A stretch of 32,758 bases of DNA. Origin: Modestobacter caceresii. Its GTDB lineage: Bacteria > Actinomycetota > Actinomycetes > Mycobacteriales > Geodermatophilaceae. The notes below the pieces were generated by a model. It had not been told where the DNA came from, made no database searches, and saw only the letters and a program-made list of their open reading frames with translations. Position 1 is the first letter of the stretch. Every line of letters starts with the position of its first letter. Made by a program: the position numbers and the translations under genes. The stretch lies in assembly GCF_000761485.1 (NCBI RefSeq), contig NZ_JPMX01000018.1, positions 1 through 32,758 on the forward strand, read 5' to 3'. Of the stretch, positions 1-32,758 are shown piece by piece.

Positions 1-72
1 CGGCGGGCGACCGGACCGTCCGGTCCGCTCCTCCACGGGCCCGGTGCCGGGCCCGTCGGACGCCTCGCTCAC
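1..72 (-). CDS. N-terminal start of the gene after alaS, probably RuvX/YqgF (partial)
   Basis: A GTG codon (72-70) overlaps the alaS stop as GTGA and opens a frame that stays open for 24 codons to the window edge. The visible peptide begins VSEASDGPGTGPVEE and is hydrophilic, without a recognisable domain. In many actinobacteria the gene directly downstream of alaS is ruvX (yqgF), a putative Holliday-junction resolvase or pre-16S rRNA nuclease. The four-base overlap with alaS suggests translational coupling. The identity rests only on this expected gene order; the catalytic domain would lie outside the window. Confidence 0.4.
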   Translation of the reverse strand, partial: MSEASDGPGTGPVEERTGRSGRPP

Positions 73-2738
73 GTCGTGGCCGCTCCGATCGTCTGCTCGA
101 CGGCCGCGAGGGCCGCAGGGATGCCCGAGGGATCGGTACCGCCACCCTGCGCCACGTCGGCCTTGCCACCACCGCGACCACCCACGGCCGGCGCCGCAGC
201 CCGCAGCAGGTCGTTCGCCGACAGGCCCCGCTGCTGCGCCGCCGGGTTGACGGTGGCCACCAGGGCAACCTTGCCGTCCGCGGCGGAGGCGAGCAACACG
301 GCCGCCGCCCGCTCACCGAGCCGGCCGCGCACGTCCAGGGCGAGACTGCGCAGGTCGCCACCGGACAGCCCGGCCGGTGCGCCGGTCACGACGGCCACCC
401 CGCCGAGGTCGCGGGCACCGGCCGCCAGGTCCCCGGCGGCGGCCAGGGTCTGCCGGGCGCGCAGGTCGGCCAGCTCCTTGTCGGCCTCCCGCAGCCGCTC
501 GAGCATGCCGCTCACCCGGTCGGCGATCCCGTCCTGGGGGGTCTTCAGCAGGTCGGCGAGCTGGCGGACCAGGTCACGCTCCCGCGCCAGGTACCGGAAG
601 CCCTCCAAGCCCACGGCGGCCTCCACCCGGCGGGCCCCGGAGCCGACCGAGCTCTCCCCGGTCAGCGCGAGGGTGCCGATCTGGGCGCTGCCGTGGACGT
701 GGGTGCCACCGCAGAGCTCGCGGGACCACTCACCACCGATCTCCACGACGCGGACCTGCTCGCCGTAGGTCTCCCCGAACAGCGCGAGCGCACCGAACTC
801 CCGCGCCTCCGGGAGCGTCATGTAGAGCGCGCGGACCCCGTGGTCGGCCCGGACGGCGGCGTTGGCGACGTCCTCGACGTCGATCCGCTGCTGCGCGGAC
901 AGTGCCCCCTGCCAGGCGAAGTCCAGTCGCAGGTAGCCCGGCCGGTTGTACGACCCGGACTGCAGTGCCTGCGGGCCCAGCACCTGGCGCAGCGCCGCGT
1001 GCACCACGTGCGTGCCGGAGTGCGCCTGGCAGGCCGAGAGCCGCCACTCGCGGTCGACCTGGGCGGTGAGCTCGGTGCCGGCCCGCAGCTCTCCCTCGAG
1101 CACCCGCACCTGGTGGGCGACCAGGCCCTTGACCGGGCGCTGGACGTCGATGACCTCGGCCCGGCCGCCGTCCCAGGTCAGCTCGCCGGCGTCGGCGACC
1201 TGACCACCGGACTCGGCGTAGAAGGGCGTCCGGTCCAGCACGACCCGGGTGACCGAGCCTGCGCCGACGACCGGCTCGCCGTCGGTGTCCTCCTCGTCGA
1301 CCACGCCGAGCACCCGGGAGTCGGTGCGCAGGGTGTCGTAGGCCCGCCAGTCGGTGGGCCCGTGCTCACCCAGCAGCCGCCGGTAGGCCAGCACGTCGAC
1401 GGCGCCGGTGCGCTTGGCGCGGGCGTCGGCGCGCGCCCGGTCCCGCTGCTCCTTCATCAGGGCGCGGAAGCCCTCCTCGTCGACCCGGACGCCCTGCTCG
1501 GCGGCCATCTCCAGGGTCACGTCGATCGGGAAGCCGTAGGTGTCGTGCAGCGAGAAGGCCTGCTCCCCCGACAGGGCCGGGGTACCGGACTTCCTGGCCT
1601 GGCCGACGGCGGTGTCGAACAGCGCCGTGCCGGCGGTCAGGGTGCGCCGGAACGCCTCCTCCTCGGCGTAGGCGATCCCGGAGATGCGGGCGAAGTCGGT
1701 GGCCAGCTCGGGGTAGCTGGGGCTCATCGCGTCGCGGGAGACCGGCAGCAGCTCCGGCAGCGTGGCCTCCTCGACCCCGAGCAGCTTCATCGAGCGGACC
1801 GCCCGGCGCAGCAGCCGGCGCAGGATGTAGCCCCGCCCCTCGTTGCCCGGGGTCACCCCGTCGCCGATGAGCATCAGGCCGCTGCGCACGTGGTCGGCGA
1901 CCACGCGCAGCCGGACGTCGGCCTCGTGGTCGGCGCCGTAGCGCACGCCGGCGAGCTCCGCGGCCCGGTGCAGCACCGGGGCGACCTGGTCGATCTCGTA
2001 CATGTTGTCGACGCCCTGCAGCAGGAAGGCCACCCGCTCCAAGCCCATGCCGGTGTCGATGTTCTTCTTCGGCAGCTCGCCGAGGATCGGGAACTCCTTG
2101 CCCTCCCCCGGGCCCCGCTCGTACTGCATGAAGACCAGGTTCCAGATCTCCAGGAACCGATCGCCGGTGGGATCGGCCTCCGGCCCGCCGTCGGGGCCGT
2201 ACTCCGGCCCGCGGTCGTAGTGGATCTCCGAGCAGGGCCCGGCCGGGCCGGCCGCACCGGTGGACCAGTAGTTGTCGTCCTTGCCGCGGCGCTGGATGCG
2301 CTCGGCCGGGACGTAGGCCCGCCAGGCGTCGAACGCCTCGTCGTCGTCCAGGTAGACCGTCGGCCAGATCCGCTCGGCGTCCAGCCCCAGCCCGCCGTCC
2401 TCGACCCGGCCCGTCACCAGCTCCCAGGCGAACTGGATCGCCTCGGCCTTGAAGTAGTCGCCGAAGGAGAAGTTGCCGTTCATCTGGAAGAACGTGCCGT
2501 GCCGGGTGGTCTTGCCCACCTCCTCGATGTCGAGGGTGCGCACGCACTTCTGCACGCTGGTCGCGCGCGGGTACGGCGCCGGCTCACGGCCGGTCAGGTA
2601 CGGGATGAAGGGCACCATCCCGGCCACCGTGAACAGCAGCGAGGGGTCGGGCGACACCAGCGAGGCGCTCGGGACGACGGTGTGCCCCCGCCTCTCGAAG
2701 TGCTCCAGGAAGCGGCGGCGGATCTCGGCGGTCTGCAT
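69..2738 (-). CDS. alaS: Alanyl-tRNA synthetase
   Basis: Class II synthetase that charges tRNA(Ala) with alanine in the cytosol and edits mischarged Ser/Gly. The 889 residues match the usual family length (about 875). The start MQTAEIRRRFLEHF is characteristic, followed by the catalytic core with TRHGTFFQMNGNFSFGDYFK near residues 78-97 and the segment DTGMGLERVAFLLQG near 228-242. The editing/C-terminal part carries the zinc motif HSGTH (573-577) and CGGTH (676-680). The ATG at 2738 was chosen because it fits the family N-terminus; AAGGA lies rather far upstream (about 14 nt). It follows the DUF948 and DUF6167 genes on the same strand with a 63-nt gap, and its stop overlaps the next gene. 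Nothing looks damaged. Confidence 0.98.
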   Translation of the reverse strand: MQTAEIRRRFLEHFERRGHTVVPSASLVSPDPSLLFTVAGMVPFIPYLTGREPAPYPRATSVQKCVRTLDIEEVGKTTRHGTFFQMNGNFSFGDYFKAEAIQFAWELVTGRVEDGGLGLDAERIWPTVYLDDDEAFDAWRAYVPAERIQRRGKDDNYWSTGAAGPAGPCSEIHYDRGPEYGPDGGPEADPTGDRFLEIWNLVFMQYERGPGEGKEFPILGELPKKNIDTGMGLERVAFLLQGVDNMYEIDQVAPVLHRAAELAGVRYGADHEADVRLRVVADHVRSGLMLIGDGVTPGNEGRGYILRRLLRRAVRSMKLLGVEEATLPELLPVSRDAMSPSYPELATDFARISGIAYAEEEAFRRTLTAGTALFDTAVGQARKSGTPALSGEQAFSLHDTYGFPIDVTLEMAAEQGVRVDEEGFRALMKEQRDRARADARAKRTGAVDVLAYRRLLGEHGPTDWRAYDTLRTDSRVLGVVDEEDTDGEPVVGAGSVTRVVLDRTPFYAESGGQVADAGELTWDGGRAEVIDVQRPVKGLVAHQVRVLEGELRAGTELTAQVDREWRLSACQAHSGTHVVHAALRQVLGPQALQSGSYNRPGYLRLDFAWQGALSAQQRIDVEDVANAAVRADHGVRALYMTLPEAREFGALALFGETYGEQVRVVEIGGEWSRELCGGTHVHGSAQIGTLALTGESSVGSGARRVEAAVGLEGFRYLARERDLVRQLADLLKTPQDGIADRVSGMLERLREADKELADLRARQTLAAAGDLAAGARDLGGVAVVTGAPAGLSGGDLRSLALDVRGRLGERAAAVLLASAADGKVALVATVNPAAQQRGLSANDLLRAAAPAVGGRGGGKADVAQGGGTDPSGIPAALAAVEQTIGAATT

Positions 2739-2801
2739 GCGGGTGGTCTCGGTCCTTCAGCGCGGGACGGGCGCAGGGGCGGCGCCCGGAGGGGAGGTGG
2801 T

Positions 2802-3098
2802 TCAGCTGTCCGCGGCGTGGGCGCCGCGGCGGGGCAGCGCGTCGGGCAGGGAGACCTGACCGCTGTCGGGCAGCGGGGCGTCGAGCCCCGTGCCGGCACG
2901 CAGCTCGTCCTCCCGGAGCGCGGCGGCGGCGCGGACGTCGGCGCCGAAGTCGCCGATCGCGTCGGCCAGCTCGCGCAGGCCCTCGGCCAGCTGGCCGGCA
3001 ATCCCCTGCGGGGTGAGCTTCTCCGCGGTCTTCGTCAGCTTGCGGACGACGAGGGCACCGATGGTGATCCCCATGGCCAGCCAGAACAGCCGGCGCAT
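2802..3098 (-). CDS. Small membrane-associated protein, DUF6167-like
   Basis: A 98-residue protein beginning MRRLFWLAMGITIGALVVRK, so a single N-terminal hydrophobic segment (about residues 4-18) precedes a basic stretch. A helical region (about 25-65) and a hydrophilic, proline-containing tail follow. Its start codon shares one base with the stop of the DUF948-type gene (TGATG), so the pair is probably translationally coupled. In actinobacteria a small protein of this kind commonly sits between a DUF948 protein and alaS, and I assign it to that family from position and the MRRLFW start. The function is unknown. It is probably a membrane-tethered partner of its neighbour. Confidence 0.8.
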   Translation of the reverse strand: MRRLFWLAMGITIGALVVRKLTKTAEKLTPQGIAGQLAEGLRELADAIGDFGADVRAAAALREDELRAGTGLDAPLPDSGQVSLPDALPRRGAHAADS

Positions 3099-3523
3099 CA
3101 GGCGGCCCGCCGGGCTGCGCGCCGGTTGCGACGGTCCTCACGGGCGGTGCGCTGGGCGTCGGCGACGGCCTGGCCCTCCCGCTTCTTGCGGGCGGCGCTG
3201 CGGACCCCGTAGCTGAAGGCGGCGACCTTGATCAGCGGGCTGCCGAGGGTGGCGGCGAAGACGCTGGTGAGGGCGGCGACGTTGCTGGAGACGTTCGCGG
3301 CGTTGCCGGTGATGTCGTCGACCCGCTCGAGGTTGGCGTTGACGTGGGTGACCGTCGTCGACGCCTGGCTCAGGATCGGCTGGCTCTGCTCGCGGACCTG
3401 ACGGATGGTCAGCGTCGTCTCGTCCAGCGTCCGCCCCAGCTTGAGCAGCGGCACCGCCACCAGGATGACGAGCAGCACCAACGCGCCGGCGGCGATGAGC
3501 CCGGCGATCTCTCCTGCGGACAC
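3098..3523 (-). CDS. DUF948-type membrane protein
   Basis: A 141-residue protein read from GTG at 3523, beginning VSAGEIAGLIAAGALVLLVI. An N-terminal transmembrane helix (about residues 5-25) is followed by a heptad-like helical region with many Thr/Val/Asn positions (about 30-85), typical of DUF948 proteins that resemble chemotaxis-receptor or MCE-type helical tails. The C-terminus is strongly basic (KKREGQAVADAQRTAREDRR). The frame is open upstream to 3598, but GTG at 3523 has a good ribosome site (GAAGGGGA about 8 nt upstream) and puts the membrane helix at the very N-terminus. The function is unknown. A promoter-like TAGGGT lies 59 nt upstream. Confidence 0.85.
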   Translation of the reverse strand: MSAGEIAGLIAAGALVLLVILVAVPLLKLGRTLDETTLTIRQVREQSQPILSQASTTVTHVNANLERVDDITGNAANVSSNVAALTSVFAATLGSPLIKVAAFSYGVRSAARKKREGQAVADAQRTAREDRRNRRAARRAA

Positions 3524-3556
3524 TCGAGGGTCCCCTTCGTCGTCTCGTGCACGTTC

Positions 3557-3574
3557 CCGGTGGAGGTCCACCGG
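3557..3574. promoter_or_regulatory. 18-nt palindrome at the predicted transcription start of the DUF948-alaS operon
   Basis: CCGGTGGA and TCCACCGG are exact inverted repeats separated by GG. The palindrome lies immediately downstream of the TAGGGT -10-like hexamer (minus strand, 3587-3582) and about 33 nt before the GTG of the DUF948 gene. It could be an operator or a hairpin at the start of the leader RNA. No known regulator site is recognised. Confidence 0.4.
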
Positions 3575-3581
3575 TCGGGTC

Positions 3582-3587
3582 ACCCTA
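3582..3587 (-). promoter_or_regulatory. Candidate -10 element of the DUF948-DUF6167-alaS operon
   Basis: The minus strand reads TAGGGT, matching the actinobacterial TAnnnT -10 pattern, in the 97-nt gap between rarA and the DUF948 gene. No convincing TTGACA-like -35 is seen. Confidence 0.35.
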
Positions 3588-3620
3588 GCCGCCGCCACCG
3601 ACGACGCCCGCTCGTGCGGC

Positions 3621-4955
3621 TCAGCTGCGACGGCGGACGATCGCCCGCAACTTGGCCAGCCGGGCCCCGATCTGCGCCTCCACCCCGCGCCCGGTCGGCC
3701 GGTAGTAGTCGCGGCCGACCAGCGCGTCGGGCGGGTACTGCTGCGGCACGACGCCGTCGGGGTGGGCGTGCGGGTAGACGTAGGTCCCGCCGTGCCCGAG
3801 CTTCTTCGCCCCCGCGTAGTGCGCGTCGCGCAGCCCGGGCGGCACCGGCCCGGCCAGCCCGGCGCGCACGTCGGCGACCGACTCCCCCATCGCCGTGGTG
3901 ATCGCGTTGGACTTCGGTGCGGTGGCCAGGTGGACGACGGCGTGCGCCAGCGGGAAGTGCCCCTCCGGCATGCCGATGAAGGCGACCGCGTCGGCGGCGG
4001 CGACCGCGGTGAGCAGCGCGGTCGGGTCGGCCATGCCGATGTCCTCGCTGGCCGAGATGACCAGCCGGCGGGCGATGAAGCGGGGGTCCTCCCCCGCCTC
4101 CACCATCCGCGCCAGGAAGTGCAGCGCCGCGTCGACGTCGCTGCCCCGGATGCTCTTGATCAGCGCGCTGGCGATGTCGTAGTGCTGGTCGCCGGAGCGG
4201 TCGTAGCGCACCGCGGCCTGGGCGACCGCCGTCTCCAGGGTGGCCAGGTCCAGGACGTCGGAGCCGGCCGCCCGGGCCGCTCCGGCCCCGCTCTCCAGCG
4301 CGGTCAGCGCCTTGCGGGCGTCACCGCCGGCCACCCGCAGCAGGTGCTCCTCGGCCTCGGCGGTCAGCGTCACCGCGCCGTCCAGCCCGCGCTCGCTGGT
4401 CAGCGCCCGGCGCAGCACCGTGCGCACGTCCTCGTCGTCCAGTGACTGCAGCGCCAGCACCAGGCTGCGCGACAGCAGCGGGCTGACCACGGAGAAGAAC
4501 GGGTTCTCGGTGGTCGCGGCGATCAGGCTCACGATCCGGTCCTCGACCGCGGACAGCAGGGAGTCCTGCTGGGTCTTGGAGAAGCGGTGCACCTCGTCGA
4601 TGAACAGCACGGTGCGCCGGCCGGCGTGGGTGAGCTCGCGCTTGGCGTCCGCGATGACCGCGCGCACCTCCTTGACCCCGGAGTCCAGCGCCGACAGCTG
4701 GACGAAGGAGCGCTGGGTGGCCAGCGAGATGACGTGCGCCAGCGTCGTCTTCCCGGTGCCCGGTGGGCCGTAGAGCACCAGGGACATCGGCTCGTCGGCC
4801 TCGACCAGCCGGCGCAACGGGGCGCGCGGGCCGAGCAGGTGCTGCTGGCCGACCACCTCGTCCAGCGACTGCGGCCGCATCCGGACCGCCAGCGGGGCGC
4901 CCGGGTCGACCGGCGGCGGGCCGTCGGCGGGCTCGGGGTCGAACAGGGAGGTCAC
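3621..4955 (-). CDS. rarA: Replication-associated recombination protein A, AAA+ ATPase
   Basis: RarA/MgsA (WRNIP1 family) acts at stalled replication forks and interacts with single-strand-binding protein and the clamp. Read from GTG at 4955 the protein has 444 residues, the usual length, and begins [12 protein letters not shown]. It carries Walker A GPPGTGKT (63-70), Walker B FIDEVHRF (about 118-125), a sensor segment with [11 protein letters not shown], and the family's C-terminal tetramerisation and MgsA region ([19 protein letters not shown]). The open frame extends to 5138, but that extension overlaps the divergent aldo/keto reductase and is not conserved-looking. A TAGCTT hexamer 7 nt before the GTG suggests a leaderless transcript. 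Its position just upstream of the alaS operon is conserved in actinobacteria. Confidence 0.95.
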
Positions 4956-4962
4956 GATTGCG

Positions 4963-4968
4963 AAGCTA
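4963..4968 (-). promoter_or_regulatory. Candidate -10 of rarA (leaderless arrangement)
   Basis: TAGCTT on the minus strand ends 7 nt before the GTG start of rarA, which would place transcription start at or next to the first base of the start codon. Only 34 bp separate rarA from the divergent aldo/keto reductase, so the promoter region is compact. Confidence 0.4.
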
Positions 4969-4989
4969 CCTGGGGGGCACGACCGTCCC

Positions 4990-5847
4990 ATGGAGCAGCG
5001 ACGCATCGGGAACCGGACCGTCAGCGCGGTGGGGCTGGGGGCGATGCCCCTGTCCACGAAGGACCCTCGCCCGTCACCGGACGAGGCCGCGGCCGTGGTC
5101 CACGCCGCGCTGGACGCCGGCGTCACGCTGATCGACACCGCCGACGCCTACGCCCACGACGAGGCAGAGTTCGGCCACAACGAGGAGCTGGTCGCCCGGG
5201 CGCTGGCGTCCTACGGCTCCCCGGGCGACGTGCTCGTGGCGACCAAGGGCGGGCACACCCGCCGCGGCGCCGAGTGGGAGCTGGACGGTTCGCCGGCCTA
5301 CCTGCGCCGGGCCTGCGAGGCCTCGCTGCGCCGGCTGGGCGTCGAGGCGATCGGGCTCTACCAGTTCCACCGGCCCGACCCGACGACGCCGTGGGAGGAG
5401 TCGATGGGTGCGCTCCGCGAGCTCGTGGACGACGGGCTGGTGCAGCTGGCCGGGATCTCCAACGCCGACGTCGACCAGATCGACGCGGCCCGGGCGATCG
5501 TCGGCGACGCGCTGGTCAGCGTGCAGAACCAGTTCTCCCCCGGCTGGCGGTCCTCGGCCGGGGAGCTCGCGCACTGCGCGCAGCACGGGCTGGCGTTCCT
5601 GCCGTGGAGCCCGTTCGGCGGGGTGTCGGCCGCCAAGTCGCTGGGCTCGACGGCCGCGGAGTTCGCCGCCGTCGCCGACGAGCTGGGCACCTCGGTGTAC
5701 CGGGTGACGCTGGCCTGGCACCTGGCCCAGGCCGACGTCGTCGTCCCCATCCCCGGCGCCTCCCGGACGGAGTCCATCACCGACTCCGCGGCCGCCGCCG
5801 CCCTGCACCTGGCCCCTGAACACCTGGCCCGCCTGAACGCCGCCTGA
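4990..5847 (+). CDS. Aldo/keto reductase
   Basis: NAD(P)H-dependent oxidoreductase with a TIM-barrel fold, probably cytosolic; the substrate is not predictable. The 285 residues fit the family. The catalytic tetrad is visible: D49 and Y54 in LIDTADAY, K86 in VATKGG, and H127 in YQFHRPD. Near the C-terminus, VVPIPGASR is the usual cofactor-binding segment. The start ATG at 4990 gives the standard N-terminus [20 protein letters not shown]. It is divergent from rarA, separated by 34 bp. Its stop codon lies inside the first unit of a 20-bp tandem repeat, and a 63-nt palindrome follows. It is absent at this place in the mycobacterial order I recall, so it is probably a lineage-specific insertion. 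Confidence 0.93.
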
Positions 5848-5885
5848 CCCTCCACCTCAGGTTGAGACCCTCCACCTCAGCTTGA
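5846..5885. repeat. Two-copy 20-bp tandem repeat after the aldo/keto reductase
   Basis: Units 5846-5865 and 5866-5885 (unit GACCCTCCACCTCAGGTTGA) differ at one position (g versus c, the sixteenth base). The first unit includes the last two bases of the reductase's stop codon. The second unit forms a small palindrome, CCTCA-GCT-TGAGG (5875-5887). Confidence 0.85.
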
Positions 5886-5891
5886 GGCCCT

Positions 5892-5954
5892 GTTGATCAT
5901 CGGCGTCTGGCTGCCGCACTCGGCGTGTCGACCAGCCAGATGCCGATGATCAAC
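5892..5954. repeat. 63-nt palindromic element E1, left of the DUF559 gene
   Basis: The arms 5892-5913 and 5933-5954 are 22-nt inverted repeats with one mismatch (5905/5941, a G·U pair if the plus strand is transcribed) around a 19-nt loop. The ends read GTTGATCATCGGC and GCCGATGATCAAC. When reverse-complemented it matches element E2 (6925-6987) at 51 of 63 positions, including the loop segment CGACACGCCG. It could also serve as a terminator for the upstream reductase, but there is no U-tract. Confidence 0.9.
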
Positions 5955-6059
5955 CCAAGGATCGGGTGTCGGCACGACGTCGTCCACAGCGCCTCGGCGC
6001 GTCCACAGATCGGCTTCGGCCGCTCCCGCGGCGGGCTGGCAGGCCAGACGGTGTGAGCC

Positions 6060-6929
6060 ATGGCGCCGCAGCTCTTCACTACAGCCACTGCACGATCCGC
6101 CGGTCTGACCCGGGCGGCGCTGCGTGGGTCGTCCTACGTCCGGTTGGCGCACGGGTTGGTGGTCCGCCTCGACGACGCCCTCGACGAGCGCGAACGTCTC
6201 GCGCTCCTGGCCACCGTGCTGCCGCCGGATGCCGCGTTCAGCCACCAGACGGCCGCTGCCCTCCTGGGGGCACAGCTCGCGCCGCCGCCCCACCCGCACG
6301 TCGCGTTGACCCCGCGCCGGGTGCTCCCCCAGCACGCCGGCCTGGTGGTCCACGGTCGACGCCTGGCGGCCGAGGACGTGGTCCTGGACCGGGGCCTCCG
6401 GGGCACCTCGGGAGCGCAGACGTTCCTCGACGTGGCTGCCGTGCTCCCACCGCAGGAGCTCGTCGCCGTGGGAGACGCCCTGCTCCGCGCCGGCCACCTC
6501 GACGCAGCCCGACTCGGGGCGCGGCTCGGCCGCGCCGACCGGGTGCGGGGCGTGGTGCGGGCACGAACCTGTGCACCGCTGTTGAGCCCGCTGGCCCAGT
6601 CCCGGCCGGAGAGCGTCATGCGCTACTGGCTGCTCGCCAGCGAGCTGCCCGATCCAGAACCCCAGGTGCCGGTGACCGATCGATGGGGCCGAGAGGTGGC
6701 CCACGGCGATCTCGGCTACCGCGAGTGGAAGCTGCTGTTGGAGTACGAGGGACGGCAGCACGCCGACACCGAGCAGTTCGGGCGAGACGTCGACCGGTAC
6801 TCGCTGATGGCCGCGGACGGCTGGCTGGTGCTCCGGTTCGCGCGGTCGCACCTGCTCCGGCCTCAGGTCGTCGTCGACCGGACCCGCCGCGCCCTGCTCA
6901 GCCGCGGCTGGCGCCCCCAGCCACGTTGA
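6060..6929 (+). CDS. AbiEi-like wHTH / DUF559 (Vsr-like nuclease fold) protein
   Basis: A 289-residue protein. The N-terminus (about 5-40, FTTATARSAGLTRAALRGSS...YVRLAHGLVV) resembles the winged-helix part of type IV AbiEi-like antitoxin proteins. A middle region (about 45-180) is seen in many actinobacterial paralogues. The C-terminus (about 184-283) is a DUF559 domain of the PD-(D/E)XK/Vsr-like type with E184 in RPES, D217 in HGDLGY, E228/E230 in LLEYEG, H234, and D243/R246 in GRDVDRYS. The family is highly multiplied in high-GC actinobacteria and its biological role is not established; DNA cleavage, repair, or toxin-antitoxin/phage defence are possibilities. No partner gene is adjacent. 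The gene is bracketed by palindromes E1 and E2, and its TGA lies within E2. The N-terminus is shorter than in typical relatives, which usually carry about 10-15 more residues before this point. Confidence 0.85.
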   Translation: MAPQLFTTATARSAGLTRAALRGSSYVRLAHGLVVRLDDALDERERLALLATVLPPDAAFSHQTAAALLGAQLAPPPHPHVALTPRRVLPQHAGLVVHGRRLAAEDVVLDRGLRGTSGAQTFLDVAAVLPPQELVAVGDALLRAGHLDAARLGARLGRADRVRGVVRARTCAPLLSPLAQSRPESVMRYWLLASELPDPEPQVPVTDRWGREVAHGDLGYREWKLLLEYEGRQHADTEQFGRDVDRYSLMAADGWLVLRFARSHLLRPQVVVDRTRRALLSRGWRPQPR

Positions 6930-6987
6930 TCATCGGCGAGTGGCTGCCCGACACGCCGGCACGGGCAGCCATTCGCCGATGATCAAC
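6925..6987. repeat. 63-nt palindromic element E2, right of the DUF559 gene
   Basis: The arms 6925-6950 and 6962-6987 are 26-nt inverted repeats with one mismatch (6940/6972, G·U in plus-strand RNA) and an 11-nt loop. It has the same GTTGATCATCGGC ends and the same length as E1 but the opposite loop orientation. It contains the stop codon of the DUF559 gene (6927-6929) and lies between two convergent genes, so it may also end transcription from both sides. It lies 16 nt from the aspS stop. Confidence 0.9.
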
Positions 6988-7002
6988 ACCAGGGCGGGGA
7001 GG

Positions 7003-8784
7003 TCAGGCCTGCTTCGTCGGGTCGGTCGGGCCGGGGGCACCGGGCTCGCCCGGGGCGGGGTCGGCGTCGGGCTCGACGTCGATGCCGGCCTCCTTGCGCT
7101 GGGCCGGGGTGATCGGCGTGGGTGCGCCGGTCAGCGGGTCGAAGCCGGCGCCGGTCTTCGGGAAGGCGATGACCTCACGGATCGAGTCGACGCCGGCCAG
7201 CAGCGCCACGGTGCGGTCCCAGCCGATGGCCGCGCCGGCGTGCGGCGGCGGCCCGTAGTCGAAGGCCTCCAGGAACCAGCCGAACTGCGCCCGGGCCTCC
7301 TCCTGGGTCATGCCCAGGGTCTGGAACACCCGCTCCTGCAGCGCGGCGTCGGCGATGCGGACCGAACCGCTCATCAGCTCGTTTCCGTTGCACACCAGGT
7401 CGTAGGCGTCGGACAGCGCCGCGCCCTTGTCCTCGGCGAACCGCTCCCGCCACTCCGGGGTGGGCGAGGTGAACGGGTGGTGCATGAACGTCCAGTCGCC
7501 GTCCTCGGTCTCCTCGAACATCGGGAAGTCGACGACGAACAGGAACGACCACGACCCGGGGGCGATGAGCTCGAGCCGCTTGGCGATCTCGTTGCGCGCG
7601 GCCCCGAGCAGCTCCTGGGCCCCGCGGCGGGGGCCGGCGGCGAAGAAGACGCAGTCCCCCGGCTTCGCGCCGACGGCCTCGACCAGGCCGGCCCGCTCGG
7701 ACTCGGAGATGTTCTTCGACACCGGGCCACCGAGGGTGCCGTCCTCGGCGATGGTCACGTAGGCCAGGCCCTTGTGCCCGCGCGAGCGCGCCCAGTCCTG
7801 CCAGGCGTCGAACGCGCGTCGCGGCTGCGACCCACCACCGGGCATCACGATCGCGCCGACGTAGGGCGCCTGGAACACCCGGAACGGGGTCTCGGCGAAG
7901 TAGCTGGTCAGCTCGGTCAGCTCGATGCCGAAACGGAGGTCCGGCTTGTCGGAGCCGAACCGGTCCATCGCCTCGCGGTAGGTCATCCGCGGGATCTCCG
8001 GCACGGTGTACGAGGCCAGCTCCTGCCACAACGCCCGGATGACGTCCTCGGCGATGGCGAGCACGTCGTCCCGGTCGACGAAGCTCATCTCGAAGTCCAG
8101 CTGGGTGAACTCCGGCTGCCGGTCGGCGCGGAAGTCCTCGTCCCGGAAGCAGCGGGCGATCTGGTAGTACCGCTCCAGGCCACCGATCATCAGCAGCTGC
8201 TTGAACAGCTGCGGCGACTGCGGCAGGGCGTACCAGTGGCCCGGCTGCAGCCGCACCGGGACGACGAAGTCCCGGGCGCCCTCGGGGGTGGAGCGGGTCA
8301 GCGACGGCGTCTCCACCTCGGTGAACCCGTGACCGGCCATCACGCCGCGGGCGATCCGGTTGACCTCGCTGCGCAGCCGCAGCACCGAGGCCGGTCCCTG
8401 GCGGCGCAGGTCCAGGTACCGGTGGGCGTACCGGACGTCGTCACCGGCGGCCTGCGCCGTCTCGATCGGGAACGGCAGCGGCGCGGACGCCGAGAGCACT
8501 TGCAGCGTGCTGGCGACGACCTCGATCTCCCCGGTGGGCAGGTCGGCGTTCTCGTTGCCGGCCGGACGCCGCTGGACGTCGCCGGTCACGAGCACGCAGT
8601 ACTCGTTGCGCAGCGCGTGCGCCTCCTCCTCGCGGACGACGACCTGGGCGTAGCCCGAGGCGTCGCGCAGGTCGAGGAAGACGACCCCGCCGTGGTCGCG
8701 CCGGCGGGCGACCCAGCCGGCGAGGGTGACCGTGGAACCGGCGTCGGTCGCGCGGAGCGTGCCGGCGTCGTGGGTGCGGAGCAA
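7003..8784 (-). CDS. aspS: Aspartyl-tRNA synthetase (bacterial type)
   Basis: Class IIb synthetase charging tRNA with aspartate. The 593 residues are the normal bacterial length, with an N-terminal OB-fold (1-105, [21 protein letters not shown]), catalytic motif 1 region (about 150-170), motif 2 [19 protein letters not shown] (212-230), the bacterial GAD insertion in the middle, and motif 3 with [13 protein letters not shown] near the C-terminus. The start is an unusual TTG at 8784. It gives the family's typical MLRTHDAG start, no in-frame ATG/GTG precedes it, and GAGAGAGG sits 7 nt upstream. Whether it also charges tRNA(Asn) cannot be decided by eye. It lies downstream of the hisS-aldo/keto reductase pair with a 69-nt gap. 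The C-terminus is Asp/Pro/Gly-rich. Confidence 0.98.
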
Positions 8785-8853
8785 GGTAGTGCCTCTCTCA
8801 GGGGGTGCGGAGTCTCAACAGAGGGTCTCAGCAGGTGCGGGACGGGATGGCGG

Positions 8854-9879
8854 TCACCAGCGGTCGTGCACGTGGGCGCGGATGCGCTCGTCGTACACGC
8901 GCTCGAGGTCGGCGAGCTGGCCGGCGCTGAGTGACGGCAGCGAGGCGGCGGCGACGTTGCCCAGCGCCTGCTGCACGTTGCGCGCGCCCGGGATGACGGT
9001 GGTGACACCGGGCTGGTCGATGACCCAGCGCAGCGCGAAGGCGGCGGTGGTGACGTCCGGGCCGGCGATCTCGGTGACCTCGCGGGCGGCGGCGACACCG
9101 ACCTCGAAGGGCACCCCGGCGAAGGTCTCGCCGACGTCGAAGGCCTCACCGTTGCGGTTGAAGTTCCGGTGGTCGTCGGCGGCGAAGGTGGTGTCGGTGG
9201 AGTACTTGCCCGACAGCAGGCCGCTGGCCAGCGGCACCCGGGCGAGGATGCCGACCTCGGCGCGCTGGGCGGCGGGCAGCAGCTGCTCCAGCGGCTTGCG
9301 CCGGAAGACGTTGAGGATCACCTGGATCGACTGCACGCCCGGGTGCTGCAGGGCGGTGAGGCCCTCGGCGACGGTCTCGACCGAGACGCCGTAGGCCGCG
9401 ATCGCCTGCTCCTCGACCAGCGCGTCGAGGGTCTCGTAGACCCGCTCGTCGGAGTAGACGGCCGGGGGCGGGCAGTGCAGCTGCACCAGGTCCAGGGTGT
9501 CGACGCCGAGGTTGCGCCGGCTCCGGTCGATCCAGGCCCGCAGGTTCTCCGGGGTGTAGGTCTCGGCGGCGAACGGGTCGGCGCGACGGCCGGCCTTGGT
9601 GGCCACGAAGGGGCGCTCGCCGCGGGCGGCCAGCGCCTTGCGGATGCGCTCCTCGGAGCGGCCGTCGCCGTAGACGTCGGCGGTGTCCAGCAGGGTGACG
9701 CCGGCGTCCAGCGCAGCGTCGAGGACCGCGGCGGCGTCGTCCTCGGACACGTTCCCCCAGTCACCGCCCAGCTGCCAGGTGCCGAGGCCGACGACGGAGA
9801 CGTCGGCGCCGGTCCGGCCCAGGGGGCGGGTCTCGAGCGGGGTGTTGGCGGACTCGGCGATGCCGTCGGTGACTGTCAC
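8854..9879 (-). CDS. Aldo/keto reductase, coupled to hisS
   Basis: A 341-residue aldo/keto reductase of the YhdN/Gcy-like type. The tetrad is D65 and Y70 in [10 protein letters not shown]95 in VATKAG and H135 in [16 protein letters not shown] near residue 305 is the cofactor-binding end. The substrate is unknown. The GTG start (9879) overlaps the hisS stop as GTGA, so translation is probably coupled to histidyl-tRNA synthetase, although no metabolic link is evident. It shares the fold and tetrad with the reductase at 4990-5847 but differs in length and surrounding sequence, so the two do not look like a recent duplication. Confidence 0.94.
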
Positions 9880-11141
9880 GCACCCACCGTCGCACGCACC
9901 CGGTCGAACAGCTCGGCCAGGGGGACGGCGACCTGCTCGTGCGATCGCAGGTCGCGCAGCTGCGCGACGCCCTCGGCGAGATCCCGGTCGCCGAGCACCA
10001 CCGCGTGCGAGGCACCCGACCGGTCGGCGGCCTTCATCGCGCCCTTGAGCCCGCGGTCGCCGTAGACGGTGTCGGCGGAGACCCCGGCCTCCCGCAGCTG
10101 GCCGACCAGCTTCACGGCGAGCCGCTTGGCCTCCGCGCCGAGCGGGACGACGAACGCCTGCACGCCGGCCGACGTGGCGATGTCCAGCCCCTCGGCCTGC
10201 ACCGCCAGCAGCGTGCGGTCCACCCCGACGGCGTAGCCGATGCCGGAGAGGTCCGGCCCGCCGAGGGACGCCGACAGCCCGTCGTAGCGGCCGCCGCCGC
10301 CGATCGCCGACTGCGAGCCGAGCCCGGAGTGGACCAGCTCGAACGTCGTCTTCGTGTAGTAGTCCAGCCCGCGCACCAGCCGCGGGGCCTCGGTCCAGGC
10401 CACACCGAGGTCGGTGAGGTGCTCGCGGACGGCGTCGTAGTGCGCCTTGGTGGAGTCGGAGAGGTGGTCGACCATCAGCGGGGCGTCGTCCAGCTGGGCC
10501 TGCACCTCAGGGCGCTTGTCGTCGAGCACCCGCAGCGGGTTGATCTCCGCCCGGCGCCGGGTGTCGGAGTCCAGGTCCAGCTTGGCGAGGAAGTCGACCA
10601 GCAGCTCGCGGTACTGCGGGCGACAGGTGGCGTCACCCAGTGAGGTCAGCTGCAGCTCGAAGTCGCGCAGGCCCAGGTCGCGGAACCCCTGCACGGCCAG
10701 CGCCACGACCTCGGCGTCCAGCGCCGGGTCGTCGACGCCGAGGGCCTCGCAGTCGACCTGGGTGAAGTGCCGGTAGCGGCCGGCCTGGGGGCGCTCGTAG
10801 CGGAACGCCGACCCGACCGCCCACAGCTTCACCGGCAGGGCGCCGGCGTAGAGCCGGTGCTCGATGAACGACCGCATGAGCCCGGCGGTGAGCTCGGGCC
10901 GCAGCGTCAGCGACCGGCCACCGCGGTCGGTGAACGTGTACATCTCCTTGGAGACGACGTCGGTGGACTCCCCCACCCCGCGGGAGAAGACGGCGGTGTC
11001 CTCGAACGTCGGCGTCTCGATGTAGCCGTAGCCCGCTCGCCGCAGCGGCGCGGTGAGGGTGTCGCGGACGGCGAGGAACTGCGCCGAGTCCGGGGGCAGC
11101 GTGTCGAACGTGCCCTTGGGAGCCCGCATGGGCTCGCTCAT
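9876..11141 (-). CDS. hisS: Histidyl-tRNA synthetase
   Basis: Class II synthetase charging tRNA(His). The 421 residues are the usual length. It begins [22 protein letters not shown], and the PKGTFD segment is typical of the family start. Motif 2 [17 protein letters not shown] (114-130) and the histidine-specific motif [14 protein letters not shown] (about 258-271) are intact, as are GGGRYDGL and GVDRTLLA. The C-terminal anticodon-binding domain follows (about 325-421). The start codon shares one base with the stop of the upstream hydrolase gene (TGATG). The order hydrolase-hisS is conserved in actinobacteria. Confidence 0.98.
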
Positions 11142-11824
11142 CAGAGACCTCGTCCCTTCGGTGCACTCGCGGCTTCCGCGAGGTACGGGTTGGTGGCGCG
11201 CTCGCGCCCGATCGTGGTGGCCGGCCCGTGCCCGGGGAGGACGACGGTCTCGTCGTCCAGCGGCAGGACGACGTCGCGCAGCGAGCCGAGCATGTCCTCC
11301 CAGGACCCGCCGGGGAGGTCGACCCGGCCCACCGAACCGGCGAACAGCACGTCACCGGCGAGCAGGCCGGGGGCCTCTCCCAGGTCGAGGGAGAAGACCA
11401 CCGAGCCGCGGGTGTGGCCCGGCGCGTGCCGCACGGTCAGGTCGACCCCGGCCAGCGAGATCGTCGCCCCGTCGGCCAGCGGGAGGACGTCGGCGGGGTC
11501 CGGGAGCTGCACGCCGGTGATCAGCGGGGCGAGCTGAGGACCGTGCCAGCGCGCCGGGTCCGACAGCATGCCGGTGTCCTCGGGGTGCAGGTAGGCGGGG
11601 ATGTCGTAGCCGGAGCAGACCGGCAGCACGGAGAAGGTGTGGTCGAGGTGGCCGTGGGTGAGCACGACCGCGACCGGCTTGAGCCCGTCGTCGGCCAGCA
11701 TCCGGGCCAGCGGTTCGACCGCGTCCATCCCCGGGTCGACGACGATGCACTCCTGCCCGGCCCCGGGGGCGACGGCGTAGCAGTTGGTGCCGAACGCGCC
11801 GGCGGGGAAGGAGCGGATGAGCAC
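11141..11824 (-). CDS. Metallo-beta-lactamase-fold hydrolase (glyoxalase II-like)
   Basis: A 227-residue cytosolic hydrolase with the binuclear metal motif THGHLDH (H57, H59, D61, H62), a further ligand H137 in HAPGHT, D158 in LLAGDVLF, and H199 in VLPGHGP. The arrangement is that of hydroxyacylglutathione-hydrolase-like proteins; since actinobacteria use mycothiol rather than glutathione, the true substrate is uncertain. The GTG start at 11824 gives [18 protein letters not shown], a normal family start. A TAACCT hexamer ends 6 nt before it, consistent with a leaderless transcript. It is the first gene of a run through hisS and the reductase to aspS, and corresponds by position to Rv2581c of M. 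tuberculosis. Confidence 0.93.
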
Positions 11825-11830
11825 CCGTGC

Positions 11831-11836
11831 AGGTTA
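11831..11836 (-). promoter_or_regulatory. Candidate -10 of the hydrolase-hisS operon (leaderless arrangement)
   Basis: TAACCT on the minus strand is followed by six bases and then the GTG start codon, so transcription would begin at the start codon itself. The same hexamer precedes the capA-type gene at a similar distance. Confidence 0.45.
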
Positions 11837-11890
11837 CGCGGGCGACATCCGCCCAGCTGGCGCTGCCAGGGTCCGGACAGGGAACCCCCC

Positions 11891-11896
11891 TACACT
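11891..11896 (+). promoter_or_regulatory. Candidate -10 of the cyclophilin gene
   Basis: TACACT fits the TAnnnT pattern in the 159-nt divergent gap between the hydrolase and cyclophilin genes. It would give a leader of about 80 nt. No good -35 is visible. Confidence 0.3.
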
Positions 11897-11983
11897 CCGC
11901 ACTCGACACACGCCGTGGTGTGGGCGCGCGGCCCCGGTCGCGGCCGCCCCCGGCGCAGCGCAGAGCCCGAGGAGCCGAGAAGA

Positions 11984-12781
11984 GTGCCGACCAACAAGCA
12001 GCGTCGTGAGGCTGCGCAGCGACGGCTGCAGCGCCAGCTCGAGCGGCGCGAGGAGCTCGCCCAGAAGCGCCGGCGCAACACGCTGATCGGGGTGACCGTC
12101 CTCGCCGTCGTCGCCGTGGTCGCCGCGCTGTTCCTCATCACCGGCCTGGGCGACGACGAGGAGCCCGACACCGCCGCCGCCCCCGGGACCACCGCTGCCC
12201 CGGTGGTGGACGGCAGCGACGGGACCTGCGACTTCATCCCGGACACCTCCGGCAGCGACACCCTCACCGACGTCGGCATCCCGCCGGCCGAGGTGCCGAC
12301 GACCGGCACCACGGGCCTGACGCTGGCCACCTCCGCCGGCGACATCGGGCTGACCCTGGACCAGGAGAACGCGCCCTGTGCCGCGGCGAGCATGGTCTAC
12401 CTGGCGCAGCAGGGCTTCTTCGAGGGGACGCCCTGCCACCGGCTGACCAGCGGCGGGCTGAGCGTGCTGCAGTGCGGTGACCCCAGCGGCACCGGCACCG
12501 GCGGCCCGACCTACGACTTCCCGACCCAGGTGACCGGCGCGGAGACCTACCCGCGCGGCACGCTCGCGATGGCCAACGCCGGGCAGGGCACCGACGCCAG
12601 CCAGTTCTTCCTGGTCTACGCCGACAGCCAGCTGCAGCCGGACTACACCGTCGTCGGCACCATCGACGAGGCCGGGCTGGCGACGCTGGACGCGATCGCG
12701 GCCGCCGGCATCGAGGGCGGCGCCACCGACGGTGCACCGGCGCAGCCGGTGACGATCGAGTCGGCCACCGTCCAGCAGTAG
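11984..12781 (+). CDS. ppiB: Membrane-anchored cyclophilin-type peptidyl-prolyl isomerase
   Basis: A 265-residue protein read from GTG at 11984, with GAGGAG about 10 nt upstream. The frame is open far upstream, but that part is antisense to the hydrolase gene. A very basic cytoplasmic start (MPTNKQRREAAQRRLQRQL) precedes one transmembrane helix (34-54), an Asp/Ala/Thr-rich linker (55-80), and a cyclophilin domain (about 108-262) probably outside the membrane. Active-site landmarks are CHRL (R153 aligns with the catalytic arginine of cyclophilins), SQFFLVYAD (F208 region) and YTVVGTI. The canonical FHR is CHR here. Cysteines 82, 132, 151 and 164 could form disulfides outside the cell. By position it matches Rv2582 (ppiB) of M. 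tuberculosis. A strong hairpin follows the stop. Confidence 0.92.
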   Translation: MPTNKQRREAAQRRLQRQLERREELAQKRRRNTLIGVTVLAVVAVVAALFLITGLGDDEEPDTAAAPGTTAAPVVDGSDGTCDFIPDTSGSDTLTDVGIPPAEVPTTGTTGLTLATSAGDIGLTLDQENAPCAAASMVYLAQQGFFEGTPCHRLTSGGLSVLQCGDPSGTGTGGPTYDFPTQVTGAETYPRGTLAMANAGQGTDASQFFLVYADSQLQPDYTVVGTIDEAGLATLDAIAAAGIEGGATDGAPAQPVTIESATVQQ

Positions 12782-12789
12782 CGCACGCG

Positions 12790-12831
12790 GCAGGAGGGCC
12801 CGGTCTCCACCTGGAGGCCGGGCCCTCCTGC
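12790..12831 (+). terminator. Strong hairpin terminator after the cyclophilin gene
   Basis: GCAGGAGGGCCCGG (12790-12803) pairs perfectly with 12818-12831, and the inner bases CTCC/GGAG extend the stem to about 19 bp with one T·G pair around an ACCT loop. It starts 8 nt after the stop codon. There is no U-tract, as is common in high-GC actinobacteria. Confidence 0.75.
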
Positions 12832-12854
12832 GTCCGCGGCCACACACTGGGGCG

Positions 12855-13496
12855 ATGGACGCCGACCCGTACGCGGGTTTCCCCCCGGGCTTCTTCGACC
12901 GGAACGACGACGGCCCGGACGCGCGCTTCTACGACCGGCCCAGGCTGGTCACCCACATCGACGAGGCGGCGATCGCCGCGGTCGGGGACCTCTACGCCGA
13001 GCTGGGCATCGACGGGTCGGCGCCCCGGCCGACCCGCGTGCTGGACCTGATGTCCTCCTGGGTGTCGCACTTCCGCACCCCGCCGGCCGACCTGGTCGTG
13101 CTGGGCATGAACGCCGACGAGCTCACGGCGAACCCCGCGGCCTCCACGCGCCTGGTGCACGACCTGAACGCCGACCCGACCGTCCCGCTGCCCGACGACG
13201 ACGTCGACGCGGTGGTGTGCTGCGTGTCGATCGACTACCTCACCCGGCCGGTCGAGGTGCTGGCCGAGATGGGCCGGGTGCTGCGTCCGGGCGGGGTGCT
13301 CGCGGTGACCTTCTCCAACCGGTGCTTCCCCACCAAGGCCGTCCGCGGATGGCTGGCCACCGACGACGAGCAGCACGGCGCCGTCATCGCGGAGCTGGTA
13401 CGCCGCAGCGGAGGCTACGGAGAGCCCACCGTCGAGCTGCGCACCGCACCGGGCGTCGGCGATCCGCTGTACGCGGTCGTCGCCACCCGCTGCTGA
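12855..13496 (+). CDS. SAM-dependent methyltransferase, class I-like, divergent motif I
   Basis: A 213-residue protein. FFDRNDDGPDARFYDRPRLVTHID (about 14-37) and RVLDLMSSWVSHF (about 61-73) are characteristic of a small methyltransferase family. Motif I lacks the usual GxGxG and reads DLMSSWVSH. Later features are VLGMNADEL (motif II position), DLNADPTVPLPDDDVDAVVCCVSIDYL (motif III/IV) and MGRVLRPGGVLAVTFSNRCF (a typical class I strand-loop). The substrate is unknown. It sits 73 nt after the cyclophilin gene, separated by a strong terminator hairpin, and is convergent with rel (27-nt gap). I do not recall it at this place in mycobacteria, so it is probably an insertion specific to this lineage. 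Confidence 0.85.
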   Translation: MDADPYAGFPPGFFDRNDDGPDARFYDRPRLVTHIDEAAIAAVGDLYAELGIDGSAPRPTRVLDLMSSWVSHFRTPPADLVVLGMNADELTANPAASTRLVHDLNADPTVPLPDDDVDAVVCCVSIDYLTRPVEVLAEMGRVLRPGGVLAVTFSNRCFPTKAVRGWLATDDEQHGAVIAELVRRSGGYGEPTVELRTAPGVGDPLYAVVATRC

Positions 13497-13517
13497 CGGA
13501 GGCGTGGGGCAGCGGGT
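13485..13517. terminator. Bidirectional hairpin between convergent methyltransferase and rel
   Basis: ACCCGCTGC (13485-13493) pairs perfectly with GCAGCGGGT (13509-13517) around a 15-nt loop. It overlaps the methyltransferase stop codon and lies 7 nt past the rel stop, so it could end transcription from either side. Confidence 0.55.
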
Positions 13518-13523
13518 CCCTCG

Positions 13524-15929
13524 TCAGGCGGTGACGCGCTCCACGTCGAAGACGCCGTCGACGTTGCGCACCGTCTGCAGCACCGCGCCCAGGTGCGCCG
13601 GGTCCGCCAGCTCGAAGGTGAACCGGCTGATCGCCACCCGGTCCCGGCTGGTCTGCACCGAGGCGGACAGGATGTTGACCCGCTCGTCGGCCAGCGCCCG
13701 GGTGACGTCGGAGAGCAGCCGGTGCCGGTCCAGCGCCTCGACCTGGATCGCGACCAGGAACACCGCCCCGGGCTGGGAGGCCCAGTCGACCTCGACCAGC
13801 CGCTCGGGCTTGGCCTGCAGGTCCGCGGCGTTGGTGCAGTCGGTGCGGTGCACGCTGACCCCGCCACCGCGGGTCACGAAGCCGAGGATGTCGTCGCCGG
13901 GCACCGGGGTGCAGCACTTGGCGAGCTTGGCCCACACGTCGGTCATGCCGTGCACGACGATCCCCGGGTCACCGCTGGCGGTGCGGGCGACGGTGCGCTT
14001 GGTCGGGATCGCGGTCTCGGCGATGTCCTCGGCCGCGCCCTCTGAGCCGCCGAGCGCGGTGAGCAGCTTCTCGACGAGCGAGTGCGCGGAGACCTGGTTC
14101 TCCCCCACCGCCGCGTACAGCGCGCTGACGTCGGGGTAGTGCAGGTCGGCGGCGAGGGTGGCCAGCGACTCCCCACCCAGCAGGCGCTGCAGCGGCAGGC
14201 CGGCCTTGCGCATCGCCTTGGTCAGCGCGTCCTTGCCGGCCTCGACGGCGTCCTCGCGACGCTCCTTGGTGAACCACTGGCGGATCTTGGTGCGGGCCCG
14301 GGAGCTGCCGACGAAGGAGAGCCAGTCCTGGGAGGGGGCGGCGCTCGGCGAGCGGGAGGTGAAGACCTCCACGACGTCGCCGTTGGACAGCCGGCTGTCC
14401 AGGGAGACCAGGTTGCCGTTGACCCGGGCGCCGATGCACCGGTGACCGACCTCGGTGTGCACCGCGTAGGCGAAGTCGACCGGCGTCGACTCCCCCGGCA
14501 GGCTGATCACGTCGCCCTTGGGCGTGAAGACGAAGACCTCCTGCGGACCGAGGTCGTAGCGCAGCGTCTCCAGGAACTCGCCGGGCTCCTGCGCCTCGCG
14601 CTGCCAGTCGAGCAGCTGGCGGAGCCAGAGCATGTCGTCGCCCGGCGCGCCCGGGGCCGGGGTGAGGTCGGCCTTGCCGCCGGCGGCCTTGGCCTTCTCC
14701 TTGTACTTCCAGTGCGCCGCGATCCCGTACTCCGCGGTGCGGTGCATGTCGTGCGTGCGGATCTGCAGCTCGACCGGCTTGCCCTGCGGACCGATCACCG
14801 TCGTGTGCAGCGACTGGTACATGTTGAACTTCGGCATCGCCACGAAGTCCTTGAACCGGCCGGGCACCGGCTGCCAGTGCGCGTGCATGATGCCCAGCGC
14901 CGCGTACACGTCGCGGACGGACTCGACCAGGATCCGGATGCCGACCAGGTCCCAGATGTCGGTGAAGTCCCGGCCGCGGACGATCATCTTCTGGTAGATC
15001 GAGTAGTAGTGCTTGGGCCGGCCGGTGACGGCGGCCTCGATCTTGGCCGCCTTCAGCTGCTCGGTGACCGCCGAGGTGACCTCGGCCAGGTAGGTGTCCC
15101 GGGACGGCGCACGCTCGGCCACCAGCCGCACGATCTCGTCGTACCGCTTGGGGTACAGCGTGGCGAACGCGAGGTCCTCGAGCTCCCACTTGATCGTGTT
15201 CATGCCCAGCCGGTGGGCCAGCGGGGCGAGGATCTCCAGCGTCTCGCGCGCCTTCTTCTCCTGCTTCTCCGGCGGGAGGAAGCGCAGCGTGCGCATGTTG
15301 TGCAGCCGGTCGGCGAGCTTGATGACCAGCACCCGCGGGTCGCGGGACATCGCCACGATCATCTTGCGGATCGTCTCGGCCTGGGCACCGTCGCCGAACT
15401 TGACCTTGTCGATCTTGGTGACGCCGTCGACCAGGTGCGCCACCTGGGGACCGAAGTCGGCGGTGATCGACTCCAGCGTGGTGCCGGTGTCCTCGACCGT
15501 GTCGTGCAGCAGCGCGGCGACCAGCGTCGTCGTGTCCATCCCCAGCCCGGCCAGCACGGTGGCGACGGCGAGCGGATGGGTGATGTAGGGGTCACCGCTC
15601 TTGCGTCTCTGCTCGGCGTGCGCCTCCTCGGCGACGTCGTAGGCCCGCTGCAGCAGGGCGAGGTCGGCCTTCGGGTGGCTCTGCCGGTGCAGCACCGACA
15701 GCGGCTCCAGCACCGGGCGGATGCCGGTGGAGCGCTGCCCGGCGACGATCCGCCGGGCCAGCCGGTCGCGGACCCGGCGACGGGGCGCGGTATCGGCCTC
15801 CCCGCCCGGCTCGGGGGCCACGTCGTCGGGACGACGGACGGCGGGCCGCTCGGGCAGCGCCACCCGTGGCGGCGCCTCCTCGACGGCGGGCGCGCCGGAC
15901 GTCTGCGGTGCGACGACGTCAGAGGCCAC
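13524..15929 (-). CDS. rel: Bifunctional (p)ppGpp synthetase/hydrolase
   Basis: Long RSH enzyme that makes and degrades (p)ppGpp on the ribosome during starvation. It has 801 residues, close to mycobacterial Rel (about 790). Domains in order (positions approximate): disordered N-terminus (1-80), HD hydrolase with [11 protein letters not shown] near 138-148 and [13 protein letters not shown] near 203-215, synthetase with [13 protein letters not shown] near 303-315 and the motif RFKD near 358, TGS (about 464-525), the Cys-containing domain [11 protein letters not shown] near 670-680, and a C-terminal ACT (about 722-800). RFKD is the RXKD type expected of bifunctional enzymes rather than the EXDD of E. 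coli RelA. The frame runs open to 16835 through apt; GTG at 15929 was chosen for its AGGAG site 6 nt upstream. Transcribed downstream of apt with a 98-nt gap. Confidence 0.97.
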
Positions 15930-15966
15930 GGGTGCTCCTGCACTGTTGAGGAGGTGGACCCTTCCC

Positions 15967-15972
15967 ATGCTA
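15967..15972 (-). promoter_or_regulatory. Candidate -10 of rel
   Basis: TAGCAT on the minus strand lies in the 98-nt gap between apt and rel, and would give a leader of about 30 nt with the AGGAG ribosome site. The -35 region is GC-only and unconvincing. Confidence 0.35.
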
Positions 15973-16027
15973 GCCGCGCGCCGCCGGGTCTCGCGCCCCG
16001 CGCTCACCCGGGGTGGGGGCCGTCGGC

Positions 16028-16615
16028 TCAGACCCGCCAGAGCGCGTGCACCGGGTGCGGCGCGATGCGCTCCCGCCCGCCGAGCGCCAAGAGCTCCACG
16101 ACGACGGCGACCGCGGTCACCACCCCGCCGAGCTGTTCCACCAGGGCGATCGCGGCCTGCAGCGTGCCCCCGGTGGCCAGCACGTCGTCGACGAGCAGCA
16201 CCCGCTGACCGGGCCTGATCGAGTCGGTGTGCAGCTCCAGGGTCGCCGATCCGTACTCCAGCGCGTAGTCCGCGGTGACGACCTCGCGGGGCAGCTTGCC
16301 GGCCTTGCGCACCGGGAGGACGCCGGTCCCGGCGTCCAGGGCGACGGCGGCCGCGAGCAGGAACCCGCGCGCCTCGATCCCGGCGACGACGTCGAAGCCC
16401 GGCCCGCCGTCGGCCCCGCCCAGCGCAGCCGCCCGTGGGTCGACGTCGGCGGGCTCGGTGAGCGCGTCGACGACCCGCCGGAACGCCCCGGCATCGGCGA
16501 AGACCGGTGTCAGGTCGCGGAACAGCACCCCGGGCTCGGGGAAGTCGGGCACGTCCACCGAGAAGGTGGCGATCAGCTCGTCGATCGGCAGCTCGCCGTC
16601 CCGGAGGGTGCTCAT
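16028..16615 (-). CDS. apt: Adenine phosphoribosyltransferase
   Basis: Purine salvage enzyme converting adenine and PRPP to AMP. The 195 residues are slightly longer than the E. coli enzyme (183), because of an Ala/Gly-rich insertion near 60-72 ([15 protein letters not shown]). Diagnostic segments are [17 protein letters not shown] (25-41), [13 protein letters not shown] (78-90), the flexible-loop region [13 protein letters not shown] (101-113), and the PRPP motif [13 protein letters not shown] (139-151). The ATG overlaps the secF stop as ATGA. The order secF-apt-rel is a conserved actinobacterial arrangement and puts purine salvage next to the nucleotide alarmone enzyme. Confidence 0.96.
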
Positions 16616-18135
16616 CGCCGCTTCCGACCGGCCGGACGCTGTCCCGGCCGGGCCGGCCGCTGACCGGGCCGGGGCGTGGTCGTCCCGCCCCGGACGCCGG
16701 GCCGCACCGAGGCCGGCGACTCGATCGGCACGTCCGCCGTCGGCTGTTCGGGCAGGGCCTCGTCCCGCTCGGCGAGCGCCACCGCGGACCGACGGGTGGC
16801 CCCGCTCCCCCGCCGGGCCGTCGCCACGGGGGCATCGACCCGGGCGCCGCCCTGACGGGCCTCGGCCGACCGGCGGGCCAGCACCCGCCGGCGCAGCGCC
16901 TGCTGCTCGGGCCGGCGCTCCTCGAGCTCGGCGAGCACCGGGGTGGCCAGGAAGATCGAGCTGTAGGTGCCGGCCGCCAGGCCGACGAAGAGCACCAGGG
17001 CGAGGTCCTTCAGCGTCCCCGCCCCGAGCAGCCCGGCACCGACGAACAGCAGCCCGGCCACCGGCAGCAACGCGATGACCGAGGTGTTGATCGAGCGCAT
17101 CAGCGTCTGGTTGACCGCCAGGTTCGCGGCCTCGCCGTAGGTCGACCGGGCGTTCTTCTCCAGGTCCTTGGTGTTCTCGTCGACCTTGTCGAACACCACG
17201 ACGGTGTCGTACAGCGAGAAGCCCAGGATGGTGAGCAACCCGATGACCGTCGACGGCGAGACCTCGAACCCGACCAGCGCGTAGATGCCGGCGGTCACGA
17301 CGATGTCGTGCAGCAGCGCGACGATCGCAGCGATCGCCATCGTCGGCCGGAACCGCACGGCGAGGAAGGCGACCACCGCGACCAGGAAGACGGCGAGCGC
17401 GATGAGCGCCTGGTTGGTGACGTCGCCACCCCAGTCCGCGCTCACCGACTGCTGGCTGACCTGGGACTGGTCGACGCCGGCGGCGTCGGCGACCGCGGCC
17501 ACGACGGCGGTCTCGGTCTCGTCGTCCAGGGCGCTGGTGCGCAGCAGCACGGAGTCACCGCCGACCACCTGGGCGCTGGAGACCTGGGCCCCGGCGTCCT
17601 CGGCGGCCTGCCGGACGTCGCTGAGCTCGGCGCTGGTGGCCGCGACCCGCACGCTGTTGCCGCCGGCGAACTCGATGCCGAAGTTGAACCCGCGGAAGAC
17701 CATCGCCGCGACGCACAACAGCATCACGACGGCGGTCACCCGGAACCAGAAGCGCCGCCGGCCGACGACGTCCAGGCCGGCCTCGCCGTTGTAGAGGCGG
17801 TGGGCCAGCGACGCCCGCGGCCGTCCCGGGGCAGCGACCGGGGCCGTCCCCTCGGCCGGGAGCCCGGCGTCGGCGAGCGCCTGGTCACCGGTGCTGTCCC
17901 CGGCCGCCTCGTCGCGTACCTCGGCGTCGTCGACCTCCTCGTCCGCCGTCGCGTCCACCCGCTCGTCGGCCGGGACGGCCACCCGCTCGTCGGCCGGGAC
18001 GGCCGGCGCCTCGTCGGCGCTCTGCGCCGGGACGCCGGCGGCGGTCGCGCCCGTGTGCGCCGGCATCGGCGCCTCCTCGGGGGTGAGACCGTCGGGGACG
18101 GCGCTGTCGGCACCGGCCCGGTCGCGGGGGGTCAT
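16612..18135 (-). CDS. secF: Protein translocase subunit SecF
   Basis: RND-type partner of SecD that helps pull exported proteins through SecYEG using the proton gradient. The 507 residues are long for SecF (E. coli 323; mycobacterial about 440). The core starts about residue 110 with [22 protein letters not shown], followed by helix 1 (about 130-148), the first periplasmic domain containing [15 protein letters not shown], and five further helices with the signature [20 protein letters not shown]. The extra length is an acidic, Ala/Asp-rich N-terminal tail (about 1-105, containing the duplicated VPADERVA) and a basic Arg/Pro tail after about 410. Both are probably disordered and cytoplasmic. 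ATGA overlaps join it to secD upstream and apt downstream. Confidence 0.95.
17955..18002. repeat. Perfect 24-bp tandem duplication in the secF N-terminal tail
   Basis: Units 17955-17978 and 17979-18002 are identical and encode two copies of an eight-residue unit around VPADERVA in the acidic tail. The identity at DNA level suggests a recent slippage duplication. Confidence 0.8.
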
Positions 18136-19802
18136 CGGTTGCTCCCGTTCGTGCTGCTGCCGGTGGCGGCGCCGACCAGCTCGCGGTCGCCCAGCGGCGG
18201 CCCGGCGGGGCGCCGGCTGTGGTCGACCTGGCCGAGCCCGGAGAAACGGTTGCTCCCGAAGCCCTTGACCCGGCTGAGCACCGCCATGAGCGGATGGGTG
18301 AAGAGGAAGACGACGATCAGGTCGAGCACCGTGGACAGGCCGAGGGTGAACGCGAAGCCCTTCACGTCGCCGATGGCCAGCCAGTAGAGGATGGCGGCGG
18401 CGAGGAAGCTAACCGCATCGGCGGACAGGATCGTCCGGCGGGCCCGCACCCAGGCACGTGGCGTGGCACTGCGCAGGCTGCGCCCCTCGCGCACCTCGTC
18501 CTTGAGCCGTTCGAAGTAGACGACGAACGAGTCGGCGGTGATGCCGATGGACACGATGAACCCGGCGATCCCGGCGAGGCTCAGCGCCAAGCCGATCTCC
18601 CGGCTGAGCAGCACCAGACAGGCGTAGATCACGACGGCCGACAGCACCAGGCTGGCGATCATGACCAGGCCGAGCAGTCGGTAGTAGAGCAGCGCGTAGA
18701 CGAACACCAGCGCGACGCCGATCGCACCGGCGATGAGCCCGGCCCGCAGTTGCTCGCTGCCCAGCTCGGTGGTGATGGACTGCGCCGTCGCCTCGCTGAA
18801 CGTCAGCGGCAGGGCGCCGTACCGCAGCTGGTTGGCCAGCTCGGTGGCGGCCGCCTGGTCGAAGCTGCCGGTGATCTGGGTGGTGCCCCCGGCGATGGCC
18901 GAGTTGATCGTCGGCGCCGAGACGACCCGTCCGTCCAGCGTGATCGCCACGTTGTTGCCGACGTTGGCGGTCGTGTACTCCGCCCACGCGGCGGAGCCCG
19001 CCGACGTGAAGTCCAGGTTGACGACCCACTCGCCGGTGGCGACGTCGGTGCCGGACGTGGCGTCTGCGACGTCGGTGCCCTCGATGACGGCCGGCCCGAG
19101 CAGGAACTTCGCGGCCCCGTCGTCGGAACAGGCAGCGATGAAGGAGTCGGGCTGGTCGACCTCGGTGGTCGTGGTGTCGCAGGTGAGCGTCGCGTACTCG
19201 GCGACCGCCTCCTCCTGGGTGACGGCCGGTGCGTCCGGGTCGGCGACGGCCGGCTCTGTGGCGGCGGGGTCCGTGGCGGCCGGGTCGGCCGCCGGGTCCG
19301 TCGCCGCCGGGTCGGTCGCCTCGGGGTCAGTCGCCGGGTCCGTCGCCGCCGGGTCGGTGGCCGCCGGGTCCGTGGCCGCCGGGTCGGTCGCCTCCGGGTC
19401 GGTCGCCTCCGGGTCGGCCGCGGCTGCCGGCTCCGGACCGCCGAGGACCGGCCGGAAGCGCAGCTGCGCGGTGGCGCCCAGCTCGCGGGCCCGCTCGCCG
19501 TCGTCGCCCGGCACCGAGATGACGATGTTGCTGTCGCCCTCGGTGACGACCTCGGCCTCGGCCACGCCCAGGCCGTTGACCCGCTGCTCGATGATCTGGC
19601 GGGCGAGCTCGAGGTCCTCCTGGTCCGGGGCCTGGCCGTCCGGCGTGCGGGCGGCGAGGGTCACCGTCGTCCCGCCCTGCAGGTCGAGTCCGAGCTGGGG
19701 GGTGCGCTGGTCGCCGGTCAGGAAGACCAGGGCGTACAGCCCCGCGACGATCGCGAGGAACGCCGCGAAGTAGCGGCGGGCGGGGAGCTGGCGGGCGGCC
19801 AT
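18132..19802 (-). CDS. secD: Protein translocase subunit SecD
   Basis: RND-type membrane protein of the SecDF-YajC complex. The 556 residues hold an N-terminal helix (about 10-28), the signature LGLDLQGGTTVTLAAR (38-52), the large periplasmic P1 domain up to about 350, and five more helices (from about 354) with VSIGITADSFVVYFERLKDE. P1 is interrupted by a low-complexity stretch (about 124-190) of DPAAT/DPEAT units between LRFRPVLGG and VTQEEAV, coded by the repeat at 19236-19415. A Pro/Ala-rich linker is common at this place in actinobacterial SecD, but the near-perfect periodicity is notable. Its ATG start is 13 nt after yajC and its stop overlaps secF (ATGA). Confidence 0.96.
   Translation of the reverse strand: MAARQLPARRYFAAFLAIVAGLYALVFLTGDQRTPQLGLDLQGGTTVTLAARTPDGQAPDQEDLELARQIIEQRVNGLGVAEAEVVTEGDSNIVISVPGDDGERARELGATAQLRFRPVLGGPEPAAAADPEATDPEATDPAATDPAATDPAATDPATDPEATDPAATDPAADPAATDPAATEPAVADPDAPAVTQEEAVAEYATLTCDTTTTEVDQPDSFIAACSDDGAAKFLLGPAVIEGTDVADATSGTDVATGEWVVNLDFTSAGSAAWAEYTTANVGNNVAITLDGRVVSAPTINSAIAGGTTQITGSFDQAAATELANQLRYGALPLTFSEATAQSITTELGSEQLRAGLIAGAIGVALVFVYALLYYRLLGLVMIASLVLSAVVIYACLVLLSREIGLALSLAGIAGFIVSIGITADSFVVYFERLKDEVREGRSLRSATPRAWVRARRTILSADAVSFLAAAILYWLAIGDVKGFAFTLGLSTVLDLIVVFLFTHPLMAVLSRVKGFGSNRFSGLGQVDHSRRPAGPPLGDRELVGAATGSSTNGSNR
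19236..19415. repeat. 15-bp-period tandem repeat coding DPAAT/DPEAT units in secD
   Basis: About 12 imperfect pentapeptide units (DPEAT, DPAAT, and shortened DPAT/DPAA variants) cover residues about 130-189 of SecD. The DNA units are built from GTCGGT/GTCCGT-type blocks with GCCGCC or GCCTCC, so copy number could change by slippage without shifting the frame. Confidence 0.85.
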
Positions 19803-19815
19803 GCGTCGACCCGGC

Positions 19816-20151
19816 TCAGCGGGTGCGGTCGGTGGGGTCGCCGTCGCCGTCGATGGTGCCGGTCGCCCCCTCGGGCGGGACGGCGCCGGACGCCGGCTGG
19901 CGGACCTCCATGACCGCCGGGCGGGCCACGGTGATGACGACCCCCGGGGCGATCTCCAGGCCGACGGTGCCCTCGCCGAGCGAGGCGACCGTGCCGTGGA
20001 TGCCGCTGGTCAGCATGACCGGGGTGCCCACGGTCAGCGAGGCCTGCAGCGCCTGCGCGTTCGCCTGCATCTTCTTGCGCTGCCGGGCGGGCAGCACGAT
20101 CAGCAGGCCGAAGGCCAGGACGAGCAGGATCAACGGGAAGAACTGTTCCAC
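19816..20151 (-). CDS. yajC: Preprotein translocase subunit YajC
   Basis: Small membrane protein of the SecDF-YajC complex, 111 residues. It has a single N-terminal helix (about 4-21, FFPLILLVLAFGLLIVLP) followed by the family's ARQRKKM and a beta-rich domain with GTPVMLTSGIHGTVASLGEGTVGLEIAPGVVITV (about 42-75). The C-terminus is acidic and hydrophilic (GTIDGDGDPTDRTR). It is the first gene of the yajC-secD-secF-apt run and starts 13 nt before secD. GTG at 20151 gives the normal start MEQFFPL. Confidence 0.95.
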   Translation of the reverse strand: MEQFFPLILLVLAFGLLIVLPARQRKKMQANAQALQASLTVGTPVMLTSGIHGTVASLGEGTVGLEIAPGVVITVARPAVMEVRQPASGAVPPEGATGTIDGDGDPTDRTR

Positions 20152-20192
20152 GACGGGTGAGCCTCTCTACCGCAGCGAGTCGCGCGGTGGGT

Positions 20193-20212
20193 GCGGCCCG
20201 GGATCGGGCCGC
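20193..20212 (-). terminator. Perfect 8-bp hairpin between ruvB and yajC
   Basis: GCGGCCCG (20193-20200) pairs exactly with CGGGCCGC (20205-20212) around a four-base loop. It lies 100 nt past the ruvB stop and 42 nt before yajC, so it is either the ruv operon terminator or a leader hairpin of yajC. Confidence 0.4.
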
Positions 20213-20259
20213 TCGGGTACATCGGCGCCGGCGCACGCCCACCTGCGCAGGGAGTGGCT

Positions 20260-20278
20260 CCGGGGCGGGGCGCCCCGG
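20260..20278 (-). terminator. Hairpin after ruvB
   Basis: CCGGGGC (20260-20266) pairs with GCCCCGG (20272-20278) around a five-base loop, 33 nt after the ruvB stop. The GC-only stem has no U-tract; a factor-independent terminator is likely but not certain. Confidence 0.4.
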
Positions 20279-20311
20279 CCGCAGCCGGGTTGCGCGCCAG
20301 CGCGGAGGAGT

Positions 20312-21439
20312 CTAGGCGTCGAACAGGGTCTGTGACGACGCCCCGTCCGACGGCGGGTCGGCTGCGCCCCCGCCGAGTGAGACGCCACCGCGGGGCACCG
20401 GGTGACCCAGGTGCCGGAAGGCCGCCTCCGTGGCGACCCGGCCGCGGGGCGTGCGCGCGAGCAGCCCGGCGCGCACCAGGAAGGGCTCGCAGACCTCCTC
20501 GACGGTGTGCGGCTCCTCCCCCACGGCGACCGCGAGGGTGGCCACCCCGACCGGGCCGCCGCCGAACTTGGTCACCAGCGCGTCGAGCACCGAGCGGTCC
20601 AGCCGGTCCAGGCCCAGGTCGTCGACGTCGTAGAGCGCCAGCGCGGCCCGGGCCACCTCGAGCGTGACCCGCCCGTCGGCACGCACCTCGGCGTAGTCGC
20701 GCACCCGGCGCAGCAACCGGTTGGCGATCCGCGGGGTGCCGCGGGACCGCCCGGCGATCTCCAGCGACCCCTCCGGGGACAGCTCCACCCCGAGCAGGTC
20801 GGCGCTGCGGGCCAGCACCCGCTGCAGGTCGGCGACCTCGTAGAACTCCATCTGCCCGACGAAGCCGAACCGGTCGCGCAGCGGTCCGGTGAGCAGCCCG
20901 GCCCGGGTGGTGGCGCCGACCAGGGTGAACGGGTGGATCTCCAGCGGGATGGCCGTGGCGCCCGGCCCCTTGCCGACGACGACGTCGACCCGGAAGTCCT
21001 CCATCGCCATGTAGAGCAGTTCCTCGGCCGGCCGGGCGATGCGGTGGATCTCGTCGATGAACAGCACGTCACCGGGGCCGAGGTTGGAGAGCATCGCGGC
21101 CAGGTCGCCGGAGCGTTCGATCGCCGGCCCGCTGGTGATCTTCACCGCGGTGCCGAGCTCGGAGCCGATGATCAGGGCCAGGCTGGTCTTGCCCAGCCCG
21201 GGCGGGCCGGAGAGCAGCACGTGGTCCGGTGGCCGGCCACGGCGCTTCGCGCCCTCCAGCACGAGGTCCAGCTGGCGGGCGACCTTCGGCTGGCCGATGA
21301 AGTCGGCCAGCGAGTGCGGGCGCAGCGCGGTCTCGACGACCCGCTCCTCGTCGCCGGCCCGGGGGTCGACGGGGTCGTCGGGGAACCGCCCCGGCCCGGC
21401 GTCGGCGGCGGACAGCCCGCGGTCGAACGGGCCGCTCAC
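20312..21439 (-). CDS. ruvB: Holliday junction branch-migration ATPase RuvB
   Basis: AAA+ motor driving branch migration with RuvA. Read from GTG at 21439 it has 375 residues (family about 340), starting [17 protein letters not shown]. Key parts are [10 protein letters not shown] (44-53), Walker A GPPGLGKT (78-85), Walker B FIDEIHRI (about 127-134), sensor 1 GATTRAG, and [12 protein letters not shown] with the arginine finger region; a winged-helix C-terminus holds [25 protein letters not shown] and TPRGRVAT. The C-terminal tail after the core ([19 protein letters not shown]) is longer than usual and Gly/Ser-rich. The frame runs open to 21604, but GTG at 21439 overlaps the ruvA stop as GTGA and suits the family. 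Confidence 0.97.
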
Positions 21440-22071
21440 GACCGCCCCAGGATCTGCAGCGCCTGGCGGAGGAGGACCGCGACCTGGACGCCGCCGGCCA
21501 GCTGCTGCTCCTCGGCCACCGGTTCGAGGGCGGTGAGCGCGGTCTCTGCCTCCCGGCTCGTCCAGCCCAGTCCGACCAGGGCCGCGGTGAGCTGGTCGCG
21601 CCACGGGGCCACCGGGGCGACCGCGCCGAGACCGGCCGCCGGCGGGCCGTCCAGCGAGGTGTCCGAGGCCGTCGTCCCCAGCCGGTCGCGGAGCTCCAGC
21701 ACCAGCCGCTCGGCGCCCTTCTTGCCGATCCCGGGCACCTGCATCAGCGCCTTGAGGTCGCCCATGGACACCGCGCGGCGCACCTCGCGGGGCGGGTGGA
21801 TCGCCAGCACCGCCTGGGCGAGCCGCGGGCCCACGCCGTTGGCGGTCTGGAGCAGTTCGAACAGCTGCCGCTCGTCGTCATCGGCGAAGCCGTAGAGGGT
21901 CAACGAGTCCTCGCGGACCACCAGGCTGGTCGACAGCCGGGCCTGCTCCCCCACCGCCAGCCGGGCGATCGTGCCGGGGGTGCACTGCACCGACAGGCCC
22001 ACGCCGCCGACCTCGACGACGGCTCCATCGGGGGAGACCGCGGCGACCCGGCCGTTCACCGAGGCGATCAT
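21436..22071 (-). CDS. ruvA: Holliday junction DNA-binding protein RuvA
   Basis: Tetrameric protein that holds the four-way junction for RuvB. From ATG at 22071 it has 211 residues (family about 200). The N-terminal OB domain is about 1-62 ([26 protein letters not shown]), followed by the two helix-hairpin-helix motifs [13 protein letters not shown] and [20 protein letters not shown], a linker, and the C-terminal RuvB-binding helices (about 160-208, [16 protein letters not shown]). The ATG overlaps the ruvC stop as ATGA. The longer open frame upstream (to 22179) overlaps ruvC and lacks family similarity. Confidence 0.97.
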
Positions 22072-22637
22072 CGCGCGGACACGCCCGTCCAGCGGGGCAG
22101 GGTCGCCGGGCGGACCGGCGCACCGATGCCGCCGGCCAGCGCCGCGACCCGCAGTCGCTGCTGCGCCGGCCCGCGCCACACGTGGCAGACGGCCAAGGCA
22201 AGGGCATCGGCGGCGTCGGCGGGCTTGGGCGCGGTGGCGAGCCCCAGGACGCGGGTGACCATCAGGGTGACCTGGTCCTTGTCCGCCCGGCCGTTGCCGG
22301 AGATGGCGGCCTTGACCTCGCTGGGGGTGTGCCAGGCGACCGGCACGTCGGCCTGCGCCGCGGCCAGCGCGGCGACACCCGCGGCCTGCGCGGTGCCGGT
22401 CGCCGTCCCCTTGTTGTTCTGGGTGAACACCCGCTCGATCGCGACCGCGGTCGGCCGGTGCTCACGGAGCAGCGCGGTCACGGCGGTGTGCACCTCCAGC
22501 AGACGCAGTTCCAGGTCGAGGTCGGGCGAGGTGCGGACGACGCCGACCCCCAGGGCCACCGGCCGGGCACCGGGGCGCCCCTCGACCACGCCCCAGCCGC
22601 ACCGGGTGAGCCCCGGGTCGATGCCGAGCACCCGCAT
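22068..22637 (-). CDS. ruvC: Holliday junction resolvase RuvC
   Basis: Endonuclease that cuts the junction symmetrically. From ATG at 22637 it has 189 residues (E. coli 173). The acidic catalytic residues align with the family: D7 in [17 protein letters not shown]68 in [12 protein letters not shown], and D141/D144 in [15 protein letters not shown]. An alternative GTG start lies 12 nt upstream at 22649, but GGAGG five bases before the ATG and the family N-terminus favour the ATG. It is the first gene of ruvC-ruvA-ruvB, joined by four-base overlaps, and is preceded by a -10-like TAGCGT and a LexA-type palindrome. Confidence 0.97.
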
Positions 22638-22658
22638 GAGGACCTCCACCAGCCGACG

Positions 22659-22672
22659 CGAACACCTGTTCG
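22659..22672. promoter_or_regulatory. SOS box (LexA operator) of ruvCAB
   Basis: CGAACACCTGTTCG matches the actinobacterial SOS box GAAC-N4-GTTC with flanking C and G. The full consensus TCGAAC-N4-GTTCGA is met except for the first base (G instead of T). It lies just downstream of the TAGCGT -10 and 22 nt before the ruvC start, so LexA bound here would block initiation. This fits the known SOS regulation of ruvCAB. Confidence 0.85.
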
Positions 22673-22676
22673 AACC

Positions 22677-22682
22677 ACGCTA
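22677..22682 (-). promoter_or_regulatory. Candidate -10 of ruvCAB
   Basis: TAGCGT on the minus strand sits immediately upstream of the SOS box, giving a predicted start inside the operator and a leader of about 33 nt. Confidence 0.45.
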
Positions 22683-22721
22683 ACCGCCGAGGTCGAACGC
22701 ACCCACCTCCGACACGCCATC

Positions 22722-22774
22722 GGCCCCGCTGCAGGGGCCCGCGCTGAGCCTGCGAAGCGTGGGGGGCAGCGGGG
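22722..22774 (-). terminator. Hairpin after yebC containing a nested palindrome
   Basis: CCCCGCTGC (22724-22732) pairs exactly with GCAGCGGGG (22766-22774). The long loop contains CGCT...AGCG around GAGCCTGCGA (22742-22759). It begins 3 nt after the yebC stop and probably ends the pdxS-pdxT-yebC transcript. Confidence 0.5.
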
Positions 22775-22777
22775 TCC

Positions 22778-23527
22778 TTACGCGATGGACTCCATGACCT
22801 CGTCGGAGACGTCGTAGTTCGCGTACACGTTCTGCACGTCGTCGAGGTCCTCGAGGGCGTCGATGAGCCGGAAGACCTTGCCCGCGCCGTCGGCGTCCAG
22901 CTCGACCTGCACGCTGGGCAGGAAGCCCATGTCCGCGGAGTCGTAGTCGATCCCGGCGTCCTGCAGGGCGGTGCGCACGGCGACCAGGTCGGAGGGCTCG
23001 CAGACCACCTCGAAGGTGTCGCCCAGGTCGCGGACCTCCTCCGCGCCGGCGTCCAGCACGGCCATCAGCACGTCGTCCTCGGTGGTGCCGGTCGCGGGGA
23101 CCACGACGACGCCCTTGCGGGAGAACAGGTAGGAGACCGAGCCGGGGTCGGCCATGTTGCCCCCGTTGCGGGTCATCGCGGTGCGCACCTCCATCGCCGA
23201 CCGGTTCTTGTTGTCGGTGAGGCACTCGATCAACACGGCGACGCCGCCGGCGGCGTAGCCCTCGTAGGTGATGCCCTGGTAGTCGACCCCACCGGCCTCG
23301 AGGCCACCGCCGCGCTTGACCGCGCGGTCGATGTTGTCGTTGGGCACCGAGCTCTTCTTCGCCTTCTGCACGGCGTCGTAGAGCGTCGGGTTGCCCGACA
23401 GGTCAGCGCCACCGGTGCGCGCGGCGACCTCGATGTTCTTGATCAGCTTGGCGAAGAGCTTGCCGCGCTTGGCATCGATGCCGGCCTTCTTGTGCTTGGT
23501 CGTCGCCCACTTGGAATGCCCGCTCAC
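22778..23527 (-). CDS. yebC: YebC/PmpR (TACO1) family protein
   Basis: A 249-residue protein with the invariant start [27 protein letters not shown]. Family landmarks are [38 protein letters not shown], and [16 protein letters not shown] (about 124-139). Older annotations call it a transcriptional regulator; more recent work on the family links it to translation of difficult (for example proline-rich) sequences on the ribosome. The GTG start (23527) overlaps the pdxT stop as GTGA, so it is translated with the PLP-synthesis genes; the same neighbourhood is seen in mycobacteria. The preceding gene downstream in the minus direction, ruvC, is separated by 140 nt. Confidence 0.95.
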
Positions 23528-24201
23528 GCCGTTCTCCCCTCACTGCCCGCGTCCGCTCCGGCGCCGGCACTGCTCGCATGGTCTCGTGCCCTCATCGCCG
23601 TCGCCTCCCGCACCAGCTCCACGAACAGCGCGTGCACCCGGCTGTCGCCGGTCAGCTCGGGGTGGAAGCTGGTGGCCACCAGCCGGCCCTGACGGACGGC
23701 GACGATCTTACCGTCGGCCGGTCCGCCCTCCACCCGGCCGAGCACCTCGACGTCCGGGCCGGCCGCCTCGACCCACGGCGCCCGGATGAAGACGGCGTGC
23801 ACCGGCGGCCCCGGGACCCCGGCCAGCTGCACCGCGGTCTCGAAGGAGTCGACCTGCCGGCCGAAGGCGTTGCGGCGCACCGTCACGTCCAGACCGCCGA
23901 TGGTCACCTGGTCGGCCGGGGCGTCCAGCACCGTGTCGGCCAGCAGGATCATCCCGGCGCACGACCCGTAGGCGGGGAGCCCGGCGCGGACGGCGTCCCG
24001 CAACGGCTGCAGCATGCCGAACCGCTCGGCGAGCTTGCCCATCGTGGTGGACTCCCCACCCGGCAGGACCAGCCCGTCGACCTCGGCCAGCTCACCGGGC
24101 CGGCGCACCGGCCGCGCCCGGGCCCCGGTCGCCCGCAGGGCGGCGAGGTGCTCGCGGACGTCGCCCTGCAGCGCGAGCACCCCGATCGTCGGCGGGGTCA
24201 C
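23524..24201 (-). CDS. pdxT: Pyridoxal 5'-phosphate synthase glutaminase subunit
   Basis: Class I glutamine amidotransferase that feeds ammonia to PdxS for PLP synthesis. The triad is C81 in [13 protein letters not shown]180 and E182 in [22 protein letters not shown] (46-57) is the family's glutamine-binding signature. It has 225 residues against about 190-200 usual, the excess being a C-terminal Ala/Gly-rich tail (about 205-225). GTG at 24201 overlaps the pdxS stop (GTGA). In mycobacteria a thioesterase gene lies between the two; here they are directly joined. Confidence 0.96.
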
Positions 24202-25103
24202 CAGCCGCGCTTGGCGTACTGCTCGCTCTCCGGCAGCGTGCTCACGTTGATGCCGACCATGGCCTCACCGAGCCCGCGGGAGACCTTGGCGATCACCGAC
24301 GGGTCGTCGAAGAAGGTGGTGGCCTGCACGATCGCGGCAGCGCGCTGGGCCGGGTCACCGGACTTGAAGATGCCCGAGCCGACGAAGACGCCCTGGGCGC
24401 CCAGCTGCATCATCATCGCCGCGTCGGCCGGGGTGGCGATGCCGCCGGCGGTGAACAGGACGACGGGCAGCGCGCCGGTGCGGGCGACCTCGACCACCAG
24501 GTCGTACGGGGCCCGCAGCTCCTTGGCGGCGACGAACAGCTCGGTCTCGTCCAAGGTGCCCAGCCGCTTGATGCCGGCCCGGATCGCCCGCATGTGCCGG
24601 GTGGCCTCGACCACGTTGCCGGTGCCGGCCTCGCCCTTGGAGCGGATCATCGCCGCGCCCTCGGAGATCCGCCGCAGCGCCTCGCCCAGGTCGGTGGCGC
24701 CGCAGACGAAGGGCACGGTGAACGCGCGCTTGACGATGTGGTGGGCCTCGTCGGCCGGGGTGAGCACCTCGGACTCGTCGACGTAGTCGACGCCGAGCGC
24801 CTGCAGCACCTGGGCCTCGACGAAGTGGCCGATCCGGGCCTTGGCCATCACCGGGATGGAGACCGCGCCGATGATCCCCTCGATCATGTCGGGGTCGCTC
24901 ATCCGGGCGATGCCGCCCTCGACGCGGATGTCGGCGGGCACCCGCTCCAGGGCCATCACCGCGACCGCGCCGGCGTCCTCGGCGATCTTGGCCTGCTCGG
25001 GGGTGACGACGTCCATGATGACGCCGCCCTTCAGCTGCTCGGCCATCCCGCGCTTGACGCGTTCGGTGCCGGTGCCGGTGGGCTCGCTGTTGTTCAGGGA
25101 CAC
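24198..25103 (-). CDS. pdxS: Pyridoxal 5'-phosphate synthase synthase subunit
   Basis: Makes PLP from ribose 5-phosphate, glyceraldehyde 3-phosphate and PdxT-derived ammonia in a dodecameric TIM-barrel complex. The 301 residues are the usual length. Catalytic K88 lies in [11 protein letters not shown], the second lysine K156 in [12 protein letters not shown], and D31 in [16 protein letters not shown] at 25103 gives [24 protein letters not shown], with GAGG about 8 nt upstream. A TACGCT hexamer (minus strand, 25160-25155) is a possible -10 giving a leader of about 45 nt; no PdxR-type repeats were seen. Confidence 0.98.
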
Positions 25104-25167
25104 GCTGCTGCCTCGCAGGTCGTCGGGCCGGGGACCGGCGGGAGGGGACGTCCCAGCGTACGGCGGG

Positions 25168-25692
25168 TCAGCCGGCGGACCGCGCGGTGCCGGTGAGCAC
25201 TGCGTCCAGGCCGTCGTCGATGTCGAAGTACCGGGGCAGCGGCCGGTCGGCGTGCAGCCGCAGCACCCGGGCCAGCCGGCCCCGGCGCAACGTCCGGGTG
25301 TCCCGGACGGCGTCGTTGTAGAACCGCCGGGCCAGCCCCACCCGCATGCCGGCGTCCTGCAGCTCCGGGGGCAGCACCCCGGTGGGGACCCGGCGGAGCC
25401 ACCGGCCCAGCAGGTTCTCGGCGGCCTCCCGGTCCCCGGCCGACGGCGCCCGGGCCCCGGCCGCCGCGGTGGCCAGGGCGGCGGCGAGCTCGGGACCGAG
25501 GTCCTCGGCGTGCTCCCGGGCCAGCGCTGCCGCCAGCTCGGCCCGCCGCAGCAGACCGGCGTCGAGAACCTCCCGCGCCCGGCGGACCCGCCCGGCCAGC
25601 CGGCGCAGCCGGGTGAGCGTCCAGCCGGCCCAGCCGAGCACCAGGACCACCAGCAGACCGGCGGCGAGGAGCAGCCAGGTCGCGGTGGTCAT
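25168..25692 (-). CDS. LemA-like single-pass membrane protein
   Basis: A 174-residue protein with one N-terminal transmembrane helix (about 5-25), then a positively charged helical region (28-62), an Ala-rich helix (about 65-100), and a LemA-like C-terminal part with [19 protein letters not shown] (118-136) and [10 protein letters not shown] (151-160), resembling the YN and FxxID elements of LemA proteins. The function is unknown. It starts 11 nt after the pimA stop. In mycobacteria this position is held by Rv2609c, which as I recall carries a Nudix domain after a similar membrane region; no Nudix box is present here, so this may be the shorter form. TAGCCT overlaps the pimA stop and lies 8 nt before the ATG. 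Confidence 0.75.
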
Positions 25693-25700
25693 GGGGTCCG

Positions 25701-25706
25701 AGGCTA
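25701..25706 (-). promoter_or_regulatory. Possible internal -10 for the LemA-like gene
   Basis: TAGCCT, overlapping the pimA stop codon, lies 8 nt before the ATG. This would give a leaderless transcript if used; the match may be fortuitous. Confidence 0.25.
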
Positions 25707-26930
25707 GCGGCGCGCCCGCCTGCGGAAGGGCCCCGACGGCCCGGGTCCGCCGGTGGCGTCGGGCACGTTCCCCAGCAGCGCGTCGTCGTCGGCGGCGGAG
25801 GCGGTGACCCCGGTGCCACCCGGCGGAGCGACGGTCTCGTAGACGGCGAGGATCCGCCGGGCGACCACCGCCCAGTCGTAGTCGGCCACGGCCCGCCGGC
25901 CGGCTGCCTGCAGCTCGGCCCGGCGGGCCGGGTCGGCCAGCAGGCCACCGAGCGCCGCGGCCAGCGCGGCGGCGTCCCCGCGCTTGACCAGCACACCGGC
26001 GGTGCCGTCCTCCAGGACCCGGGCGAAGGCGTCCAGGTCGCTGGCGACCACCGGTGCGCCGGCCCCCATCGCCTCCAGCAGGATCACGCCGAAGGACTCC
26101 CCCAGCAGGTTCGGGGCGCAGTAGACGTCGACCGAGCGGAGGAAGGCCGCCTTGGCCGACTCGTCCAGCTCCCCGAGCACCGTGACGTGCGGGCGCAGCT
26201 CGTCGGCCACCAGCTCGTCCAGCTCGTCGGGGTCGCCGCGGCCGGCGATGAGCAGGCGGGCCCGCGGGTGCTCGGCGACCACCGTCCGCATCGCCCCCAG
26301 CAGTACCGGCAGGCCCTTGCGCGGCTCGTCGTAGCGGCCGAGGAAGCCGATCGTCGGGGCATCGGTGCCCCGGGCATGGCCGGGCAGCGTCGGCCCGTCG
26401 GCGAAGGCCGCCACGTGCACCCCGTTCGGGATGACCACCGCGTCCCCGCCCAGGTGCTCCACCTGGACGCGGCGGGCGAAGTCAGAGACCGCGATCCGGC
26501 CGCTGATCCGCTCCAGCCACGGGCGGGCCACCGGGCCCAGGGCGGCCAACACCTTGGACCGGGTGGTCGCCGCGTGGAAGGTTGCCACGATCGGGCCGTC
26601 GGCGATCACGCAGACGAGCAGGGAGAGCGAGACAGACGCCGGCTCGTGCACGTGGACGACGTCGAAGTGCCCCTCCCGCAGCCAGCGCCGGGCCCGGGCC
26701 GCCGCGACCGGGCCGAAGGAGACGCTGGCCATCGAGCCGTTGTACGGGACCGGCACCGCCCGGCCGGCCCAGGTGACGTGCTCGGCCGGCAGGTTCTCCT
26801 CGTGCTCGGCGGGGGTGAGGACCTCCACGGAGTGGCCGAGGGCTCGGAGTGTCTCCGCCAGGTCGCGCACGTGGTACTGGACGCCGCCGGGGACGTCCCA
26901 CGAGTAGGGGCAGACCAGGCCGATCCGCAT
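25704..26930 (-). CDS. pimA: Phosphatidylinositol alpha-mannosyltransferase
   Basis: GT4-family glycosyltransferase that adds the first mannose from GDP-mannose to phosphatidylinositol at the inner face of the membrane, the first committed step of PIM synthesis. From ATG at 26930 it has 408 residues (M. tuberculosis PimA 378). It begins MRIGLVCPYSWDVPGGVQYHV, with VVHVHEPASVSLS (91-103), TFHAATTRSK (117-126), the donor-site FLGRYDEPRKGLPVL (196-210), and the EX7E motif in LGESFGVILLEAMGAG (276-291). The extra length is a C-terminal tail (about 385-408) rich in Gly/Pro and ending RRRARR. The ATG shares one base with the patA stop. The open frame upstream to 27485 is a shadow over patA. Confidence 0.95.
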   Translation of the reverse strand: MRIGLVCPYSWDVPGGVQYHVRDLAETLRALGHSVEVLTPAEHEENLPAEHVTWAGRAVPVPYNGSMASVSFGPVAAARARRWLREGHFDVVHVHEPASVSLSLLVCVIADGPIVATFHAATTRSKVLAALGPVARPWLERISGRIAVSDFARRVQVEHLGGDAVVIPNGVHVAAFADGPTLPGHARGTDAPTIGFLGRYDEPRKGLPVLLGAMRTVVAEHPRARLLIAGRGDPDELDELVADELRPHVTVLGELDESAKAAFLRSVDVYCAPNLLGESFGVILLEAMGAGAPVVASDLDAFARVLEDGTAGVLVKRGDAAALAAALGGLLADPARRAELQAAGRRAVADYDWAVVARRILAVYETVAPPGGTGVTASAADDDALLGNVPDATGGPGPSGPFRRRARR

Positions 26931-27892
26931 CAGCCCACCTCCGCCGGTGGCGCGGACACGGCCGGGAGGGCGGGCGCGCGCCCCTCGGGGCCCACCTCGG
27001 GCCAGACCCGGCCGAGCACGTGCCAGTCCTCGGGGCGCTCGGCGATGGTCGTGGCGAAGGCGTCGGCGACCTGCTGGGTCGCCCCGCTCACCCGGTCCCG
27101 CAGCCGACCGGGCCCGTCCAGCGGGACCGGCGGGTGGACGACGAACTGCCACCCCGTGCCGTCGAACTGGCAGACGGCGGGCAGCAGGGTGGCCCCGGTC
27201 TGGGCCGCGACCAGCGCCGGACCGCCGGGCATCGTCGTCCGGCGGCCGAAGAAGGTGACCGGCACACCGCTGCCGGAGAGGTCGCGGTCCATCAGCAGGC
27301 ACGCGGTCCCGCCGTCGGCCAGCCACTCCCGCAGCACCGTCGAGCTGGGGCGCTCGCCGCCGGTGAGCGGCACGACCCGCATGCCCAGCCGTTCCCGGAA
27401 GGCGACGAACCGGCGGTACAGCGACTCCGGCCGCAGCCGCTCGGCGACGGTCAGGAAAGGGCCGCCGAGCCAGGCGATGAGCCACACCCCGGCGGCGTCC
27501 CAGTTCCCGCTGTGCGGCAGGGCCAGGACGATGCCGCGGCCCTCCGCACGGGCGCGCTCCAGGTGTTCCCTACCGCGGATCGCCGAGCCGGTGAGGATCC
27601 GCTCGGTGGAGAGCGTCGGCAGGCGGAAGGCCTCCTGCCAGTACCGGGCGTAGGACTGCATCGCCCGGCGGGTGAGGGCGTCGAGCGCGGCGTCGTCGAG
27701 GCTGCCGCCGGTGACGACGTCCAGGTTCGCCCGCAGCTGCCGGGCGCCCCGCCCGCCCCGGCGCACGGCGAGCGCGCCTGCCGCGGCGGAGCCGGCCCGG
27801 GCCACCGGCTCGGGCAGCAGCCGGACGACCCGCCAGCCGGCTGCGTACCCGGCGTCGGTGAGCCGGGCGAGCAGGTCGACGCGGCGGCTCAC
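26930..27892 (-). CDS. patA: Phosphatidylinositol mannoside acyltransferase
   Basis: Transfers an acyl chain to the mannose of PIM1/PIM2 (Rv2611c family, related to LpxL/HtrB-type acyltransferases). From GTG at 27892 it has 320 residues against about 316 in M. tuberculosis. The catalytic HX4D is H127 and D132 in ALPHSGNWDAAG, matching the published PatA H126/D131 pair. MDRDLSGSGVPVTFFGR and PGGPALVAAQTGATLLP are further family blocks. The GTG overlaps the pgsA stop as GTGA; the longer frame to 28231 overlaps pgsA and is rejected. It sits between pgsA and pimA in the conserved PIM cluster. Confidence 0.94.
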   Translation of the reverse strand: MSRRVDLLARLTDAGYAAGWRVVRLLPEPVARAGSAAAGALAVRRGGRGARQLRANLDVVTGGSLDDAALDALTRRAMQSYARYWQEAFRLPTLSTERILTGSAIRGREHLERARAEGRGIVLALPHSGNWDAAGVWLIAWLGGPFLTVAERLRPESLYRRFVAFRERLGMRVVPLTGGERPSSTVLREWLADGGTACLLMDRDLSGSGVPVTFFGRRTTMPGGPALVAAQTGATLLPAVCQFDGTGWQFVVHPPVPLDGPGRLRDRVSGATQQVADAFATTIAERPEDWHVLGRVWPEVGPEGRAPALPAVSAPPAEVG

Positions 27893-28542
27893 GGCGTGGG
27901 GCGCCCGGACGCCTCGTCGGGCGAGGACGTCGGCAGCTGCAGGCCGCGGGACTCCCGGCGGACCGCCGCGAAGCGCTGTGCGACCGTCACCGCGCTGCCG
28001 GCCAGCAGCACCCAGAGGGCGACGTGGACCGCGTACGGGATGCCCAGGCCGGTGAAACCGGTGCCGACCAGCACCAGGATCAGCCGCTCGGTGCGCTCGA
28101 CGACGCCGACGTCGGCCGACAGCCCGACGCCCTCGGCGCGCGCCTTGACGTAGGAGGTGAGCACCCCGAGCACCAGGCACAGCAGGGCGAGCAGCACCAG
28201 CAGCCGGTTGTCCCCCGCCCCGGAGTACCACCAGACCAGCCCGCCGAAGATGGCGGCGTCGGCGGCCCGGTCACCGGTGGAGTCCAGCACCGCGCCGAAC
28301 ACCGAACCGCCCCCGCGGGCGCGGGCCAGAGCGCCGTCGAGCATGTCCAGCAGCACGAAGACGGTGACGGCCAGCGCGCCCCAGAAGAGCTGGCCGTTCC
28401 CGATCAGGAAGACCGCGGAGACCACCGCGCCGAGGGTGCCGGTGAGGGTGACCGCGTCGGCGGTGACCCCGGCCCGGACCAGGCCGCGCACCACCGGCGC
28501 CCAGAACCGGGCGACGGCCGGCCGCAGGTTGACGCCGAGCAC
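27889..28542 (-). CDS. pgsA: CDP-alcohol phosphatidyltransferase, phosphatidylinositol phosphate synthase type
   Basis: Integral membrane enzyme joining CDP-diacylglycerol to inositol phosphate to make phosphatidylinositol phosphate. It has 217 residues with about six transmembrane helices. The CDP-alcohol motif D-x2-DG-x2-AR...G-x3-D-x3-D is complete: D66, D69, D87 and D91 in LLDMLDGALARARGG and FGAVLDSTGDRAAD. The GTG start (28542) follows directly on the HIT-gene stop (TGAGTG). Its place before patA and pimA supplies the lipid acceptor for PIM synthesis, which supports the inositol-specific role over phosphatidylglycerol phosphate synthesis (the symbol pgsA is used for this mycobacterial gene). 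Confidence 0.94.
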   Translation of the reverse strand: MLGVNLRPAVARFWAPVVRGLVRAGVTADAVTLTGTLGAVVSAVFLIGNGQLFWGALAVTVFVLLDMLDGALARARGGGSVFGAVLDSTGDRAADAAIFGGLVWWYSGAGDNRLLVLLALLCLVLGVLTSYVKARAEGVGLSADVGVVERTERLILVLVGTGFTGLGIPYAVHVALWVLLAGSAVTVAQRFAAVRRESRGLQLPTSSPDEASGRPTP

Positions 28543-29163
28543 TCAGGCCACCGTCGGCTGCGGTGCGGGACCGGTCGGCTGACCTGCGTCCGGCCAGGCA
28601 CCGGCCAGCAGGGCGCGCGTCTCGGCCAGCACCTGCGGCAGCACCCGGGTCAGCCCGATCACCGGCATGAAGTTGGTGTCCCCGCCCCAGCGCGGCACGG
28701 CGTGCTGGTGCAGGTGGTCGGCGATCCCGGCGCCGGCCACCGATCCCTGGTTCATGCCGACGTTGAAGCCGTGCGCGCCGCTGACCGACCGCACCACGCG
28801 CATCGCCGTCTGGGTGAAGGCGCCGAGCTCGGCGACCTCGGCGATGGTCAGGTCGGTGTAGTCGGGGACGTGCCGGTACGGCACGACCATCAGGTGGCCG
28901 GCGTTGTACGGGTAGAGGTTGAGGACGGCGAAGACCGTCTCGCCCCGGGCCACGATCAGCCCGTCCTCGTCCGACATCGCCGGGATCAGGCAGAACGGGC
29001 AGTCGTGGTCGCCGCTCGGCTTGTTCTCCCCGCGGATGTAGGCCATCCGGTAGGGCGTCCACAGGTGCTCGAAGCCGGACGTCGGTCCGTCGTCGTCGTT
29101 GCGCACCGGCACCCGGTAGGCAGCCGCCCCCTCGTTCACGTCCCCGCCCATGTCCTCGCTCAT
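28543..29163 (-). CDS. HIT-family nucleotide phosphorylase/hydrolase (Ap4A phosphorylase-like)
   Basis: From ATG at 29163 it has 206 residues. The HIT motif [10 protein letters not shown] gives H150, H152 and H154. A CPFC pair (C55, C58) with later histidines suggests a bound zinc. The family member at this position in M. tuberculosis, Rv2613c, is reported as a diadenosine tetraphosphate phosphorylase, so Ap4A breakdown is the best guess. The N-terminal [12 protein letters not shown] is a poorly conserved extension, and MGGDVNEG at residue 5 is an alternative start. Its ATG overlaps the thrS stop (ATGA); placement next to thrS is of interest because aminoacyl-tRNA synthetases can produce Ap4A. 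Confidence 0.9.
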
Positions 29164-31238
29164 CCGGCCACCATCGGGGTCTCCGCGGTCGGGTCGGTGT
29201 TGTGCCGCCCCTCGACCCAGGCGGCGACCTGGGCCACCGCCTCGGCGACCGGGACGCCGTTGCGCTGCGAGCCGTCCCGGTAGCGGAACGAGACCGCCCC
29301 GGCCTCGGCGTCGGTGGCCCCGGCGATCAGCACGAAGGGCACCTTCTGCTTGCTGGCGGTGCGGATCTTCTTCTGCATCCGGTCGTCGGAGTCGTCGACC
29401 TCCACCCGGATGCCGCGCTGACGCAGCTGCAGGGCGACGTCGGTCAGGTACGGCACCTGCTCGTCGGTGATCGGGATGCCGACCACCTGGACCGGGGCCA
29501 GCCAGGCCGGGAAGGCGCCGGCGTAGTGCTCGGTCAGCACCCCGAAGAACCGCTCGATGGACCCGAACAGCGCCCGGTGCAGCATCACCGGCCGCTGCCG
29601 GGACCCGTCGGCGGCGGTGTACTCCAGGCCGAAGCGCTCCGGCAGGTTGAAGTCGACCTGGATGGTCGACATCTGCCAGGTGCGCCCGATCGCGTCCCTG
29701 GCCTGGACGGAGATCTTCGGGCCGTAGAACGCGGCGCCACCCGGGTCGGGGAACAGCTCCAGCCCGGAGTCCACCGCGGCCTGCCGGAGCGCCTCGGTGG
29801 CGCGCTCCCAGCCCTCGTCGGTGCCCACCGACTTCTCCGGGTTCCGGGTGGACAGCTCCAGGTAGAAGTCGCTCAGCCCGTAGTCCGACAGCAGCCCCAG
29901 CACGAAGTCGAGCAGCCCACGGAGCTCCCCGGCCATCTGCTCGGGGGTGCAGTAGATGTGCGCGTCGTCCTGGGTGAACCCGCGGGCGCGGGTGAGCCCG
30001 TGGACGACGCCGGACTTCTCGTAGCGGTAGACGGTGCCGAACTCGAACAGCCGGAGCGGGAGCTCGCGGTAGGAGCGGCCGCGGGAGTCGAACACCAGGT
30101 TGTGCATCGGGCAGTTCATCGGCTTGAGGTAGTAGTCCTGCCCCTGCCGCCGGACGTTGCCGTCGCTGTCCCGCTCCTCGTCCAGCTGCATCGCCGGGTA
30201 CATGCCCTCGGCGTACCAGTCCAGGTGGCCGGAGGTCTCGAACAGCTGACCCTTGGTGATGTGCGGGGTGTTGACGAAGGAGTAGCCGGCCTCCTCGTGG
30301 CGACGCTGGCTGTACTTCTCCAGCTCCCGCCGGATGATCCCGCCCTTGGGGTGGAAGACCGCCAGACCGGAGCCCACCTCGTCGGGGAAGCTGAACAGGT
30401 CCAGCTCGGAGCCCAGCCGGCGGTGGTCGCGCCGCTCGGCCTCGGCGATCTGCTCCAGGTACGCCTTGTGCGCGTCCTTGCTCTCCCACGCGGTGCCGTA
30501 GACCCGCTGCAGCTGCGGGTTCTTCTCACTCCCCCGCCAGTAGGCGGCGGCGCTGCGGGTGAGGGAGAACGCCGGGATGGTGGAGGTGCGGGGCAGGTGC
30601 GGGCCACGGCAGAGGTCGGTCCACAGCCGGTCGCCGGTGCGCGGGTCGAGGTTGTCGTACATGGTCAGCTGCGCGCCGCCCACCTCGACGTCGGCGCCCT
30701 CGGCGACCTCCTCGCCGGCCCCGTCCTGGCCGGCACCGCCCTTGAGCCCGATGAGCTCGAGCTTGTACGGCTCGTGCGCCAGCTCGGCCCGGGCCTCGTC
30801 GTCGCCGATCTCCCGGCGGCTGAAGTTCTGCCCCTGCTTCACGATCGCCTGCATGCGCTTCTCCAGCGCCTGCAGGTCCTCCGGGGTGAACGGGCGCTCG
30901 GGGTCGAAGTCGTAGTAGAACCCGTTCTCCACCGGCGGGCCGATGCCCAGCCGGGTGCCGGGGAACAGGTCCTGCACGGCCTGGGCCAGCACGTGGGCGG
31001 TCGAGTGCCGGATCACCGCGCGACCGTCGGCGCTGGCGGCGGGCACCGGCTCGACCTCAGCGTCGGCGTCCGGGGTCCAGCCGAGGTCCTTGAAGTCACC
31101 GGAGGCCAGCTCGCGGACGACGACCGCGCCGTCCGGGCCCTTCAGCGGCACCCCGGCGTCCTTGAGCGCCTGCAGGGCCGTCGTCCCGGCCGGCACCCGG
31201 ATCGCAGCGACGGCGGTGGGCGAGGGCGGGGTGGACAC
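29160..31238 (-). CDS. thrS: Threonyl-tRNA synthetase
   Basis: Class II synthetase charging tRNA(Thr). The 692 residues comprise an N-terminal TGS domain (about 1-65), an editing domain with H78-x3-H82 in [10 protein letters not shown] and the further [11 protein letters not shown] segment, the catalytic core with [11 protein letters not shown] (zinc cysteine), [33 protein letters not shown] (motif 2), the motif 3 region [17 protein letters not shown], and the C-terminal anticodon-binding domain. A Gly/Glu-rich insertion (about 165-185, [19 protein letters not shown]) lies in the editing domain. GTG at 31238 has GGGAG six bases upstream. No T-box leader was found in the 80-nt gap; a short hairpin is present there instead. 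Confidence 0.98.
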
Positions 31239-31264
31239 GAGAGCTCCCGGGGGTCAGGCACGGT

Positions 31265-31282
31265 CCCGGCCGGTCGGCCGGG
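31265..31282 (-). promoter_or_regulatory. Short leader hairpin upstream of thrS
   Basis: CCCGGCC (31265-31271) pairs perfectly with GGCCGGG (31276-31282) around a four-base loop. It lies 27 nt before the thrS start and would be at the very start of a transcript from the TAGTCT -10 (31295-31290), or could be the tail terminator of the CapA-type gene. Confidence 0.4.
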
Positions 31283-31289
31283 CCTGTCG

Positions 31290-31295
31290 AGACTA
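31290..31295 (-). promoter_or_regulatory. Candidate -10 of thrS
   Basis: TAGTCT on the minus strand fits TAnnnT, in the 80-nt gap before thrS, giving a leader of about 45 nt that includes the hairpin at 31265-31282. Confidence 0.35.
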
Positions 31296-31318
31296 GTGCG
31301 CCGGGACGACGCCCCGGG

Positions 31319-32458
31319 TCAGCCGGGGACGATCGCGAGCCCCGCGGCGACCGCGCCCCGCGCGTCGAGCACCGCACCGATCCGTGCGGCGCTCTCCGGG
31401 TCGGCGGGCACCAGCCGGACGGCGTCGTCCCCGACCTCGATCCGCACCGGCACCGCCTCGGCCACCGACACGGCGAACCGGCCGTCCTCGCCCCGGGTGA
31501 AGGTGAACCGGGCGATCACCGAGTCCTCGGTGTCGTACCCGCGGGTGGCGTGCTCGGCGAGGTGGTTGCCCAGGCCGTAGGCCGCCCACTCCCCGTCGAC
31601 CTGCTCGAACGGCTGGACGACGTGGGCGTGGTGGCCGAGGACCAGGTCGACGTCCGGGGAGGCGAGCAGCGTGCGCACCGCCTGCTCCTGCGCCGCCGTC
31701 GGCTCGTGGTCGTACTCGGCGCAGCAGTGCACGCTGGCCACCACGACCTCCGCGCCGGCGGCCCGGGCGGCGGCCGCATCGGCCAGCACGGCGCTGACGT
31801 CGGGCACCGCGAAGGTGTCGACGGCGAAGGGGGCGTCCGACGGGAGCGGGACCCCGTTGAGCGAGAACGTCGTGGACACGTGCCCGACGCGCACTCCCCC
31901 GACGTCGACGACCACCGGCTGCTCGCTCTCCGCCGCGCTGCGGTACGTGCCGGTGTGTGCGATCCCCGCGGCGTCGAGGGCGTCCAGCGTGCGGACCAGC
32001 CCGTCGAAGCCGTCGTCCAGCGAGTGGTTGGAGGCGGTGGAGCACAGGTCGTACCCGGCGCCGGCGAGGGCGTCGACGATCTCGGGCTGGGCGGCGAAGG
32101 ACGGGTAGCCCGAGTAGGGCCCACCCACCGGTGCCACGGGTGTCTCCAGGTGGCAGATCGCCAGGTCGGCGGCCTGCAGCACCGGCGCGATCGGGGCGAA
32201 GACCGCCGAGAAGTCCCAGCTGCCGTCGGGCTGGCGGGCACCCGAGGTGAGCGCGCGGCCCTGGTGCACCAGCACGTCGCCGGTGGCGACCAGGGTGAAG
32301 GAGTCGGGGGCCGGTGGAGCCTCGGGCGTCGCTCCCGACGACGGCGCCGGGCTGCCGGGCTCGGCGACCGGGGTGGAGGTCGGCTCGTCGGTGCCGCAGC
32401 CGGCCAGCAGGACCACCAGCAGCGCCGCGAGCAGCGCCGGCGCAGCTCTCCTGGTCAC
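31319..32458 (-). CDS. CapA/PgsA-type metallophosphatase-like lipoprotein
   Basis: From GTG at 32458 it has 379 residues. It begins with a lipoprotein signal (VTRRAAPALLAALLVVLLAGC, lipobox cysteine C21), then a Pro/Ser/Thr/Glu-rich tether (about 22-52) and a CapA domain (about 53-370) with VATGDVLVH, ICHLETPVAP, STASNHSLDDG, VVVASVHCCAEYDH, GHHAHVVQP and YGLGNHLAEH. Family members include the B. anthracis capsule biosynthesis protein CapA; the fold is metallophosphoesterase-like and the exact activity is unsettled. The open frame extends to 32518, but the GTG restores a clean signal peptide. A TAACCT hexamer ends 8 nt before the GTG. It lies between thrS and a partial IS110-family element and is not part of the mycobacterial gene order I recall. 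Confidence 0.9.
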   Translation of the reverse strand: MTRRAAPALLAALLVVLLAGCGTDEPTSTPVAEPGSPAPSSGATPEAPPAPDSFTLVATGDVLVHQGRALTSGARQPDGSWDFSAVFAPIAPVLQAADLAICHLETPVAPVGGPYSGYPSFAAQPEIVDALAGAGYDLCSTASNHSLDDGFDGLVRTLDALDAAGIAHTGTYRSAAESEQPVVVDVGGVRVGHVSTTFSLNGVPLPSDAPFAVDTFAVPDVSAVLADAAAARAAGAEVVVASVHCCAEYDHEPTAAQEQAVRTLLASPDVDLVLGHHAHVVQPFEQVDGEWAAYGLGNHLAEHATRGYDTEDSVIARFTFTRGEDGRFAVSVAEAVPVRIEVGDDAVRLVPADPESAARIGAVLDARGAVAAGLAIVPG

Positions 32459-32466
32459 GGTCGCCG

Positions 32467-32472
32467 AGGTTA
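32467..32472 (-). promoter_or_regulatory. Candidate -10 of the CapA-type gene (leaderless arrangement)
   Basis: TAACCT on the minus strand ends 8 nt before the GTG start codon, the same hexamer and a similar spacing as for the hydrolase gene at 11824. Confidence 0.4.
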
Positions 32473-32529
32473 GCGACCGCCGGCACCGGGGCCGATCCGG
32501 ACACCTCAGACATCCCATGGTTCGGGAGG

Positions 32530-32758
32530 TTAAGCCGCGGCCGCGGTGATTGCGGGCCAGGCGGTGTCCTCGTCGTAGCGGGTTCTGGTCTTGAGGCAGC
32601 CGTGGAGGATGCCGACGAGTCGGTTGCCGAGTTGTCGGAGGGCAGCGTGGTGTCCGGTGCCGCGGGCGCGGATCGCGTCGTAGTAGGCGCGGGCGCCGGG
32701 TGAGAGGGTGTTGGGTATTTGATCGGCTACTTGTCGGAGTCGAGGTCTTCGGCCAGTC
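32530..32758 (-). mobile_element. IS110-family transposase, C-terminal end (cut by the window edge)
   Basis: A frame open from the right edge to TAA (32532-32530) encodes 75 residues with the C-terminal IS110/IS116/IS902 signature: TLSPGARAYYDAIRARG, then HHAALRQLGNRLVGILHGCLKTRTRYDEDTAW. Codon and base use is less GC-rich than the neighbours (for example the Q-I-P-N-T stretch with CAAATACCC), consistent with acquired DNA. The DEDD-type catalytic N-terminus and the other end lie outside the window. No frameshift is visible in the part seen, so the element could be intact. IS110-family recombinases are now known to use a non-coding bridge RNA from the element's end. Confidence 0.85.

Follow-up and report, generated by a model that had tools for sequence, protein, structure and literature searches.

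Related systems and how this locus compares

In REP/RAYT systems, as described in PMC2817692, the rayt gene is flanked by two REPs, gene and palindromes coevolve, the gene evolves faster than its neighbours, and REP abundance correlates with rayt; the same account puts REP copies usually above 100 per genome. Each REP is characterized in PMC3733652 as a palindrome of 20 to 40 bp with a GTAG or CGTC tag. We analysed a 32,758-nucleotide stretch of the Modestobacter caceresii genome (the window; contig NZ_JPMX01000018.1) in which an AbiEi-like/DUF559 gene lies beside aspS. Like rayt, this gene and its counterparts are flanked by their own palindromes, coevolve with them and diverge faster than their neighbours, and palindrome abundance correlates with the resident gene for both palindrome types that we followed (A, that of the window, and B), with exceptions and with phylogeny ignored. 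Unlike RAYT, a Y1 HUH transposase (TnpA-REP; IS200/IS605-related), the enzyme here is an AbiEi-like/DUF559 protein; the palindromes are 63 to 73 nt long, with other ends and no 20 to 40 bp GTAG/CGTC-tag form; copies are fewer (about 12 places in the M. caceresii genome); and the type-B pair is direct, whereas RAYT genes are flanked by an inverted pair. Because enzyme, palindrome length, copy number and type-B orientation differ, the AbiEi-like/DUF559 system is not a member of RAYT/REP, although its way of working appears similar. A RAYT origin was rejected, as the Y1 transposase (PF01797) was found in none of 24 genomes with A or B systems; control genomes were positive in 5 of 14 cases.

Other described systems share single features with this one. 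AbiEi binds inverted repeats, according to PMC3985639. The N-terminal region here matches AbiEi models, as in the AbiE type IV toxin-antitoxin system; unlike AbiE, the protein has a fused nuclease domain and palindromes lie on both sides of its gene and dispersed, and no AbiEii toxin gene adjoins the DUF559 gene in the window, where its neighbours encode an aldo/keto reductase (AKR) and AspS. Caulobacter VsrA carries a DUF559 domain, described as common in Vsr-like endonucleases; it causes a DNA-damage response in Caulobacter cells without a methyltransferase, and a role in mismatch repair, as an endonuclease tied to a cytosine methyltransferase, is discussed for it (PMC12907096). The DUF559 domain is common to VsrA and our protein, but palindromes go unmentioned in the VsrA paper (PMC12907096). 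Titles and abstract beginnings of the DUF559 literature, with bioRxiv and most subscription journals outside the set, hold no link between DUF559 and palindromes (one mentions CRISPR).

As in MITEs and insertion sequences with terminal inverted repeats, short units here bound one gene and gene-less copies occur elsewhere; unlike in MITEs, each unit forms a full palindrome by itself. Two further differences, the direct orientation of the type-B pair and the failure to see any target-site duplication, leave the MITE-like variant offered by an earlier, sequence-only reading of this DNA less supported. TRIT, the repeated mycobacterial terminators, are repeated palindromes at gene 3′ ends, for which we know of no partner gene; the palindromes described here are likewise repeated at gene 3′ ends but have a candidate partner. 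EDxHD homing endonucleases have a Vsr-like fold. These enzymes, named in PMC6083498, resemble our system in the swapping of alleles at a fixed site; they differ in that no intron or intein is involved here, palindromes are dispersed, and no target site could be shown (neither a target motif nor a target-site duplication of the palindromes was found).

The palindrome pair and the gene that it encloses

The locus comprises the following features of the window.

4990..5847, + strand: aldo/keto reductase (AKR) gene, locus anchor (Pfam)
5892..5954, no strand assigned: E1, type-A palindrome of 63 nt upstream of the DUF559 gene; the AKR stop codon lies 44 nt before it
5921..5930, + strand: asymmetric loop segment of E1, CGGCGTGTCG, orientation mark of the element
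6060..6929, + strand: AbiEi-like/DUF559 protein gene, 289 aa, predicted nuclease partner of the palindromes
6072..6488, + strand: AbiEi-like N-terminal region, residues 5-143 (PADLOC model PDLC02249, E 1.9e-12)
6720..6860, + strand: DUF559 domain, residues 221-267 (profile match)
6925..6987, no strand assigned: E2, type-A palindrome of 63 nt downstream of the DUF559 gene, loop inverted relative to E1
6927..6929, + strand: stop codon TGA of the DUF559 gene, positions 3-5 of E2
6949..6958, + strand: loop segment of E2, CGACACGCCG, reverse complement of the E1 loop segment
7003..8784, - strand: aspS, locus anchor (profile match)

The sequence-only reading had placed E1 and E2 at these coordinates, given both a length of 63 nt and common ends (GTTGATCATCGGC and GCCGATGATCAAC), and matched them at 51 of 63 positions as an inverted pair; all of this was borne out on recheck (81% identity; also found as 64-nt arms), as was the enclosure of a single gene, 6060-6929. 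Its start codon lies 105 nt downstream of E1, and E2 sits between the converging DUF559 and aspS genes. Both elements fold strongly as DNA (E1, -28.4 kcal/mol, z -8.9; E2, -32.8 kcal/mol, z -11.0), with 0 of 200 shuffles reaching the same value. Exact copies of the 13-nt end motif number four in the whole window, every one within E1 or E2; matches with up to two mismatches number 11, against 0.4 expected. No target-site duplication was seen by eye at 10 copies in this genome with 14-nt flanks shown, in keeping with its reported absence, and no Rfam family matched the window at the gathering threshold. A strand-specific RNA is unsupported, for the arms contain G.T and A.C mismatches in similar numbers (23/20 and 16/12) and so show no preference for either strand.

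Elsewhere in the window, 5079-5198 and 9623-9742 share a 120-nt inverted similarity (75%) that links the predicted genes 4990-5847 and 8854-9879, the latter resembling a paralog of the aldo/keto reductase gene. Within another predicted gene, at 19235-19435, related repeats (CCGGGTCGGTCGCC...) occur in a run with spacings of 15 and 27 nt.

The encoded protein passes the curated cut-off for DUF559 (PF04480; 22.4 bits against 20.6), and all 28 aligned proteins match both the DUF559 profile (E up to 1) and PADLOC AbiEi models (E up to 1; best 1e-16). This alignment (A3) excludes one sequence with an internal stop (L167). Residues D217, E228, E230, H234, D243, D245 and R246 are invariant in all 28; we take them to be catalytic by their likeness to those of Vsr-like nucleases. 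Since these nuclease-type residues are invariant, the predicted nuclease activity of AbiEi-like/DUF559 proteins is probably kept. A search for a solved structural relative turned up 3hrl alone (E 1.1), which we set aside.

Alleles of the locus in relatives

The sequence-only reading had taken this place to be unoccupied in the mycobacterial gene order. In relatives of M. caceresii it is not empty: a DUF559 match lies near aspS in 55 of 80 fetched aspS loci, some of which end at contig edges. By AspS (98%), the window stands closest, among named strains, to Modestobacter VKM Ac-2977, 2982, 2984 and 2985, yet VKM Ac-2977, with AspS 98% and AKR 97% identical to the window, has a DUF559 protein only 55.5% identical. 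Where DUF559 identity to the window is at least about 70%, the palindromes are mostly type A; loci of lower identity carry others, namely type B (GAGTGAGCAGTTG...) and the GTTGATCATGGGCGTC, GATCATCGAGTTGTTGCC and GTTGATCATCGTCTGCGTGCACG types, with versions of 73 nt in Klenkia and Goekera. Types differ in their ends (GTTGATC, GAGTGAG and others) and range from 63 to 73 nt, and many have in common a loop core containing GACACG.

Flank hairpins score above 11.2, the 95th percentile of shuffled flanks (mean 8.6, sd 2.0, maximum 17.8), on both sides in 40 of the 55 loci, on one side in 14 and on neither in one; 84 of 110 flanks score at least 14, and in a few flanks, such as that upstream of L083, the best hairpin picked is non-cognate. 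By best model strand, recounted by eye, the pair is inverted at all 15 type-A loci and direct at all 12 type-B loci. Examples are L040, L046 and the window for inverted type-A pairs and L041, L116 and L039 for direct type-B pairs. In four genomes a DUF559-free locus retains one palindrome between aspS and AKR (L058, L108, L112, L097). One allele (L180, G060:C7) looks mosaic, its N-terminal part nearer type B and its C-terminal part nearer type A; its palindromes are type B upstream and type A downstream.

Bracketing of DUF559 genes compared with control genes

We aligned the upstream with the downstream flank of DUF559 genes and of control genes, with a cut-off score of at least 20. At the aspS locus, across genera, flank homology at this level was found for 45 of 48 complete DUF559 alleles; it was also found for 14 of 15 DUF559 genes of other Mycobacteriales families and 3 of 5 other DUF559 genes of the M. 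caceresii genome, against 17 of 666 control genes. Of these 17 high controls, eight were inspected: five are PPIase-like genes that are duplicated and whose coding ends are alike, another is hisS, which has repeats upstream, and the remaining two (L101, L091) represent an aminotransferase-like gene that adjoins the DUF559 cassette and lies between extra palindromes. A stricter test restricted to palindromes left at least 20 in 8 of 15 outside-family DUF559 genes, 2 of 5 paralogs of the same genome (a third, L123, scored 19) and 1 of 233 controls; that lone control overlaps the DUF559 gene of its own locus, L083, and the next scored 13.5. The association between palindromes and DUF559 anticipated by the sequence-only reading therefore holds at the locus and outside the family, and statistically in trans as described below.

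The palindrome sequence varies from one DUF559 gene to another. In the M. caceresii genome, the DUF559 gene L121 (C8:40571-41606) lies between two near-identical 54-nt palindromes (GAGTGACAGC...), of which five unlinked copies exist in the same genome, and the gene's TGA is inside the downstream palindrome. Candidate palindrome pairs also accompany the DUF559 genes L120, L122 and, weakly, L123 (C6, C17 and C127); comparison of the flanks of a further paralog, L119, gave no palindrome pair. The aminotransferase-like gene between palindromes occupies 7822-8928 in L091 and 7906-8997 in L101; a candidate counterpart in L089 is at 7921-9009.

Palindrome arms covary with the protein

Across 37 loci, window included (out of 56; 8 were dropped for a weak palindrome and 11 because the DUF559 or AspS match was incomplete), palindrome-arm distance correlates with DUF559 protein distance (r 0.73) but not with AspS distance (r 0.09). 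The partial Mantel correlation between protein and arms is 0.73, with 0 of 2,000 permutations as high, and thinning to 25 loci gives 0.64 for the protein, -0.04 for AspS and a partial value of 0.65 (0/2000). In these comparisons, the palindrome arms follow the protein rather than the species. The distance between the upstream and downstream arms of one locus averages 0.24, compared with 0.46 to other loci. The downstream palindrome of the same locus is the closest match of the upstream one in 14 of 37 loci and among the top three in 27; that it ranks first in only 14 is the outcome expected where related alleles have their palindrome type in common.

Linkage on the chromosome could account for part of this covariation in cis. 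That it is the whole cause is unlikely, since the N-terminal part of the protein is a better predictor of the far palindrome than the C-terminal part beside it: for the downstream palindrome, residues 1-100, which are far from it, give r 0.62 (partial 0.49, 0/1000) and the adjacent residues 191-289 give r 0.45 (partial 0.11, 38/1000). For the upstream palindrome, partial correlations are 0.58 (0/1000) for residues 1-100 and 0.23 (0/1000) for residues 191-289, and against whole arms the C-terminal part retains a small independent correlation (0.15, 10/1000). Divergence of residues 1-100 is thus the best tracker of the arms, and since these residues predict even the far palindrome better, the AbiEi-like region is likely the main reader of the arms.

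A dispersed family that tends to match the resident allele

Twelve places in the M. caceresii genome match the 63-nt palindrome, E1 and E2 included, so the pair, though real, is not unique; nine match at E 2e-6 or better, and the three weaker ones (E 0.01 to 0.04) have good scores as full elements. Palindrome matches occur in 9 of 20 genomes, this one included, in G013 by a 26-nt piece alone, and a covariance model built from 24 type-A sequences (R1) matches 39 of 56 genomes of the family (E 1e-4). Nearly all copies are 63 nt long with constant outer arms and loop and a variable, partly compensating mid-arm. Cells changed on both sides number 29, a count that 0 of 500 shuffles equalled; the number of pairs changed on both sides is not above shuffles (371/500), and columns 16/49 are unpaired in 12 of 24 sequences.

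Genomes were typed as carriers by protein scores against A and B queries, with cut-offs chosen after the tables were viewed, and matches were counted on both strands, giving roughly twice the number of places. With phylogeny ignored, type-A matches have a median of 26.5 in 8 A-carriers against 4 in 38 others (p 1.8e-4), and type-B matches a median of 17 in 15 B-carriers against 2 in 35 others (p 1.2e-6). Each set of carriers comes from several genera. Removing four flank matches per carrier leaves p 6e-4 (A) and 6e-6 (B), and the crossed controls gave p 0.99 and 0.81. R1 counts cover 46 of 56 genomes; the ten omitted (G024, G027, G029, G035, G037, G043, G044, G049, G050, G070) comprise six without an R1 match and four with 8 to 25. 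Further, no R1 count exists for G008; G028, at 68% identity, was scored as a non-carrier of A, and G067 was scored as a non-carrier of B despite two type-B matches 1 kb apart.

A-carriers hold 10 to 66 strand-matches, or about 5 to 33 places. Among non-carriers, 11 of 38 have no match to the type-A model, but G060 has 40, G038 26, G067 25 and G062 20; conversely, some A-carriers hold type-B matches (G058, 31; G005, 14; G008, 13). We tentatively read such off-type matches as leftovers of past alleles or as cross-matching of the models. At sub-type level, single dispersed copies resemble the resident flanks in G058, G069, G028 and G034 and are unlike them in G042, G046 and G001; in the latter three, the type-A model had chosen the examples. 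Judged by these counts and examples, the type of the unlinked copies tends to be that of the resident allele, though not in every genome.

Unlinked copies at gene ends

The examined loci contain 43 distinct type-A copies, 6 of them in cassette pairs and 37 unlinked. Of the unlinked copies, 24 lie in convergent spacers, 11 in tandem and 2 in divergent ones. Among other spacers about 15 of 103 are convergent, an approximate background obtained by subtraction, and the enrichment gives a Fisher p of 2e-8. Of the 35 unlinked copies that face a gene end, 34 lie no more than 30 nt from the stop codon, and 18 include the gene's TGA, with the same 5-nt overlap as at E2; gene calls came from a simple caller trained on the window, and details of placement may shift. 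The sequence-only reading had weighed copies scattered after unrelated genes against its own proposal. Such copies do exist; as they coincide with the DUF559 association, the partnership reading is not refuted.

This placement is an argument that the palindromes are bidirectional host terminators with built-in stops, spread by ordinary recombination, with the DUF559 gene merely resident between two of them; the balanced G.T and A.C mismatches of the arms, which favour neither strand, point the same way. However, a simple consensus scan of 5000-9000 called no hairpin with a U tract at E1 or E2, and the terminator explanation accounts neither for a palindrome sequence of its own on both sides of nearly every DUF559 gene examined nor for the tendency of unlinked copies to follow the resident allele. 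We consider it unlikely as a full account, although termination may be what the host gains from the palindromes.

The palindromes might instead be operators, the AbiEi-like region autoregulating its gene via the upstream copy and the unlinked copies serving as further regulatory sites. AbiEi is described as autoregulating via inverted repeats in its promoter (PMC3985639), E1 lies upstream of the start codon, and N-terminal distance tracks the arms. Yet a homologous copy also lies downstream in nearly every allele examined, unlinked copies are at 3′ ends and seldom between divergent genes (2 of 37), and a plain repressor would have no need of invariant nuclease-type residues, making this reading quite improbable.

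Unlinked copies differ between strains at sites whose flanks can be aligned. Presence and absence of a copy is demonstrated at one site (L126), where the element is present in M. caceresii, G025, G005 and G001 and is missing, with other sequence instead, in G010, G068 and G003. In G059 and G008 a type-A-like palindrome follows the same gene with extra sequence beyond, and in G009, G036, G007 and G004 the place is taken by different sequence or hairpins. At a second site (L125; 6 of 11 matching genomes compared), the palindrome is type A in M. caceresii, type B in G025, G036, G001, G005 and G009 and of a third kind in G010; the whole spacer differs between strains, and replacement and fresh insertion are therefore indistinguishable there. 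The rel/PPIase-like spacer, compared in 63 loci, holds type-A palindromes in L052, L069, L089 and L104, whereas several further loci have hairpins of other kinds. From L039 to L118, the hairpins of this convergent spacer vary by locus, and some belong to families linked to no protein in this analysis, such as CCCCGCTTTTCCGCGG in L067 and L093.

A proposed two-part system

We favour, with reasonable though not high confidence, a two-part system working like REP/RAYT, made up of a nuclease gene and its cognate palindromes, flanking and dispersed. The first part would be an AbiEi-like/DUF559 (Vsr-like) nuclease gene between two copies of its cognate palindrome, and the second the unlinked copies of that palindrome, nearly all at gene 3′ ends. 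Comparative sequence analysis documents the bracketing, the pairing in cis, the statistical pairing in trans, the strain differences and the 3′-end placement, and the sequence-only proposal of a REP/RAYT-like arrangement with a nuclease-fold protein as partner of the palindromes is supported. That the nuclease itself binds, cuts or spreads the palindromes we infer. The N-terminal AbiEi-like region would bind the palindrome arms, and the nuclease domain would nick or cut at the palindrome or at target sites, by which the palindrome would be copied or replaced elsewhere. Copies would persist at gene ends, notably between convergent genes, where a TGA-bearing hairpin does no harm or is of use.

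A selfish homing-type cassette, whose nuclease cuts alleles or sites lacking it so that recombination copies cassette and palindromes and whose lost copies leave the dispersed palindromes as remnants, would fit the swapping of alleles between near-identical flanks (as in VKM Ac-2977), the gene-less solo palindromes at four loci and the mosaic-looking allele of G060, but is very unlikely given unlinked palindromes at many unrelated sites beside ordinary genes and because palindromes left behind by a lost gene should show no preference for stop codons.

The two-part reading can be carried further, more tentatively and with less than even confidence. AbiEi-DUF559 proteins might be a second class of palindrome-spreading enzymes, independent of the HUH transposases, with each protein reading its own arms through the AbiEi-like region while the nuclease domain copies or swaps the palindrome at gene ends; several such systems would coexist in an actinobacterial genome, and gene-end hairpins would be rewritten upon allele exchange.

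Pfam lists DUF559 as being of unknown function, and for one large group of these proteins the palindrome adjoining their own gene is now a candidate substrate. As nature supplies many alleles, each with its matching palindrome, the recognition code can be tested directly. Our findings suggest that the pairing of a resident enzyme with its own dispersed palindromes, as in REP/RAYT, evolved a second time around an unrelated nuclease; they also offer a possible origin for some of the gene-end hairpins in Actinobacteria.
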